A stretch of DNA of 56,358 bases from Planctomycetota bacterium (lineage in GTDB: Bacteria; Planctomycetota; Planctomycetia; Gemmatales; Gemmataceae), in NCBI GenBank assembly GCA_021807595.1, contig JAKBCS010000013.1, positions 1 to 56,358 on the forward strand. The letters run 5' to 3'. The notes under the pieces were generated by a model. That model ran no database searches and was not told the DNA's origin. It worked only from the letters and a program-made list of their open reading frames with translations. The first letter of the stretch is position 1; every line of letters starts with the position of its first letter. The position numbers and the translations under genes are program-made. Positions 1-56,358 of the stretch are shown here, piece after piece.

Positions 1-52
1 GGGGTTGGGGGGAGGGGGCGAGAAGCCACGGAAAAATGCACCCCTCACCCCC

Positions 53-182
53 AGCCCCTCTCCCCTGAGTACAGGGGAGAGGGGAGCATTTTAGAAGCCC
101 CTCTCCCCCTGTACTCAGGGGGAGAGGGGAGCTTTTTAGAAGCCCCTCTCCCTTGAGTACAGGGGAGAGGGGGGGAGCTTTC
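53..182. repeat. Three tandem copies of a GC-rich hairpin repeat with GAGTAC loop
   Basis: Three near-identical units of about 43-45 bp start at 53, 96 and 141. Each is an inverted repeat of the form CCCCTCTCCCC...GGGGAGAGGGG around a GAGTAC (copies 1 and 3) or GTACTC (copy 2) centre, so the middle copy is flipped. The first copy has a perfect 12-bp stem with a 6-base loop. The array sits just beyond the stop of fliG and may end that transcript. Related copies lie at about 39793-39832 and 45146-45260. No gene was found in bases 1-193. Confidence 0.85.
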
Positions 183-193
183 GGAACAGACCC

Positions 194-1198
194 TTACTCT
201 TCCATCATTAACTCGCCCGCTTGATCGAGCCGTTGGATGACTTCGACCAGAGCCTTCTGCGCCTCGCGCACTTGGGCGATGGGAACCATGCCGAGAAACT
301 CCATCTCTTCCGCCAAGGCTTCGCGGGCGCGCTTCGAGAGGTTCTTTTGCACCTTCTCGGTTATCTCTTGGTTGGCCCCCTTCAAAGCTAAGCTCAGAGT
401 CTTGGCCTCGATTTCCGACAGAAGCCTCTGCATCGAGCGGTCGTGAATGCGCAGCAGATCCTCGAATTGATAGAGCAACTCGCGGATGCGTCGCGCCGTC
501 TCCGGTTCGTTCTCTTCCAGCGCGGTGAGAACTTCCAGGCGTTCGGTTTTTTCCAGACAGCGCAACATGCCGGCCATTTTCTCGTAGCGACCGTCGCCAC
601 TGGCATCGCCGGGTTTGTCGGACAAGGCGCGCGCCTTCTTAACCAAGGCTCCGGCTATGCGCGCCAACAGTTGCGTCGAAGGGTTTGACATCCGGCTGAG
701 GCGAATCGAGACCTCGCGGCGCATGTCCGGCGTCAGTTCGCGGAGGATTTCGCCGGCCTTCTCGCCGGGCAGGGTATTGAGTACCAGCGAGATCGTGTTC
801 GCCTGCTCGTCTCCCAGTACCTCGGCCAATACATCCGCCGGCAGCGCCTCCAGCGCGCGGACGGGATCGCTCGGCAGAGGGGGCAGCTCGCGGTGCGACG
901 GCGGCGGAATTTCCAGCTCGGATGGTGGGCGATAAGCCGCCAGTTGGGTGGGCGTCGGCGGAGGGGGCGGAGGTTCGGGAGCGGCTTCGACTTCGGGTTG
1001 CTCCAGCATTTGCTTGAATTCGAGGACAATTTCGTCGAGATCGGCCGGCTTCTCTTGTTGTTGACGCAGTTTTTCCAATTCGGGGCGCAAGCGTTCGCCG
1101 CGCGCCGGAGCCAAGGCGTTCAGCACCTTTTCGGCCAACTCCGCCGGTAGCCGGTATAGCAAAAGGACGGCTTTTTCGATACCCGTTCGCACGGCCAT
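194..1198 (-). CDS. fliG: Flagellar motor switch protein FliG (divergent)
   Basis: FliG is the rotor protein that joins the MS ring (FliF) to the C ring and takes torque from the stator. The 334-residue length is normal. The N-domain (about 1-60) carries AVLLLYRLP. A proline-rich linker (about 70-115, with PPPPPP) is unusually long. The middle domain (about 115-205) has DEQANTISLVLNTLP where the family normally has EHPQ. The C-terminal torque domain (about 235-334) is well kept: RSMQRLLSEI, LALKGA, SKRAREAL, EEMEFLG, QKALVEVIQRLDQAGE. By eye, the residue matching E. coli Arg297 is a proline. It is the last gene of a leftward operon after fliF, 18 bp away, and is followed by hairpin repeats rather than fliH. 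The identification is firm; the functional effect of the substitutions is inference. Confidence 0.93.
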   Translation of the reverse strand: MAVRTGIEKAVLLLYRLPAELAEKVLNALAPARGERLRPELEKLRQQQEKPADLDEIVLEFKQMLEQPEVEAAPEPPPPPPTPTQLAAYRPPSELEIPPPSHRELPPLPSDPVRALEALPADVLAEVLGDEQANTISLVLNTLPGEKAGEILRELTPDMRREVSIRLSRMSNPSTQLLARIAGALVKKARALSDKPGDASGDGRYEKMAGMLRCLEKTERLEVLTALEENEPETARRIRELLYQFEDLLRIHDRSMQRLLSEIEAKTLSLALKGANQEITEKVQKNLSKRAREALAEEMEFLGMVPIAQVREAQKALVEVIQRLDQAGELMMEE

Positions 1199-1216
1199 TC
1201 GATGTTTCCTCTTTAC

Positions 1217-2749
1217 CTATGCCGCCGCCTGCGCCGCCGGTTGCCGCGCCGGGGTTTCCGCTTCGTTGAGCCAGCGCTCCAGTACCTTGGCCAATCGTTG
1301 GGGGTCTTCGCCGAGTAGGCCGGCCACCAGTTCATCGTCTTGCACAGGTGTCTCGGCAGCCGGCGGCGGTGCTTGATCCTTGGGACGCGAACGCCGAAGG
1401 TACATCCAGCCCATCAACATCGCCACCAACGCCGTCACGCCCAACGACGCATTCCGAGCCAGAGATAGATACCAACGCATCCGCTGCGATTCTTGATACT
1501 CGGCTTCGACGTTCTCCAGCGTGGCCCCGCTGGCCAATTTGAGATCGCTAACCTTGATTTCATCGCGTCCCTTTTTGAAGCCGACCGCTTGTTTGATGAT
1601 GTCCTCGGCGTCGGCGACGACCAGACCCGCTCCCGCCGCGCCTTCCGGCTTCGATAGATCCAAGAGCGCCGCCACCGTCAAGCGCTCGATGTTGCCTCGC
1701 CCTTCCTCCATCTCCTGTTCGATCTTCGTTGCCCGCCATTCCGAATCGGTATTTTCCTCATTGTCGTTACTTTGATGTCCGCTCGATGCCGTAGGAGGCG
1801 TTTTGTTCGGCAGGTTGCTCGACGCGCCCGCTCCGGGTTTGACGGCTTGGCCGCCCGTCGCGGACTTGCGATTGGTGATCGTCTCCTTGACCAACACGCG
1901 CTGTTCGGGATCGTAGCTTTCCTTCTTCGTCTTCTGGTGCAGGAAATTGACTTCCGCCGTGACTCGCACCACGGCTCGGCCGGGACCGAGGACTTGAGCG
2001 AGCATGTCCTCGGCGCGATTGGACAGGTATGTCTCCAACTCGCGGCGATATTCCATCTGACTGGCGACCGGCCCAGGAGTATCGCCCTTGTTGTCGCTCA
2101 GAAGCCGGCCCGACGTGTCCACCAGCGTCACCTGTTCGGGGTTTAATCCTTCGACGCTGCGGGACACCAAGGCGACGATGCCTTGCGCCGTGGAGCGCGA
2201 TAGCACCGCGCCCGGCTTCAGCTTCAACACCACACTGGCCGTCGCCGGCTTCTGTTCGCGGACGAATGGCGTTTGCTCCGGGCGAACCAGATGCACCCGG
2301 GCATGGACGATCGGCTCGACCTGCACGATGGTCTTCGCCAATTCCGCTTGCAGCGCGCGATCGAGATTGACGTGTTGCAAGAACGGCGTCATACCGACGT
2401 TCATTTCGTCGAAGATCTCGAACCCCTTGCCCTTGCTCGGCACCCCTTCGGCGGCGAAGTCCACGCGCAACTGCGACACGCGCTCGGCGGGAACGAGGAT
2501 CGTCGCCCCATTGGCATTCAATCGGAACGGCACGCTTTGCGCCTGCAGCTTGGCCGTGATGACTCCCGCATCTTCTGGACTAAGCCCGGAATACAACACT
2601 TGATAATCGGTCTGAAAAATCCATACACCGACGCCCACGAGAACCGTGAGGCACACCCCCGTCAGCGCCAACAAAGAGATACGGCGCGGACGACTCATGC
2701 CCTGATAAATGGCACGCAACTGCTCGTAGAACTGACGGAAGAATCGCAT
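1217..2749 (-). CDS. fliF: Flagellar MS-ring protein FliF
   Basis: FliF forms the MS ring in the inner membrane, the base on which the rotor and export gate assemble. The protein is 510 residues. It has a first membrane helix at about 24-46 (ISLLALTGVCLTVLVGVGVW) and the YscJ/FliF ring-building domain just after it (YSGLSPEDAG, EGVPSKGKGFEIFD, VNLDRALQAELAKTI). A long variable periplasmic region follows, then a second membrane helix at about 435-453, and a short acidic cytoplasmic tail (DDELVAGLLGEDPQRLAKVL) of the kind that binds FliG. It lies between fliE and fliG in one leftward operon. The 81-bp gap to fliE holds a short copy of the GGCTATCGG repeat. Confidence 0.96.
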   Translation of the reverse strand: MRFFRQFYEQLRAIYQGMSRPRRISLLALTGVCLTVLVGVGVWIFQTDYQVLYSGLSPEDAGVITAKLQAQSVPFRLNANGATILVPAERVSQLRVDFAAEGVPSKGKGFEIFDEMNVGMTPFLQHVNLDRALQAELAKTIVQVEPIVHARVHLVRPEQTPFVREQKPATASVVLKLKPGAVLSRSTAQGIVALVSRSVEGLNPEQVTLVDTSGRLLSDNKGDTPGPVASQMEYRRELETYLSNRAEDMLAQVLGPGRAVVRVTAEVNFLHQKTKKESYDPEQRVLVKETITNRKSATGGQAVKPGAGASSNLPNKTPPTASSGHQSNDNEENTDSEWRATKIEQEMEEGRGNIERLTVAALLDLSKPEGAAGAGLVVADAEDIIKQAVGFKKGRDEIKVSDLKLASGATLENVEAEYQESQRMRWYLSLARNASLGVTALVAMLMGWMYLRRSRPKDQAPPPAAETPVQDDELVAGLLGEDPQRLAKVLERWLNEAETPARQPAAQAAA

Positions 2750-2830
2750 GCCCGCTCCATTTCGGCCATCGGAAGTCGGCTATCGGTATCCGCCAAGGTC
2801 GATGTGTCTGGTCGATCGCCGATCTCCGCG

Positions 2831-3133
2831 TCAAATCTGCATACTCATGACTTCTCGATAGGCGTCGGTAAGTCGATTGCGAAGTTCGAGGACAAGGTGA
2901 AAACTCAGGTCGGCCTTGGCCATGGAGAGCATGACGTTATGGAGGTTGTCGGCACGTCCGGCGGCGAGATTGGCAATCGCCTGCTCGGAATGAAGCTGTT
3001 GCTTGGATGCAGCGCCGAGAAAGCCTGATAGCACGCGCGTGAAACCGACCATGCCCGAACCGGCGGTCGGTGCGGATTGGCCGGCACTGGCAGCGCCCTT
3101 CGCGGCAACGTGTGATACCGGAGATACGTCCAT
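2831..3133 (-). CDS. fliE: Flagellar hook-basal body adaptor FliE
   Basis: FliE is the small protein that links the MS ring to the proximal rod. The 100-residue length is typical. The diagnostic part is the C-terminal half: GRADNLHNVMLSMAKADLSF, then LELRNRLTDAYREVMSMQI, ending a few residues after MSMQI as in the family. The N-terminal third is low-complexity Ala/Gly/Ser and variable. Start ATG at 3133 is the only one giving a full-length protein. The gene is 27 bp downstream of flgC in the order flgB-flgC-fliE, the usual order in many bacteria. Confidence 0.93.
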   Translation of the reverse strand: MDVSPVSHVAAKGAASAGQSAPTAGSGMVGFTRVLSGFLGAASKQQLHSEQAIANLAAGRADNLHNVMLSMAKADLSFHLVLELRNRLTDAYREVMSMQI

Positions 3134-3160
3134 GTCAGATAAGCCCTATTCACAGTTTCT

Positions 3161-3616
3161 TTATCCGCCTTGATTGCGAACGATGCTGTACGACTGCTCG
3201 GTCATTTGGCGAAACAGTTGCATGGCGTGCAAGTTGGCCTCATACGCTCGGCTGGCCGTCATCATGTTGACCATCTCGACGGGCAGATCGACGTTGGGCA
3301 TCTCGACGTAGCCGTCGCTTCCGGCGTCGGGATGGCCGGGATTATAGACGCGATGCAACTCGGACATATCTTCGACGACTCCGGCGATCTGCACCCCTCC
3401 GGCCGGTGCCGCGTCGCCTCTCCCCCCTGTGCCGCGCACGCTTTTCTGAAGCACCGACGAGAACGCCACGTCTTGACGGCGATACGGCCCGCCGTTGGGC
3501 GAGCGCGTCGAGAAGGCGTTGGCGATGTTGTTGGCCACCACCTCCAAACGCATGCGCTCCGCCGCCAGGCCCGACGCGCTGATGTCCGCCGCCGCAAACA
3601 GGGCATTGCCGTGCAT
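3161..3616 (-). CDS. flgC: Flagellar basal-body rod protein FlgC
   Basis: FlgC is a proximal rod subunit exported through the flagellar type III apparatus. The 151-residue protein has the N-terminal signature SASGLAAERMRLEVVANNIAN followed by GGPYRRQDVAF. The C-terminal half carries YVEMPNVDLPVEMVNMMTASRAYEANL, and the protein ends EQSYSIVRNQGG. These are the coiled-coil ends shared by rod and hook proteins. The start has the sequence GGAGG a few bases upstream on the minus strand, a good ribosome-binding site. The gene is 16 bp from flgB. Confidence 0.96.
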   Translation of the reverse strand: MHGNALFAAADISASGLAAERMRLEVVANNIANAFSTRSPNGGPYRRQDVAFSSVLQKSVRGTGGRGDAAPAGGVQIAGVVEDMSELHRVYNPGHPDAGSDGYVEMPNVDLPVEMVNMMTASRAYEANLHAMQLFRQMTEQSYSIVRNQGG

Positions 3617-3632
3617 CGCACACCTCCTTCGT

Positions 3633-3992
3633 TCAATGACCGAGAATCGCGCTGCGCATCATGCCGATGCGGCCGACCAACATCTGGGATGCCATGCCGA
3701 ACGTCAGACTGTTTTTGTTCAAATTGCCGAGTTCTTTATCGAGATCGACCGTGTTGCCGTCTTGTCGAGGCGTGTTCCCCTGCCCTTCGACGACCTGCGG
3801 GGCTACATGGAGAGCGGTTCCTTCTCCCTGCTTGCCCAGCGCTCGGGAAAAGGCGTCCTCGAACGACACTTCCAGCTGGTGATAGCCAGGCGTGTTCACA
3901 TTAGCGAGGTTGCGCGAGATCAGCCGATGCCGCAATTGGGCAACATCCATCATCCGCGCGAGGAGATCGGCTTGCGGGATATTAAGGTTCAT
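3633..3992 (-). CDS. flgB: Flagellar basal-body rod protein FlgB
   Basis: FlgB is a proximal rod subunit that assembles with FlgC and FliE. The conserved N-terminus is LRHRLISRNLANVNTPGYHQ followed by VSFEDAF. The C-terminal end VDLDKELGNLNKNSLTFGMASQM is also typical. The reading frame is open up to 4130, but only the start at 3992 (MNLNIPQAD) gives the normal FlgB length (119 residues). Longer starts at 4043, 4067 or 4130 add a Ser/Arg-rich leader with no family match. No clear Shine-Dalgarno precedes any of these starts, so the exact start is uncertain. It is the first gene of the leftward operon. Confidence 0.9.
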   Translation of the reverse strand: MNLNIPQADLLARMMDVAQLRHRLISRNLANVNTPGYHQLEVSFEDAFSRALGKQGEGTALHVAPQVVEGQGNTPRQDGNTVDLDKELGNLNKNSLTFGMASQMLVGRIGMMRSAILGH

Positions 3993-4154
3993 GCGGATTG
4001 TATCGGTTGTGTTAGAGTTCGGCTTGAATCGATTCGAGGGCATGTATCGAACGGAGGAGATCCTCATACACTCACGGGAAAGGGAAGCGGATAAAAAGCC
4101 TCTCGCTCCGCTGAGTCTAGGGTGAGACAAGAGACGGCAGGCTTTTTTTTGACG

Positions 4155-4174
4155 CTGGCACGTTTTTGAGCCAG
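4155..4174. promoter_or_regulatory. Imperfect 20-bp palindrome between divergent flagellar operons
   Basis: CTGGCAC then GTTTTT then GAGCCAG forms an inverted repeat with one mismatched pair. It lies 50 bp upstream of the HDOD-GGDEF start and 160 bp upstream of flgB, so it could bind a regulator that acts on either operon. It also looks like a sigma-54 element, but the GG-to-GC spacing is off by one base on both strands. This is a candidate only. Confidence 0.35.
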
Positions 4175-4223
4175 AGTATCAACAGCCCTATCGATTCTGT
4201 TGAAAATGACGAGTGAATGAACC

Positions 4224-6248
4224 ATGTCGATGCGGACGGCTCAAGTTCCGAGAGTTAGTCGGCCTCCCAGTGGAAGCAAAGCAAGCAGCTTGCCAGTAGA
4301 TCGTACACGGAGGGATGCTTTGTTGGCGCGAATGGCCGACAATCCCCATCTGCCGAGTCCGCCGAACATCGTATTGCAGGTTCTGGAACGAGCTAGTCGC
4401 CTCGACTGTTCGCCCTCGGACCTCGCCGCGGTCATTCATCGCGATCCGGCGATGTGCGGCAAGATCTTGAAGACGATCAATTCGGCACTGTACGGTCTGC
4501 CGCGCGCCATCAGTTCCATCGAGCGCGCCATCGCGTTGTTGGGATTTAAGCCGGTGCGTTCGTTGGCGATTGGCCTGTCGCTGCCGGCGATGCAGCGGCA
4601 AATGACGTGTCCGCCGCCGTCGGCGACGTTTTGGAAGGAATCGGTTGCCGGCGCGATCATCGCTCAGGAGCTTGCCACGCACTTGGGGCGGCCGAGTCCC
4701 GACGACGAACTGGTGGCCGGTCTACTACGCGATCTCGGCATGTTGGCACTGCAACAAATCGATGCCGCCGCTTACGCCCAAATCCTGGACCGCCCGCTTG
4801 CCGAACTGTCGCGCGAACAGTGCCGCTTGGAAGAAGAGGCGTTCGGTATCCATCACGCCGACGCGAGCGCCTTTCTCCTGGGACGATGGCGACTGCCCGA
4901 AGATATCACCGAAGCCATTCGCTACCATCATTCTCCAGAATTGGCCGCCGACCTGCCGCATCCGGTGGTCGAGCGCGCGCGTCTGTTGGCCTTCGCCGGC
5001 CAGATCGCGCGGCTTCCCTCGTGTCAGGACGAACGACGGGAAGGCGACGCCGAGTTGCTTCGCGACATCCTCGTCTCCGCGCGCGAACAATACGGCTTGA
5101 ACGATGCCGATCTCACCGCGTTCCTTGAGCCGGCGGCCAAAAAGATCGAAGAGTTCGCCGAGTTGATGGACATCAACGTAGGCAGTTTCGAGAACTATGG
5201 CCGCATCATCGCATTGGCCTCGGAGGAATTGGTCAAACTGACCGTGGAGACGAGCGCGGATAAACTGCGCATTTTGGAGCTGAAGCGTCAGGCGGAGCAA
5301 GAGACGCAACATTGGCGCGATCAGGTTCGCCGTCTCCGGCACGAGTCGCGCCGCGATCCGCTGACCGATGCTTTCAACCGAGGCTGCTTCGAACAGGAGT
5401 TAATCGTCCAGTTCCGCCGGGCGCGCCGCCGAGGCACGGTTCTCGGGCTGGTTTTTCTCGATCTCGACGATTTCAAGGGGATCAACGACCGATCCGGCCA
5501 TCTCTTCGGCGACCGAGTGCTGCGTGAGACAGCCGATCGTCTCTTCGCTGCCGTGCGCGAGGGCGATATCGTCGCTCGCTACGGCGGCGACGAGTTTTGC
5601 GTTCTCATTGAGAACACCTCGCCCAATGGCCTCCGCGCCATGACCGAGCGGCTGTGGCAAGACTTCAATCGGCGAACGATCGGCGAGGGCGGGCACCTCA
5701 CCGTTCTTCGCGCGTCGCTGGGAGCGGTGGTTTGCTTGCCTCGTACCTATCCTCTTTCGGCCAAGGAGTTTCTGGCCGAGGCGGATCGCGCCATGTATGC
5801 GGCCAAGACGACCGGAAAAAACCAAGTCTCCTTCGTTTCGTTGCTGACAGCGGCGGACGAACGCTTCCTTGCGGCGGTGGAGAAACGCCTATTCAGCGTC
5901 TGGTTGTCCGAGCGGGGAATATGGGAGCCGCAACATCTTGGGATCGGCGTTCGGCGTTCGGCGGCCAACTTCGAGTCGCCAGGACGCTTGGCCCTTCGGC
6001 TCGGTTGGTTGACGCCCTCGCAACTCCGACCCATTCTGCGCGAACGTCGCGCCAGCCGACGCCGCTTCGACCAGATCGTTCTCGAACGCGGTTTGACCGA
6101 CAAACACCTGTACGCGCTCCTGGCGCTTCAGTTGGAGCCGCCCGAAGAGCTGGCGGCCCAACTGGTGACGCAAGAGGTTGTCGAGGAAGCGGCCATGCAC
6201 GTCCATCTGCGCGCGTTCCATCAATGGCTTCAGACAACGCTTGCCTGA
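4224..6248 (+). CDS. HDOD-GGDEF signalling protein (putative diguanylate cyclase)
   Basis: This 674-residue cytoplasmic protein joins two signalling domains. An HDOD domain spans about 30-230 (LPSPPNIVLQVLERASRLD, AVIHRDPAMCGKILKTINSA, SIERAIALLGFKPVRSLAIG, later YHHSPELA). After a linker with helical character, a GGDEF diguanylate cyclase domain spans about 365-530. The active-site motif RYGGDEFC is near residue 453, and an RxxD product-inhibition site (REGD) sits just before it, so cyclic-di-GMP synthesis with feedback control is expected. The last 110 residues (RLALRLGWLTPSQLRPIL, FDQIVLERGLTDKHLYALL) form a small helical domain that was not named. It heads the rightward operon with fliL-fliM-fliN, 77 bp upstream of fliL, which ties it to motility control. 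Domain calls are firm; the role in flagella is inference from position. Confidence 0.92.
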   Translation: MSMRTAQVPRVSRPPSGSKASSLPVDRTRRDALLARMADNPHLPSPPNIVLQVLERASRLDCSPSDLAAVIHRDPAMCGKILKTINSALYGLPRAISSIERAIALLGFKPVRSLAIGLSLPAMQRQMTCPPPSATFWKESVAGAIIAQELATHLGRPSPDDELVAGLLRDLGMLALQQIDAAAYAQILDRPLAELSREQCRLEEEAFGIHHADASAFLLGRWRLPEDITEAIRYHHSPELAADLPHPVVERARLLAFAGQIARLPSCQDERREGDAELLRDILVSAREQYGLNDADLTAFLEPAAKKIEEFAELMDINVGSFENYGRIIALASEELVKLTVETSADKLRILELKRQAEQETQHWRDQVRRLRHESRRDPLTDAFNRGCFEQELIVQFRRARRRGTVLGLVFLDLDDFKGINDRSGHLFGDRVLRETADRLFAAVREGDIVARYGGDEFCVLIENTSPNGLRAMTERLWQDFNRRTIGEGGHLTVLRASLGAVVCLPRTYPLSAKEFLAEADRAMYAAKTTGKNQVSFVSLLTAADERFLAAVEKRLFSVWLSERGIWEPQHLGIGVRRSAANFESPGRLALRLGWLTPSQLRPILRERRASRRRFDQIVLERGLTDKHLYALLALQLEPPEELAAQLVTQEVVEEAAMHVHLRAFHQWLQTTLA

Positions 6249-6325
6249 TTGTTGACGCATTTCTCAAGCTCGGCCTCACCGCGAACCGATGATTGTCTAC
6301 TACGAAGACGCGGGAGGCGTCCATC

Positions 6326-6826
6326 ATGGCCAATGAGACCAGCGCGCCGCCCGCGAAGGGCGGCGGCAAGACGACAATTATCCTCCTCGGCGTCTGCGGC
6401 ATCCTTGCCTTGGGCGCGGGTGGGGTCGTGCCCTATTTTCTCTTTCACGAACCATCCAAGGGCGCACATGCCACGGAAGCAGGCCATGCACCATCGAGCG
6501 GCAAACAAGCCTACGTCACCTTCGGCGATCCCATTCTGGTAAACTTGAATGAAGAGCGCCTGACGCGCTATTTGAAATTGAAGATTCTCCTCGTCGTCGA
6601 TGCGCACGAGGAGAAGGCGGTTGCCGAGTTGATCCAAAAGAAGAAACCGGCCTTGAAGAACTGGCTGATCGCCCATCTGTCAGACAAGTCTCTCCCCGAA
6701 GTCAGTGGCGCGGCGGGACAAAACAAGATGCGCCGCGAGATGTGGCAGCAGTTCAACGGCGAACTGTTTCCCGATGGACCGGAAAAGATCCTCGACATCT
6801 TCTTTGAAGAATTCGTGGTGCAATGA
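6326..6826 (+). CDS. fliL: Flagellar basal-body-associated protein FliL
   Basis: FliL is a single-pass inner-membrane protein that surrounds the stator and supports motor torque. The 166-residue protein has an N-terminal cytoplasmic Gly/Lys-rich stretch and one membrane helix (about 17-36, IILLGVCGILALGAGGVVPY). The periplasmic domain carries the family signature: YVTFGDPILVNLNEERLTRYLKLKI, then LIAHLSDK, and the end ILDIFFEEFVVQ. The start at 6326 is chosen because GGAGG lies 8 bases upstream; an in-frame ATG at 6293 has no such site. It overlaps fliM by 4 bases (ATGA), so the two are translationally coupled. Confidence 0.93.
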   Translation: MANETSAPPAKGGGKTTIILLGVCGILALGAGGVVPYFLFHEPSKGAHATEAGHAPSSGKQAYVTFGDPILVNLNEERLTRYLKLKILLVVDAHEEKAVAELIQKKKPALKNWLIAHLSDKSLPEVSGAAGQNKMRREMWQQFNGELFPDGPEKILDIFFEEFVVQ

Positions 6827-7686
6827 CGCTTAGGGCATACGACTTTCGCAAGCCGGATCGCTTGGCGGCAACGCTGGAACAGCGTTTGACGGCCTGGATG
6901 CGCGTGGCCAGTAAGTTGGCAGCGGAGAAAGCTGCCAAAGAACTGCCGTTCCGCATCGAGATGACGTTGAGCGGCGTCGAGAATGCCTCGCCGATTGAGG
7001 TACTCTCGGAGCTTCCCAACCCGGCGATCGGCTATCGGGTCTCCATCGGCGACGCTCCCGCCGACATGCTGTTCGTATGGACGCGACCGCTGGCCTTGGC
7101 CCTCGTCAACGCCGCCATGGGCGAGACGCCGACGGAGCTTCCCGAAGACCGCGAGCTAACGGAAGTCGAGTTGTCGTTGTGCGAGTATCTCATGCAGAGC
7201 CTCTGCGCCGCCGTCTTGCACGAGACGTGGACCGCCGGAGAACCCTTGTCGCTGACGGTGCGCGAGCGCGAACCGTCGCCGCGCTGGACGCGCCTGTTCG
7301 TGAAGGCGGAGCAGCTGTTGCTATGCACGTTTGTCTTGCGCGGGCCGTTCGGCGAACAGGAATGGTATTGGCTCGCTCCGTACCAAACCCTTTTCGAGCG
7401 TCTGACGCGCGCCGAAATCGTGGAGCCGTCGCTGAGGCCGCAAGAAGCCGCGCGCAAGCTCGAAGGGGTGGTGCGCGAACTGCCCGTCGAGGTCAGCGTG
7501 GACCTCGGCACGATTGAACTCTCGCTCGCTCAGCTGGCGGCATTGACTGCGGGCGACTTACTGATTCTCAAGCAGCGCGTCGGCGAGCCGCTGACGGTTC
7601 GGGTCGATCACCGACCGAAGTTTCGCGGTTGGCCGGGCCGAGTGGGCGCACGGCAATCACTGCAAATCGAGTCCCTTCGGGAGTGA
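6823..7686 (+). CDS. fliM: Flagellar motor switch protein FliM, divergent and N-terminally short
   Basis: FliM is the C-ring protein that normally binds CheY-P and FliG and sets rotation direction. This copy has 287 residues, somewhat shorter than usual. It begins directly with the YDFRKPDRL motif that in the family follows the N-terminal CheY-binding peptide (EIDALL-like), and that peptide is absent. The middle domain aligns with the family (FVWTRPLALALVNAAMG, ELTEVELSLCEYLMQSL), but the GGxG motif that contacts FliG is not present; the local sequence is AAMGETPTELPEDRELTE. The C-terminal SpoA domain (about 215-287: LPVEVSVDLGTIELSLAQLA, LTAGDLLILKQRVGEPLTVRV) is clear. The position between fliL and fliN confirms the call. 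Rewired signalling is inference. Confidence 0.85.
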   Translation: MTLRAYDFRKPDRLAATLEQRLTAWMRVASKLAAEKAAKELPFRIEMTLSGVENASPIEVLSELPNPAIGYRVSIGDAPADMLFVWTRPLALALVNAAMGETPTELPEDRELTEVELSLCEYLMQSLCAAVLHETWTAGEPLSLTVREREPSPRWTRLFVKAEQLLLCTFVLRGPFGEQEWYWLAPYQTLFERLTRAEIVEPSLRPQEAARKLEGVVRELPVEVSVDLGTIELSLAQLAALTAGDLLILKQRVGEPLTVRVDHRPKFRGWPGRVGARQSLQIESLRE

Positions 7687-7692
7687 GCAAGC

Positions 7693-8097
7693 ATGGCCGT
7701 CGAAAGCGAATCTCTCGCCCCAGAAAGCGTCGTCCATCCTTCCGTCGCGCTCAAGGGGGGTGAACCTGCGGTTCGTTCGGCCCGTCCCGACGTGGTGGCG
7801 CGCGTGGCCGACTTTGCCGAGCTAAACGCGCCGGCGACTCCGGGCACTCCCGCGCCGTTGAATCGCCTGCTCGATGTAACCGTCGTCGTCACCGCCGAAC
7901 TGGGTCGTGTAACCATGCCAATCAGCGAAGTGCTGAGTCTCAATGCCCATTCCGTGTTGGAACTGAATCGCTCCGTCACCGAGCCGGTCGATCTACTCGT
8001 TCAAGGCGTGTTATTGGCGCGCGGCGAAGTGGTCGTCGTCAACGATTGTTTCGCCGTTCGGATTAAGGAAATAGCGGAGCCGAAGAAGAGAGGATAA
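7693..8097 (+). CDS. fliN: Flagellar motor switch protein FliN
   Basis: FliN is the SpoA-domain protein forming the base of the C ring with FliM and helping FliH/FliI docking. The protein has 134 residues: an unconserved N-terminal half and a complete SpoA domain at about 55-130 (LNRLLDVTVVVTAELGRVTM, ISEVLSLNAHSVLELNRSV, VDLLVQGVLLARGEVVVVND, FAVRIKEI). Only 6 bases separate it from fliM, so it ends the rightward operon. A perfect hairpin follows 16 bp after the stop. Confidence 0.95.
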   Translation: MAVESESLAPESVVHPSVALKGGEPAVRSARPDVVARVADFAELNAPATPGTPAPLNRLLDVTVVVTAELGRVTMPISEVLSLNAHSVLELNRSVTEPVDLLVQGVLLARGEVVVVNDCFAVRIKEIAEPKKRG

Positions 8098-8113
8098 GCG
8101 GAAGTGCCAATCG

Positions 8114-8145
8114 ACGAAGGGAGAGTCGAAAGACTCTCCCTTCGT
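8114..8145. terminator. Perfect 14-bp hairpin with GAAA tetraloop
   Basis: ACGAAGGGAGAGTC, loop GAAA, GACTCTCCCTTCGT. It lies between the convergent ends of fliN (8097) and the TIGR03000 gene (8178) and can act for both strands. There is no run of T after the stem, so termination by this element alone is plausible but not certain. Confidence 0.65.
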
Positions 8146-8177
8146 TGCGGAAGGTTTCCGCGGCGAGTCGTGGACAA

Positions 8178-8801
8178 TTAACGGCTGGCGACGAGGCTGG
8201 CTTCATCGTCGAAACGCACGCGCGTCTCATCGCCGGCCTTGACGGCCACTTCCTTGCTGATCTTGACGAGCTTGCCATCGCGCACATATTCGGCTTCGAT
8301 CGTGTAGTTGTACACGCGATCGAGGCTGAGGGCGGGCGTGACGAAGACGCGCTGCGTCGAGGTCGAGCTGGTGATCTGGCCGTCCACGGTCAGGCGCGCT
8401 TCGGCCGGGACGCTGACGATCAAAGTCGCCGGAGCGACGTTGTCGAGGCCGATCTTGCCCTTGACCGGAGGAGCGACGACCGGAGCCGGAACCACGGTTC
8501 CGGTGCAGCTCACGATGGTGGCGGAACCCGTGCAGCCACAGCAATTGTTGTGACCGCGATGTTTGCGATGTCCACCGAAGCAGCTGCTACCGTGGCAGCT
8601 CGCACCCGTGCAAGCATAATTACCGCCGGAGCATCCGTGACTACGATGCTTGCGATGGCTGCCGCTGCAGCTCGTGCCGTGGCACCCGCCGGAGCAGCTA
8701 ACGTGATGACTGCTGCTACCGCCGCAGCATCCGCGGTTGAACAGACCGGCCGGCACATCGCCGCCCGTCGACAGAGCCGCCAACAAAACAACACTGTACA
8801 T
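8178..8801 (-). CDS. Cys/His-rich TIGR03000-domain protein, exported
   Basis: This 207-residue protein is of a type known mainly from planctomycetes. The N-terminus is a hydrophobic export-like segment (MYSVVLLAALSTGG). Residues about 20-95 form a low-complexity Gly/Ser/Cys/His region built of repeats such as CHGTSCSGSHRKHRSHGC and ASCHGSSCFGGHRKHRGH, with many potential metal ligands. The C-terminal 95 residues are a TIGR03000 domain (ATLIVSVPAEARLTVDGQ, STSTQRVFVTPALS, YNYTIEAEYVRDGKLVKISK, AGDETRVRF), a small beta-rich domain of unknown role. GGGAGA precedes the ATG by about 8 bases. It has its own promoter candidate at 8979-9007. Function is unknown; metal binding is inference from composition. 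Confidence 0.88.
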   Translation of the reverse strand: MYSVVLLAALSTGGDVPAGLFNRGCCGGSSSHHVSCSGGCHGTSCSGSHRKHRSHGCSGGNYACTGASCHGSSCFGGHRKHRGHNNCCGCTGSATIVSCTGTVVPAPVVAPPVKGKIGLDNVAPATLIVSVPAEARLTVDGQITSSTSTQRVFVTPALSLDRVYNYTIEAEYVRDGKLVKISKEVAVKAGDETRVRFDDEASLVASR

Positions 8802-8978
8802 CGTTCAATGTCTCCCAGTACTGAAAGGGGAACCTAGGTAAACGAAAGCCCTCCAAGGGCTTGAAACCCGCGAACCCAAGAAAAACCAAAACGCATCTCC
8901 TCCGGGCGTCTGCTCGTTCGCTCGTAAGCGATCTCTCCCAACGCCGGTAATTAGGAGAAAATGCGTAAGACTGTTAAT

Positions 8979-9007
8979 ATAGTAATTCTGGTGTGGTTAG
9001 GCGTCAA
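8979..9007 (-). promoter_or_regulatory. Near-consensus sigma-70 type promoter for the TIGR03000 gene
   Basis: Read on the minus strand: TTGACG, exactly 17 bases, TACTAT. Transcription would start near 8972 and leave a leader of about 170 bases before the ATG at 8801. That leader contains an AAGCCC-TTGGA-GGGCTT hairpin near 8850-8866 and a GGAGGAG-ATG that would open a 20-codon ORF. No gene was found elsewhere in 8802-9291. Confidence 0.5.
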
Positions 9008-9291
9008 TGTCGAGAAATGCCGAGTGGGAAAGACCGAGCGATTCCGCGCTCGATTGCGCCGGCTGTATGGCATTTGTAGGGTGCGACGGCTTTGCACCTC
9101 TGGAGAGAGAGGCGATTGCCCTTCTTGCGCCTTTTGCCTTGTCTTCCTAAAACCCGAAGTCGAAAGAATAGGGTTCAGCTTCGCGCGGCGGGATGCTACC
9201 ATAACAGAGACCGAGCGCTTCCCGCAGGGATCACGGACAATGGCTCTGCGGAGCGTTTACCGCGTTCGGTACTTGGCAGCGGGGCGTCGGC

Positions 9292-9666
9292 ATGGAAAGT
9301 CTACGCGAATTGCTGGAAGCCGTTCGAGATCGCGCGGCCGTTCGCAAACGGTTTCGCGGCTTACTGCACATCTTGGTGGGAAAGCGGATTGCGCGCTCCG
9401 ATGGCACGATCGTATCGTCCGGCATGAGTTGGCGCGATTTGGCGGCGTTGCTCAAAAAGATGCGTTGGGACCGCGAGGCGGTGAGCCAATGGGGTCTCGA
9501 TCCCGCCGAACTTCCACCCCGCGACCGCGAGCGCTTTTGGTACGCGGCCATCGCCCGCGCCGCCCTCGATTCGCCACAAGCGGTCGCCGAGGCCGAGCAG
9601 ATGATACCGATTCTCGAACAACTCGGCTACTCCGTCGGACCCGCTCCTCGCCCGTCCGATTCCTAA
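9292..9666 (+). CDS. Hypothetical protein, 124 aa, paired with the next gene
   Basis: The family was not recognised. The predicted protein is soluble, charged and largely helical: the N-terminal part is MESLRELLEAVRDRAAVRKR and the middle contains SSGMSWRDLAALLKKMRWDR. There is no signal peptide, membrane helix or catalytic motif. It lies 18 bp upstream of the 669-residue gene and in the same direction, so the two are probably co-expressed, and the small protein may be a partner of the large one. Codon use and GC resemble the surrounding chromosome. Confidence 0.7.
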   Translation: MESLRELLEAVRDRAAVRKRFRGLLHILVGKRIARSDGTIVSSGMSWRDLAALLKKMRWDREAVSQWGLDPAELPPRDRERFWYAAIARAALDSPQAVAEAEQMIPILEQLGYSVGPAPRPSDS

Positions 9667-9684
9667 GCCTTGGAGCGAATGACC

Positions 9685-11694
9685 ATGCCGCGATTTCGTC
9701 CGTTACGGTCGAGCGCTTCCGCGCCGCTCACGGTCGATCGATTGCGAGAGGTTTTGGCCGAAACGATTCGACCGGCTCATTTTTTCCTGGCACCCACGCT
9801 CGATCCGCACTGGGAACACGTCGCCGCCGAGGAATTGAATTGGGAAATCTTTCGCGGTCAATTGCTCGATCCGGCCCACACGCGCCTACGCCGCACGTTT
9901 GAGTCGTGGAAAGTATACGCGCAAACGCCGGAGGGGGAACGATCCGGCGAACCGCTGTTAGCCTTGTATCTCGACACCGGGGCGAACGAACTGCACGTCG
10001 TTCGAGCCCTCGATAGCTATGCCTGGGAAGGCTACGACTCCGGCGGCAATGTCTATCGGAGCCGGGAAACGCGCAAGTGGCTGCGCGAGCGTGTCGGCAC
10101 GATTCGCCTCGACGCCTTCGGACAGACGGCGGAGTTAATCGACGAGCTTTCGTGTCAGCTATTTCTGGCCGTGGTCGGCACCAGCCGGCTGCCTTTGTCC
10201 TCCATCGAAACGCCGTTGCCTGCCTTCTCGTTCGGCCAGTTGTTTTACTGCTATCGTCCGGATGCTCCGCCGGAAGCCCGTCCCGCGCGCGGCTGGCGCG
10301 CCTTCGTGGCGGACATGCTCATTCCCGGACTCCATCCGCGCGAAGAGGCTCATTGGTTCGAGACCTTCCTTCACGTCGTGCCGGTGGAAGAGATGCGCGA
10401 GGCGACCGCGACGTTCGTTCGCCGTTGGACCGAACTCGGTCGAACGCGCGGCGAATTGCCCGCTCTATTGCGTTCGCTGTTCAACGAGGTCTCGCTCTCG
10501 CCGTATACCGATCTCGTCCCCAAGACGCTAGCATTTGTTCGCGCCGCCGTAGAAGAATCACTATTAACCATCGAAAATAGCGTCGATTTCTTGGGCTTCT
10601 TACTGAGGCATATCGGCAGGCATCTGACCGCCTACGATCTCGTGATCTTCCATCATCGCGGCGCGAACTATCCCGATGTCCTCCTGCTCGATGCCGTCCT
10701 CGCCGAGTATCGAAATCTGTTGCGGCACCGGCCCGACGTTTACCTCGACGGCGAGGGCGACGACCCAGGGGTTCGGCGGACGAAACGGGTTCGTCGCCGC
10801 GCACTGCGCCAGGGCTGGCTGCTGCGCCGGCGCTACGAAGGACATGCCGTTCCGGACCTGCCGACTTCGCCGGGGGAAAATCGCCGCGTCTTGCCGTCGA
10901 GCCATCCGCGCGTGCCGACAGAACAGATCGAACAGCCGGCGCGACGCTCCCATTTCTTGTACGAAGGCGATCGCCTGGTCCTGCTCGACGGCTGGGAACG
11001 CGAGGCGGTCCAACAAAGTTTCTTCGATTTGGATTGCGACGAGGAATGGCGCGAAATGGGGCTGGGCCTATTCCTCGACCGCCCGCTCGGCGTCGGTAAG
11101 AGCGTCGGCGAGCCGGATGCGACGCTGCTGCTGTCCGCCGAGGCGTTCAGCGCTACGACGGCGAGGCAACGCCTTCACGCGCTCGCAACCGAAATCGAGG
11201 TGTCCGCGCAGAACGAATTGTATCTGCGCCTTCTCGCTCGACCTCCCATTCCCGGAGTCCCTCTCGAATCCATCGGCGAGGCGCTGCGACCGGGGATCGT
11301 GTCGCTGCTCGACGCTCGACTCGCCGCCGCCGATTTCGTCTTTCTACGCAGCACTCCCAGCAGTATCCGAGCGCTGTTCGAGCAATTCGATTTCACGCCT
11401 CTCGCCGCGCGGTTCCGCCTCGACGACGTGCTGAGAAGCGAAAGCCTTCTTCTCGCCCGCTCACCGACGAGCGACGGTCTGCGCCTCTACGACCGACTCC
11501 TTCGCGTTCGCATGGAGCTTGAGGTCGCGGTGGAAAACGGTTTCGCCTCTCGGGGCGGGCAAGAGTTTCCCGTCCTCGGTCTGCGCGTGCTTTCCGTGGC
11601 GGAGACTGCGGCGGATGGGGAGACATTACCGATGCAGAATCTGCGCGAGAAGCCTCTGCCGTTGGCTCCGCGATGGACGCGGGTAATTCGCTAG
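9685..11694 (+). CDS. Hypothetical protein, 669 aa
   Basis: No known family was recognised. The start at 9685 is chosen because GGAG lies 9 bases upstream; TTG at 9670 and ATG at 9679 are alternatives. The protein is soluble and rich in Arg, Glu and Leu. Visible blocks: HFFLAPTLDPHWEHVAAEEL near 30, LLALYLDTGANELHVVRALD near 95, a basic stretch TKRVRRRALRQGWLLRRRYE near 370 followed by a Pro-rich linker, and LYEGDRLVLLDGWEREA near 430. No signal peptide or membrane segment is seen. It is probably in one operon with the 124-residue gene. There is no basis for a functional call. Confidence 0.75.
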   Translation: MPRFRPLRSSASAPLTVDRLREVLAETIRPAHFFLAPTLDPHWEHVAAEELNWEIFRGQLLDPAHTRLRRTFESWKVYAQTPEGERSGEPLLALYLDTGANELHVVRALDSYAWEGYDSGGNVYRSRETRKWLRERVGTIRLDAFGQTAELIDELSCQLFLAVVGTSRLPLSSIETPLPAFSFGQLFYCYRPDAPPEARPARGWRAFVADMLIPGLHPREEAHWFETFLHVVPVEEMREATATFVRRWTELGRTRGELPALLRSLFNEVSLSPYTDLVPKTLAFVRAAVEESLLTIENSVDFLGFLLRHIGRHLTAYDLVIFHHRGANYPDVLLLDAVLAEYRNLLRHRPDVYLDGEGDDPGVRRTKRVRRRALRQGWLLRRRYEGHAVPDLPTSPGENRRVLPSSHPRVPTEQIEQPARRSHFLYEGDRLVLLDGWEREAVQQSFFDLDCDEEWREMGLGLFLDRPLGVGKSVGEPDATLLLSAEAFSATTARQRLHALATEIEVSAQNELYLRLLARPPIPGVPLESIGEALRPGIVSLLDARLAAADFVFLRSTPSSIRALFEQFDFTPLAARFRLDDVLRSESLLLARSPTSDGLRLYDRLLRVRMELEVAVENGFASRGGQEFPVLGLRVLSVAETAADGETLPMQNLREKPLPLAPRWTRVIR

Positions 11695-11746
11695 TTAAAA
11701 TAGAGGAGAGCAACTTGAGACAAAAACGATTTTTGAGATTTTCAAT

Positions 11747-12763
11747 ATGACCAAAGTAGCTATTCTCGGAGGCTCCGGATATACGGCGCTGGAATCGATC
11801 AAAATCCTCTTGCGCCACCCAGGAGTCGAAATCGTCGCCGTTACTTCGCGCCAGAGGGATACGCCGCGCCTCGTCGAACTGCATCCGAGTTTGACCGGAC
11901 GAATCGACCTTCGTTGCGAGCCGTTTGATCCCGATCGTTTGGCGGCGCGCGGCGTGCAATTCGTGTTCAGCTGTCTGCCGCACGGTGCCAGCATGAGTGC
12001 CGTGCCATCGCTCCTTCAGCGTGGAATGCGCGTGGTCGATCTCAGCGCCGATTATCGTTTGCGCGATCCCAATGTCTATGCGCAGTGGTACGGCGAGAGC
12101 CATGAAGATTTGGCGCATTTGGCCCAGGCGGTGTACGGTCTGCCGGAGTTGTATGGCGACGACATCGCCACGGCTCAACTCGTTGCCAATCCCGGCTGCT
12201 ATCCGCAGACCGGCATCCTCGGATTGGCTCCGCTGATTGCCGAGCGAGCCATCGAACCGCGGCGCATCGTTATCGACAGCAAAAGCGGTGTCTCCGGCGC
12301 GGGACGGACGCCCAAGCTGACCACGCACTTTCCCGAATGTAACGAGAGCGTCAGCGCCTATCAAGTCGGCAAACATCGCCATACGCCGGAGATCGAACAA
12401 GCCTTGTCGGAGGTGGCGGGTGAAGCCGTCGAGGTGCTGTTCGCGCCACACCTCATCCCGATGGACCGCGGTATCTTTTCGACGATCTACGCCGTGCCGC
12501 GCCGTCCATTGGCCGAGCGAGAACTGCTGGAGATGTACCGCGCGTACTATGCCCGCGCGCCGTTCGTTCGCGTGGTCGAACATCTACCGGCCACCAAGGA
12601 CTGCTCCGGCACGAATTTCTTCGATGTTACCGTGCGCGTGGTGCGCGAGACGATTGTGGTGCTGGCGTGCGAGGACAACCTGATTCGCGGAGCGAGCGGC
12701 GTGGCGGTGCAGAACTTCAATCGCATGGTTGGCCACGACGAACGGACGGCGTTGTTGCCGTGA
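11747..12763 (+). CDS. argC: N-acetyl-gamma-glutamyl-phosphate reductase ArgC
   Basis: ArgC reduces N-acetyl-glutamyl-phosphate with NADPH to the semialdehyde, the third step of arginine synthesis, in the cytoplasm. The 338-residue length fits the family. The N-terminal nucleotide-binding loop is ILGGSGYTALES; the usual GYTG glycine is alanine here. The catalytic cysteine is Cys151 in NPGCYPQTG. The other conserved blocks are present: VIDSKSGVSGAGR, CNESVSAYQVGKHRHTPEI, APHLIPMDRGIFSTIY and the C-terminal NLIRGASGVAVQNFNRM. There is no other arg gene in the window and no clear Shine-Dalgarno. A tRNA gene follows 14 bp later on the other strand. Confidence 0.97.
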   Translation: MTKVAILGGSGYTALESIKILLRHPGVEIVAVTSRQRDTPRLVELHPSLTGRIDLRCEPFDPDRLAARGVQFVFSCLPHGASMSAVPSLLQRGMRVVDLSADYRLRDPNVYAQWYGESHEDLAHLAQAVYGLPELYGDDIATAQLVANPGCYPQTGILGLAPLIAERAIEPRRIVIDSKSGVSGAGRTPKLTTHFPECNESVSAYQVGKHRHTPEIEQALSEVAGEAVEVLFAPHLIPMDRGIFSTIYAVPRRPLAERELLEMYRAYYARAPFVRVVEHLPATKDCSGTNFFDVTVRVVRETIVVLACEDNLIRGASGVAVQNFNRMVGHDERTALLP

Positions 12764-12777
12764 TGGTTTTGTTGGAG

Positions 12778-12850
12778 TGGAGCCGACGGGGATCGAACCC
12801 GTAACCTCAGCATTGCGAACGCTGCGCTCTCCCAGTTGAGCTACGGCCCC
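12778..12850 (-). tRNA. tRNA-Ala (anticodon CGC)
   Basis: Read on the minus strand, the 73-base gene folds as a complete cloverleaf. The acceptor stem is GGGGCCG with CGGCTCC (one G-T pair), the D stem GCTC/GAGC, the anticodon stem CAGCG/TGCTG with loop TTCGCAA (anticodon CGC, codon GCG), and the T arm ACGGG-TTCGATC-CCCGT. CCA is not encoded after the discriminator A. Confidence 0.95.
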
Positions 12851-12927
12851 AGCACATTGGGGTGAAGAGGGATTATAGGGATTTCCTGGACCCCTCATCA
12901 AGGGCGGATTTCCAGGATTGCCATCAC

Positions 12928-13005
12928 CCGGCTGCTTACGCTGCCGGTTCGCCAACACTGGAGTCCGGCAGCTTACGCTGCCGGTTCGCCAACACTGGAG
13001 TCCGG
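12928..13005. repeat. Tandem 37-bp repeat carrying a CCGGCAGC-TTAC-GCTGCCGG hairpin
   Basis: A unit beginning GCTTACGCTGCCGGTTCGCC occurs at 12934 and again at 12971 (period 37). The second copy forms a perfect 8-bp stem with TTAC loop together with the bases just before it; the first has one mismatch. The array ends 5 bp before the stop codon of the next gene, so it lies at the 3' end of that transcript. The motif resembles dispersed hairpins recalled from planctomycete genomes. Confidence 0.8.
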
Positions 13006-13010
13006 TTCGC

Positions 13011-14132
13011 CTATTTCTCGGCGGCTGCCAAGCGTTGGTAGAGCGTGCCGTCGAACGGAGAGGAGAGGAGACGTTTGCGACACGCCTCCGCGCGATCGGC
13101 GTTGTTGTGCGGCGCTTGGGCGAACAACTTCGACAGATAGTACAGAGCCTTGGCGTGTTCCTCTCGGTCCCGATTGTACAACATATCGACCTTGCAATAC
13201 TCCCAGAACGCACTTTCGTTCTCGTTCTTGATGCGCCGGTAATCGCCGAGTACGTTGTGGGCGAGGGCGAGCAAATGATCGTCTTTACCCGCGCGCACAA
13301 TCTCTGTCAGCAGTTTGTCGATGCCGTCGAGATTACTCTTCTGGGCAATGCGCGACTGCATCAGATAGACGTTGACGAAAGCGCGCTGGGGATCGTCGCG
13401 AGGCAACGCGGATTCGACTTGAGACAGCTTGCGTTCGGCATCGGCGAACTTGTCGGCGCGCATCAGGAAACGGGCGGATTGCAGTTGGTTTTGGAGTTTG
13501 AGTTCCGGGGCGAGTCCGGCAAGGCTGCCGAGCGCCGCGTAGGTTTGACTGGCGGCTTCGTTGTCGCCCTTGTCCACTTGCAACGACGCCAACAGTTGCA
13601 AGGCAGGTACAATCTCCCAGCCGTCGCCGAAGCCGTTCTTGTATTCGACGAGCGCGGCAATGGCGGCTTCGCGCTGGCCGACATCGAGGCGCGCTTGCAA
13701 CGCCTTGATCTGCGCGATGCGATATTGAAGGTAGCGATGGATGGGGACGAGTCCGCTCAGCTTGGTGCCCCCTTGTTCCATGCGATCGAGTGCTTCGAAG
13801 GCACCGAGAGCCTGGCGCAGTAGGTCCGCCCTCTTGTCGGGACGAGTCTCCTCCAACGCTCGGATAAGCTGATTGTCCGGAGCGCGAAACTGTATTTTGC
13901 TGACGACCTCGTTGCCGTACTCCACCTGGACGATGCTGGAGGTTGAGATGTCCTTGACGGCTCCGCCTTTGGTCTTCAGTTTAATCCCATTGGGCGATTC
14001 GTTCTCAATGGTTCCCGTCACGCTCTGCTGTTTCTTCTGCCCTTCTTCTCGGAGATAGACGGTGTCTTCCGCCCACAACACACCGCCTCCTACAAAAGCG
14101 GCCAATCCGAGAGTCAAGATAAAACGCATCAT
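13011..14132 (-). CDS. Secreted TPR-like protein, 373 aa
   Basis: A signal peptide (MMRFILTLGLAAFVGGGVLWAE) is followed by a short beta-rich domain (about 25-80: TVYLREEGQKKQQSVTGTIE, GIKLKTKGGAVKDISTSSIV) and then a helical repeat region (about 90-370) with TPR-like Ala/Leu spacing (LLRQALGAFEALDRM, LYYLSKLFAQAPHNNADRAE). It probably sits in the periplasm. It is the last gene of a three-gene leftward unit, 48 bp after the 1015-residue TPR protein. The partner genes suggest a shared envelope complex, but the role is unknown. Confidence 0.8.
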   Translation of the reverse strand: MMRFILTLGLAAFVGGGVLWAEDTVYLREEGQKKQQSVTGTIENESPNGIKLKTKGGAVKDISTSSIVQVEYGNEVVSKIQFRAPDNQLIRALEETRPDKRADLLRQALGAFEALDRMEQGGTKLSGLVPIHRYLQYRIAQIKALQARLDVGQREAAIAALVEYKNGFGDGWEIVPALQLLASLQVDKGDNEAASQTYAALGSLAGLAPELKLQNQLQSARFLMRADKFADAERKLSQVESALPRDDPQRAFVNVYLMQSRIAQKSNLDGIDKLLTEIVRAGKDDHLLALAHNVLGDYRRIKNENESAFWEYCKVDMLYNRDREEHAKALYYLSKLFAQAPHNNADRAEACRKRLLSSPFDGTLYQRLAAAEK

Positions 14133-14180
14133 GGAGATCGCTCCCTATTTGGTGAAGGCTTGGCGCGAACGGCGCGGCGA

Positions 14181-17100
14181 TTATTTCTTACCTTTGAGGT
14201 CGTTGTACTGTTGGCGCAGGTCGGCTTCATTCTCCAGCAGTTCCTCGAATCGTTTTCTCGATTGGTCGCCTCCGAAGCCGCCTTGCGCCTTTTCCAGATC
14301 GACGATGCGCTGCGCGGCGTCGCGGATGGCTTTGGCTTTCTTGGTGGAATCGGTCATGTCCTGACCGTACTTCAACATGTTATAAACCAGATGGTAATAG
14401 AAGTCGAAATAGTGATCTTTATATTTGTTGTCGTCGAGTCGGCGGACCAGTTGTTTGACGTACTTGTCGCTCAGTACGGCGGCGGGGGCGTACTTATGCT
14501 CTTCTTCCAATTGTAAGACGAGGGATTTCTGCGCGTCGATGTTTTTCGCGCCCCAGCCTCCCTTGCCGTCTTTTCCCTTGACGATCTCGTCGAGCAGCGC
14601 GCGGGCCTCGTCAATTTTTTTGACTCGGCGGTACTCCTGCGCGAGGAGCAACTGAATGGCGTGTTGCAGCGGCAAATCGGCACCTTGGGCCTCGGCGGCA
14701 AAAGTCTGGAGCAGATCGACGGCCTTTTGGTGTTCGTCCATGCCGGCGTAGCAGCGGGCCAACATATAGGCGAGTCGCGCGGTCGGCTTCTTCTGTCCGC
14801 CCGCCACGTCGTTGAGAATCGAGGAGAAGCCCGCCTTCGCTTTTTGCAGACTCTCCGCGTCGCCTTTTTTCCGCAGTTCGTCGATTTGTTGGGTAATCAG
14901 CCCGACCAACTGCGCTAACACGGTCGAGGTGCCGTCGCCGACTTTCTCCGCGGTTTTATCGGTTTGCAGCAGTTGCAGCGCTTTGACGGCGACGCGCGCC
15001 CGCTCCAGGTTGTTGATCTGCACGTTGGCGCGTAGATCGAGTCCAATCAGCCCCGGCCCCATGTCGCTTTCCTTTAACTGCGGCAGCGCGTCGGCGTTGA
15101 ACCGATCGACCAAGGGATCGAGTCGTTTGGTCACTTCTTGATACTTGCCGGCCTTGAAGGCATCGTTGGCCTGCAACACGGCGGAGTAGAGCAACAATTG
15201 GACGCGCCCGTCTTCAAACTTTTTCCGCTTTTCTTTCTCCCGGTCGGCATCGGAATCCAGTTGCCAGGTCTCCACTTGTGGCTTGAGGCTGGCAACGAGA
15301 TCGTCTACCTCCTTGAGTTTTTTTTGCTTGTACCATTCGAGGGCGAGCAACAGTTTGCCTTGAAGATAATCGCTCCGCGCCTCGGCGTCGGCGGAGGCAT
15401 CCGGTTCGGGGAGTTTGCTCAAAGCCGCGAGTGCCCGAGCCTGGTAGCCGTTGGGATCGCCCTTTTCCTTGTCTTGGTTCGCCAATTGCATCGCGGCCCG
15501 CGCCAGCAGAAATTGCGTGCTGACGTAAGAAGGGTAGGCCGGCGTGATGGCCGCCAACTCCCGAATCGCTTCGGCAGTTTTGTCGTCGCGGAGGAGGAGG
15601 GAGGCGAGTTCGTGTCGGGCCACGTCCCCGGCGCGGTCTCGGGGCCACAACTGTGTCATGCGGCGCGCGAACTCCAGCATCCGTTCCTTGTCGGCCTTGT
15701 ATTGCGGATCGTTCTTCAACGCCTTGGCATCGACGGCTTTGCTCTCGCGCTCGGCGAGCAAGCGCCCGTGGGCCAAGAGCGTGTAAATGGCGGCCGTGGA
15801 GGCTTGTGGGACGTTCGGCTTGGCTTTGGCGAACGCCTCGCCGACTTCAATGGCTTCGGCATACATTTTCTCTTCCAGCAAATAATAGGTCAACAGCGAT
15901 CGCGCCACGTTCGGCTCGGAAGGCAGCTTGGCGGCGTCGGGTTTCGTGAGACCCAAGCGCAGGGCAGCGATGATGTTGGCGAGATGTTCCTTCTTCGCCG
16001 CCTCGGCCTCCTGCTTGTTGTCGCCGAATTTCCTGGCGTCTTTGCCGATCTCTCGTTGTTCGAATTGCGCGCGGGCGAAGCAATCCTCGAAGGTGTTGAG
16101 CTTAGCGATGGGCAGTTTGAAAGTACCCTGTTTGTCCATGGCCGCCAGCTTGAGCGCCTTGGCCCGATCGGTGAAGTCGTTCTCGGTGCGTTCGATGTTG
16201 CTGAGATACTTGCGGGCGTTGACGACGGCGTTCTTTTTCTCGATGGGCGGCGTTTTTGTTTCTTCCGACACGATCAAGAGGGTTTCGGCCAACAGGTATT
16301 GAACGCCGTAGCCTTCCGGGGTGTTCTTATAGTTGGGGTAATCGACCAACCATTCGGTCGCCTTCTTGATGAGGTACTCGTTGGTAAGCGGCTTTTTATC
16401 CGGGGTTTCCTTGGCTTTGCGGCACGCCAAGAGGACGAAGTAGGCGGCCAAGCGCTTGCCGTCCTGCACCGGTATTCCGGTCGCTCCGGTAACGGTTTGG
16501 TATTTGTCGAGCGCTTTGCGCGGCACGTCGAGCAGTTCGAGACATCGGGCGGACCACGCGCGGGCTTGCCAGGTGATTTTGCTCGACGATTCGCCGGCTG
16601 CGAGAGGGTCGAGGAGTCTGCTCGCATCCTGAACGAGTTTGCTGCTTGCCGCCGTATCGGCGTCGCTGGACGTGTTGAGGTAGGTTTCGGATTGATCGAG
16701 CAGATTGAGGGCGATGGCCAAGTCGGTCGCCGGCGATTTGGGCAGCTGTTTGAGAATCGCCGCAGCTTCCGTCAAGGTAACTCGCGCCTTGGCTCCTTCG
16801 ACGGCCAACAGCTTGGGATCGCTTTCGAGCCGCGCGCGGCTGAGTTGAGCCTTGCCCTGAAGGGTGGTAGCGCGAGCAATGTCAAATTTCGCTTCGGCGG
16901 CGCGCGGATGGCGAGGATTGGCCTTCAGAAATTGTTGAAACTTATCGCGCGCTTGGCCGTAGAGCGCGATGCGTTTACCGCTGTCCGGCTCCTCGTTGGC
17001 CGCCTCCATCTCGATCAGCGCGCCTTCCAGGGCGAACTCATTGCGCATCGCCGGCGGCGCGCTTTTGGTCAGGCGATCGAGATAATCGCGCGCCAGGTCG

Positions 17101-17228
17101 CTGTAGCCGCGCGTGCGCAGTTCGTTGATAAATCGCAAATCCTCGGCATAAGGCGAGGCATCTTGCTGCCCGCGCGCCGGCATGGATGCCAAGACGGTAA
17201 ACACAACAGAGACCAATACTCTTTTCAT
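14181..17228 (-). CDS. Large secreted TPR-repeat protein, 1015 aa
   Basis: A signal peptide (MKRVLVSVVFTVLASMPARG) leads into an almost fully helical protein made of TPR-like repeats. Examples are AKFDIARATTLQGKAQLSRA near 115, YTLLAHGRLLAERESKAVD near 485, YMLARCYAGMDEHQKAVDLL near 810 and LLAQEYRRVKKIDEARALLD near 845. There are no catalytic motifs. The start at 17228 is chosen because GGAG lies 6 bases upstream; a TTG four codons earlier overlaps that site. It lies between the zinc-ribbon membrane protein and the 373-residue TPR protein. Function is unknown; TPR proteins of this size usually act as scaffolds. Confidence 0.85.
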   Translation of the reverse strand: MKRVLVSVVFTVLASMPARGQQDASPYAEDLRFINELRTRGYSDLARDYLDRLTKSAPPAMRNEFALEGALIEMEAANEEPDSGKRIALYGQARDKFQQFLKANPRHPRAAEAKFDIARATTLQGKAQLSRARLESDPKLLAVEGAKARVTLTEAAAILKQLPKSPATDLAIALNLLDQSETYLNTSSDADTAASSKLVQDASRLLDPLAAGESSSKITWQARAWSARCLELLDVPRKALDKYQTVTGATGIPVQDGKRLAAYFVLLACRKAKETPDKKPLTNEYLIKKATEWLVDYPNYKNTPEGYGVQYLLAETLLIVSEETKTPPIEKKNAVVNARKYLSNIERTENDFTDRAKALKLAAMDKQGTFKLPIAKLNTFEDCFARAQFEQREIGKDARKFGDNKQEAEAAKKEHLANIIAALRLGLTKPDAAKLPSEPNVARSLLTYYLLEEKMYAEAIEVGEAFAKAKPNVPQASTAAIYTLLAHGRLLAERESKAVDAKALKNDPQYKADKERMLEFARRMTQLWPRDRAGDVARHELASLLLRDDKTAEAIRELAAITPAYPSYVSTQFLLARAAMQLANQDKEKGDPNGYQARALAALSKLPEPDASADAEARSDYLQGKLLLALEWYKQKKLKEVDDLVASLKPQVETWQLDSDADREKEKRKKFEDGRVQLLLYSAVLQANDAFKAGKYQEVTKRLDPLVDRFNADALPQLKESDMGPGLIGLDLRANVQINNLERARVAVKALQLLQTDKTAEKVGDGTSTVLAQLVGLITQQIDELRKKGDAESLQKAKAGFSSILNDVAGGQKKPTARLAYMLARCYAGMDEHQKAVDLLQTFAAEAQGADLPLQHAIQLLLAQEYRRVKKIDEARALLDEIVKGKDGKGGWGAKNIDAQKSLVLQLEEEHKYAPAAVLSDKYVKQLVRRLDDNKYKDHYFDFYYHLVYNMLKYGQDMTDSTKKAKAIRDAAQRIVDLEKAQGGFGGDQSRKRFEELLENEADLRQQYNDLKGKK

Positions 17229-17312
17229 ATTTTTCTCCAACTCTCGAATCGGCTCGTCTGGTCCGCGACGGATGCCGCACGTCGCCTCGGCTAGTCGTCG
17301 GCCCCTTGCGAT

Positions 17313-19163
17313 TTACTTTTCCCGGTCTTGCAACCCGCGCGCCGTGCCGAGCGCGCCGAAAGCCTTGCGCGGTAGTGGCCAAGTCTGAATGACGGCGGCA
17401 TAGTTGGCACCGTAGCGGGTATTGTGCCGCGCCAAGTCCAGCGCCGCTAACAAATGGGCGAGGCTTTTGTCGTCGATCGTGTCGGCGGCGGTGTCTTCGA
17501 CGGGTTGTTTCGCCTTTTCGAGCCGCGCGCGAAAAATGGCCAGTCGCGCCCGACCGCGCAGCGCGGTGTCGCCGATTTTATCCGCCAGCGCTTCGATGCG
17601 TTCGTCCGGCATCGCCGTCCGCAACGCCAACAGAATGAGACGATACGTCTGCCACGAGAGTTCCGGCTTAGCGGCGGCTCCGGCTTCGGCGGTCTTCATC
17701 GCCGTTTCAAGATCGACACGGTCGGGGTTCTGGGCGTCGACGGCGGCGGCGGCTAAACCGAACTGAGCGCGAAACCGCGCCGCCTCGCCGAAGGCATCGC
17801 CGCTTGCCAACTTGCGGGCCGCGTCCCACTCGCCCCGACGCGCCAAGCCCTCGACTTTGCCGATGTGGGCATTGGCTTTGTCTTCGTCGGTCTTCTCGAC
17901 TTTTGGCAGTTTTTTTATCTGCAATGTCTCGGCAAGAGCGATGACCTCGGCGCGCAGGGGGGGCGGCGATTTATTGTCGTACAACGCCAGCGCGTCGGCC
18001 GCGATCCTCTCGGCCTTCGCATTCTCGTTGGCTTTCAGAAACGCGAAGGCGGCGACGGCGAGCGCGGCCGCCTTGTCGGCATCGTTGGCCGCGTAAACGC
18101 GATGAACCATCGGCAAAATGCGTTCGGTCTGCCCGCGCGCCAGCAGTCCGGAGGTTACGGCGCGAAGCGCCAGCAAGCGCGCTTCGCCGTCGCCGATTTC
18201 GCGCAGCACGGCCTCAATGGCAGGCTGTGTCTTGTCCCAAGGGACGGCCCGTTCGCGGTCGGCCTCCTCCTTGTTGCCGCCCAAATCGACTTCCGCCGTC
18301 GCCAAGTCGATCAAAAGGGCATCGCGCTCCTTGCTTTTAGTTTCCGAACGCAAGGCAGCGAACGCCTTGCCGAAATGCTCGTTGGCGTTCTTGGCCGGTC
18401 TTTCGGTTTTTGGATTCAGACAATACTGGGCGGTTTGCAGTTCGAGCGCGGCACGTTCGACGGGCTTGGCATCCGCCGACGCCGAATAGGCGGAAGCCTC
18501 GTCCAAGAGTCGGCCCAAGGCACGTTGGCTCCACCAGCGAGAACCCATCCATCCCGTTCCACCCAAGAAAACGAGCAGGACAACACCGAGTACCGGCCAG
18601 CGGAGTTTCTGCCACATCGTACGCGGAGGTACTTTTTCGGAAATGACACCGGCTTGAACCAGCGTTTGCTTTCCCACGGCGGCGGCGCGCGCCGAGCCCC
18701 AAGCCCCTTCGAGAGCCGGTTCGTCTGGCAAACGCGCGCCGGTCGGCCCGCGCGCTTCGACCTTGCGCCAATCCTTGGGATCTTTCTTGACCAACTCCGG
18801 CACTTTGATGATCTGCCTGCATTCCGGACAGGGCGCGCGTTTGCCGGCCAGGTCGGCGGGGAAGTGGATCGCCTCATCGCAATACGGACAATTGAGATCG
18901 ACGGTTCGGGTATCGACCGGCCTTTCCACCGGCTTCGGCTCGTCGGCAAACAGCGCGGCGGCCTCGGTCTCCACATCGGCGGCGGGATGCGACGGCGACG
19001 GGGGTTCCGGCGACGGGACATCGGCTTGCGGTGGAGCGATTGCCGTCAATTCCGGCACGGTGAGGATCTGTTTGCACGCTTTGCAACGGCCCTTCTTACC
19101 GGCCATTTGTTCGGGAACGAGCATACCCCGTTTGCAATGGGGACAAGTGATTTTGATCGCCAT
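17313..19163 (-). CDS. Membrane-anchored protein with two N-terminal zinc ribbons and a helical repeat tail
   Basis: The 616-residue protein begins with two MJ0042/DUF-type zinc ribbons: CPHCKRGMLVPEQMAGKKG plus CKAC at about 6-35, and CPYCDEAIHFPADLAGKRA plus CPEC at about 95-125. They are separated by a Pro/Glu-rich linker. A single membrane helix lies at about 190-212 (WPVLGVVLLVFLGGTGWMG). The remaining 400 residues are helical and Ala-rich with TPR-like spacing, placed outside the cytoplasm if the ribbons are inside. It heads the three-gene unit with the two TPR proteins, 84 bp upstream of the 1015-residue gene. The pattern is common in planctomycetes; the function is unknown. Confidence 0.82.
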   Translation of the reverse strand: MAIKITCPHCKRGMLVPEQMAGKKGRCKACKQILTVPELTAIAPPQADVPSPEPPSPSHPAADVETEAAALFADEPKPVERPVDTRTVDLNCPYCDEAIHFPADLAGKRAPCPECRQIIKVPELVKKDPKDWRKVEARGPTGARLPDEPALEGAWGSARAAAVGKQTLVQAGVISEKVPPRTMWQKLRWPVLGVVLLVFLGGTGWMGSRWWSQRALGRLLDEASAYSASADAKPVERAALELQTAQYCLNPKTERPAKNANEHFGKAFAALRSETKSKERDALLIDLATAEVDLGGNKEEADRERAVPWDKTQPAIEAVLREIGDGEARLLALRAVTSGLLARGQTERILPMVHRVYAANDADKAAALAVAAFAFLKANENAKAERIAADALALYDNKSPPPLRAEVIALAETLQIKKLPKVEKTDEDKANAHIGKVEGLARRGEWDAARKLASGDAFGEAARFRAQFGLAAAAVDAQNPDRVDLETAMKTAEAGAAAKPELSWQTYRLILLALRTAMPDERIEALADKIGDTALRGRARLAIFRARLEKAKQPVEDTAADTIDDKSLAHLLAALDLARHNTRYGANYAAVIQTWPLPRKAFGALGTARGLQDREK

Positions 19164-19290
19164 GATTGCCAAGGTCCATTCTGGAGCGTCGTCTTTACTT
19201 GCATCTTACCACGTTGCCTTCGGCGTTTGCACTCCCCCACCGCGGCGTGGCGCGCCGGGCGAGGGCATCTCTTGGCGTCGCTAACTTCTT

Positions 19291-20247
19291 TCACAGCCGC
19301 ACGGGCGAGACGAAACTCTTCGGTTTGACGGCCAAGAGCGAACACGTCAACTCCGGCAGCAAGCGTTCCGCCGTGTTGCCGATCATCACACCGGCCAAGC
19401 CGCTGTGCGCCACCGTCCCCATCGCCACTAAGTCGATGGCATTGTTTTTCAGAAAATTCAGAATTCCTTCGTCCGGTAAGACGCCGATCTCATCGACGAG
19501 GTGGAACTTGACCGGCGACGAAATCTCGGCCCCGCCGACGCGCTCGATCTGTTTCTCCAACCCTTGCAGCGCGCGCTCACGCACTTGACGGCGATAGGCG
19601 GTCTCCTTGGCGCTGGGCAATCCGGTACACCAATGGCGGTCGAGTGGAAAATCGACGACGTGGAGGAGATGAATCTGCGCCGGGACCACGCGCGCCAACT
19701 CAACGACCAAGCGCAGTGCTTCCTCGGCAACCGGATCGAGATCGCTGGCAACGAGAATTTTCAACGGATTGGGATCGTCTCCGGGCTTGGCCACCCACAC
19801 CGGGCAGGCACAGCGGCGCACCAATTTGATAGCCGTGCTACCAAACAACATCCGTTCCATGCCGCTGCGATCGCGGGTTCCGATCAGGACGAGATCGTGT
19901 TGGTCGCGCAGCGATTGGCGCACCATCTCCAACCAAACGCTCCCCAGGGCCAGTTTGTCCGTGGCCTCAATGCCCTTGGCCCGCGCCTGTTGCACCAGGC
20001 CGTGGAGAATCGTGGCGGCGGCGCGCTCGGCGGTGGTCGTGAGATAGCGAAAGTCGGTCTCGTCCAGATGCGGCAGCGATTCGATGCTGAGGTCGAGAAC
20101 GGAGAAGAACGTCAACCGAGCCTTGGTTTGCTCCGCCAACCACAGGGATTGTTGCACGACGGAACGAGCGACGTGAGAAGGTTGTAATGTCGCGGCGTCG
20201 TATTGGGTCAGATCGACGCCGACCAAAATGTTGCGGAAGAGGCACAT
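19291..20247 (-). CDS. Tandem-domain universal stress protein (UspA/UspE family)
   Basis: Two Usp domains lie in one 318-residue cytoplasmic protein. Domain 1 (about 1-150) begins MCLFRNILVGVDLTQYD and has the ATP-loop pattern GTRDRSGMERMLFGSTAIKL. Domain 2 (about 157-310) begins LKILVASDLDPVAEEALRLV and ends with GTVAHSGLAGVMIGNTAERL. Both loops keep the G-2x-G-9x-G(S/N) spacing, so nucleotide binding is expected. The open frame extends upstream to 20346 but the start at 20247 is set by the beta-strand that opens every Usp fold. It lies 127 bp upstream of the zinc-ribbon gene on the same strand; whether they share a transcript is unclear. Confidence 0.92.
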   Translation of the reverse strand: MCLFRNILVGVDLTQYDAATLQPSHVARSVVQQSLWLAEQTKARLTFFSVLDLSIESLPHLDETDFRYLTTTAERAAATILHGLVQQARAKGIEATDKLALGSVWLEMVRQSLRDQHDLVLIGTRDRSGMERMLFGSTAIKLVRRCACPVWVAKPGDDPNPLKILVASDLDPVAEEALRLVVELARVVPAQIHLLHVVDFPLDRHWCTGLPSAKETAYRRQVRERALQGLEKQIERVGGAEISSPVKFHLVDEIGVLPDEGILNFLKNNAIDLVAMGTVAHSGLAGVMIGNTAERLLPELTCSLLAVKPKSFVSPVRL

Positions 20248-20721
20248 ACGCGGACTCCGAATCGGTCGAGGGCGGGCGTTGGCGTAAACACATTTTAGCG
20301 AGAGAGCAACTCTCGGAGAGCCACGAACCTTTCGACCCGCTCGCACTGCCGACGGAGCCTCGCTTTGAGCGTCGCGTCGAGCAAGACGTTGGGTTAGAGC
20401 CTCTTAAGAACTATACGCGGAGAAAGGCGGCAGCGGGAGAGGGGAAACTTGAGAGTTCTTCGGAGATGGGTGAAAAAGGGCTGTCAGTTTTCCTAATTCG
20501 CGAGGCTGCTCCATACCGATAAGCCCAATGTGATTTACGGAGGATGCGGGTTTTACCTGAAGAAACGCTTGGAATGAAAAGACGGGTCGTTTAGGGTGTC
20601 GAGGAAAGCGCGAGAGTCTTTGCCCAATCGACTCCGGCCCCGCTTTCATTCGAGACATTCCGCCCTCTCGCCCCTGTTGCCGCCGCGCCTGACTCGGCGG
20701 TCGTCTTTGCGAGGAGGAAAA
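20248..20721. other. Intergenic region between divergent usp and tolC genes
   Basis: 474 bp separate the start of the universal stress protein from the first TolC gene. No convincing coding frame, RNA gene or strong hairpin was seen. It presumably carries both promoters. The end holds GAGGAGG just before the TolC start. Confidence 0.5.
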
Positions 20722-22413
20722 ATGAACGGTTGCAACCGCGCTCGATGGTGGCGAACCGGATTACTGGCCGTGGGGTTGTGGGGAGGATACGTCGCCGCCT
20801 CCCCACAAGACCCCTTGGAGCCACTAGACCAAAAAAACGAAGCGAAAAAGGACGAGGCGAAAAAGGACCAGCCGTTGCCTTCGCCGCGGAAGGATTCGAG
20901 CAAGGAAGGGAAGCTCGAATCGACCATCGAAGCGAACTTGCCGCAAGTGCCGCCTTCGATTCTGCCGGACACGGTCAATGGCATCGATCTGGCCTGCGCA
21001 CTGCGGTTGGCCGGCGTCGAGAATCCAGAGATACTCATCGCCCGCCAGCGGGTCGTCGGTGCCGAAGCGATGCGTTTGGCCGCTTTCGCACAGATCTTGC
21101 CCAATCTGAACGTCGGCATCAACTACGACGCCCACACCGGCCCCGTGCAACAGTCGGACGGTAATATCCTCAAGGTCAACCGCGAGGCGTTGTATCTTGG
21201 TCTGGGTAGCGGTGCCATCGCGGCGGGGACGGTGAACATACCCGGCGTCTTGTGGACGGGTAATCCCGGCGGGATCGTGTTCGACATCTTGGCCGCTCGT
21301 CAGACGGTGCGCGTCAAACAGTTCGACAGCCTGGCCGTGCGCAATCAGATCTTTTTGCAGGTGGCCAACGGCTACATGGAGTTGCTGCGGGCCGAGGGGC
21401 GACGCGCCGTCGCCAATAAGAACCGCGACGATGCCCATGTCATCGCTCGGTTGACGGCCGCAAATGCCGCAAAAGGGCAGCGCCGCGATGCCGATGCCAA
21501 TCGAGCCGCCGCCGAGTACGCCGACCGCATCAACTATTCAGTGGACGCCGAAAATCAAATGCTCGTCGCCTCCGCGCGTCTGGCGGCGTTAATCAACGTG
21601 CCGCCTTCGATTCAGCTGCACGGACACGACGGTTGGGTGGTGCCCACTCCCATTGTTCCCGAACCGATCCCGATGCGCGAACTGTTGCTGATGGCCATCA
21701 ATCGCCGCCCCGAATTGGAGGCTCGCAGGGCTGCGATCCGCGCAGCCACGAACGAACTGCGCAAGGCTCAAATCTTGCCGTTCTCGCCGAATGTCTGGGG
21801 AGGCCTCAGCGCCGGTACGTTCGGTGGTGGAAGCAACATCGCCGCCGCGAACGGATTCAACGAATCCCGGTTCGGCAACCTAGCCCCTCGCCTTGATGTC
21901 GATGCGGTTCTCTATTGGACGGCTCAAAACATGGGGCTAGGCAACTTCGCGCAAATCCGCTTCGCCCGAAGCGAACGCCGTATCAGCGAACTCGAGTTCG
22001 TCCGCGATCTCAACATGGTCCGCAACGACGTGGCCAGGGCATACGCAGGCATTCACGCTCGCTTCGCACAGATTAAGATCGCACAAGACAGCGTGGCCTC
22101 GGCTCAGAAAGCTTTTGAAGAGGACTACAAACGCATCATCACGACCGACACTGGCCTACCCATCGAGCTTATCAACAGCTTCCGATTGCTGGCTCAAGGG
22201 CGGAACAATTATCTCGACGCCGTGGTCAACTACGACGAATCCCAGTTTGCCATGTATGTGGCGTTGGGACAGCCGCCGGCGAGTCTCCTGGCGCGGGAAA
22301 TGCCCAAGGATATTGTCCCGCCCCCCGAATTGGCTCCGCTACTGCCCGGTTGCACCCGGACGAACGGTTCGGGAGCTTGCTCTGCCTGCAATACCTGCTC
22401 TCCAAAGAATTGA
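20722..22413 (+). CDS. TolC-family outer-membrane efflux protein, copy 1
   Basis: TolC-family proteins are trimeric outer-membrane channels with a periplasmic helical tunnel. The start at 20722 follows GAGGAGG closely. Residues 1-28 are a signal peptide (TGLLAVGLWGGYVAAS) and 30-65 a Lys/Glu/Pro linker. The OEP repeats follow: LACALRLAGVENPEILIARQ, ILPNLNVGINYDAHTG, then MELLRAEGRRAVANKNRDDA, and in the second half LLLMAINRRPELEARRAAIR and KRIITTDTGLPIELINSF. The mature tail is odd: it ends with four cysteines (CTRTNGSGACSACNTCS). A paralogue follows 112 bp downstream. No efflux pump is adjacent; the RND pump at 35-40 kb lacks its own channel. Confidence 0.9.
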   Translation: MNGCNRARWWRTGLLAVGLWGGYVAASPQDPLEPLDQKNEAKKDEAKKDQPLPSPRKDSSKEGKLESTIEANLPQVPPSILPDTVNGIDLACALRLAGVENPEILIARQRVVGAEAMRLAAFAQILPNLNVGINYDAHTGPVQQSDGNILKVNREALYLGLGSGAIAAGTVNIPGVLWTGNPGGIVFDILAARQTVRVKQFDSLAVRNQIFLQVANGYMELLRAEGRRAVANKNRDDAHVIARLTAANAAKGQRRDADANRAAAEYADRINYSVDAENQMLVASARLAALINVPPSIQLHGHDGWVVPTPIVPEPIPMRELLLMAINRRPELEARRAAIRAATNELRKAQILPFSPNVWGGLSAGTFGGGSNIAAANGFNESRFGNLAPRLDVDAVLYWTAQNMGLGNFAQIRFARSERRISELEFVRDLNMVRNDVARAYAGIHARFAQIKIAQDSVASAQKAFEEDYKRIITTDTGLPIELINSFRLLAQGRNNYLDAVVNYDESQFAMYVALGQPPASLLAREMPKDIVPPPELAPLLPGCTRTNGSGACSACNTCSPKN

Positions 22414-22426
22414 TGCCTCCTACGGT

Positions 22427-22474
22427 TCTCGGCGCGCTCGACTTCTCCCCAAAGGATCGTCGAGCGCGCCGAGA
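22427..22474. terminator. Perfect 16-bp inverted repeat between the two tolC genes
   Basis: TCTCGGCGCGCTCGAC and its exact complement are separated by 16 bases, starting 14 bp after the stop of the first TolC gene. It is a strong stem without a T-run. It may terminate or attenuate transcription into the second gene or protect the 3' end of the first message. Confidence 0.6.
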
Positions 22475-22525
22475 GAGACTCTCTCCGACGATTTCTACCG
22501 CTCACGGAAGGAATGGGATAGGGAC

Positions 22526-24490
22526 ATGAGATCGAGAACACCCCATGAACGTGGTCGTCGGGTCTGGCGAGCAGCGGGTGCGGCTCTGCTGGGATTGATG
22601 GGCGGCTCGTCCGGCTGTCAATGGAGCAGCGATCGCCACCTCGTTCGTCCCCCGGCGACGAATCCGACGATCGCTTCCCTCGTTTCGCAGGAAGCGGATC
22701 GACCGCTCCAGAAGGCGACGGGAAAGCCATCGCCCGACGACGCGACGGCTGCCGTCGCCCCGCCAGCCGAGATCGTACAGACCTCGGCGCTATCCACCGA
22801 GGTTCCGCACGGAAGCCCGCTGGCGACCGCAAGTCCAGCGGAGAGCGCGGCATCGAGCCAGAAGCCTTCGTCGCCCACTCGCACGGTTGCCTATGCCCAA
22901 CCGGAAGCCGAGCCAGTCGCCGTGGCCCAGAAGGGCAAAGATGAGACGAAGCAACAGGCAAAGGGGATGGGCGAGTCCGACTATCAGGTGGATCGCACCC
23001 TCCCCAGCCCCGCGGACGGCATCGCCACGCCCGCCATTCCGGTCCCGGAAAAGTCGTTGCCCATCACGCTGAACGCGTCGCTGTCGTTGGCGGGTGTGGA
23101 GAACCCGGTCATCGCCATCGCCGATCAAGCCATCCGCGTCGCGCGCGCTCAACAGTTGCAGGCTCAGGTGCTTCTGCTGCCCAGCCTGAACGTCGGAGCC
23201 AGTTACGATTTGCACAATGGTCCGTTGCAAGGATCTCCGGGTGAGATTCGTAAAGTCGATCGACAAGCGGTCTACTATGGACTCGGTGCCTATTCGGTCG
23301 TCGCAGGTTCGGTGAGCATCCCCGGTTTGTGGATCATTCAACCGCTGGCCGACGCCATTTACGAACCGCTCGTCGCCCGTCAGGTCGTAGCCAATCGTCG
23401 CTATGCTGCGGCGGCGACACGGAATCAGGTTTTGTTGGACGTGGCCTCGGCTTATCTGGACATGATGGGAGCGGAGGGACGATTGGCGGTGATCCGTCAA
23501 TCGGTGAAAGACTTCCAGGAAGTGGCGGGCTTGACGGCCAAATATGCCCGCCCGAACATCGGTCTGGGACGTGAGGCGGACGCCCAACGCGCGCTCTCCG
23601 ATTTGCAACAGCTGCAATTCGAGGAGCAGCATGTGCAAGAAGAAGTGGCCAACGCCGCGGCCGATCTGGCGCGTCTGCTCAATCTCGATCCCGCCACGCG
23701 CTTGCACACCGGCGAGGTGCCGATTCAGGTCGTCCAGTTCATCGACCCCAAGGAAACGCTGCCGAATTTGTTGGAAGTGGCGGCGCGGAATCGCCCCGAG
23801 TTAATGGCTGCCGCCGCCAGCATTCGCGCCAGTCAAACGCGGTTGCGTCAAGAGCAAACGCGCCCGCTGTGGCCGACCCTCTGGGCGGGACTCAGTGCGG
23901 GAGACTTCGGCGGCGGCGCATCGGCCATTCAAAATCCACAAATCCCGGCTTCACAGCTGGTCGATGGAGCAGGGCAAGTCGGAGGGCATACCACCCCCGT
24001 CTTCGGTAACATCGCCGCGCGGGTCGATGTGGATGTCATGGCCTATTGGACGCTGCAAAACTTCGGCATGGGCAATATCGCGCACGTCCGCGATCGCCGC
24101 GCCCAGTTGAACGAAGCCCAGGCGGGACGCATCGCCGTTCTCAATCGGGTGTACCTGGAAGTCTCCGAGGCGTACAACACGTCCGCCCAGCAGTTCAAGT
24201 CGATCGAGATCGAACGCCGCCGCGTCCAAGAGTCTTCCGACGGTTTCCAACGCGATTTGAAACGTATCATCACCACCGATCGCGGCCTGCCGATTGAGGT
24301 ACTCAACAACGCCGAACGTCTGGTTTCGGCGCGCCAACGCTTGCTGGCCGCCGTCATAGGTTTCGATCGAGCGCAGTTCCAGCTGTTCGTGGCCTTGGGG
24401 CAGCCGCCGACGATGGTGGTCGAGGGCGACTCCCTCGGTTCGACGACGCCTCTCGACTCCAAACAGACCCCTCAGACGGAGAAGAAGTGA
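22526..24490 (+). CDS. TolC-family outer-membrane lipoprotein, copy 2
   Basis: A second TolC paralogue of 654 residues. The start at 22526 is chosen because it gives an Arg-rich signal peptide with a lipobox (LLGLMGGSSGC, lipidated Cys31); the frame is open further left, inside the first tolC, but that part is not coding-like. A Pro/Ala/Ser/Glu-rich linker of about 130 residues precedes the OEP repeats: LNASLSLAGVENPVIAIADQ, VLLLPSLNVGASYDLHNGPL, YLDMMGAEGRLAVIRQSVKD, LLEVAARNRPELMAAAASIR, KRIITTDRGLPIEVLNNAE. It shares many of these blocks with copy 1, so the pair arose by tandem duplication. The partner pump is unknown. Confidence 0.9.
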   Translation: MRSRTPHERGRRVWRAAGAALLGLMGGSSGCQWSSDRHLVRPPATNPTIASLVSQEADRPLQKATGKPSPDDATAAVAPPAEIVQTSALSTEVPHGSPLATASPAESAASSQKPSSPTRTVAYAQPEAEPVAVAQKGKDETKQQAKGMGESDYQVDRTLPSPADGIATPAIPVPEKSLPITLNASLSLAGVENPVIAIADQAIRVARAQQLQAQVLLLPSLNVGASYDLHNGPLQGSPGEIRKVDRQAVYYGLGAYSVVAGSVSIPGLWIIQPLADAIYEPLVARQVVANRRYAAAATRNQVLLDVASAYLDMMGAEGRLAVIRQSVKDFQEVAGLTAKYARPNIGLGREADAQRALSDLQQLQFEEQHVQEEVANAAADLARLLNLDPATRLHTGEVPIQVVQFIDPKETLPNLLEVAARNRPELMAAAASIRASQTRLRQEQTRPLWPTLWAGLSAGDFGGGASAIQNPQIPASQLVDGAGQVGGHTTPVFGNIAARVDVDVMAYWTLQNFGMGNIAHVRDRRAQLNEAQAGRIAVLNRVYLEVSEAYNTSAQQFKSIEIERRRVQESSDGFQRDLKRIITTDRGLPIEVLNNAERLVSARQRLLAAVIGFDRAQFQLFVALGQPPTMVVEGDSLGSTTPLDSKQTPQTEKK

Positions 24491-24512
24491 ACGAAGAATC
24501 CGTTTTGTCCGC

Positions 24513-24550
24513 CCGCCGCGCCGCCAAGATTCGTCTTGTGGGCGCGGCGG
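24513..24550 (+). terminator. Long stem-loop with TTCG tetraloop after tolC copy 2
   Basis: CCGCCGCGCC pairs with GGCGCGGCGG. Inside, after a 2x2 mismatch, CAAGA pairs with TCTTG around a TTCG tetraloop. It lies 22 bp after the stop codon and 37 bp before the next gene. There is no T-run. It is a likely transcript end or 3' protector. Confidence 0.6.
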
Positions 24551-24587
24551 ACTGGCAAACCGAGTCGATTCGCGGTACAAGAGGTAT

Positions 24588-26222
24588 ATGGTATCTCTGG
24601 TAACGATTAAAGGCCCCAACGCGGGTCAGTGCTTTGCTCTGAACGGCGATAGTTTGCTCATCGGCCGGCAAGAGGACGTTGCCATCTATCTCGATTCGCT
24701 CGCCGTCAGCCGACAGCACGCCCGCGTCGAACGCCACGGCGGCGAATACTTCATCGAAGATGTCGGCAGCAGCAACGGTACATTTCTCAACGGCAAACGC
24801 CTCGTCGCCCCAACCCTGCTGACCGAAAAAGACGTACTTCAAATCGGCCCCTATGTGCTGCGCCTTCGCCCCGAACCGCCTCCTCCGCCGAGCAGTCCGC
24901 CCCTGCCCGATCAGATCATTCGCGCTCAGATCAGCGCCGCGCCGTCCAATCTCACGCTCTACAACCAGAACCCCGCGCACAAATTGCAGGTGGTCCTGGA
25001 CATCGCGCGCCATTTGGGCCGCACCTTGGAACTGGAACCGCTTCTGGGACGACTTTTGGAGCATTTATTACAGCTCTTCCCACAAGCCGATCGCGGCATG
25101 GCATTGCTGTGCGAAGGCGAACATCTCAAAGTCAAAGCCCAACGCAGCCGGCATAAGGGCGAAACGCAGTCCGATTACCCGTATAGCCGGACCATCGTTC
25201 GCCGCGCGTTGGAAGAAGGCGTCGGCTTGCTGAGCGAGGACGTGGCCGGCGATGCTAACTTGGAACTGTCGGCCACGATGATTTCGCTCAAGCTGCGCTC
25301 GTTTTTGTGCGTGCCGTTGGTGGGTTTCGAGAATCGGCGACTCGGTGTGATTCAGCTCGATTGTTTGCGCGCCGGCCACGTCTTCAATGCCGACGATCTG
25401 GAACTTTTGACCGCGCTGTCCATCCAGGTCGCTACCGTGCTGGAGAACGCCGACCTGCACGCCCAGAGATTGCGCGAGGAAAGGCTGCGCCAAGAACTCC
25501 TGTTGGCCCGCGATATCCAACAGGCCTTTCTGCCGGCGGACTTCGCTTTATTCGACAATGGCGATCCGGAATTGTTTGCACGGGTCCTCCCGGCTCGACA
25601 AGTGAGCGGCGATCTCTACGACTTCTTTCTTCGACCCGACGGCCGGCTGGCCTTCTTTCTCGGCGACGTTTCGGGAAAAGGCATGCCGGCGGCGCTGTTT
25701 ATGATCGCGGTGCGGACGCTGATCCGTCATTTGGCCCCCTCGGCGAGCAGTCCGGCCGAACTGCTGCGAAACCTCAACCGCGCCCTGACGGAAGACAACC
25801 CGACCGCTTTGTTCGTCACGTTGTTGCACGGTATCTATGACCGCCGCAATGGGTCGCTGCTTTTGGCCTGCGGAGGCCATCCGCCGCCGCTGCTGCGCCG
25901 CGGCAATGGCCGCATCGAACCGCTCGCACTGCCTCCGGGCATGTTGATCGGCTCCGTCCCCGACCTGCGCATTGAGGATACCGAGTTGAAACTGAAACGC
26001 GGCGAGACGTTGATTGCCTACACGGACGGTTTGACCGAGGCATTTGGGCCGGGCCGTAAGGAGATGTTTGGCCGCGAGCGTTTGTGCGAAGTGTTGGGCG
26101 GAGCGAATCGTTCGCTCTCGTTGGAAGCCTGCGCCGATGCCGCCAGCGCCGCAGTGCGAGATTTCAGCGGCCAGACCGAACTCCAAGACGATCAAACGCT
26201 CCTGTTGCTGCGGCGCGCTTGA
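24588..26222 (+). CDS. FHA-GAF-PP2C (SpoIIE-type) serine/threonine phosphatase
   Basis: Three domains lie in one cytoplasmic protein of 544 residues. An FHA phosphothreonine-binding domain (about 1-95) shows LLIGRQEDVAIYLDS, VSRQHARVE and DVGSSNGTFLNGKRL. A GAF sensory domain spans about 125-290. A PP2C/SpoIIE phosphatase domain (about 305-544) begins with the RsbU-like LLLARDIQQAFLPADF and has the metal-site residues in VSGDLYDFF and FFLGDVSGKGMPAALFM, then CGGHPPPLLRR and IAYTDGLTEAFGPG. This is the architecture of partner-switching phosphatases that control sigma factors or of counterparts to Hanks kinases. No kinase or anti-anti-sigma gene is adjacent. A hairpin separates it from tolC. 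Confidence 0.93.
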   Translation: MVSLVTIKGPNAGQCFALNGDSLLIGRQEDVAIYLDSLAVSRQHARVERHGGEYFIEDVGSSNGTFLNGKRLVAPTLLTEKDVLQIGPYVLRLRPEPPPPPSSPPLPDQIIRAQISAAPSNLTLYNQNPAHKLQVVLDIARHLGRTLELEPLLGRLLEHLLQLFPQADRGMALLCEGEHLKVKAQRSRHKGETQSDYPYSRTIVRRALEEGVGLLSEDVAGDANLELSATMISLKLRSFLCVPLVGFENRRLGVIQLDCLRAGHVFNADDLELLTALSIQVATVLENADLHAQRLREERLRQELLLARDIQQAFLPADFALFDNGDPELFARVLPARQVSGDLYDFFLRPDGRLAFFLGDVSGKGMPAALFMIAVRTLIRHLAPSASSPAELLRNLNRALTEDNPTALFVTLLHGIYDRRNGSLLLACGGHPPPLLRRGNGRIEPLALPPGMLIGSVPDLRIEDTELKLKRGETLIAYTDGLTEAFGPGRKEMFGRERLCEVLGGANRSLSLEACADAASAAVRDFSGQTELQDDQTLLLLRRA

Positions 26223-26469
26223 ACCTTCGAGATCACCAATCCAGCGCTCGCTTCACCCTACGAATTACCTTCAGACCCGCGACTGCGAGTGGGCGGTTTT
26301 TCGATCCGTTCTCCCCGCTCCCTCGCGGTCGGCTATAATCCACAAGTGAAAGTAGCGCTTCTCAGCCAGGCGCGAACGGGAAGGGAGGGCTGCCCGATGG
26401 CGATTGGCCCGCGTGAGTGTTCGATCCCTCTCTTTTGAGCGAGGGGCAGAGTGAGGAGAGAAGTAAGCC

Positions 26470-27417
26470 ATGTCCGACGTTTCCCGACCGCGTCTCAGTC
26501 CGCTCGCCGTCACCGCCTTTGTGCTGGGGATTTTGTCGCTGGTTCTGACCTTGGCGGCGGCGCTGCCGGCTCTGTTTCTGGGCGTTCAGGCCATTCGGTC
26601 CATCAATCGCGCCGACGGACGACTGCGCGGGCAGCGGTTGGCGATCGTCGGTTTGGTGTTGGCCGCGATGGTGACACTCGTGAGCATTTTCGGCATCGTG
26701 GCTCTCATCCTGTTGAAAGCTCAGGAAACTTCCCTCGACGCGGGTTGCAAGAATAATCTCCGTCAGCTCGGCCAGGCGATCCAAGCGTATGCCGACGATC
26801 GCAAGGCGAAATATCCTCCTGGAACCGTCCTTAATCCCGATCTGTCACCCAATCGCCGGTTGAGTTGGCTAGCGGCTCTCGTACCGTACCTCACCCCGTC
26901 CGGACTAACCGGCACAAAGGCGAAGAAACTCGAGTTGCCAATTGCCTTCGCGGAAGCGTGGGACGCCGAGGCCAACGTGGGACTCCGAAAGAAGGTCGCG
27001 CCGTTTCAATGTCCGGCGTTTGCGCTCGATCTGGCAGCGAATCGAGCCGATTTTACCTCGTACCTCGGCATCGGCGGCGTGGGGGAAGACGCCGCGTTCC
27101 TGCCGTTCGACGATGTCAACGCCGGGTTCTTCGGCTACGATCGCATCTTGGGTCCAGACGACATCACCGCCCGTCTCGGCGCGTTGATGACGGCCGTCGA
27201 GTCGCGGAAGGAGAATGGACCGTGGGCGGCCGGCGGCACGCCGACCGTTCGCGGTCTGGAGGGCGATTGCGAGCGCTACCTCGGTACCGATGCCGCTTTT
27301 GGCGGCCTGCATCGCAACGGAGCGAACGTCCTTTGGGCCGATGGCTCCGCACACTTGGTCGCGGACCAAGTCGATCCGAATGTGTTTCGTCTCGAAGCGC
27401 GGATTAATCGGCCCTAG
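26470..27417 (+). CDS. DUF4190/DUF1559-type planctomycete membrane protein
   Basis: The 315-residue protein starts with two membrane helices (about 12-36 and 58-82) of DUF4190 type. A pseudopilin-like C-terminal part of DUF1559 character follows: CKNNLRQLGQAIQAYADDR, YPPGTV, LSWLAALVPYL, TSYLGIGGVG and the signature HRNGANVLWADGSAHLV near the end. DUF1559 proteins are expanded in planctomycetes and resemble type II secretion pseudopilins. Here the usual prepilin leader is replaced by the double membrane segment. It probably resides in the inner membrane with the domain outside. It is monocistronic by spacing (247 bp upstream, hairpin downstream). Confidence 0.85.
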   Translation: MSDVSRPRLSPLAVTAFVLGILSLVLTLAAALPALFLGVQAIRSINRADGRLRGQRLAIVGLVLAAMVTLVSIFGIVALILLKAQETSLDAGCKNNLRQLGQAIQAYADDRKAKYPPGTVLNPDLSPNRRLSWLAALVPYLTPSGLTGTKAKKLELPIAFAEAWDAEANVGLRKKVAPFQCPAFALDLAANRADFTSYLGIGGVGEDAAFLPFDDVNAGFFGYDRILGPDDITARLGALMTAVESRKENGPWAAGGTPTVRGLEGDCERYLGTDAAFGGLHRNGANVLWADGSAHLVADQVDPNVFRLEARINRP

Positions 27418-27440
27418 AAGTCGCGCCGGCGGTCGCGAGG

Positions 27441-27467
27441 TAAGCGAGGGCTACTCTTCCTCGCTTA
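27441..27467. terminator. 9-bp perfect stem-loop after the DUF1559 gene
   Basis: TAAGCGAGG and CCTCGCTTA are separated by 9 bases, 23 bp downstream of the stop. It is a possible terminator or 3' processing stem. The following 160 bp up to the ParA-like gene show no other feature. Confidence 0.45.
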
Positions 27468-27626
27468 GCCTGCGGAATTCCGTCGATGCACCCCCTCTCC
27501 GATTCTTGCCCGGCAAGAAATCTCCAGATAATGGTTCGCGGCGCGGTCGCGGCCGTCGTTTATGTAGTAAGGAATCATTGGGCGGGTCTGCGACCGGCGA
27601 GGCGCGTGCGCGCCCGATAGTCTGCT

Positions 27627-29009
27627 ATGGGAGAATCGACGGTGCGAAAACTACTGGTGGCCAGCCAAAAGAGCGGCGTGGGCAAATCGACGACGTCGAT
27701 GAATTTGGCCGCGGCCGTGGCCTCGACCGGAACGCGCGTCTTGCTCTTCGATGCCGACCCGCTCAGCACCATCGGCGAGGCGCTTCATCTCTCCGAACAT
27801 CCACGCCGTCAGCTGCTCCGTTCCATGGGCGTCGATCTTCCCGGCGCGCTGGTACTCGACTTTCTCCCCGGCTTGGACGTACTCTGTCCCTACGCGGGGG
27901 AACATTGTTCCGACGCGGACTTTGAGCGGCTGCTGCGAGCGCTGGCAACTCCAGCGGCGCAACAGTTTCACGGCTGCCTGATCGTCGATGTGCCGCCGTT
28001 CATGGGCGGCAACGCCGCGCAGTTGCTCGCTCTCTGCGATGAATTTCTATTGGTCATGCGCGCCGAGGCCATGGCGTATCGCACGCTACCGGCGCTTCTG
28101 GAATTGGTGCAGCGCTCTAGCCGCGATGGTCTGGCTCCGCCCATGCGCGGCATCTTGCTGACGCTGCCGGACGGCGAACAACCCGGCGGTCGATGGGAAC
28201 GCGAACTGCGCGGGCGCTTCGGCGCGCGCGCCCTCGCGGAGGCGATCCCCTACGACGAACGCATCGGCGAGGCGCTCAAAACCGGACAGATCGGCAGTCA
28301 TCTGTTCGCCGAGTCCCCGGCGGGGCAACAGTACAATCGTTTGGTCGGCACGTTGAATTTGACCTCCGAAACGAGTTCGACGTTTATCGTGGAGCAGTTT
28401 CTAGGCGGATTGCGTGAGGCGGCGGAGACGGTCGGCCCCGTTGCCGTCGCTCCTTCCCTTCCCAGCGTCGAACTGACTCAGGAATCGGAGAAGACTTCCG
28501 TGGAGGCGTCTCTCTTCGTTCCTCCGCCGGAACCCGTTCCCGTCGCCCCGGCCTCGTCGCATCGCGTCCGTCGTTTGAGTCGATCGGGCGAGATTCCTCG
28601 CCCCAAACGCATCGAACGAAATCTCCCTCCAGCCGCGCCGCCAGCTCCCGTTCCACCGACGGAGCCGGTACAACCTCCCGCCAACGCGCTCGCACAGCTT
28701 TGGCCTTTGTGGATCTTACTCGGCGCGGTTCTGGGCGGAGGGATTCGCTTCCTCCCGTCGACCGCTTCCATGTTACCGATTCTAGTGGGAGTGGGTGTAA
28801 CGCTTCTCGTCGTCGTCGGACTCTTCGCCCTGGCGTCTCAAGATCGTCGTGTGCCGGGGACTGAAGAAATCGAGCGGAAAAAGCCTCGCTCCCGTGAAAT
28901 CAAGAAGGTGAAGTCCAAAGGCTCGTCGCGCGCCGATGCGGCGTCGGCACGTCTGGCCGCCCTGGCCGACTCGACCAAATTGGGACGGCGCGACTCCGGA
29001 ATCAATTGA
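27627..29009 (+). CDS. ParA/MinD-like P-loop ATPase with C-terminal membrane anchor
   Basis: The 460-residue protein has a deviant Walker A motif near residue 12-20 (SQKSGVGKSTTSMNLA), a switch aspartate in LLFDADPLSTIGEAL, and a Walker B-like IVDVPPFMGG near 120, all typical of ParA/MinD/CpsD ATPases (residues about 5-250). The Pro-rich segment (about 270-350) and two C-terminal membrane helices (about 352-375 and 385-405, LVVVGLFALAS) followed by a basic tail are not standard for chromosome-partition ParA. It might position or assemble an envelope structure. No ParB, parS or polysaccharide genes are near. The last 8 bases overlap the convergent PIG-L gene. Confidence 0.83.
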   Translation: MGESTVRKLLVASQKSGVGKSTTSMNLAAAVASTGTRVLLFDADPLSTIGEALHLSEHPRRQLLRSMGVDLPGALVLDFLPGLDVLCPYAGEHCSDADFERLLRALATPAAQQFHGCLIVDVPPFMGGNAAQLLALCDEFLLVMRAEAMAYRTLPALLELVQRSSRDGLAPPMRGILLTLPDGEQPGGRWERELRGRFGARALAEAIPYDERIGEALKTGQIGSHLFAESPAGQQYNRLVGTLNLTSETSSTFIVEQFLGGLREAAETVGPVAVAPSLPSVELTQESEKTSVEASLFVPPPEPVPVAPASSHRVRRLSRSGEIPRPKRIERNLPPAAPPAPVPPTEPVQPPANALAQLWPLWILLGAVLGGGIRFLPSTASMLPILVGVGVTLLVVVGLFALASQDRRVPGTEEIERKKPRSREIKKVKSKGSSRADAASARLAALADSTKLGRRDSGIN

Positions 29010-29760
29010 CCGCCGACCCCAACAACGACGCGAGCAGATCGTCTTGCGGATAGCCGTGGCCCAGATGTTGGCGAAAGCCCTCGGCGAAGGCAACACCCGC
29101 CTCCCGACCGCGATGGGCGCACCAAGAACGCATCGTCTCGACATACTGATCCATGCCGTGATGCTTTCGCAGCCAGTCGCGCTGGCTGGCATGGGTCGAA
29201 AGCATTTCGGTCTTTCGCTCCATCGCGGTGCCAACGTCGATCCGCAACCCCGGTTCGACGGAGCGGCCCAGAGCGTCCTTGCCTTCGATGGGATCGCAAT
29301 AATAGAGATGGGGAATGTGCGGAAGGACCGGCGCATCGTTCGGGTCGGCATGAAAATTCGGAGCGGGCGCGGCAAACACGGCGGCGCGAACGAGAAGGCT
29401 CGTCATCTCGTGATCGACGTGATAGTCTGCCGGGTTGTGCGTCAACACCAAGCGAGGCTGCACCTGTCGCAAAAGTTGTACGAGGCGTTCGAGAGGACGT
29501 TCGTGATAGAAAATGCGCAGATCGCGTTCTTCGAGACAGTGATACGTCGCTCCCATCCGCGCGGCGGCAGACGCGGCTTCACCGCGACGAATGCGCGCGA
29601 TCTCTTCCGGTCCATGCTCGACCGATCCGCAATCGCCCGGCGTCATGGTGGCGATGTGTACCTGCCACCCGCGCTCGCTCGCCAGACGAATCAGGGTGCC
29701 GGCGCACAAAAACTCGGCATCGTCGGGATGGGCCAACACACTGAGGACAACAGCGGCCAT
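29002..29760 (-). CDS. PIG-L/LmbE family deacetylase
   Basis: These zinc enzymes remove acetyl groups from N-acetylglucosamine-type substrates or small thiol conjugates. The 252-residue protein has the metal-binding AHPDDAEFLCAG near residue 10 and the second metal site HVDHE near 113, with ERDLRIFY and VLTHNPADYHVDH around it. There is no signal peptide, so it is probably cytoplasmic. It lies only 10 bp after the 694-residue unknown gene, making it the last member of the ABC operon. A BshB/MshB-like function is possible; the actual substrate cannot be told. Confidence 0.93.
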   Translation of the reverse strand: MAAVVLSVLAHPDDAEFLCAGTLIRLASERGWQVHIATMTPGDCGSVEHGPEEIARIRRGEAASAAARMGATYHCLEERDLRIFYHERPLERLVQLLRQVQPRLVLTHNPADYHVDHEMTSLLVRAAVFAAPAPNFHADPNDAPVLPHIPHLYYCDPIEGKDALGRSVEPGLRIDVGTAMERKTEMLSTHASQRDWLRKHHGMDQYVETMRSWCAHRGREAGVAFAEGFRQHLGHGYPQDDLLASLLGSAVN

Positions 29761-29770
29761 GAAGAGTTTC

Positions 29771-31855
29771 TCAGGGTTGAACCGGAGGCGCTCCGGGTAG
29801 TTTGGGCTGTTCGCCGGACGGTTTCCCCGTATACACCGCTGGGAACAAGCGCTGCAATAATTGGGTGCGCGCTATGTCGGAAACCAAGGGCACACCCTCT
29901 TCGTCGTTCACGTCGAAGATACCGCCCAAGAGCGGATTGTCCCAATCTTTTTCGAGTAATGGCGGCATCCATAGCGACAGGCCGACCGGGCAGGCACCGG
30001 CTCCCAGAGGCGTCTCCAAGGGCGGCAACAGCAGTCCAGCCGCCTTCGTCTTAAAGGCCGAACCGCCCAACCGCGAGAACAGATTGATGTAGCGCAGCTG
30101 AAGTTCGAAGGTATGTTCTTGCACCAACGAATCGCGGCGAAAAACCTTATTCCTTAACAGAACCTTGTCGCGCCAGGCTTGGAGTCCGGTCGGCTCTTGG
30201 AACTTCTGGAGCGAGCCTAGTTCGTCGTTGCGCAAACGCAGGGCATCGAACGCCTCGAAGATCGTCTTACGACATTTCAACGTATCGGGTTCCGATTCGA
30301 TCAGCGCATGATTGTAGTGGAAGTCGAAGTTACACAACTGCGCGTTTTGTTTCAGCTCGCGCAGGAATAGGAAGGCGAAAATCTGCTCGCGCGTCTCGGC
30401 GTCGAGATTCTCTTCGCGGAGCGCGGGGGGCAGGGAGGTGGCATTGAGATTGTACTTGGCCGACAGCGCGTTCGACCGATCGGTTTTGATCTTCATTTCT
30501 TGAGGCGAAAGGAGGAAATGATTGGCATCGCCAAAGCTCTTCCACGCCTCCAAGGTTCGTTGCCACGATTTCAAACCCCAATCTCGCCCCGCGCCGACGA
30601 CGGCCGGCTTGTTGTCGGCGAAGCCACCGTTGTCGCGGAACCAATCGGGTATCTCCCAACCGGAAGCGTCGAACCATCCCTCGTCCTGAAGACGTTCCGA
30701 AGAAAACCGCAGGGCTTGCGCGGGGAAGGTGCGGAAGATCACCGTCATCATGTGACCGTTCATTCGCTGATGGACGTGGTCCTCGATCGGCTTACTCGCT
30801 CCGGGCAGCTTGTCCGGTTCGGGCAGCGGTTCTTGGGCATAGCCGAACCAAGCATGGGAGACGTGGTAGACATCGTGTTCGTCGTATAGTTTCTTGTCGT
30901 CCGTCAGTGCGCTTTCGTCGCGCGGCTGCTGTTTGGCATGGGCCTCATGTTTGGGCGGCAAAACGGGGAAGCGATCCGTTACAGCGTCCTTGTACGCATC
31001 TTCCTTCGGCTTCCACATGCCAGCCGCCGACGCCACGGTATCGACGTACAACGACGGAACGCGGAAATTGTCTTCGAGATATTGAATCAAATCGTCGGGA
31101 CGTTCGCAGCGAAATTGACGCAATTGATCCGAGGCTCTCTCACGCCTCATGCCTTCGCGCAGTCGCCGAACCAATTGCGGATGATTCTTGCAGAAATCTT
31201 CCAATTCGTTCCAATTGATCTCTTGCCGGCCGTCCTTCATCGTCCAAAAGCGCCCCGGATCGCGTTCGTTGGGGCGAATGATGCTCAATTGAAACAGCGA
31301 GCGAAGGATATTGGTATCGTCGCTCTGACCGATTTTGTGTTGGGTGAAAAATCCGATCGACCAACGCATGTCGGGATTATCCCGGTTGCGCCGTTCGCCG
31401 TCGGCCAACAATTGGATGCCGCGCGCGATGTAGAAATACTTATCGCTGGCGCGATCGGATTCGACCGACACGTTGTACGACATATTCCAGCTTTGAAAGA
31501 TCCACGGCGTTATGAAGTGCGGTTGCAGTTTGACCAACGAGAGGACATACATATCCAGCTCGTTCCACTGATTCCGCTTTTGTGCGTCCAAGGCGTTCAT
31601 CCACAGCACACAGGTAGCCGCCCCGCGCGAACCGATGGTCGTCAGACGGGCAATCGCGCCGATCAAATCGACATCGCCTCGGCTCTGTTCGCGGATGGAC
31701 AGCGCGCTGGCTTGGGCGTCCACTCCTTTTACTTCGTAGCCGAAGACGCTGAATTCTCGAGTGCGCCACAGATACGCCACCGTGAACAATACGAGAATCA
31801 AGCCGGCGTAAGTCAGCTTGCGATGCAATGCCTGTCGTTGGAACGGACTGGCCAT
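29771..31855 (-). CDS. Unknown membrane-anchored protein, 694 aa, in an ABC transporter operon
   Basis: The family was not recognised. It has one N-terminal membrane helix at about 15-31 (LTYAGLILVLFTVAYLW), then a long domain outside the cytoplasm rich in Trp, Arg and Asp. Blocks seen: LIGAIARLTTIGSRGAATCV near 62, ITPWIFQSWNMSYNVSVESD near 115, FYIARGIQLLADGERRNRDN near 138 and LPGASKPIEDHVHQRMNGHM near 330. The tail is Pro-rich. It lies 24 bp downstream of the ABC permease and 10 bp upstream of the PIG-L deacetylase, so it is probably an accessory subunit of that exporter. No enzyme motif is evident. Confidence 0.75.
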   Translation of the reverse strand: MASPFQRQALHRKLTYAGLILVLFTVAYLWRTREFSVFGYEVKGVDAQASALSIREQSRGDVDLIGAIARLTTIGSRGAATCVLWMNALDAQKRNQWNELDMYVLSLVKLQPHFITPWIFQSWNMSYNVSVESDRASDKYFYIARGIQLLADGERRNRDNPDMRWSIGFFTQHKIGQSDDTNILRSLFQLSIIRPNERDPGRFWTMKDGRQEINWNELEDFCKNHPQLVRRLREGMRRERASDQLRQFRCERPDDLIQYLEDNFRVPSLYVDTVASAAGMWKPKEDAYKDAVTDRFPVLPPKHEAHAKQQPRDESALTDDKKLYDEHDVYHVSHAWFGYAQEPLPEPDKLPGASKPIEDHVHQRMNGHMMTVIFRTFPAQALRFSSERLQDEGWFDASGWEIPDWFRDNGGFADNKPAVVGAGRDWGLKSWQRTLEAWKSFGDANHFLLSPQEMKIKTDRSNALSAKYNLNATSLPPALREENLDAETREQIFAFLFLRELKQNAQLCNFDFHYNHALIESEPDTLKCRKTIFEAFDALRLRNDELGSLQKFQEPTGLQAWRDKVLLRNKVFRRDSLVQEHTFELQLRYINLFSRLGGSAFKTKAAGLLLPPLETPLGAGACPVGLSLWMPPLLEKDWDNPLLGGIFDVNDEEGVPLVSDIARTQLLQRLFPAVYTGKPSGEQPKLPGAPPVQP

Positions 31856-31879
31856 GATTCACTCCTATCGGCTATCGGC

Positions 31880-33946
31880 TTACGTCGGCGCGGCGATCTC
31901 GCGTCCTTTTAGTAGGAAATAGCCTAAGACGATCCAAGGCAACAAATAGAGTATGAGCGCGCCGAGATCGAATGCCAGATGCGCGAGGGGTATGTTGAAC
32001 CCCTCGCCCACATAGTTAGTCAGATCGTAGCGATCCACGTCGGGTATCAGATCGAGTAAGCGGCGGATGAGCCAGCGGAAGCCGATGTCGCCCCCCTCGG
32101 CCAGAGTCTTACTGGTTCCGTCTTCCAAGGGGATGAGTGCGATTTGGCGATTGGCCAAGCGCACGAACGCTTCCATCGGCCCGCCGCCGGCAGCAGTCCC
32201 TTGACCGATCGATTGGATGTAGCCGATCGCTCCGCCGCCGGTAAAGAGCAGCGCGGCAACAATCATGCTGATGACGCCGCTCAGATAGGTGCTAAGCGCC
32301 GTGGCCAAGCCGATGACCAAACACAGGCGCAGCCACAGACCGAAGGCACCCTTGTAAAAGTTGAGCGTGAAAGCCGCCGCGTCTCTGCCGCTCGTAGGAT
32401 CGTCCAAACGCCAATAGAGATCGTATTTGGCCATGCCAACGTACTGCGTCACGCTCTGCTTGGTCACCGAGACGCGGGTTTCGATGGCCGGCCTCGCGCC
32501 GCTGCCGGCGGCGTTCGGGATCGGCTTGCGCTGGGCGTTGCGGAACAGCCCGCCGGGGACATCGATAAACAGCGTGTGATAGTCCGTGATGTCTTTGGCG
32601 GGTACGACATAGTAGCCGTACTCCTCGGCCAACTCGTCGTCGATGGCCGCGTCGGAGAGGCGATAGCTCGGCGGGGCGTTCAGCTCCAGTCTATTCTTCG
32701 TGAGCCGCGCCCGCTTTGCCTCGACGAGGGCGTTAACCTCGGCTTCGCTCGGACGATCGACTTTGTTCTCCAACCGCGTTCGATAGCCGTTCAGCCACTC
32801 GTCGATGTCTTTTTGGTCGAAGAGGTTGCTTTTGGTCATCCATCGGCTGCGGTCGGTGTTGTAGCCGTCTTTGTCGCTGGGGATGAAATGGGCGGTGTGA
32901 AACTCGAAGGTGCAGGAGACGCCGCGATTCTCGAACCCCTTGGTCTGGCGAAAAATGTCGAACGCGAACTCGCAGCGGACGGCATCGCGCTCGGCCAAGG
33001 CGTTCGGCACGTTGCGAAAACTCCAGACGGCGAATTGCGGTTCTTGATTGGGATTGGCCGCCGTGATGTAGCTACGGTAGTCCCACTCGCGGCCGATGTT
33101 GGTTCCTTTCTGCGCGTCGCCGGTGTTCTCGAAGCGTAGTTCTCCATATTGCGGGTCGCGGGCTTTGAGGCTCTCCTCTGCCGCCTCCTTATCGACGCCG
33201 CGCACCACATAGACGAGGCTCAGCGAAGTCATCAACAACAGCACGAGCGTCATCAGCGCCGTGAAACCCAGAAACCGTCCCAGCACGATCTCGAAGCGCT
33301 CGACGGGTTTGGTGGTGATGGTGTGCATCGTCTGTTGGCGGATGTCGGTGGGTATGCTGAAGGCGGCGAGAACGACGGCCGCGATCAGGAGCAGTTTCGT
33401 CATCACCCAGTAGATGATGCCAACGTAGTTGCGTACTTGATATTCCGGCTTATAGGGGATAAACCAGCTGCCAAACAAGAAGACGAGAAGGAGGGCGGAG
33501 AAAGCGTAGAGAACCTTCTTGCGGATGGCCTCCTTAAAGCTGAGCTGGGCCAACGCGCCGATGCGGCGCAGACGCAGCGGAGGCAAACCGCGGAGGAAGG
33601 GTAGGCCCACGGCTATCAACCCTCCCGCGCCGGCGAGCGTCAATATCCACGACTTATATTTCTCGACCGAGACGGGATTCTTCAAAATCACATGGGAAGC
33701 GAAAATCAGACCGAAATAGCCGAGGTATCCGGCAAACGACACGAGCAGGCCGACCGCGAAGAACGTGCGCTGCCAGGCAGGTATGCGCGTTCGATCCTCT
33801 TCGCGCAGGCGCGCGTAGTAGACGGCCAACCATATCACAGCGCCAAACGTCGCCCAACCGCCGGCCGTCTGCACCCATAGAAGCAACTCGGCTGGCACAT
33901 CTTGGAGCCGCATCGGATCGCGATCGAACGTCATCACCGCGAACAT
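31880..33946 (-). CDS. ABC-2/NosY-type transporter permease with large periplasmic insert
   Basis: The 688-residue protein has about eight membrane helices in two groups. Three N-terminal helices lie within 1-150. After the cytoplasmic LSFKEAIRKK, three more follow (VLYAFSALLLVFLFGSWF, LLLIAAVVLAAFSIPTDI, FTALMTLVLLLMTSLSLVYV). The segment SIPTDIRQQTMHTITTKPVE followed by FEIVLGRFLG is the ABC-2/NosY signature. About 250 residues of extracytoplasmic domain come next, then C-terminal helices. The frame is open to 34030, but that region is an inverted repeat, so the start at 33946 (MFAVMTFDRDP) is preferred. The ATPase gene is directly upstream. Substrate unknown. Confidence 0.85.
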   Translation of the reverse strand: MFAVMTFDRDPMRLQDVPAELLLWVQTAGGWATFGAVIWLAVYYARLREEDRTRIPAWQRTFFAVGLLVSFAGYLGYFGLIFASHVILKNPVSVEKYKSWILTLAGAGGLIAVGLPFLRGLPPLRLRRIGALAQLSFKEAIRKKVLYAFSALLLVFLFGSWFIPYKPEYQVRNYVGIIYWVMTKLLLIAAVVLAAFSIPTDIRQQTMHTITTKPVERFEIVLGRFLGFTALMTLVLLLMTSLSLVYVVRGVDKEAAEESLKARDPQYGELRFENTGDAQKGTNIGREWDYRSYITAANPNQEPQFAVWSFRNVPNALAERDAVRCEFAFDIFRQTKGFENRGVSCTFEFHTAHFIPSDKDGYNTDRSRWMTKSNLFDQKDIDEWLNGYRTRLENKVDRPSEAEVNALVEAKRARLTKNRLELNAPPSYRLSDAAIDDELAEEYGYYVVPAKDITDYHTLFIDVPGGLFRNAQRKPIPNAAGSGARPAIETRVSVTKQSVTQYVGMAKYDLYWRLDDPTSGRDAAAFTLNFYKGAFGLWLRLCLVIGLATALSTYLSGVISMIVAALLFTGGGAIGYIQSIGQGTAAGGGPMEAFVRLANRQIALIPLEDGTSKTLAEGGDIGFRWLIRRLLDLIPDVDRYDLTNYVGEGFNIPLAHLAFDLGALILYLLPWIVLGYFLLKGREIAAPT

Positions 33947-33963
33947 GAAATATCCCACAAAAC

Positions 33964-34027
33964 CTTGCCGGCCCGCAGCGCGAGCAAGGGGAGACCGATA
34001 CCCTTGCTCGCGCTGCGGGCTGGCAAG
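33964..34027. repeat. Long inverted repeat (27-bp arms, one mismatch) between ABC ATPase and permease
   Basis: Arms 33964-33990 and 34001-34027 are complementary except for one pair; the inner 20 bp (GCCCGCAGCGCG... through AGCAAGGG) match perfectly around a 10-base loop. It lies 18 bp upstream of the permease start and 23 bp after the ATPase stop, so it can lower expression of the downstream genes or stabilise the ATPase message. The arm sequence resembles dispersed planctomycete hairpins. Confidence 0.85.
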
Positions 34028-34049
34028 CAAAGGAGTGATACGTCAATCG

Positions 34050-34994
34050 TTAGCGTTTCTCCGCGATCTTCGAGGTTGAACCGCCCTCGCCTCGCTGCTT
34101 CGGTTCCGCACCCGGAAGGAAGCGACGGCCCGGATGCGCCTTGCTCTCTTCGACGATGCGTAGGAAGTAATCTTCGAGCGTTGTCGTTGGATGGCCGATG
34201 GAATCGAGTTTGCCGCCGTGCTTGCGCAACACTTCTTCCAACTCGCGGCGCAACTCGTCGGTCAATTGGAGATCGCTGGCCCGCAACTCGACGCGGCGAT
34301 GATCTTGCAGCAACGTCTGCACTTCGCCATAAGCCTGCAATTCGCCGTCGTTGAGGATGGCGATGCGGTCGCAGACGTCTTGCACGTCTTCGAGCCGATG
34401 GCTGCACATGATGACCGTCTTGCCCAGGGCGCGAAGATCGCGGATGAGATCTTTCATCCAACGGGCACCGAGCGGATCGAGGCCGGAGGTAGGCTCGTCG
34501 AGAATGACGAGATCGGGATCGTTGATGAGGGCTTGCGCCAAGCCGATGCGCTGCCTCATGCCTTTGGAATACTCGCGCAGCGTGCGTTTGCGGTCGGCCT
34601 TGAGTCCGACTTTCTCGATGAGTTCTTGTGCCCGCGTCCGGCGCTTAGCCGAAGGGAGGTCGAACAGACGGCCGTAAAAATCGAGCGTTTCCTCGGCGTT
34701 CAGGAAGCGATACAGATACGATTCTTCGGGCAGATAGCCGATGCGCTCGTTCTTGACCACGTCGGCGGCGGGTTGACCGAATACAAACGCTTCGCCGTCG
34801 GTCGGATAGAGTAAACCGAGCAACAACTTGATGGTCGTCGTTTTGCCGGAGCCGTTGGGGCCGAGCAGTCCGAAGATCTCGCCTTGGCGCACCTCCATAT
34901 TGAGAGCGCGAAGCGCGGTCTTCTTCTGGCGTCCCCAAAAGTCGCGGTACACCTTGGTCAGTTTGCGCGTTTCAACGATCGCGTTTTGCGGCAT
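34050..34994 (-). CDS. ABC transporter ATP-binding protein
   Basis: A complete ABC ATPase of 314 residues. Walker A is [10 protein letters not shown] near 45. The Q-loop is YLPEES, the signature is [15 protein letters not shown], Walker B is [15 protein letters not shown], and the switch histidine lies in [18 protein letters not shown]. The substitution of the signature serine region by YSKGM is common in ABC-2 exporters of the NatA/NosF type. A C-terminal extension of about 90 residues ([20 protein letters not shown]) ends in a Gly/Ser/Lys-rich tail. It heads the operon with permease, unknown protein and deacetylase. Confidence 0.95.
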
Positions 34995-35140
34995 GCGCCA
35001 CCTCTGTCGGAGTTCCCGTCGAGTCGAGATTACTCGCTTCTACGCTGCGAACGAGAAAATCGTTCGCGGAGTTTCCAAAACTTCTCCGCCAATCTAGGGA
35101 GCGGGAGGGGCGAATGCAAGCGAGGTGCGTTTGTCTCTCG

Positions 35141-38100
35141 CTACGACAGCCGATTAAAAAGGCGGGAAAGTCTGTGTCCGATGCCGTCGAAGAGCGAGTA
35201 AGTAACCGGAGTGACCAGAAGCGCCAGCAACAGGCTCAACAGCTGGCCGCCGATGATGACCTTGGCCATGCTGGCCCGCGCGCCCGCCCCCGGCCCCTGC
35301 CCCAGCGCAATCGGAATCATGGCCGCGATGAGCATTACCGTCGTCATCAGGATCGGTCGCAGGCGGGTATGATTCGCCTCAAGAATGGCGGCTTCGCGGT
35401 CCATACCGGCGCGGCGCAGTTCGTTCGTTTTGTCCACCTGCAGAATCCCGTTCTTTTTGACGATGCCGATGAGCATGAACAAGCCGAACATGGCGTACAA
35501 GTCCATCGGTTGGCGGAACATCAACAGCGAGAGCAAACCGAACGGGATGGTCACGGGTAGGGCGGCGAGGATACTGACCGGATGCAGCCAACTCTCGAAC
35601 TGGGCGGCCAGAATCAGGTACATGAACAGGATGCTGAGAACGAGGGCGATGAGAAAGTTATAGCCCGTCTCGCCGAGCATCTTGGCTTGGCCGCCGAAGA
35701 CGACTTCGTACTGCGGCGGCAGATTCATTTCCTTGAGGATGGCTTGGGCCTGCATCACGGCATCGTTGAGCGAAACTTTATCGGGATTGGCCAACAGCGT
35801 GACCGCGCGCTGTCGATTGAAGCGGTCGATCTGGCTTGGGCCGCGTTCTTCGTTCAGTCGTGCCAGGCTGGACAGCTGAATCGGACCCGCCGAGGGCGAG
35901 GGAATCGTAAGCAAATCGAGTCCTTGTGAGGTGGCTCGAAACTGCTTATCGGCGCGCAGCCAAACGTCGTATTGCTCCGTTCCTTCCTTGTAGCGCGACA
36001 CCGGTTGGCCGCCCACCAGAACACTCAACGTGTTGGCGATGGTCTGCACGGGGATACCGAGGTCGCTGGCTCTTTCGCGGTCGATGGAAACCTGCACCTC
36101 CGGCTTGCGGAGCGACAGCGTCGAATCCACGTCCACGAGGCCGGGGATTTTGCGAAGACGTTCTTTGAGCGTATTGGAATACGCTTCCAACTTGTCGAGT
36201 TCGGGACCGAGCAAGACGATCTGAAAGATACGGCTGTCCTGCCCCGTCCCCCCGATGGCTTGCACGTCGGAGACGGCGCAGCGAAGGTCTGGATATTCTT
36301 CCAAGATTTTGCGCGTCCGCGCCATGACCTCGAACTGCGTGTAGCCGCGTTGTTCCAGTTCCTTGAGGCGAACGTAGATGGAACCGCGCGTCACGTCGCC
36401 TTGCCCTTTGCCGGCCGAGCCGTTGGTCTCGCCGATGACCGTGAAGCGTTTCACCACCACGCCGGGCAGAGCGGTCAAGCGCTGCTCGATTTCGGCGACG
36501 GTTCGATCCGTTCGCTCCAAGGTGTAGCCTTCGGGAGTGATGTAGTTGATCTCGAATTCGCCCTGATCGTCGCGCGGCACGAGGTTGACGCCCATCTTCT
36601 GAGCGATCGGCCCCGTGGAAAAGATCACCAACACGCAGAGTACCGCCATGACGAAACGGTGTCGCATCGCCCAACGCAGGGCCAGGCCGTAGAAGCCATC
36701 GACGGCCCGATAAACCCAGCCCGCTTTCGACTTGGCATGACCCGCCTCGGACGGATCGAGCTTGAGGAAGCGCGAACACAGCATCGGCGTCAGGGTGAAC
36801 GAGACGAATAAACTCATCAGAATGGCGAAGGCCACTGTCAGACCGAAACTGCTGAAGAAGCGACCGACCATGCCGCCCATGAAGGCGACCGGCAGGAAGA
36901 TCACCACCAAGGATAGACTCGTCGCCAACACGGCCAGGGCGATTTCCTTGGTTCCGTCTCGCGCCGCGGTCATAGCGTCTTTGCCGAACTCTTCCATGTG
37001 TCGAAAGATGTTCTCGTGGACCACCACCGCATCGTCGATGACGATACCGATGGCCAAGATGAGTGCCAACATGGTGATGTTGTTGAGCGTGAACCCCATG
37101 TACCACATGAAGAAAAAAGTTGGCACGATGGAAGTGGGAATGGCCAGGGTGGCGATGACCGTGGTCCGCCAATCGCGGATGAACAGGAGGATCGTCAACG
37201 ATACCAGCACGCCGGCCAGCAACAGGTGAAACTTGACCTCTTCCATCGACAGGCGAACGAAGCGCGATTGATCTTGTGTGATGTCGATTTGCATGTCGGG
37301 CGGCAGGGTTTTACCGATCTTGGTCAGGCGATTCTGGACGGCGTCGGAGATTTGCACGGTGTTGGTGCCGCTCTGTTTTTGCACGAACAGGCTGACGGCG
37401 TTGCGTCCGTCCAGGCGCGTCAAACCGCGCGGCTCTTCAATGGAATCTTCGGCTCGTCCAATGTCCCGAATGCGGATGGGATAGCCTTTGCGATTGGCCA
37501 CGATCAATTCGTTGAACTGCGAGGCGACCTGGACGCGCCCCAAGGTGCGCAGCACCAACTCGCGCGATCCCTGCTGGACGATGCCGCCGGGCACTTCGAG
37601 GTTTTGCGTTAACAACGCTTGCCGAACGTCCTCGACCGACAGATTGACGGACGACAAGAGATCGGTATTGACGATGACGTTGATGGCGCGGCTGCGGCCT
37701 CCCGAAAGCGTTACCGAACCGACGCCGGATACCGTCTGCAACGGCTCTTGAAGCTGATGTTTGGCGATCTCCGTCACCTCGCGCACATCGCGCCGACCGG
37801 AGACCACGATGGTCATAATCGGCGAGGCGTCCAGGTCGAACTTGTTGACGACCGGCGGGTCCATGCCTTGGGGTAAGTTTTTGACGATGGCCGACACCTT
37901 GTCGCGCACCTCTTGAGCGGCAATGTCCCCGTTCTTCTCCAGAAGGAATTGCACCGTTACGATGCTGACCCCTTCGCGCGTCGTCGAACGCAACTCGTCC
38001 ACGCCGGAGACCGAGTTGACCGCCTCTTCGATGAGCTTGGTGACCGTCGTTTCCAGTTCTTCGGCACTCGCTCCCGGCAGGTTGGCCGTTACCGACACGA

Positions 38101-38230
38101 CCGGGAAATCCACTTTGGGGAACAGATCCACGCCCAACTTGAAATACGAGACCAACCCCAACACCACGGGAGCGGACACGAGTACCCAGGTAAAAATCGG
38201 ACGGCGAATGCAAACTTCGGAAATCGACAC
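35141..38230 (-). CDS. RND-family efflux pump inner-membrane transporter (HAE1/AcrB-like)
   Basis: RND pumps use the proton gradient to drive drugs or other amphiphiles from the periplasm to the outside. The 1029-residue length and two-fold architecture with 12 membrane helices match the family. The N-terminus (MSISEVCIRRPIFTWVLVSA, LGVDLFPKVDFPVVSV) is standard. TM4 holds the proton-relay pair in GIVIDDAVVVHENIFRHMEE near 400. Blocks such as LAVLATSLSLVVIFLPVAFM and LRPILMTTVMLIAAMIPIAL are conserved. It lies 21 bp after the MFP gene in a MarR-MFP-RND operon with no outer-membrane channel of its own. Confidence 0.96.
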   Translation of the reverse strand: MSISEVCIRRPIFTWVLVSAPVVLGLVSYFKLGVDLFPKVDFPVVSVTANLPGASAEELETTVTKLIEEAVNSVSGVDELRSTTREGVSIVTVQFLLEKNGDIAAQEVRDKVSAIVKNLPQGMDPPVVNKFDLDASPIMTIVVSGRRDVREVTEIAKHQLQEPLQTVSGVGSVTLSGGRSRAINVIVNTDLLSSVNLSVEDVRQALLTQNLEVPGGIVQQGSRELVLRTLGRVQVASQFNELIVANRKGYPIRIRDIGRAEDSIEEPRGLTRLDGRNAVSLFVQKQSGTNTVQISDAVQNRLTKIGKTLPPDMQIDITQDQSRFVRLSMEEVKFHLLLAGVLVSLTILLFIRDWRTTVIATLAIPTSIVPTFFFMWYMGFTLNNITMLALILAIGIVIDDAVVVHENIFRHMEEFGKDAMTAARDGTKEIALAVLATSLSLVVIFLPVAFMGGMVGRFFSSFGLTVAFAILMSLFVSFTLTPMLCSRFLKLDPSEAGHAKSKAGWVYRAVDGFYGLALRWAMRHRFVMAVLCVLVIFSTGPIAQKMGVNLVPRDDQGEFEINYITPEGYTLERTDRTVAEIEQRLTALPGVVVKRFTVIGETNGSAGKGQGDVTRGSIYVRLKELEQRGYTQFEVMARTRKILEEYPDLRCAVSDVQAIGGTGQDSRIFQIVLLGPELDKLEAYSNTLKERLRKIPGLVDVDSTLSLRKPEVQVSIDRERASDLGIPVQTIANTLSVLVGGQPVSRYKEGTEQYDVWLRADKQFRATSQGLDLLTIPSPSAGPIQLSSLARLNEERGPSQIDRFNRQRAVTLLANPDKVSLNDAVMQAQAILKEMNLPPQYEVVFGGQAKMLGETGYNFLIALVLSILFMYLILAAQFESWLHPVSILAALPVTIPFGLLSLLMFRQPMDLYAMFGLFMLIGIVKKNGILQVDKTNELRRAGMDREAAILEANHTRLRPILMTTVMLIAAMIPIALGQGPGAGARASMAKVIIGGQLLSLLLALLVTPVTYSLFDGIGHRLSRLFNRLS

Positions 38231-38251
38231 GGAGAGAACTCCTTGGCGGAC

Positions 38252-39670
38252 CTATTGACCCGTTCGATGAGCGGAAAGAGGGGGGGAAGGCGGAGGCGTT
38301 CGCCGAATGACAACGGGCGTTCCATCGGCCAGGGCCGTTTGGCCGCTGAGGACCACCTGCGCGCCGCGCGGCAAAGACGGCCGAACGATCTCCACCCACT
38401 CCGTGTTTTGCGTTCCCAGACTCACCCGCAGTTCTTTTGCGCGCCCGTCCTCAACGACAAAGATTTTCGTAATGCCGGCGAATGTCACCAGGCCGTCCAG
38501 CGGCACTACGGCAACCTCCCGGTCGCTCCTCGTCAGGATCGAGGCTTTGGCGAAGCTGCCCGGCTTGAGTTTGCCCTCGGAGTTAGCGACTTCAATTTCT
38601 ACCTGTAGCGTCCGATTTGTGGGATCGACGGTCGGATTGATCCGGACCACGCGGCCGACAGAGGGTTGAGCGTGCGCCGCCGTATGGACTTGGACTTGTT
38701 GCCCGCATTCGATCTCGCTGCTGAACCGCTCCGGCACCAAGACTTTCAGTTTCAGCGTCCGATCGATCACCAGTTTGAAAACCTCAGTCCCCGTGCGAAC
38801 GAAGCTCCCTTCCGAGACGGATCGCTGCGAAACCACATACGTCGCGCCGCTATCCCCGCCCGGTACCCGTTGCAAGGGAGCGGGAACCTTGAGCGCCATG
38901 TCCTTGAGTTGTTGGCGCGCGATGGCGAGTCCTTGTTGCTTCATCTCCACCGTTGCCACCAGGGAGCGCGCCGACAAGATCTGGCTGTGGTATTCGGCAT
39001 CGGCGGTCCGAAAATCGACCGTCCGGTCGGTCAGCTCTTCTGGGGTGGCGGCGGAGGAGCGCGCGAGGGCGCGAGTGCGATCCAATCGCAACTTGGCGTT
39101 ATTCATTCGCTCGTGTGCCTGAACCACGGCCGGAAGGCGCTCCACATCGAAATCCGGCCGCAACTCATCTACTCCGAGCTTCGCCAATTCGACGCGAAGA
39201 GATTTCTCGGCCTGGCAGAGGAGCAAATCGTAGTCGGTGGGGTCGAACTCGACGAGCAAGTCTCCGGGTTTCACATGGTCCGAAACGTCGCGGTGTATCC
39301 GGAATACCCGGCCATCCATCTTGGCCGCAATCGAAACTTCTTCAAAGCCGTAAAGCGTACCGACCGCATCGACCTTGCGCTGCACCGGGCGATAGGCCAC
39401 GGGTTCGACGGTGACGACCACCGCGCCCGGCTCCCGCTCGGTCGTCTCCGTCTCGGGGGGCAGCGATTCCTTTTCGCGGCGATGAAGACTGCCGCCCACG
39501 AACACCAGTCCCGCACCCAAAACGAGAAGGACCACGCAACTCCAAAGCAACCCGCCTCGCCAAGAACGCTTGGGCGCGTCGTCTTGGCCCCCCCTTACCG
39601 CCGCGCACATCGCGGGCAAGGGAACGATTGCTTCCCGAACGGGAACCGACGGAAACGACGAGCGATCCAT
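38252..39670 (-). CDS. RND efflux membrane-fusion (periplasmic adaptor) protein
   Basis: The adaptor links the RND pump to a TolC-type channel. The 472-residue protein has an N-terminal cytoplasmic stretch, a membrane helix at about 42-65 (SCVVLLVLGAGLVFVGGSL) and the HlyD/AcrA fold. That fold comprises lipoyl half-motifs (VDAVGTLYGFEEVSIAAKMD, GDLLVEFDPTDYDLLL), a helical hairpin with many Arg/Leu/Glu (LDRTRALARSSAATPEELTD), and a beta-barrel region (VTAHAQPSVGRVVR-like, VEIEVANSEGKLKPGSFAKA). An alternative start 20 codons later (MCAAVRGG) is possible. The gap to marR holds a GC-rich hairpin repeat. Confidence 0.93.
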   Translation of the reverse strand: MDRSSFPSVPVREAIVPLPAMCAAVRGGQDDAPKRSWRGGLLWSCVVLLVLGAGLVFVGGSLHRREKESLPPETETTEREPGAVVVTVEPVAYRPVQRKVDAVGTLYGFEEVSIAAKMDGRVFRIHRDVSDHVKPGDLLVEFDPTDYDLLLCQAEKSLRVELAKLGVDELRPDFDVERLPAVVQAHERMNNAKLRLDRTRALARSSAATPEELTDRTVDFRTADAEYHSQILSARSLVATVEMKQQGLAIARQQLKDMALKVPAPLQRVPGGDSGATYVVSQRSVSEGSFVRTGTEVFKLVIDRTLKLKVLVPERFSSEIECGQQVQVHTAAHAQPSVGRVVRINPTVDPTNRTLQVEIEVANSEGKLKPGSFAKASILTRSDREVAVVPLDGLVTFAGITKIFVVEDGRAKELRVSLGTQNTEWVEIVRPSLPRGAQVVLSGQTALADGTPVVIRRTPPPSPPLSAHRTGQ

Positions 39671-39792
39671 AAGAGATGACCCTTTCCCTGCTTTTCTTGC
39701 ACCGTTCGCCGTGCGAACGATTCGTTCGCCGAAGTAACTGGGCGCGGGGACTTTCGGAAACCGTCGCGCCGTTCGCTCGGAGGCGATCCGAG

Positions 39793-39832
39793 AAGCCCCT
39801 CCCCTCTGAGTATCGGAGAGAAGGGGGCTTTG
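39793..39832. repeat. Dispersed hairpin repeat, GAGTAT variant
   Basis: AAGCCCCTCCCCTCTGAGTA followed by TCGGAGAGAAGGGGGCTT is an imperfect inverted repeat of the same family as the array at 53-182. It lies in the marR/MFP spacer. Confidence 0.7.
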
Positions 39833-39843
39833 CGGATCGCCTC

Positions 39844-40311
39844 TCAGGCGGAGGAGACCATCTGGTTCATCTGGGAGCGTCCCGCGCGAGCGATTTTGCG
39901 AAACAGCACCATGAAGATTTCTTGCTCGTCCTCGGTCAGCGCGCCCAACATACTGCGAAACAGCCGTAGATTCACGTTCACCAACGATTGATGGATCGCG
40001 CCGCCCGCATCGGTCAATTGCACATGGATGACGCGACGATCCTTCTCGGAGCGTTGGCGATGAACGAGGTTCTTATGCTCCAAGTTATCCACGATGCCGG
40101 TCATGGAGTTGACGGCGACGGTGAGATGATCCGCCAACTCGCGCATCATGCGCGGCCCCTCGTTGCCGAGAAACTCGACCACGCGCAGTTCCTGCATGTT
40201 CAACTCGACGTGTGGACCATTCGCCGCCGAGGCATGGACGCACTGAAATTGCTTCAGGATGTCCTGAACCACGTCCTGCAAGTCAGCGGCCCGGCGATCC
40301 AGAATCGTCAT
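39844..40311 (-). CDS. MarR-family transcriptional regulator
   Basis: The 155-residue protein has the winged-helix MarR fold. The recognition helix region is MRELADHLTVAVNSMTGIVD (about 55-75), followed by the wing LEHKNLVHRQRSEKDRRVIH and LTDAGGAIH. Helical ends support dimer formation. It lies upstream of the MFP and RND genes in the same direction, so it should control the efflux operon and itself. A perfect 9-bp palindrome 15 bp upstream of the start is its probable operator. Confidence 0.93.
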   Translation of the reverse strand: MTILDRRAADLQDVVQDILKQFQCVHASAANGPHVELNMQELRVVEFLGNEGPRMMRELADHLTVAVNSMTGIVDNLEHKNLVHRQRSEKDRRVIHVQLTDAGGAIHQSLVNVNLRLFRSMLGALTEDEQEIFMVLFRKIARAGRSQMNQMVSSA

Positions 40312-40325
40312 TCCACCCCCCTCTC

Positions 40326-40350
40326 GAATAGTTCGGCAATAGAACTATTC
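40326..40350. promoter_or_regulatory. Perfect palindrome, candidate MarR operator
   Basis: GAATAGTTC, 7 bases (GGCAATA), GAACTATTC. The arms are exact complements. The site lies 15-39 bp upstream of the marR start, where bound repressor would block the promoter. The AT-rich arms stand out against the GC-rich surroundings. This fits the usual autoregulation of MarR-type efflux regulators. Confidence 0.7.
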
Positions 40351-40465
40351 TTCTATCGTATTATCGGCAAACGGAGCGAGAAATGTCAAGAGAGAAGGTG
40401 CGACAACCCCCGATTCGGAGGCGGTGCAGCTTCGGGAGCCGATGCCAACCGTTGCGACCGAGGGT

Positions 40466-41209
40466 TCATCCCCGATGATTGCGCCAGCTTCCATTGCCGT
40501 CGCGCAGTTGATTGGGAACGAAGCGGGCTTTGTAGGCCATGGAGGGGCAGCCTTCGACGAAGTAGCCGAGATAGACGTAGGGCAGTCCGCGCCGCTTTGC
40601 TTCCTCAAGCAGACAGAGGACGTTCCAGGTTCCCAACGAGAGTTCTCGGAAGCGAGGTTCGTAAAAGAAGTAGATCGCCGACAAGCCGCAGGCCGATTCG
40701 TCCCAGCCGGGCGGCGCTTGGGATAATGCATCGACATAGCCAACACCGATTAGCTTGTCTTCCAAGTAATAGCACCACTCCTCGACTGGGAACGGCTGCT
40801 CTACAAACGAGTCGGCATAGTCTGAGGCATCGCGTGTGGCGTGGCGGGGCCAATTCTTGTTGCCGGCTTGAAAGGCGTGATAGCGGTCGTAGAGCGTGAG
40901 CTTCATCTTGGTGACGCTGGGTTTGCCGATGCGCAATTCGACGACGCCCTCGTTGGCACGCCGGCATCGCTTCTGGCTGCGATCCGGTCGAAACGCCGGC
41001 ACGACGACGCGCAGCGAACGGCAGGCGTTGCACGTTCCACAGACGGGGCGAAAGAGCAGGTGGCCGAAGCGCCGCCAATTGTCGAGCATTCGACAAAGAT
41101 ATTCGGCCTCCGTTAACTCGCCGACGTACTCGTATTCCATCGTCGATTCGCGGTCGGACAAATAGGCGCATCGAGACGGCGGAGCGATGTGGTAAAAGAG
41201 CGTTTCCAT
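40466..41209 (-). CDS. bpt: Aspartate/glutamate leucyltransferase (Bpt, N-degron pathway)
   Basis: Bpt moves Leu from Leu-tRNA to proteins with N-terminal Asp or Glu, marking them for ClpS-ClpAP. The 247-residue protein has the N-terminal part CAYLSDRESTMEYEYVGELT, the CxxC pair in RPVCGTCNACRSLRV, and RPDRSQKRC. Then come LYDRYHAFQ, the conserved YVDALSQAPPGW-like loop, IYFFYEPRFRELSLGTWNVL and YVYLGYFVEGCPSMAYKARF. The start at 41209 is preferred to 41257 because it matches the family start and overlaps the SDR stop (TGATG), indicating translational coupling. Confidence 0.93.
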   Translation of the reverse strand: METLFYHIAPPSRCAYLSDRESTMEYEYVGELTEAEYLCRMLDNWRRFGHLLFRPVCGTCNACRSLRVVVPAFRPDRSQKRCRRANEGVVELRIGKPSVTKMKLTLYDRYHAFQAGNKNWPRHATRDASDYADSFVEQPFPVEEWCYYLEDKLIGVGYVDALSQAPPGWDESACGLSAIYFFYEPRFRELSLGTWNVLCLLEEAKRRGLPYVYLGYFVEGCPSMAYKARFVPNQLRDGNGSWRNHRG

Positions 41210-41988
41210 CACCGTTTCTCTCGGTTCATCTTGTGGACCCAGCGACGGATCAACCAATCGGCGAGCGGTCGCGGCGAATACTTAAGTAGCCGAGCTTGCC
41301 AGGCCGTGCCCCGTGGGAAGGCCACGAACGGCTTGCGCGCGCGGATTGCTTCGACGATGCGGTGCACGGCGTCTTCCAATTCCATCATATCCCCATCGGG
41401 CAGACCGAGGGGGGCGGTCAAGGGTGTGCGAATCCAGGCGGGGCAGATCGTAGTCACGTCGATGCCGCGCGGACGGAGTTCGATGCGAATGGCATCCATG
41501 AGGCTGTTGACCGCCGCCTTACTGGCGCAGTAGCCGCCCATGTGTGGCAGCCCCCGATACGAGGCCATGCTCGATAGAACGATAACGTGGCCGCTCCCCC
41601 TTTTACACATGCCGGGCAGCACGGCGTCGAGTGCGTTGATGACGCCGATCAGGTTCACCTGAATCTGGGCCGTGTAGTCCTCGGCTCGGAAAGGATCGGC
41701 CGGCGTCTCGATGCCGATTCCGGCGCTGGCCACGAGGAAATCGGTCGGTCCTATCTGGGTTTCCAGGCGAGCGACGGCGGAGCGCATCGCCGTCAGATCG
41801 GTAACATCGGCGACGGCACAGGCCGCGGGTTTGCCTTGGAGTTCGTCGATGAGTTTTTGAAGGGCTTCCTCTTGGCGGTCGAGTGCGGCAATGCGCGCTC
41901 CGGCGTCGGCCAAGGTGAGCGCGAGTTGTCGGCCAATCCCGCTGGCCGCTCCGGTTATCAAGACGACGCGATTGCGAAACGAATCCAT
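41209..41988 (-). CDS. Short-chain dehydrogenase/reductase (SDR)
   Basis: A classical SDR of 259 residues using NAD(P)H. The cofactor loop TGAASGIG is near residue 12-19; NAG is replaced by SAGIG; the catalytic serine lies in VIVLSSMASY and the YxxxK motif is YCASK near 160. The C-terminal part is RKPFVAFPRGTAWQARLLKY, as in SDR subgroups acting on lipids or retinol-like substrates. The start at 41988 follows GGGAG by 7 bases; the longer frame to 42069 lacks such a site. The stop codon overlaps the bpt start. The substrate is unknown. Confidence 0.93.
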   Translation of the reverse strand: MDSFRNRVVLITGAASGIGRQLALTLADAGARIAALDRQEEALQKLIDELQGKPAACAVADVTDLTAMRSAVARLETQIGPTDFLVASAGIGIETPADPFRAEDYTAQIQVNLIGVINALDAVLPGMCKRGSGHVIVLSSMASYRGLPHMGGYCASKAAVNSLMDAIRIELRPRGIDVTTICPAWIRTPLTAPLGLPDGDMMELEDAVHRIVEAIRARKPFVAFPRGTAWQARLLKYSPRPLADWLIRRWVHKMNREKR

Positions 41989-42176
41989 GAGTTCTCCCGA
42001 ATCGACCTCACAGCGCTCTTTCAGACCGAAAGTACGGATGCTGCCTTGACGTATCTTATTGTAATCCATCGACCCCTGACCAAAAACGCAAAGCGAACGC
42101 TGGTTTCACTTGTCCGAGCGCGGTAGACTAAAGCGATCTCACCGAATCGTTCGACCTCCGTAGGGAGACGACTTTC

Positions 42177-43574
42177 ATGCTTACCATTCACGACGACGAA
42201 CGCGCTCTGAATCGCCGAGCTTTTCTGACGGTTGGCGGTCTGGCATTGGGCGGACTCTCGCTTGCCGACCTGTTTGCCGCCCGAGCGCGGGCGGGCGGCG
42301 ACAAGCGTTTGCTCACCGAGAAATCGGTCGTCTTTCTGTTCCTCCACGGCGGGCCTAGCCAAATCGAGACGTTCGATCCCAAGATGTCGGCTCCGTCGGA
42401 GTTTCGCAGCACCACCGGCGAGACGGCTACGAAGCTGCCCGGCATCACGTTTGGAAGCACCTTCACCAAGTTGGCCGCCCGCGCCGACAAGTTGACCGTG
42501 GTGCGCTCTTTCGTCACCGGCGACGGCAACCACGACATCAAGCCCGTCGTTGGCCGCGACAGCTTTGGGGCGAATCTCGGTTCCATCTACGCGCGCATGG
42601 CCGGCGCGAACCGCGTCGACAGCGGCATGCCGACCAACGCGGCGCTGTTCCCGCGCTCCGTCGATCCCAGTACACAGAAGGCGAATCTGGGCTTCGGCAA
42701 GTTCGCCGACACGGGGCCGTTCGGCGCGGCGTTTGCACCGTTCGATCCCAGCGGCGGCGGACAATTGCAGCAAGACATGCACTTGAACCTGCCCTTGGCG
42801 CGCCTGGAAGATCGCCGGCGTTTGCTCTCCGAACTCGACCGCGTGCAGTGGACCCTGACGGAGAGCGGCGGATTCGAAGGCATGGAGCGCGTTCGTCAAC
42901 AGGCGTTTCAAACCATTCTTGGCGGCGTGGCCGATGCCTTTCAGTTATCGAAAGAAGATCCGCGCACCATGGCGCGCTACGACACCGCGCCGCTGGTGAG
43001 ACCGGAAAACATCGACAAAAAGTGGAAGAACTACAACAACTATGTGGACAATGCCAAGTCGTTGGGCAAGTTGTTGTTGCTGGCCCGGCGCTTGTGCGAG
43101 CGCGGCTGCGGTTTCGTCACGGTGACGACGAATTTCGTCTGGGACATGCACTCCGACGTGAACAACGCCGGCGTGGCCGAGGGCATGCGCTACATGGGCA
43201 AGCCGCTCGATTTTGCCGTGGCGGCGTTCCTCGACGATCTGGAGGCACGGGGGCTGAGCGATAAAATCCTCCTGGTCGTATGCGGCGAGATGGGCCGCAC
43301 CCCACGCATCAACAAGAATGGCGGGCGCGATCATTGGGGGAATCTGGCACCGCTGCTGCTGGCCGGCGGCGGACTGAAGATGGGCCAAGTCATCGGTCAA
43401 TCCAATCGCAACGGCGGCGAGCCGCAATCGGAGCCGATCCGCATACGCCACCTCAACGCCACGATTCTGCACACGCTCTTCGATGTCGGCGAATTGCGAC
43501 TGGTACCGGGTGCCCCGCGCGAAATCGCTCAGACCATGACCGGCTGGGAACCGATCCCCGGCGCGTTGTCGTGA
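42177..43574 (+). CDS. DUF1501 protein (sulfatase-like fold, exported by Tat)
   Basis: DUF1501 proteins are abundant in planctomycetes and have an alkaline-phosphatase/sulfatase-like fold of unknown substrate. The 465-residue protein begins with a twin-arginine-type signal (LNRRAFLTVGGLALGGLSLA). Conserved blocks follow: FLFLHGGPSQIETFDPK, LPGITFGSTFTKLAARADKL, FVTGDGNHD, GCGFVTVTTNFVWDMHSDVN, GEMGRTPRINKNGGRDHWGN and ILHTLFDVGELRLVPG. It probably acts in the periplasm. The next gene begins 30 bp later in the same direction, so the two are co-expressed. Confidence 0.94.
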   Translation: MLTIHDDERALNRRAFLTVGGLALGGLSLADLFAARARAGGDKRLLTEKSVVFLFLHGGPSQIETFDPKMSAPSEFRSTTGETATKLPGITFGSTFTKLAARADKLTVVRSFVTGDGNHDIKPVVGRDSFGANLGSIYARMAGANRVDSGMPTNAALFPRSVDPSTQKANLGFGKFADTGPFGAAFAPFDPSGGGQLQQDMHLNLPLARLEDRRRLLSELDRVQWTLTESGGFEGMERVRQQAFQTILGGVADAFQLSKEDPRTMARYDTAPLVRPENIDKKWKNYNNYVDNAKSLGKLLLLARRLCERGCGFVTVTTNFVWDMHSDVNNAGVAEGMRYMGKPLDFAVAAFLDDLEARGLSDKILLVVCGEMGRTPRINKNGGRDHWGNLAPLLLAGGGLKMGQVIGQSNRNGGEPQSEPIRIRHLNATILHTLFDVGELRLVPGAPREIAQTMTGWEPIPGALS

Positions 43575-43604
43575 GAAGTCGAATCGCAAATAAGGACCAC
43601 AAAG

Positions 43605-44750
43605 ATGTCTTTACATGCTTTATGGCGAATTGCGCTAGGGTCGGCAATCGCCTCGGCCGGTTCGTGCGCTGCGCCGGACGCGCGCGGCGCGTCGCCTCCC
43701 GCGGGTCCCGAAATCCTGAAAGCCGAGCCTGCGCCGGCTTGGGACGCCAAGTTCGCCGGCGACAAGGGCTGGATTGGCGGCGACGGCGTCTACTCGGTCG
43801 TTGTCGATAAACAGCGGGTGGTTTGGCTGTTCGGCGACACGCTGCTGGGTGAGGTCAAGCGCGGACGGCGCGACGGCGCGGCGATGGTGAACAACACCGT
43901 GGCCGTTCAAGATAGCCGTCGTGTGGACGGTGCGATTCATTTCACGTCCGGCAAAAGCAAGCAAGGCAAACCGGCGGCAGTCTTCCTACCGGCGGACGGT
44001 AAAGGGTGGTTTTGGCCGCAAGCTGCCATCGCTCTCGACAAACGCTTGTTCCTCTTCCTGCCCCAGATCGACAAAACCAAGGAAGGCGGCGTCTTCGGTT
44101 TCCGACAGATCGGCCAATGGCTGGCGGTAGTGGACAATCCCTTGGACGAGCCGAAAACCTGGCGCGTGAAACAGAAGAAACTGCCGTTCGCGTCGTTCGA
44201 GAAGGATCGCTCGCAGTCGTGGGGTTCGGCGATGTTGTGCGTGGGGGACGCGGTTTACGTCTATGGCTTCGAGGAGCGCGGCAAAAAACTGGGTAGTCGT
44301 AGTCTGATTGTAGCCCGCGTGGCGGCAGCGAAGCTCGATGACTTCGAGGCATGGCGCTTCCGCACGGCGGACGGCTGGAGCGCTAAGCCGGGAGACGCCG
44401 TAGCCTTGGCGAACGGCTTGGCGACGGAGTATTCCGTCACTCCGATGCCCTCTCGGAGTGGATTCGCGCTCGTTTATACCGAAAACGGCCTGGGCGATCG
44501 CATTGTCGCGCGTCTGGCGGAGGAACCGGCGGGTCCGTGGTCGGCTCCGTCGCTTTTGTATCGGTGCCCGGAGATGGCCAAGGATAAAGGTGTGTTCTGC
44601 TACGCCGCCAAGGCACATCCTTGGGCGGCTGGCAAGGACGAATTCTTGATAAGCTATTGTGCCAACACCTGGGATTTCGGTCGTCTGTTCCGCGATGCCA
44701 ACGTCTATCGACCGAAGTTCGTGCGTGCGACGCTGAAACCGACGAAGTAA
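43605..44750 (+). CDS. Secreted DUF4185-like beta-propeller protein
   Basis: The 381-residue protein has a signal peptide (ALGSAIASAGSCAAPDARGA). Repeated Trp/Gly strands follow: WIGGDGVYSVVVDKQRVVWL, FGDTLLGEVKRGRR, WFWPQAAIALDKRLFLFLPQ, QSWGSAMLCVGDAVYVYGFE, PSRSGFALVYTENGLGDRI and FLISYCANTWDF. This pattern fits a five-bladed propeller of the DUF4185/DUF5005 or glycosidase-like type (FGDT motif). It probably acts on a carbohydrate or polymer outside the cell. The gene follows DUF1501 by 30 bp. A perfect hairpin lies 35 bp downstream. Confidence 0.75.
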   Translation: MSLHALWRIALGSAIASAGSCAAPDARGASPPAGPEILKAEPAPAWDAKFAGDKGWIGGDGVYSVVVDKQRVVWLFGDTLLGEVKRGRRDGAAMVNNTVAVQDSRRVDGAIHFTSGKSKQGKPAAVFLPADGKGWFWPQAAIALDKRLFLFLPQIDKTKEGGVFGFRQIGQWLAVVDNPLDEPKTWRVKQKKLPFASFEKDRSQSWGSAMLCVGDAVYVYGFEERGKKLGSRSLIVARVAAAKLDDFEAWRFRTADGWSAKPGDAVALANGLATEYSVTPMPSRSGFALVYTENGLGDRIVARLAEEPAGPWSAPSLLYRCPEMAKDKGVFCYAAKAHPWAAGKDEFLISYCANTWDFGRLFRDANVYRPKFVRATLKPTK

Positions 44751-44785
44751 GTTTGCGTGCCGAGCGTGCCTATAAAAGACCAGAA

Positions 44786-44809
44786 GCCGGTGGCTTTCGC
44801 CACCGGCTC
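44786..44809. terminator. Perfect 10-bp hairpin with TTTC loop
   Basis: AGCCGGTGGC, TTTC, GCCACCGGCT. It follows the DUF4185-like gene and probably ends the two-gene unit. The motif resembles a dispersed planctomycete repeat. Bases 44810-45145 hold no recognised gene. Confidence 0.65.
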
Positions 44810-45145
44810 GCGGGATATGTCGGGGGGATATGGGTCGTTGGCGTGTGAACGGGCCGCGGGAAACAGCCCGAAAGGTATTTGATTCAAACGTAATTGAATA
44901 AAGCAAGTGCCGTGCCAAAGACGGGGGCGAAGTGTTGAGTTTTCTCTAAGACGATTCCAGATAATCACTTCGGGAATAACTGTCGATTCGATGGAAGCGG
45001 CCGATCAATTCGATTGTGCAACTTTTACCACTTCAAGCGTGTAATATCGCCAAAAAGGAGAGGCGAATGGCACGCCGCGCGGCATGGGGACTGTGCGCGG
45101 CGAAAGGTGATTCGATGAAAAGTGGGGGGAGTGAGAGACCATCTG

Positions 45146-45260
45146 CAACGCCTCCTCTCCCCTGTACGAGGGGAAAGGGGTCGGGGGGAGGGACGAGCTT
45201 ATGCGGAAAATCTCCCCCCTCGTCTTTCTCTCTTGAGTACAGGGGGAGAGGGGCTTCTCG
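45146..45260. repeat. Degenerate copies of the GAGTAC hairpin repeat
   Basis: CCTCTCCCCTGTACGAGGGG at the left and CTTGAGTACAGGGGGAGAGG at the right are related to the array at 53-182. Between them is a G-rich stretch. They lie downstream of the small lipoprotein gene on the other strand. Confidence 0.7.
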
Positions 45261-45275
45261 GATCGCTTCTAAGAA

Positions 45276-45431
45276 TCACGGTTGGGAATTTTTGTGCGAA
45301 CCGAAGCGGATGTTGTCGCCGTTCCATTCGCTCATCGCTTCGTGCCACTGCCGTTTGTCTTCGGCCGAGCAACCCAGACTCGCCAAGGCAAGCCAAAACG
45401 CAACGAACCCTAGTGCGCACCAACGCCTCAT
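45276..45431 (-). CDS. Small lipoprotein, 51 aa
   Basis: On the minus strand a 51-codon frame begins MRRWCALGFVAFWLALASLG and continues C-S-A-E-D-K-R-Q-W. The basic N-terminus, hydrophobic core and LASLGC lipobox (Cys21) make a complete lipoprotein signal. The mature part of about 30 residues is hydrophilic (HEAMSEWNGDNIRFGSHKNS). GAGGG lies about 10 bases upstream of the ATG. A short DN(I/M)R-type mature end is recalled from small planctomycete lipoproteins. It is monocistronic, flanked by repeats. Function unknown. Confidence 0.65.
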   Translation of the reverse strand: MRRWCALGFVAFWLALASLGCSAEDKRQWHEAMSEWNGDNIRFGSHKNSQP

Positions 45432-45629
45432 GGCTCTTGCCCTCTCAAACGACTGTCCGATTTTTCGCGCTGCTTAAAGGGAGCCTATATCCTTTTTCCG
45501 CCCCCGCCGCAATCGCAACTCGCAACGTCTGGAACGCTCCTCAGTCCGCGTTGACGCAGCGCGGCGCATACCGTACTATTCGCCCCGCTTTGACTCATGG
45601 GGCCGCGAGCGGCGTTGATGAGGGAACGC

Positions 45630-48600
45630 ATGACTTGGCGGAAATGGTTGGTCCGAAGTCTGGTCTTTTCGATCCTGGGACTGGTCGTCCTCGTCGCCCT
45701 GCTGTATGAGGCGTGGACCAACCCCACGGCCGTTCGTCAATTGGTTCACGATAAACTCAGTAAGCTGTTCGTCGGTGCCAACGTTAACCTGGATTCCGCG
45801 CGGCTGCGCTTGTTCGGCGGGATCGGCATCCGCGATTTGCGCATGGGCCGGCGCGACGAACTCGACCGCGGCGATTGGTTGTACGTCCCATCCGCCGTTA
45901 TCTATCACGATAAGGAACACTTGCTTGCCGGAGAACTCGGCGTCCGAAAAATCGAGATGGATCGACCGCGCATCCGCATCGTCCGCGAACGCGATGGCCG
46001 CGTCAACGTCGCCGGGTTGCTGGCACCGCCCGATTTGAGCGAGCGCGTTCCCACGCTGATTATCCGACGGGGAATCGTCCAACTCGAAGACCGATGCCCC
46101 GACGGTTCGAGCGTGGTATTGGAAATCAAGGATGTCAACCTGTCGGTAGTCAACGATCCGCTCAGCACCCTCGTTCTGGAAGGCGACGGCCAGACCGATG
46201 CGCTCGGTCCCATTCGCCTACGGGGTCGCGTGCAACGATCGACGGGGGCAACCAGCGGCCTGGTCGAGTTGCCGGACGTGCCGGTCGGTCCGACGCTTAT
46301 CGGACGGCTCGCCGGCTACTGCCCGGAGATCAAAAAGCATGGGAGCGAACTAAACGGCAAGGCCAAGATCGAGTCCACAATCGCCTATCGACCCGATCTA
46401 ACCGAGCCGTGGAGCTACGACATTCGCGGCGAGTTGAACGACGGCTATTGGCGAGCCGATTGCCTTCCCGCCCCACTGTACGCGATGCACGCCGAGTTGC
46501 GTTGCGTCAACGGGCGAATTCCTCACGCCTTGCTCCGCGCCCGCTGCGACGGGGCGGAGGTCGCGCTCGATCTAAAGAACCTCGTCTGGACGGGACAGCG
46601 CCCCAAGAATCTCGAAGACATCGTCTCACAATTGGATTTGAAGGTCGAACACCTAGCCCTGCGTCCGTCGCACTTCGATTGTCTTCCACTCCTCGGCGCG
46701 AAGATCCAGAATATGTATCACCCGGCCGGCCCCGTCAGCTTGAGCTACACCTTCCAGCGTACCGATGCCGAGCATTGGGAAAAGCACTGCGAGATTCGTC
46801 CCGAAGGAATGACGGCGGAGTTCGAACACTTTCGCTATCCCATCGAGAATCTAACCGGAACGATCGCCGTCGATCTGTCCAACGATCGGGACGATTTCAT
46901 TCGCGTGGATCTGTCCGGCCTCGGGGGCGGTCGTCCGGTAATCGTCAGCGGCTATACGCGGGGCGACGAGAGAAGCGAGGTGGAGTTGGTCGTCGCTGCG
47001 AACGACGTGCCGATCGATCATCGCCTGATCTCCGCCCTACCGGCCAAAAGTCGCGAGGTAGCGCGGACGTTTCTACCGACGCACAGCCGCGAATTGGGGC
47101 TGGACGACCGACCGTTGGGCCTGATCCGTTCGGCGGGTTTGGCGAGTGTCAAGGTATTCGTGCGGCGCGCGCGCGGGCAGGATCACTTCGCCAATCGCTA
47201 TCTCATCACCTTGCGCGACGCCGCCGTTAAGTACGACATTTTCCCCCTCCCGTTGGAGAACGTATCGGGCGTGCTGGACATTCTGCCGGACCATTGGGAG
47301 TGCCGCGATTTTCACGGCGCACACAAGGGAGGCGAAATATCGGTTAATGCGTGTTCGTTTCGGGAAGACGCGAGCGAAGTGCGTGCCGCGGCCGCCCGCT
47401 TCCGCACCAGATTGGCTTCGGGGAAGCGAATGGCGTCCGTCGTCCGCCTCGGCTCGCCGGAACTAGCGGAGAGCCGTCCTCAGCGCGAATGCGTGGAAAT
47501 CTCGATTCGGGGCAAGGACATTCTCCTCGATTCGGAATTTGAGAAAGCCGTCTCACCGCCCGAACTACCGGGGCGCGCCGCTCTGCGCAACGCCTGGGCC
47601 ATGCTGGCACTGCGAGGCCGACTCAGTTTCGAGTCGTTCGTCGTCGATCGTCCCGATCAACCCCAAGACATTGATGTCACCGTCGATGTTCGAGGGTGTT
47701 CCATGCAGCCGGACTTCTTCCACTACACCCTGTCCGAGGTCAGCGCGGGCGTTCGCTACACGCAAGGCCGCGTCTTCATCAAGGACATGAGCGCCAAACA
47801 CGGAGCCAGCCGGCTGGGATTCAAAAGCGCCATTGTCGATCTCAAACAGACCGGAGGGTTTACGGGCTGGTTCGACGACATTCGCGGCGACGAACTGTCG
47901 ATCGATAAGGACTTTCTCGTCGCCTTGCATCCCATCCTGCGTCACGGGCTGGAGTCGTTGCAGATTCGCGGGACGCTTCAAGCCCTCGCACGCAGAATCA
48001 CCGTGGACGCGCCAGGAGTGCCGGGCGAACCGATGAGGATTTGGTGGGAGGGCGGCGCGACGCTGCGGAAGCAACAGTTCCAAGCCGGCATAGAGATCGA
48101 CGATGTGGACGGCGAAATCTGGTGCAACGGCTACTACAACGGTCGGCAGTTGGAAGGAGTCGAAGGGCGCGCCGTACTCGAACGGGCGCGGATTCTCGGT
48201 CAACCCTTCACCAAATTGCAAGGACGCATCGTCGTCGCCCCCGAAACGCCGGACGTTCTATCGCTCTACGATTTGAAGGCCGATCTGTTCGGCGGCGTCC
48301 TCGGCGGCGAGGCGCGCTTTTCCTTCCGCTCGCCGATGCGTTACGAGGTAAAGCTCGACGCGCTGCACGTTCAACTGGAACAGTTCGGCAAACACAATCG
48401 TCTCGGCCCCGACGCTCAACTCCAAGGTCCGGCTCGTGCCGCGCTTCATCTGACCGGAGAGGGTACCGACCTGAGCGGGCTGCGCGGCAACGGGCGCGTT
48501 GAGGTGGCGCGCGGCAAACTCTATCGTTTGCCCGTCTTGCTCGACCTGCTTAAAGCGTTCGGTCTGCGTTTGCCGGATCGCACGGCCTTTGAACAAGCGC

Positions 48601-48911
48601 GGATGATCTTCGGCATCGAAGGGCCGCAAATGCGCATCCACGCCCTCGACCTGTACGGCAACGCCATCAGCCTGCGCGGCTTGGGAACTCTCAATCTCGA
48701 CGGCAGCAATCTCAATCTCGATTTCAGCGCCGACTGGGGACGCATGCCTCAATTGCTGCCTCAGCCCGTCAGCAATTTTTCGCAAGTCGTCAGCGATCAA
48801 CTGTTCAAAATCAAGTTGCGCGGCAAGATTACCTCGCCGCGTTTCGAGAAAGAAATTCTCCCCCCCGTGGTGGAGCCGATCAAGAGAGTGTTTGGGGGAT
48901 CGCGAGGATGA
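45630..48911 (+). CDS. AsmA-like envelope protein, 1093 aa
   Basis: One N-terminal membrane helix (about 8-30, LVFSILGLVVLVALLYEAW) is followed by over 1000 residues of beta-rich periplasmic sequence. AsmA-like features are LFVGANVNLDSARLRLFGGI near 50, VRKIEMDRPRIRIVRERDGR near 105, and a typical C-terminal end: LSGLRGNGRVEVARGKLYRL, LPVLLDLLKAFGLRLPDRTA, then ISLRGLGTLNLDGSNLNLDF. AsmA/TamB/YhdP proteins bridge the periplasm and move lipids to the outer membrane. The start at 45630 has GAGGGA just upstream; ATG at 45597 or 45618 are alternatives. The LptF/G gene follows 141 bp later. Confidence 0.82.
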   Translation: MTWRKWLVRSLVFSILGLVVLVALLYEAWTNPTAVRQLVHDKLSKLFVGANVNLDSARLRLFGGIGIRDLRMGRRDELDRGDWLYVPSAVIYHDKEHLLAGELGVRKIEMDRPRIRIVRERDGRVNVAGLLAPPDLSERVPTLIIRRGIVQLEDRCPDGSSVVLEIKDVNLSVVNDPLSTLVLEGDGQTDALGPIRLRGRVQRSTGATSGLVELPDVPVGPTLIGRLAGYCPEIKKHGSELNGKAKIESTIAYRPDLTEPWSYDIRGELNDGYWRADCLPAPLYAMHAELRCVNGRIPHALLRARCDGAEVALDLKNLVWTGQRPKNLEDIVSQLDLKVEHLALRPSHFDCLPLLGAKIQNMYHPAGPVSLSYTFQRTDAEHWEKHCEIRPEGMTAEFEHFRYPIENLTGTIAVDLSNDRDDFIRVDLSGLGGGRPVIVSGYTRGDERSEVELVVAANDVPIDHRLISALPAKSREVARTFLPTHSRELGLDDRPLGLIRSAGLASVKVFVRRARGQDHFANRYLITLRDAAVKYDIFPLPLENVSGVLDILPDHWECRDFHGAHKGGEISVNACSFREDASEVRAAAARFRTRLASGKRMASVVRLGSPELAESRPQRECVEISIRGKDILLDSEFEKAVSPPELPGRAALRNAWAMLALRGRLSFESFVVDRPDQPQDIDVTVDVRGCSMQPDFFHYTLSEVSAGVRYTQGRVFIKDMSAKHGASRLGFKSAIVDLKQTGGFTGWFDDIRGDELSIDKDFLVALHPILRHGLESLQIRGTLQALARRITVDAPGVPGEPMRIWWEGGATLRKQQFQAGIEIDDVDGEIWCNGYYNGRQLEGVEGRAVLERARILGQPFTKLQGRIVVAPETPDVLSLYDLKADLFGGVLGGEARFSFRSPMRYEVKLDALHVQLEQFGKHNRLGPDAQLQGPARAALHLTGEGTDLSGLRGNGRVEVARGKLYRLPVLLDLLKAFGLRLPDRTAFEQARMIFGIEGPQMRIHALDLYGNAISLRGLGTLNLDGSNLNLDFSADWGRMPQLLPQPVSNFSQVVSDQLFKIKLRGKITSPRFEKEILPPVVEPIKRVFGGSRG

Positions 48912-49052
48912 CGGGGCGACAAGTTGAGAGAAATGGGGACTCCGCATCGGAATAGCCGGAATCGAATAAAGGTTCGCGTTCGACTTTGCCGATTTTAGGA
49001 CTAATTCCGATTGCCCCCGTGTCACCTTGTCATCTTCCAAGAGGAGGTGGGC

Positions 49053-50246
49053 GTGTTTGGTTCGATTCTGCAACGGATGATCTTGTGGGAACTCGCCAAG
49101 GTGTTCCTACTGTCCCTGGTGGGTATAACCGGAATCCTGCTTATGGCCGGGATCATCGCCGAGGCGTCGCAGCAGGGGCTGGGGCCAACGCAGATTCTCG
49201 CCGCCATTCCCTTATTGGTTCCGAGTACACTGCCGTATACCATCCCGGCCACCACGCTGTTCGCCACCTGCGTCGTCTATGGTCGTTTGGCATCCGACAA
49301 CGAAATCCTGGCCATCAAATCGGCGGGCATCAACGCCCTTACAGTGGTCCGCCCCGGCCTTCTCCTCGGATTGGCCATGAGTCTCGCCACCCTGGGATTA
49401 TATTATCGCATCATACCCTACACCCATCACCTGTTGCGCGCCATGGTGTATAACGATGCCGAAGAGTTATTGTATTCTCTATTGCGCAAACATCAGGAAA
49501 TTCGACACTCTTCCTTTCCCTATCAGATTTTCGTCAAGGGGGTGAAAGGCAAAACCTTGTTGGAGCCGGTTTTCAAACGCAAGAGCGCCGATGGCTCCAT
49601 CGACTGGGTGGCCCATGCGCGCGAGGCCAAACTTCAGGTCTTGCCCAACAAGGGGCTGATTGAAATTCAAACGAAGCACTGTTTTGTCTGGGGCGAAAAT
49701 GAAGCGAGCGGTCTGTTTGAGGATCGAACGCTTCCCGTCGAATTGCCGAGGGATTTCGGCAGGCAAGGACAGCGCAAGCCGCGCGACCTCACCTGGCAGG
49801 AGATTCTCGATCGGCGCGTGGAACTGGGCCGGAAGATCACCGAGCTGCAGAAAAGGGTAACGTTGGCCACATCGACCAGCTTTCTCATCGGTGTGCCCGA
49901 CGATTTGCCCTTGAAATTAAAACTCTACAACGAACAGATTACCCAGCACGAACAGGAAATCGTTGCCTTGAACGTCGAATTGCAAATGCGTCCCGCCCTG
50001 AGCATGGGCTGTTTGTTTTTTATTCTGGCGGGCTGTCCCGTCGGCATCTGGTTCAGTCGGAGCGATTTTCTCAGTGCGTTCATCACCTGCTTCTTGCCGA
50101 TTGTATTCCTCTATTATCCACTCATGTTGTGCGGCACGGGCATGGCGAAGGAAGGCCGCTATAATATGATTCCCCTCGTTTGGGGTGCCGACGCGATCAT
50201 CGGCGTTATCGGAATCGTACTGTTTTGGCAATTGTTTAAGAATTAG
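49053..50246 (+). CDS. LptF/LptG (YjgP/YjgQ) family permease
   Basis: LptF and LptG are the membrane parts of the ABC extractor that pulls LPS out of the inner membrane. The 397-residue protein has the family N-terminus (ILQRMILWELAKVFLLSLVG, then PSTLPYTIPATTLFATCVVY and LASDNEILAIKSAGIN), a central periplasmic beta-jellyroll region, and three C-terminal helices (FFILAGCPVGIWFSRSDFLS, FITCFLPIVFLYYPLMLCG, IIGVIGIVLFWQLF). GTG at 49053 is preferred as start because GAGGAGG lies 6 bases upstream. Its partner LptB is not in the window. The neighbour AsmA-like gene also points to outer-membrane lipid transport. Confidence 0.88.
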   Translation: MFGSILQRMILWELAKVFLLSLVGITGILLMAGIIAEASQQGLGPTQILAAIPLLVPSTLPYTIPATTLFATCVVYGRLASDNEILAIKSAGINALTVVRPGLLLGLAMSLATLGLYYRIIPYTHHLLRAMVYNDAEELLYSLLRKHQEIRHSSFPYQIFVKGVKGKTLLEPVFKRKSADGSIDWVAHAREAKLQVLPNKGLIEIQTKHCFVWGENEASGLFEDRTLPVELPRDFGRQGQRKPRDLTWQEILDRRVELGRKITELQKRVTLATSTSFLIGVPDDLPLKLKLYNEQITQHEQEIVALNVELQMRPALSMGCLFFILAGCPVGIWFSRSDFLSAFITCFLPIVFLYYPLMLCGTGMAKEGRYNMIPLVWGADAIIGVIGIVLFWQLFKN

Positions 50247-50321
50247 CGCATCGAACCGGCCTGCGGCGCAAGCGGGGTACGCATGGATGTTGCTCGCGCC
50301 GCGGGCGGGTGAGGCGAGAAA

Positions 50322-51920
50322 TTACTCGGCCTCGGCGAACTCGGCGAGGCGTTGGCTGCGCAGGGGTTGACGCAGTTTGAGCAGACCGCGCGCTTCGATT
50401 TGACGAATGCGTTCGCGGGTGATGCCATAAGCGCGGGCCACTTCTTCCAGCGTTCGCGGCTGGCCGTCGCGGAGGCCGAAGCGCAACTCGATCACTTCGC
50501 GTTCGCGCGGCGTTAGTGAGCGCAAGACTTCCGAAATCCGTTCGCGCAACAAGTGTTGATCGACCTGCTGGCCGGGATTGGCCGCGTCGGGATCGTCGAG
50601 GAAGTCTTCGAGCGCCCGTTCGCCCTCGCCGCCGAGCGGTTCGTGCAGGCTGACGGGATGGCGCGAGACGATGCGCAGCGATTGCGTTTCTTCGGCGGTG
50701 ACGCCGAGAACGGCGGCAATCTCTTCGACGGTCGGTTCTCGTCCCTGTTGCACCGAGAGTTCGCCGCGCACCCGCTCCACCGCCGCGAGCGTGCCGACTT
50801 GATGGCACGGTACACGGATGGTGCGGGCGTGATCGGCCAAAGCGCGCGTGATGCCCTGACGAATCCACCACGTCGCATAGGTGCCGAACTTGAAGCCGAG
50901 GCGATGCTCGTATTTGTCCACGGCCCGCATCAGTCCGCGATTGCCTTCCTGAATCAGATCCGAGAAGGGCAAGCCGCGGCTTCGGTAGCGCTTGGCGATG
51001 GACACCACGAGGCGCAAATTGCCCTCGGCCAATTCGCGCCGCGCCTTCTGATATTCGATGCGACGATGTTCGAGGACGCGAACCAGTTTGGCCAAATCCT
51101 CGGAGTTGGAACGCGCTTCGAGTACGACATCGCGCAGCTGCTTGGCGGCTTTGGTGCGCCGTTCGCGATCGGAGGTCGAGCGGTCGCCGGCGTCCTTTTG
51201 CCGTTCCAGCTGAATCATCTGCCGCGACATGGCGCGCAGCTCATCCGTCCATCGATCGAGCAGGTCGATGCGAGGCGACATTTCCTCGGCCAACCGCATG
51301 GCCTTCCGCAACCGTCGCCCGTGTAGCTGGCGTAGGCGATGGTTACCGGACGACGACGAACCGGCACGCAACTGGCGGAAATCGGCGTCGGCGGCTGCGA
51401 TCAGCTTATGCAGCGTGGCCAAATTGTGCGGCATGCGCTGCAAAATGCGTTCGCGGCTGAGTCCGAGCGTGGTGACGACATCAATGGTCGGATCGAGAGC
51501 CAGCTGACCGGCGCGAACGCGATCGAAGGTGTCCACGATATTCGCCAAGGTGCGCCAGTTGAGCATGGCGGCATGGCGGTAGCGGCGTCGCTTCAGTTCC
51601 AAACGCTTGGCCAAAGCCACTTCTTGTTCGCGGTTGAGCAGCGGGATGGCACCCATTTGCCGAAGGTAGAGGCCGAGCGCGTCGTCGGGAGCGTGCGAGT
51701 CCTCGCCTTCGGATTCGGCTGAAGCGGCTGCCCCGTCTTCCTCCTCCGACTCTTCGGTATCGTCCGAGACGAGGGCTTCTTCGGGCAACTCGCTCCAGGG
51801 TGTTTCGCGGCGTTTCGTCTCCGGTTCGGGCGTCGCGGCGCGCACTTCCGGCGACGGCTTCACGGTTTTGGAAACCCGGTTCTTGTCCGCTCGCTTTGTT
51901 GTTGTCCGTCGCAATACCAT
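50322..51920 (-). CDS. RNA polymerase sigma factor, RpoD/sigma-70 family (group 1 or 2)
   Basis: The 532-residue protein holds region 1.2 ([20 protein letters not shown]) and a long helical insert between 1.2 and 2. Region 2 is complete: [60 protein letters not shown]. Region 3 follows, then region 4 ([35 protein letters not shown]). The N-terminus is a Lys/Arg-rich then acidic (EESEEEDG) tail with no obvious region 1.1, so a group 2 alternative role is as likely as housekeeping. AGGA lies 7 bases upstream of the start. Confidence 0.92.
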
Positions 51921-52573
51921 GGCTCTATCCTATTGAGGCCATCCCGTTCCTTCCCGGAATGAGAGGGGATGAGTAACATTTGGCAGCCGTCGAACGATGA
52001 TCCCGTGTCTCCGACGGAGCAGGAAATCGCGTTGCACTCCCCCATCGCGGATCGGCCTAAATTGCGTTGCCGTTCTCGATGGCACCTCACCGGCAGGAAA
52101 CGATTTCTCTATATTATGAATCCCCGCCCGGCCACCAAGAGGGCGATGTGCCGATTTCTCCGCTCGACTGGCTTTCTCCAAAGGAGGGTCCGGCACAACA
52201 GCTAGGGCGGCGATTGAGGAACGATCTCCGTCCCTATAAACTATTGTACGCAAGACAATCCCTCGCCGTTCCAATCTCCATGAAAAAATGGCGCGAAAAT
52301 CCTCAAGTAGACACGCACAATCGGCCGATAGGTTCCACTTTCCATCTCCGGGCGAAATAGAACGCCCGGCATCCCATCCAACCGGACGCGCTCGAACGAA
52401 GAAGTTCTCCCCCGAAACACGAATCGCGGCGCGGATTTTGCTTGCTCCATCCACCCACGATCGTTCGGCGATTTCGTTGCCGCCGTTCGGTCAAGCCGCT
52501 CCCGACCCCCGATAGTCGGCAGACGGCAACCGAGAAGATAGCCGATAGCCGATAGCCGATCTATCATGCCCCT
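51921..52573. other. Divergent intergenic region between sigma factor and purM
   Basis: About 650 bp without a convincing gene. Longer open frames here on both strands lack family signs and overlap purM in antisense. Near 52230-52245 lies CCCTATAAACTATTGTACG, the most AT-rich stretch, a possible promoter region for either gene. The right end holds the GATAGCC repeat. Confidence 0.55.
52537..52560. repeat. Short tandem GATAGCC repeat
   Basis: GATAGCC is repeated three times just upstream of purM. The same motif, on the other strand, occurs at 31865-31880 (CTATCGGCTATCGGCT) in the ABC operon and weakly near 2770-2790. All sit in spacers. Confidence 0.75.
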
Positions 52574-53665
52574 ATGGAAAAACGATCCGCTGAGGCGCAA
52601 ACGCCGTTGAGCTACAAGTCTGCCGGTCTGGATCTCGAAATGTACGAGCAGACCTTGGCCGGCATGCTTCCCTATCTGCGCCGCACGCACACGCCGCGCG
52701 TTCTCGACGGCTTCGGCGGCTTCGCCAGTCTGTTCAGCCTCGATTACAACACGCGCTTGTTTGCCCGCAATTATCGCCATCCCGTCCTCGTCTCCTCGAC
52801 CGACGGCGTCGGCAGCAAACTCAAAGTTGCTTCGTTGGCCGCGAAACACGATACCGTCGGCATCGATCTCGTCGCCATGTCGGTGAACGATTGCCTCTGC
52901 ACCGGTGGCGAACCGCTGCTGTTTCTCGACTACATCGCTATGCCCAAAGACGATCCGGCCCTGACACGCGATCTCATCAAGGGCATCAGCGACGGCTGCA
53001 TGGAGGCCGACTGCGCGCTCGTGGGAGGCGAGACGGCGATTCTGCCCGACTTCTATCAACCCGGCGACTACGACATGGCAGGTTTCTGTGTCGGTGTCGT
53101 CGAACGGGAACACATCGTCAACGGACGCGGCATCCAAGTGGGCGACGTGATCCTCGGCTTGGCCGGCACCGGCCTGCACTCCAACGGCTACTCGCTGGTG
53201 CGGAAAGTGGTGTTCGACCGTGCCGGACTACAAATCAACCAATTCGTGTCCGAATTGGGGCGAACCGTCGGCGAGGAGTTGTTGGAACCGACGCGCCTCT
53301 ATGCGCGTCCGATCAAGAACATCCTGCGGCATTATCCGGTCAAGCGCCGGGTGGTGCGTGGCCTCGCGCACATCACCGGCGAAGGCTTGGAGGGCAACGT
53401 CCCGCGCGTTCTGCCGCCCGGTCGCCGCGCCTTCATCCGCAAAGGCAGTTGGCCGATCCCGCCGGTGTTCACTTGGTTGCAGCGTCTCGGCAACATCGAC
53501 GAGGCCGAGATGTACCGCGTCTTCAACATGGGCATCGGCTTCGTCGTCATCGCCGGTCGCTATTATGCCGAGAGCATCCAACGCCAATTGCAAGAGGACC
53601 GCGTGCCGACTTTCGTTATCGGTGAAATTGGCCCAGGCGAACCGGGCGTCGAGTTGGTAAAGTGA
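52574..53665 (+). CDS. purM: Phosphoribosylformylglycinamidine cyclo-ligase PurM
   Basis: PurM closes the imidazole ring (FGAM to AIR) using ATP in purine synthesis. The 363-residue protein has the conserved N-terminal part YKSAGLDLEMYEQ, the ATP/phosphate-binding DGVGSKLKVA, GIDLVAMSVNDCLCTGGEPL, FLDYIAMPK, CALVGGETAILPDFY and YDMAGFCVGVVE. The C-terminal half has GLAGTGLHSNGYSLVRKVVF, HITGEGLEGNVPRVLP and MGIGFVVI. It appears monocistronic. A hairpin lies 250 bp downstream. Confidence 0.97.
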   Translation: MEKRSAEAQTPLSYKSAGLDLEMYEQTLAGMLPYLRRTHTPRVLDGFGGFASLFSLDYNTRLFARNYRHPVLVSSTDGVGSKLKVASLAAKHDTVGIDLVAMSVNDCLCTGGEPLLFLDYIAMPKDDPALTRDLIKGISDGCMEADCALVGGETAILPDFYQPGDYDMAGFCVGVVEREHIVNGRGIQVGDVILGLAGTGLHSNGYSLVRKVVFDRAGLQINQFVSELGRTVGEELLEPTRLYARPIKNILRHYPVKRRVVRGLAHITGEGLEGNVPRVLPPGRRAFIRKGSWPIPPVFTWLQRLGNIDEAEMYRVFNMGIGFVVIAGRYYAESIQRQLQEDRVPTFVIGEIGPGEPGVELVK

Positions 53666-53912
53666 GCTACGAGTCCTGCCGGTCAAATCACGACGTCCGA
53701 TTCGCGTGTCTCGCAGGGGAATATCTTCTCGGATGGCCGGCAAAGACATCGTAATCGACGGAATCGCGAATCGCTATTGGAGATAGCCATACGCATTCAT
53801 CTTATGCGGCATGTCGTGTTTCTGAATTAAACTTCCAGCAATCGGCGGCTTCCCCAATCAAAAGGAACCAGCCGCTTTTCGATTATTCGATGCGGTTAAC
53901 GAATGTGGGATG

Positions 53913-53947
53913 AAGGTCGAAAAAAGGGGCTGCATTTTTTCGACCTT
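53913..53947. terminator. Bidirectional intrinsic terminator, perfect 13-bp stem
   Basis: AAGGTCGAAAAAA, 9-base loop, TTTTTTCGACCTT. On either strand the stem ends with a U-rich half. It lies 19 bp after the stop of the endonuclease gene, so it should end the C-R transcript, and may also stop read-through from purM. It marks the left edge of the restriction-modification cassette. Confidence 0.75.
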
Positions 53948-53965
53948 ATTCACGGACTTTTCCCG

Positions 53966-54721
53966 TCATTCGACATCCAAAATGCTTATGAATCTTTCTC
54001 CGCCGAACGAATATTTCACCGTCGTCGCCGTCGTATTCCTCTCGGATTCTCGGTAGTCCAAAGATCGTAGAAAGGCGACCCGCACATCATTGACTGTGAA
54101 CATCCGCGCCTTTTCCGCGAACAGCAGCACCAAATGAAGACCGGCGTGGGGGTGGTGGCAATCGACCGCAATGCGCTCACGGCAAGTCTTGATCTCCAAG
54201 CCGTCCGGCACGCGAACCGGCCGTTTCTGTTTACCCTTGACGGCTGCTCCATACTGGTCCTCGGACGTCACTTTTTTCTTTCGCTTGAATTGCGGTAGAG
54301 CCGAATAGTCGAGCGTTGCCAAGAAGAGATCGGGGTAGTCGCTCCTTCCGTTGGATCTCAGGGCGGCGGTTGGATGGTGGTCCAGCAGAAATTTGGTCAC
54401 CACGTTGCTTACGACTTCGCCGGTGATTGAAGCGCGCAGAACGTCGTCCAGAGTGAGTTGCCGATCGAATGCTTCAATCTGCTCTTTCGGCAGGTTGACA
54501 TATGCCCGAATCGTCGGCCACAGCGCGCGAAGCATTGTCGGTGCGTTGAGTACATCCTGTACGAAGTTTTTTATGGCCGGCCCAACTTCGATCAGCCACG
54601 GGATCAGGTTCTCAACGAGGGACATTGCGCGTGCATGCCAGTTCACTAATTCGGGGCGGTAGTTACGCAGATCAACCTCCGCCGCATGGATCTGAGCCTT
54701 GATGGTGGGAAGCACATTCAT
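53966..54721 (-). CDS. Candidate type II restriction endonuclease (PD-(D/E)XK-like), unrecognised family
   Basis: No named family was recognised. The call rests on context: it follows a C-protein gene and lies opposite a cytosine methyltransferase. The 251-residue protein contains a plausible nuclease core: SDYPDLF with Pro130-Asp131, and PDGLEIKT with Glu176-x-Lys178 (Asp173 nearby). The N-terminal half is helical (LVNWHARAMSLVENLIPWLI). The start at 54721 has AGAAGG 6 bases upstream; an ATG at 54814 would add 31 basic residues. A terminator follows. Alternatives: an R-M accessory protein. Confidence 0.6.
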   Translation of the reverse strand: MNVLPTIKAQIHAAEVDLRNYRPELVNWHARAMSLVENLIPWLIEVGPAIKNFVQDVLNAPTMLRALWPTIRAYVNLPKEQIEAFDRQLTLDDVLRASITGEVVSNVVTKFLLDHHPTAALRSNGRSDYPDLFLATLDYSALPQFKRKKKVTSEDQYGAAVKGKQKRPVRVPDGLEIKTCRERIAVDCHHPHAGLHLVLLFAEKARMFTVNDVRVAFLRSLDYRESERNTTATTVKYSFGGERFISILDVE

Positions 54722-54838
54722 CGTTGCCTTCTTTCGATGGCGAGAATGCAGAGGCGGTTTCTTCTTCCGTGCCGGCAGTTTGGCAATCGTCCTCGAACTG
54801 AACAAATGTTGCATTTACCAAGCACATGCCTTAGACTT

Positions 54839-55090
54839 TTACTCGTTGATGTTGGCAGTAGTTGACTCGGTATCCCAGCCTCGGAAAAGTTCGGCCACCG
54901 GTACCGTCAGCGCTTTGGCGATGAGGCAGATGTTTTCCAAGCTGACGTTGCGCTCCCCACGCTCGACGCCGCCAATGTAGCTTCTGTCCAGCCCGATCTG
55001 GTGTGCGAATTTCTCTTGGCTCCAACCACGGGCTTTCCGAAGTTGTCGCATCCGTTTGCCGAAGAGACCTTTAACGTCGGATTTTACCAT
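54839..55090 (-). CDS. Restriction-modification controller (C) protein, XRE-type HTH
   Basis: C proteins are small dimeric regulators that first activate their own and the nuclease gene and later repress. This one has 83 residues with the full family pattern: GKRMRQLRKARGWSQEKFAH, then GLDRSYIGGVERGERNVSLE and NICLIAKALTVPVAELF. The helix-turn-helix spans about 24-45. It lies upstream of the nuclease gene in the same direction and divergent to the methyltransferase, with a C-box-like operator 39 bp upstream of its start. No Shine-Dalgarno is evident, as for other C genes with short leaders. Confidence 0.93.
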   Translation of the reverse strand: MVKSDVKGLFGKRMRQLRKARGWSQEKFAHQIGLDRSYIGGVERGERNVSLENICLIAKALTVPVAELFRGWDTESTTANINE

Positions 55091-55108
55091 GATGATGCAT
55101 TTTTGCAG

Positions 55109-55137
55109 TTGACGACCATGTTTCCACGGTTTATAAG
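55109..55137 (+). promoter_or_regulatory. Sigma-70-like promoter of the methyltransferase gene
   Basis: TTGACG, exactly 17 bases, TATAAG on the plus strand, with start expected near 55144 and the methyltransferase ATG at 55178. The -10 hexamer lies inside the C-box, so bound C protein should repress this promoter. On the minus strand a TATAAA lies in the same place without a good -35, as expected for a C-activated promoter. Confidence 0.7.
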
Positions 55138-55154
55138 TACACGGACCTTAAGTA
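55129..55154 (-). promoter_or_regulatory. C-box operator of the restriction-modification system
   Basis: The minus strand holds ACTTAAGGTCCGTGTACTTA followed by TAAAC. From memory, C-boxes of the PvuII/Esp1396I group read ACTTATAGTCCGTGTGATTA and then TAGTC. About 19 of 26 positions agree, including GTCCGTGT. It sits between the divergent C and M starts. The sequence match is by eye. Confidence 0.65.
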
Positions 55155-55177
55155 CCACATGCAGAAAGTGGCCGAAG

Positions 55178-56358
55178 ATGAAGGCAACGGAATCGACGAA
55201 ACCAAGAAAGAAAAAAGCTATTCTCGCTCCGAAGACGTTTTGCGAATTCTTCGCAGGAATCGGACTGGTGCGCGAGGCGCTAGCCTTATCCGGTTGGGAG
55301 TGCGTCTACTCTAATGACATCGACTGGAAGAAGCAGGAAATCTACCAGGGGCGTTTTGGCAAGTCCGACCACTTTCACTTTGGCGACGTTTGGAACACCG
55401 ACGAGGTGATTGCGCGAATCCCCGGCCAAGCAGCGTTGATGACCGCTTCTTTTCCTTGCACCGATTTGAGTCTGGCTGGGCACTACCGGGGTCTGGAGGG
55501 TAAGCAATCTTCAACTTTTTTTGGGTTCGCCAAGGTTCTCGAAGCGCTGGAAGATAAACGGCCGCCACTCGTGATGCTGGAGAATGTCCCTGGGTTCCTG
55601 TCGTCGAATAAAGGTCAGGACTTTGCGACAGCAGCCCACTGCCTTGCCAAGTTGGGGTATTGGCTCGATGTATTCGTCCTAGACGCCTGCCACTTCACGC
55701 CGCAGAGCAGGCCGCGTGTCTTCGTTATCGGAGTTGCGGAGAAACACAGACCCCTCCAGAATGAGGGGCCTTCCGGCGGCTGGCTCTGGCCGACAGAAGA
55801 GTCGGGTAGCCTTCGACCCGATTCTGTCATTCGGTTCAAGCATCGCCTTGAACTTGAGACTGGTTGGTTAACACTCCCCCTTCCCGAACCGCCGCGGAAC
55901 AACACTTTGCTTTCCGATCTGATTGACCTCGACGACGGGCAAGCGTGGTGGGACGAAGAGGAAGTGCAGCGTCACTGCGAAATGATGAGCGATTTGCATC
56001 GCCGTAAAGTAGAGGAAATTCGGACTTCGAACCAGCGTTGGATCGCTACGATTTTCCGTAGAATTCGGGAGAAAAAGATGCGTGCCGAAGTCCGCTTCGA
56101 TGGGATCGCCGGATGCCTTCGTACCCCGAAGGGCGGAAGTGCCAGGCAGATCGTGATCGTCTGCGAGAACGGCAAACTGCGCATGCGGTGGATGAATCCC
56201 CGCGAGTACGCCCGACTTCAAGGAGTGCCCGACTTCCCCTTGGTCGGTACGACAATTCAGCAGCTTTGGGGCTTCGCGGACGCGGTTTGCGTTCCCGCCA
56301 TCTCCTGGATCGACCGCCACGTTCTTACCCCGCTGTTCGCGTCGATCTCGCGGTTCGG
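55178..56358 (+). CDS. DNA (cytosine-5) methyltransferase, incomplete at window end
   Basis: The enzyme methylates cytosine in its recognition site and protects host DNA from the neighbouring nuclease. At least 393 residues are visible with no stop before the window ends. Motifs in order: I, FFAGIGLVREAL (Gly27); IV, FPCTDLSLAGH with catalytic Cys94; VI, LENVPGFL (Glu135); VIII, QSRPRVFVIG (Gln176-Arg180). The variable target-recognition region follows, then IX/X, PREYARLQGVPDFP near 342 and WGFADAVCVPA. The start at 55178 is the first in-frame ATG; a lysine-rich leader precedes motif I. Motif IV has FPCTDLS rather than the common PPCQxFS. GC is somewhat lower than in the chromosome nearby, consistent with transfer. 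Confidence 0.95.
   Translation, partial: MKATESTKPRKKKAILAPKTFCEFFAGIGLVREALALSGWECVYSNDIDWKKQEIYQGRFGKSDHFHFGDVWNTDEVIARIPGQAALMTASFPCTDLSLAGHYRGLEGKQSSTFFGFAKVLEALEDKRPPLVMLENVPGFLSSNKGQDFATAAHCLAKLGYWLDVFVLDACHFTPQSRPRVFVIGVAEKHRPLQNEGPSGGWLWPTEESGSLRPDSVIRFKHRLELETGWLTLPLPEPPRNNTLLSDLIDLDDGQAWWDEEEVQRHCEMMSDLHRRKVEEIRTSNQRWIATIFRRIREKKMRAEVRFDGIAGCLRTPKGGSARQIVIVCENGKLRMRWMNPREYARLQGVPDFPLVGTTIQQLWGFADAVCVPAISWIDRHVLTPLFASISRF

Follow-up and report, generated by a model that had tools for sequence, protein, structure and literature searches.

A clade of planctomycete FliM proteins that begin without the CheY-docking peptide

The window analysed here is a stretch of 56,358 nucleotides from a planctomycete of the Gemmataceae, and it carries a group of flagellar genes (Table 1). 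One of these encodes a short FliM homologue, whose N-terminus reads MTLRAYDFRKPDR. Its neighbours are fliL on one side and fliN on the other, and the order fliL-fliM-fliN is conserved across the examined loci of the window's order. The window fliF, used as a query, matches the fliF neighbours in relatives, and E. coli FliF matches the same gene in L245. Elsewhere in the window (12777-13171), ARAGORN called a tmRNA with the odd tag EPDSSVGEPAA. At its 3' end this call contains an entire tRNA-Ala (CGC); a tRNA is all that Rfam supports there, and the tmRNA is probably a false call.

Table 1. Features of the flagellar region of the window
Feature	Position	Strand	Evidence or remark
fliG	194..1198	-	PF01706 4.9e-35; torque-helix residues retained
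EQAN in FliG	797..808	-	occupies the site of the EHPQ motif that binds FliM
fliF (MS ring)	1217..2749	-	named by reading
flgC and fliE			between flgB and fliF; named by reading
flgB	3633..4130	-	named by reading
HDOD-GGDEF protein	4224..6248	+	RYGGDEF intact, MshEN-like tail degenerate; immediately precedes fliL in 4/4 genomes of the genus
fliL	6326..6826	+	PF03748 5.7e-17
ATGA overlap of fliL stop and fliM start	6823..6826	+	fixes the start codon; 28/30 loci with both genes
fliM (short FliM homologue, 287 aa)	6823..7686	+	FliM middle domain ~15-196, SpoA 217-284; N-terminal CheY-docking peptide absent
GETP loop in FliM	7120..7131	+	residues 100-103, at the GG(x)G FliG-contact position; alignment
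fliN (single SpoA domain)	7693..8097	+	PF01052 4.2e-23; TIGR02480 84.1 bits, cut-off 84.05

The product of this gene is a true FliM homologue. The SpoA family PF01052 scored 62.9 bits (cut-off 23.8), and the FliM middle-domain family PF02154 scored 25.5 bits, just below its cut-off of 27. The curated FliM equivalog TIGR01397 aligned over model positions 66-317 of 320 and reached 86.7 bits, compared to a cut-off of 219.6. A structure predicted from an alignment of 28 sequences, with a mean pLDDT of 84.9, matches the middle domain of FliM from H. pylori and from T. maritima (4fq0_B, 4fhr_A) with Z of about 22 over about 180 residues; the match to 4fq0_B has a Z of 22.1 over 180 residues at 2.4 Å. 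SpoA structures are matched with Z of 9-10. The type III secretion protein SctQ was considered as an identity and ruled out, as TIGR02551 gave 31.1 bits, below its curated cut-off of 100.8, and the gene setting is flagellar.

The first-pass annotation of this DNA had proposed that the protein begins without the CheY-binding peptide, and that a longer upstream start with an EIDALL-like peptide would speak against this. We looked for such a start. Upstream of the ATG the frame is open for just five codons and then meets a stop. Together with the fliL overlap, this makes it impossible for translation to begin further upstream and include a docking peptide, and confirms the proposal. Of the 30 loci of the window's order with both genes, only L098 and L103 do not show the coincidence of the fliL end with the fliM start.

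The same annotation had also proposed an alignment of planctomycete FliM proteins and a genome search for a second FliM or FliY, and both were run. FliM was matched in 33 of the 102 genomes of the window's order. One locus (L102 of G045) was excluded from the FliM set as probable contamination, judged by its appearance alone. A further 392 genomes sampled the phylum outside the order. Short FliM was found in 28 aligned genomes of the order and in seven of family f3 in the same class, whose loci L136-L142 are the nearest relatives outside the order. The alignment omits L103 (G027, FliM in two pieces) and L104 (a 97% copy of the window); L028 and L034, located at contig ends, were read for N-terminus and start alone, and L261, L279 and L280 gave no FliM frame. 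The docking peptide occurs in 0/35 short FliM proteins, compared to 52/52 other planctomycete FliM loci read, among which one genome is counted twice (C_L038 and C_L162). These canonical proteins have an LSQxEIDALL-like start, of the VLSQNEVDALL or ILSAEELDALL type, which precedes the YDF motif by about 25 to 50 residues.

In a tree built without the N-terminus and the GG-loop columns, the 35 short proteins form a single clade (SH-aLRT 100, stem 1.71). Its members come from the window's order and from only a subset of the f3 genera. Such a distribution requires either transfer, or an early loss that was followed by replacement. We favour the view that the short proteins are a monophyletic type whose ancestor lost the entire N-terminal CheY-docking segment. 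A search of open-licence PMC papers found no natural FliM without the docking peptide. FliM itself is known; relative to the open-licence literature, what appears new is the natural loss of the peptide across a whole clade.

A profile of 22 positions, built from 23 peptides, was used to search for a displaced peptide. Its rows came partly from the control genomes G268, G344, G454 and G483; the controls G149, G253, G317, G384, G416 and G458 gave it no rows, though their relatives did. The profile matches FliM in all ten control genomes (E 4.2e-7 to 2.3e-5). All 27 short-FliM genomes searched lack the peptide, with a best match at E 0.0067 or weaker, or none. The strongest of these matches, in G125, is internal, at about residue 163 of a 381-residue frame. 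By this profile, a docking peptide moved onto another protein was rejected for these 27 genomes. No EIDALL-like peptide was seen in the N-terminal segments of FliN, read by eye.

The genome of the window is a draft of 282 contigs, 95.5% complete. A PF01052 search of it for a second FliM or FliY found just FliM and FliN above the SpoA cut-off, and two further matches below it. The sole PF02154 match there, of 12 bits, is on contig C158, and this search missed the window's own FliM. The peptide is thus missing from FliM and, at a sensitivity that recovers it in all ten controls, from the rest of the genome, where no further FliM or FliY passes the SpoA cut-off. This excludes canonical docking of CheY-P on FliM_N.

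The first-pass annotation had also pointed to a missing GGxG motif, through which FliM contacts FliG. This is correct for the protein itself: the loop is GGDG in E. coli FliM and GETP in the window. Most FliM proteins of the window's order have the loop consensus GExP..LP.DRE. However, strict GGxG is a weaker yardstick than was assumed, as it is found in 0/35 short FliM and in 25 of the 53 canonical rows (52 planctomycete loci and E. coli), and is missing from the other 28. GG at the contact loop is found in 1/35 short FliM, compared to 53/53 canonical rows. In 53/53 canonical rows, the residue four positions ahead of GG is an aspartate; in short FliM, aspartate does not rank with the commonest residues there. 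The argument is further weakened by the loss of GG in other planctomycete lineages, in some rows with a docking-like peptide.

The partner protein is altered at the corresponding site. Passages of two papers describe EHPQR and GGXG as the FliG-FliM contact (PMC6700473, PMC6290876). The histidine of EHPQ is present in 21/21 canonical planctomycete FliG proteins, in 0/30 of the window's order and in 2/7 from short-FliM genomes of f3, the two being G188 and G206, which retain EHPR. According to passages of PMC6290876, Vibrio cells whose FliG carries H145E or H145W at this motif are no longer motile. The loss of the histidine must therefore be compensated if short-FliM motors turn. All short-clade FliG proteins have lost the GG hinge; so have 5/21 canonical ones, which rules this loss out as a clade marker. 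In the torque helix of FliG from the window's order, R281 is found in 30/30 and an acidic residue at 288/289 in 30/30. Roles of torque-helix residues are covered in passages of PMC6700473.

FliG was also sought in divergent lineages, where 19 regions were fetched and 11 had a usable FliG. Outside the short clade, GG and the histidine are lost together in f36 (6/6 with FliG found) and f10 (1/1). In f26, GG is lost and EHPQ kept (2/2), whereas in f73 GG is kept and the histidine lost (2/2). These two lineages rule out a perfect coupling of the losses in FliM and FliG. A docking-like peptide without GG is found in f10, some f36 rows and one f80 row; f73 shows the opposite, and degenerate versions of the peptide occur among the f36 and f80 rows. 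FliM proteins of f73 (L259, L260, L262) and f26 (L266, L268, L271) seemingly have no docking peptide, lost independently of the window's clade, and peptide loss is not unique to the short clade. In G013, G018 and G067, FliM is present and no FliG match was found at E<=0.001; G013 is listed as 100% complete. Five genomes with canonical FliM (G458, G268, G454, G222 and G470; L195-L199) have a second cluster of fliE-fliF-fliG-fliI, with fliH in four and no FliM recognised. It is a second flagellum-like system.

In the window's genome, contig C155 carries all three CheW domains; there is a single MCP. The sole chemosensory cluster found (L211:1295-9984, on this contig of genome G000) encodes CheB, a CheA-REC hybrid, two CheW, CheR-TPR, an MCP and a REC-SpoIIE protein. 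No stand-alone receiver was found among the seven genes scanned. The REC-SpoIIE phosphatase is likely the output of the cluster, which resembles alternative-function systems. Because the only cluster found is of this type, CheY-driven reversal is most likely absent in the window's species.

Across the order, neither CheW nor MCP genes are significantly commoner in genomes with FliM (CheW, 25/32 vs 47/70 without; MCP, 24/32 vs 47/70), and 7/32 FliM genomes have neither, counts of absence that rest on draft genomes 75-97% complete. This fits motors without CheY control. However, all eight genomes of the order with at least six MCPs (6-28) are flagellated and have short FliM (hypergeometric 4.8e-5, kinship ignored). 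In G023, a receiver-CheA-CheW-MCP run (L244) is located about 17-24 kb from flgB-fliE-F-G (L245). An absence of CheY control thus need not hold clade-wide. Chemotaxis probably acts on the flagella in MCP-rich relatives such as G023, where some route from array to motor likely exists.

We propose, with a probability of roughly 0.6, that the C-ring of this clade is functional, that its FliM does not dock CheY-P and that the contact between FliM and FliG has been remodelled, following a single loss in the ancestor of the clade. Short FliM would build the wall of the C-ring. Its contact with FliG would be remade through the change of the GG loop to GExP in FliM and of EHPQ to EQxx in most FliG. 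The motor would assemble, turn and serve export, and neither CheY-P nor Cle-type proteins would be recruited via FliM_N. The window's species would most likely be a smooth or unidirectional swimmer without CheY-driven reversal. Its motor is expected to be non-reversing or to switch spontaneously, and may be controlled via the making of flagella or via a brake. In the relatives that have 6-28 MCPs, any signal reaching the motor would dock at the FliN SpoA domain or the FliM middle domain, or would alter speed.

The most substantial alternative, which we consider possible and distinctly less probable, is that CheY-P still acts, docking on the SpoA domains of FliN and FliM or on the FliM middle domain, with a dispensable FliM_N tether. 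The MCP-rich flagellated genomes agree with this, as does the location of receiver genes next to CheA in G023, G022, G012 and G011. A second CheY-P site on FliN is known from passages of PMC6700473, and FliN residues L68, V113 and D116/E are retained in 29/29 proteins of the order. Of four positions that contact CheY in E. coli, the FliN through which the first-pass annotation proposed control keeps three. The fourth counts against this alternative: A93 is V/I in 25/29 FliN of the order and A in 17/20 canonical ones, the latter being those found among the 52 loci, mostly of one type and including L053, L055 and L056, which may be poor. In E. coli, moreover, FliN binding depends on FliM (passages of PMC6700473), and the FliM genomes with neither CheW nor MCP also argue against this alternative. 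A related, equally tentative possibility is that short-FliM flagella are controlled by chemotaxis through a signal entry other than FliM_N, with a refitted FliM-FliG contact, unlike the E. coli, Bacillus and Caulobacter types. Replacement of the CheY input by c-di-GMP, through the diguanylate cyclase beside fliL or through c-di-GMP-sensing CheA kinases, is unlikely. The HDOD-GGDEF gene, with an intact GGDEF, adjoins fliL in 4/4 genomes of the genus, and a similar one adjoins flgB in G392 of another family; it is absent from the other flgB/fliM regions examined (L077, L079, L098/L212, L213). A model of an MshE-related c-di-GMP domain matches five of six CheA from chemotaxis-rich short-FliM genomes (L244:8471-11419, L246:8258-11455, L248:12329-15526, L249:17232-19991, L250:6788-9916), two of them above the cut-off (47 and 46.5 vs 38 bits). 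However, RLGxxL, the c-di-GMP-binding motif of MshEN (passages of PMC5013675), is absent from every CheA with a match and from the HDOD-GGDEF tail. The Cle route is also less likely, because the c-di-GMP-binding Cle proteins of Caulobacter require the same FliM motif that is missing here (passages of PMC5677366). The broader claim of the first-pass annotation, that switching is controlled differently, is partly supported, as far as canonical FliM_N docking is excluded; FliN, c-di-GMP and FliL, suggested there as substitutes, are no more than candidates.

A decaying flagellum, or one that does not serve swimming, with FliM under relaxed constraint, is improbable. It would agree with the long branches (stem 1.71), with a FliM match in just 33/102 genomes of the order, and with G295, whose FliM is split over two overlapping matches (C35:12256-13100), one with an in-frame stop, and in which FliG was not found; the flagellum of G295 is possibly decaying. 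The 28 aligned FliM have open frames and share 13 invariant residues, FliG retains its torque-helix residues and the order fliL-fliM-fliN is conserved, all of which argue against it. An artefact (wrong start codon, assembly error or overlooked second canonical FliM) is very improbable, even for a draft genome in 282 contigs. The closed upstream frame, the identical start in 28/30 loci, a near-identical copy of the locus in the named record L002, and the lack of the peptide in 27/27 genomes, several assembled in one to four contigs, all speak against this.

The chemotaxis signal is generally taken to enter the flagellar motor where CheY-P docks on FliM_N. The short clade offers a natural knock-out of this route, with docking lost and 6 to 28 receptors kept in eight genomes. 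With it one can test whether a motor can run on a second CheY site, on a speed control or on c-di-GMP alone, and which elements of the contact between FliM and FliG are needed for switching. If the usual steering is absent, these motors escape standard chemotaxis control; otherwise the steering signal docks somewhere new.

Short FliM resembles the canonical FliM of TIGR01397 (E. coli, Thermotoga, Helicobacter) in its middle-domain fold, C-terminal SpoA domain and placement between fliL and fliN. Unlike the latter, which has the LSQxEIDALL peptide and GG loop, it has no peptide and carries GETP, and falls below the equivalog cut-off (86.7 vs 219.6 bits). The canonical planctomycete proteins (L037-L066, L143-L164), from the same phylum and partly the same class, share its domains. 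They differ in having a VLSQNEVDALL-like peptide and GG in 52/52, together with EHPQ in the 21/21 FliG examined. FliY (T. maritima 4hyn; Bacillus) shares the CheC-like middle fold (Z 20.4 to 4hyn_B) and, presumably, the C-terminal SpoA domain. It differs in its N-terminal CheY peptide, which short FliM lacks. The closest functional precedent is in Caulobacter, with the FliM motif mutant ID57WA and the Cle proteins: passages of PMC5677366 report that the mutant motor, without its docking motif, keeps motility and swimming speed and does not reverse. That motor is a mutant of one species, whereas short FliM is a natural clade.
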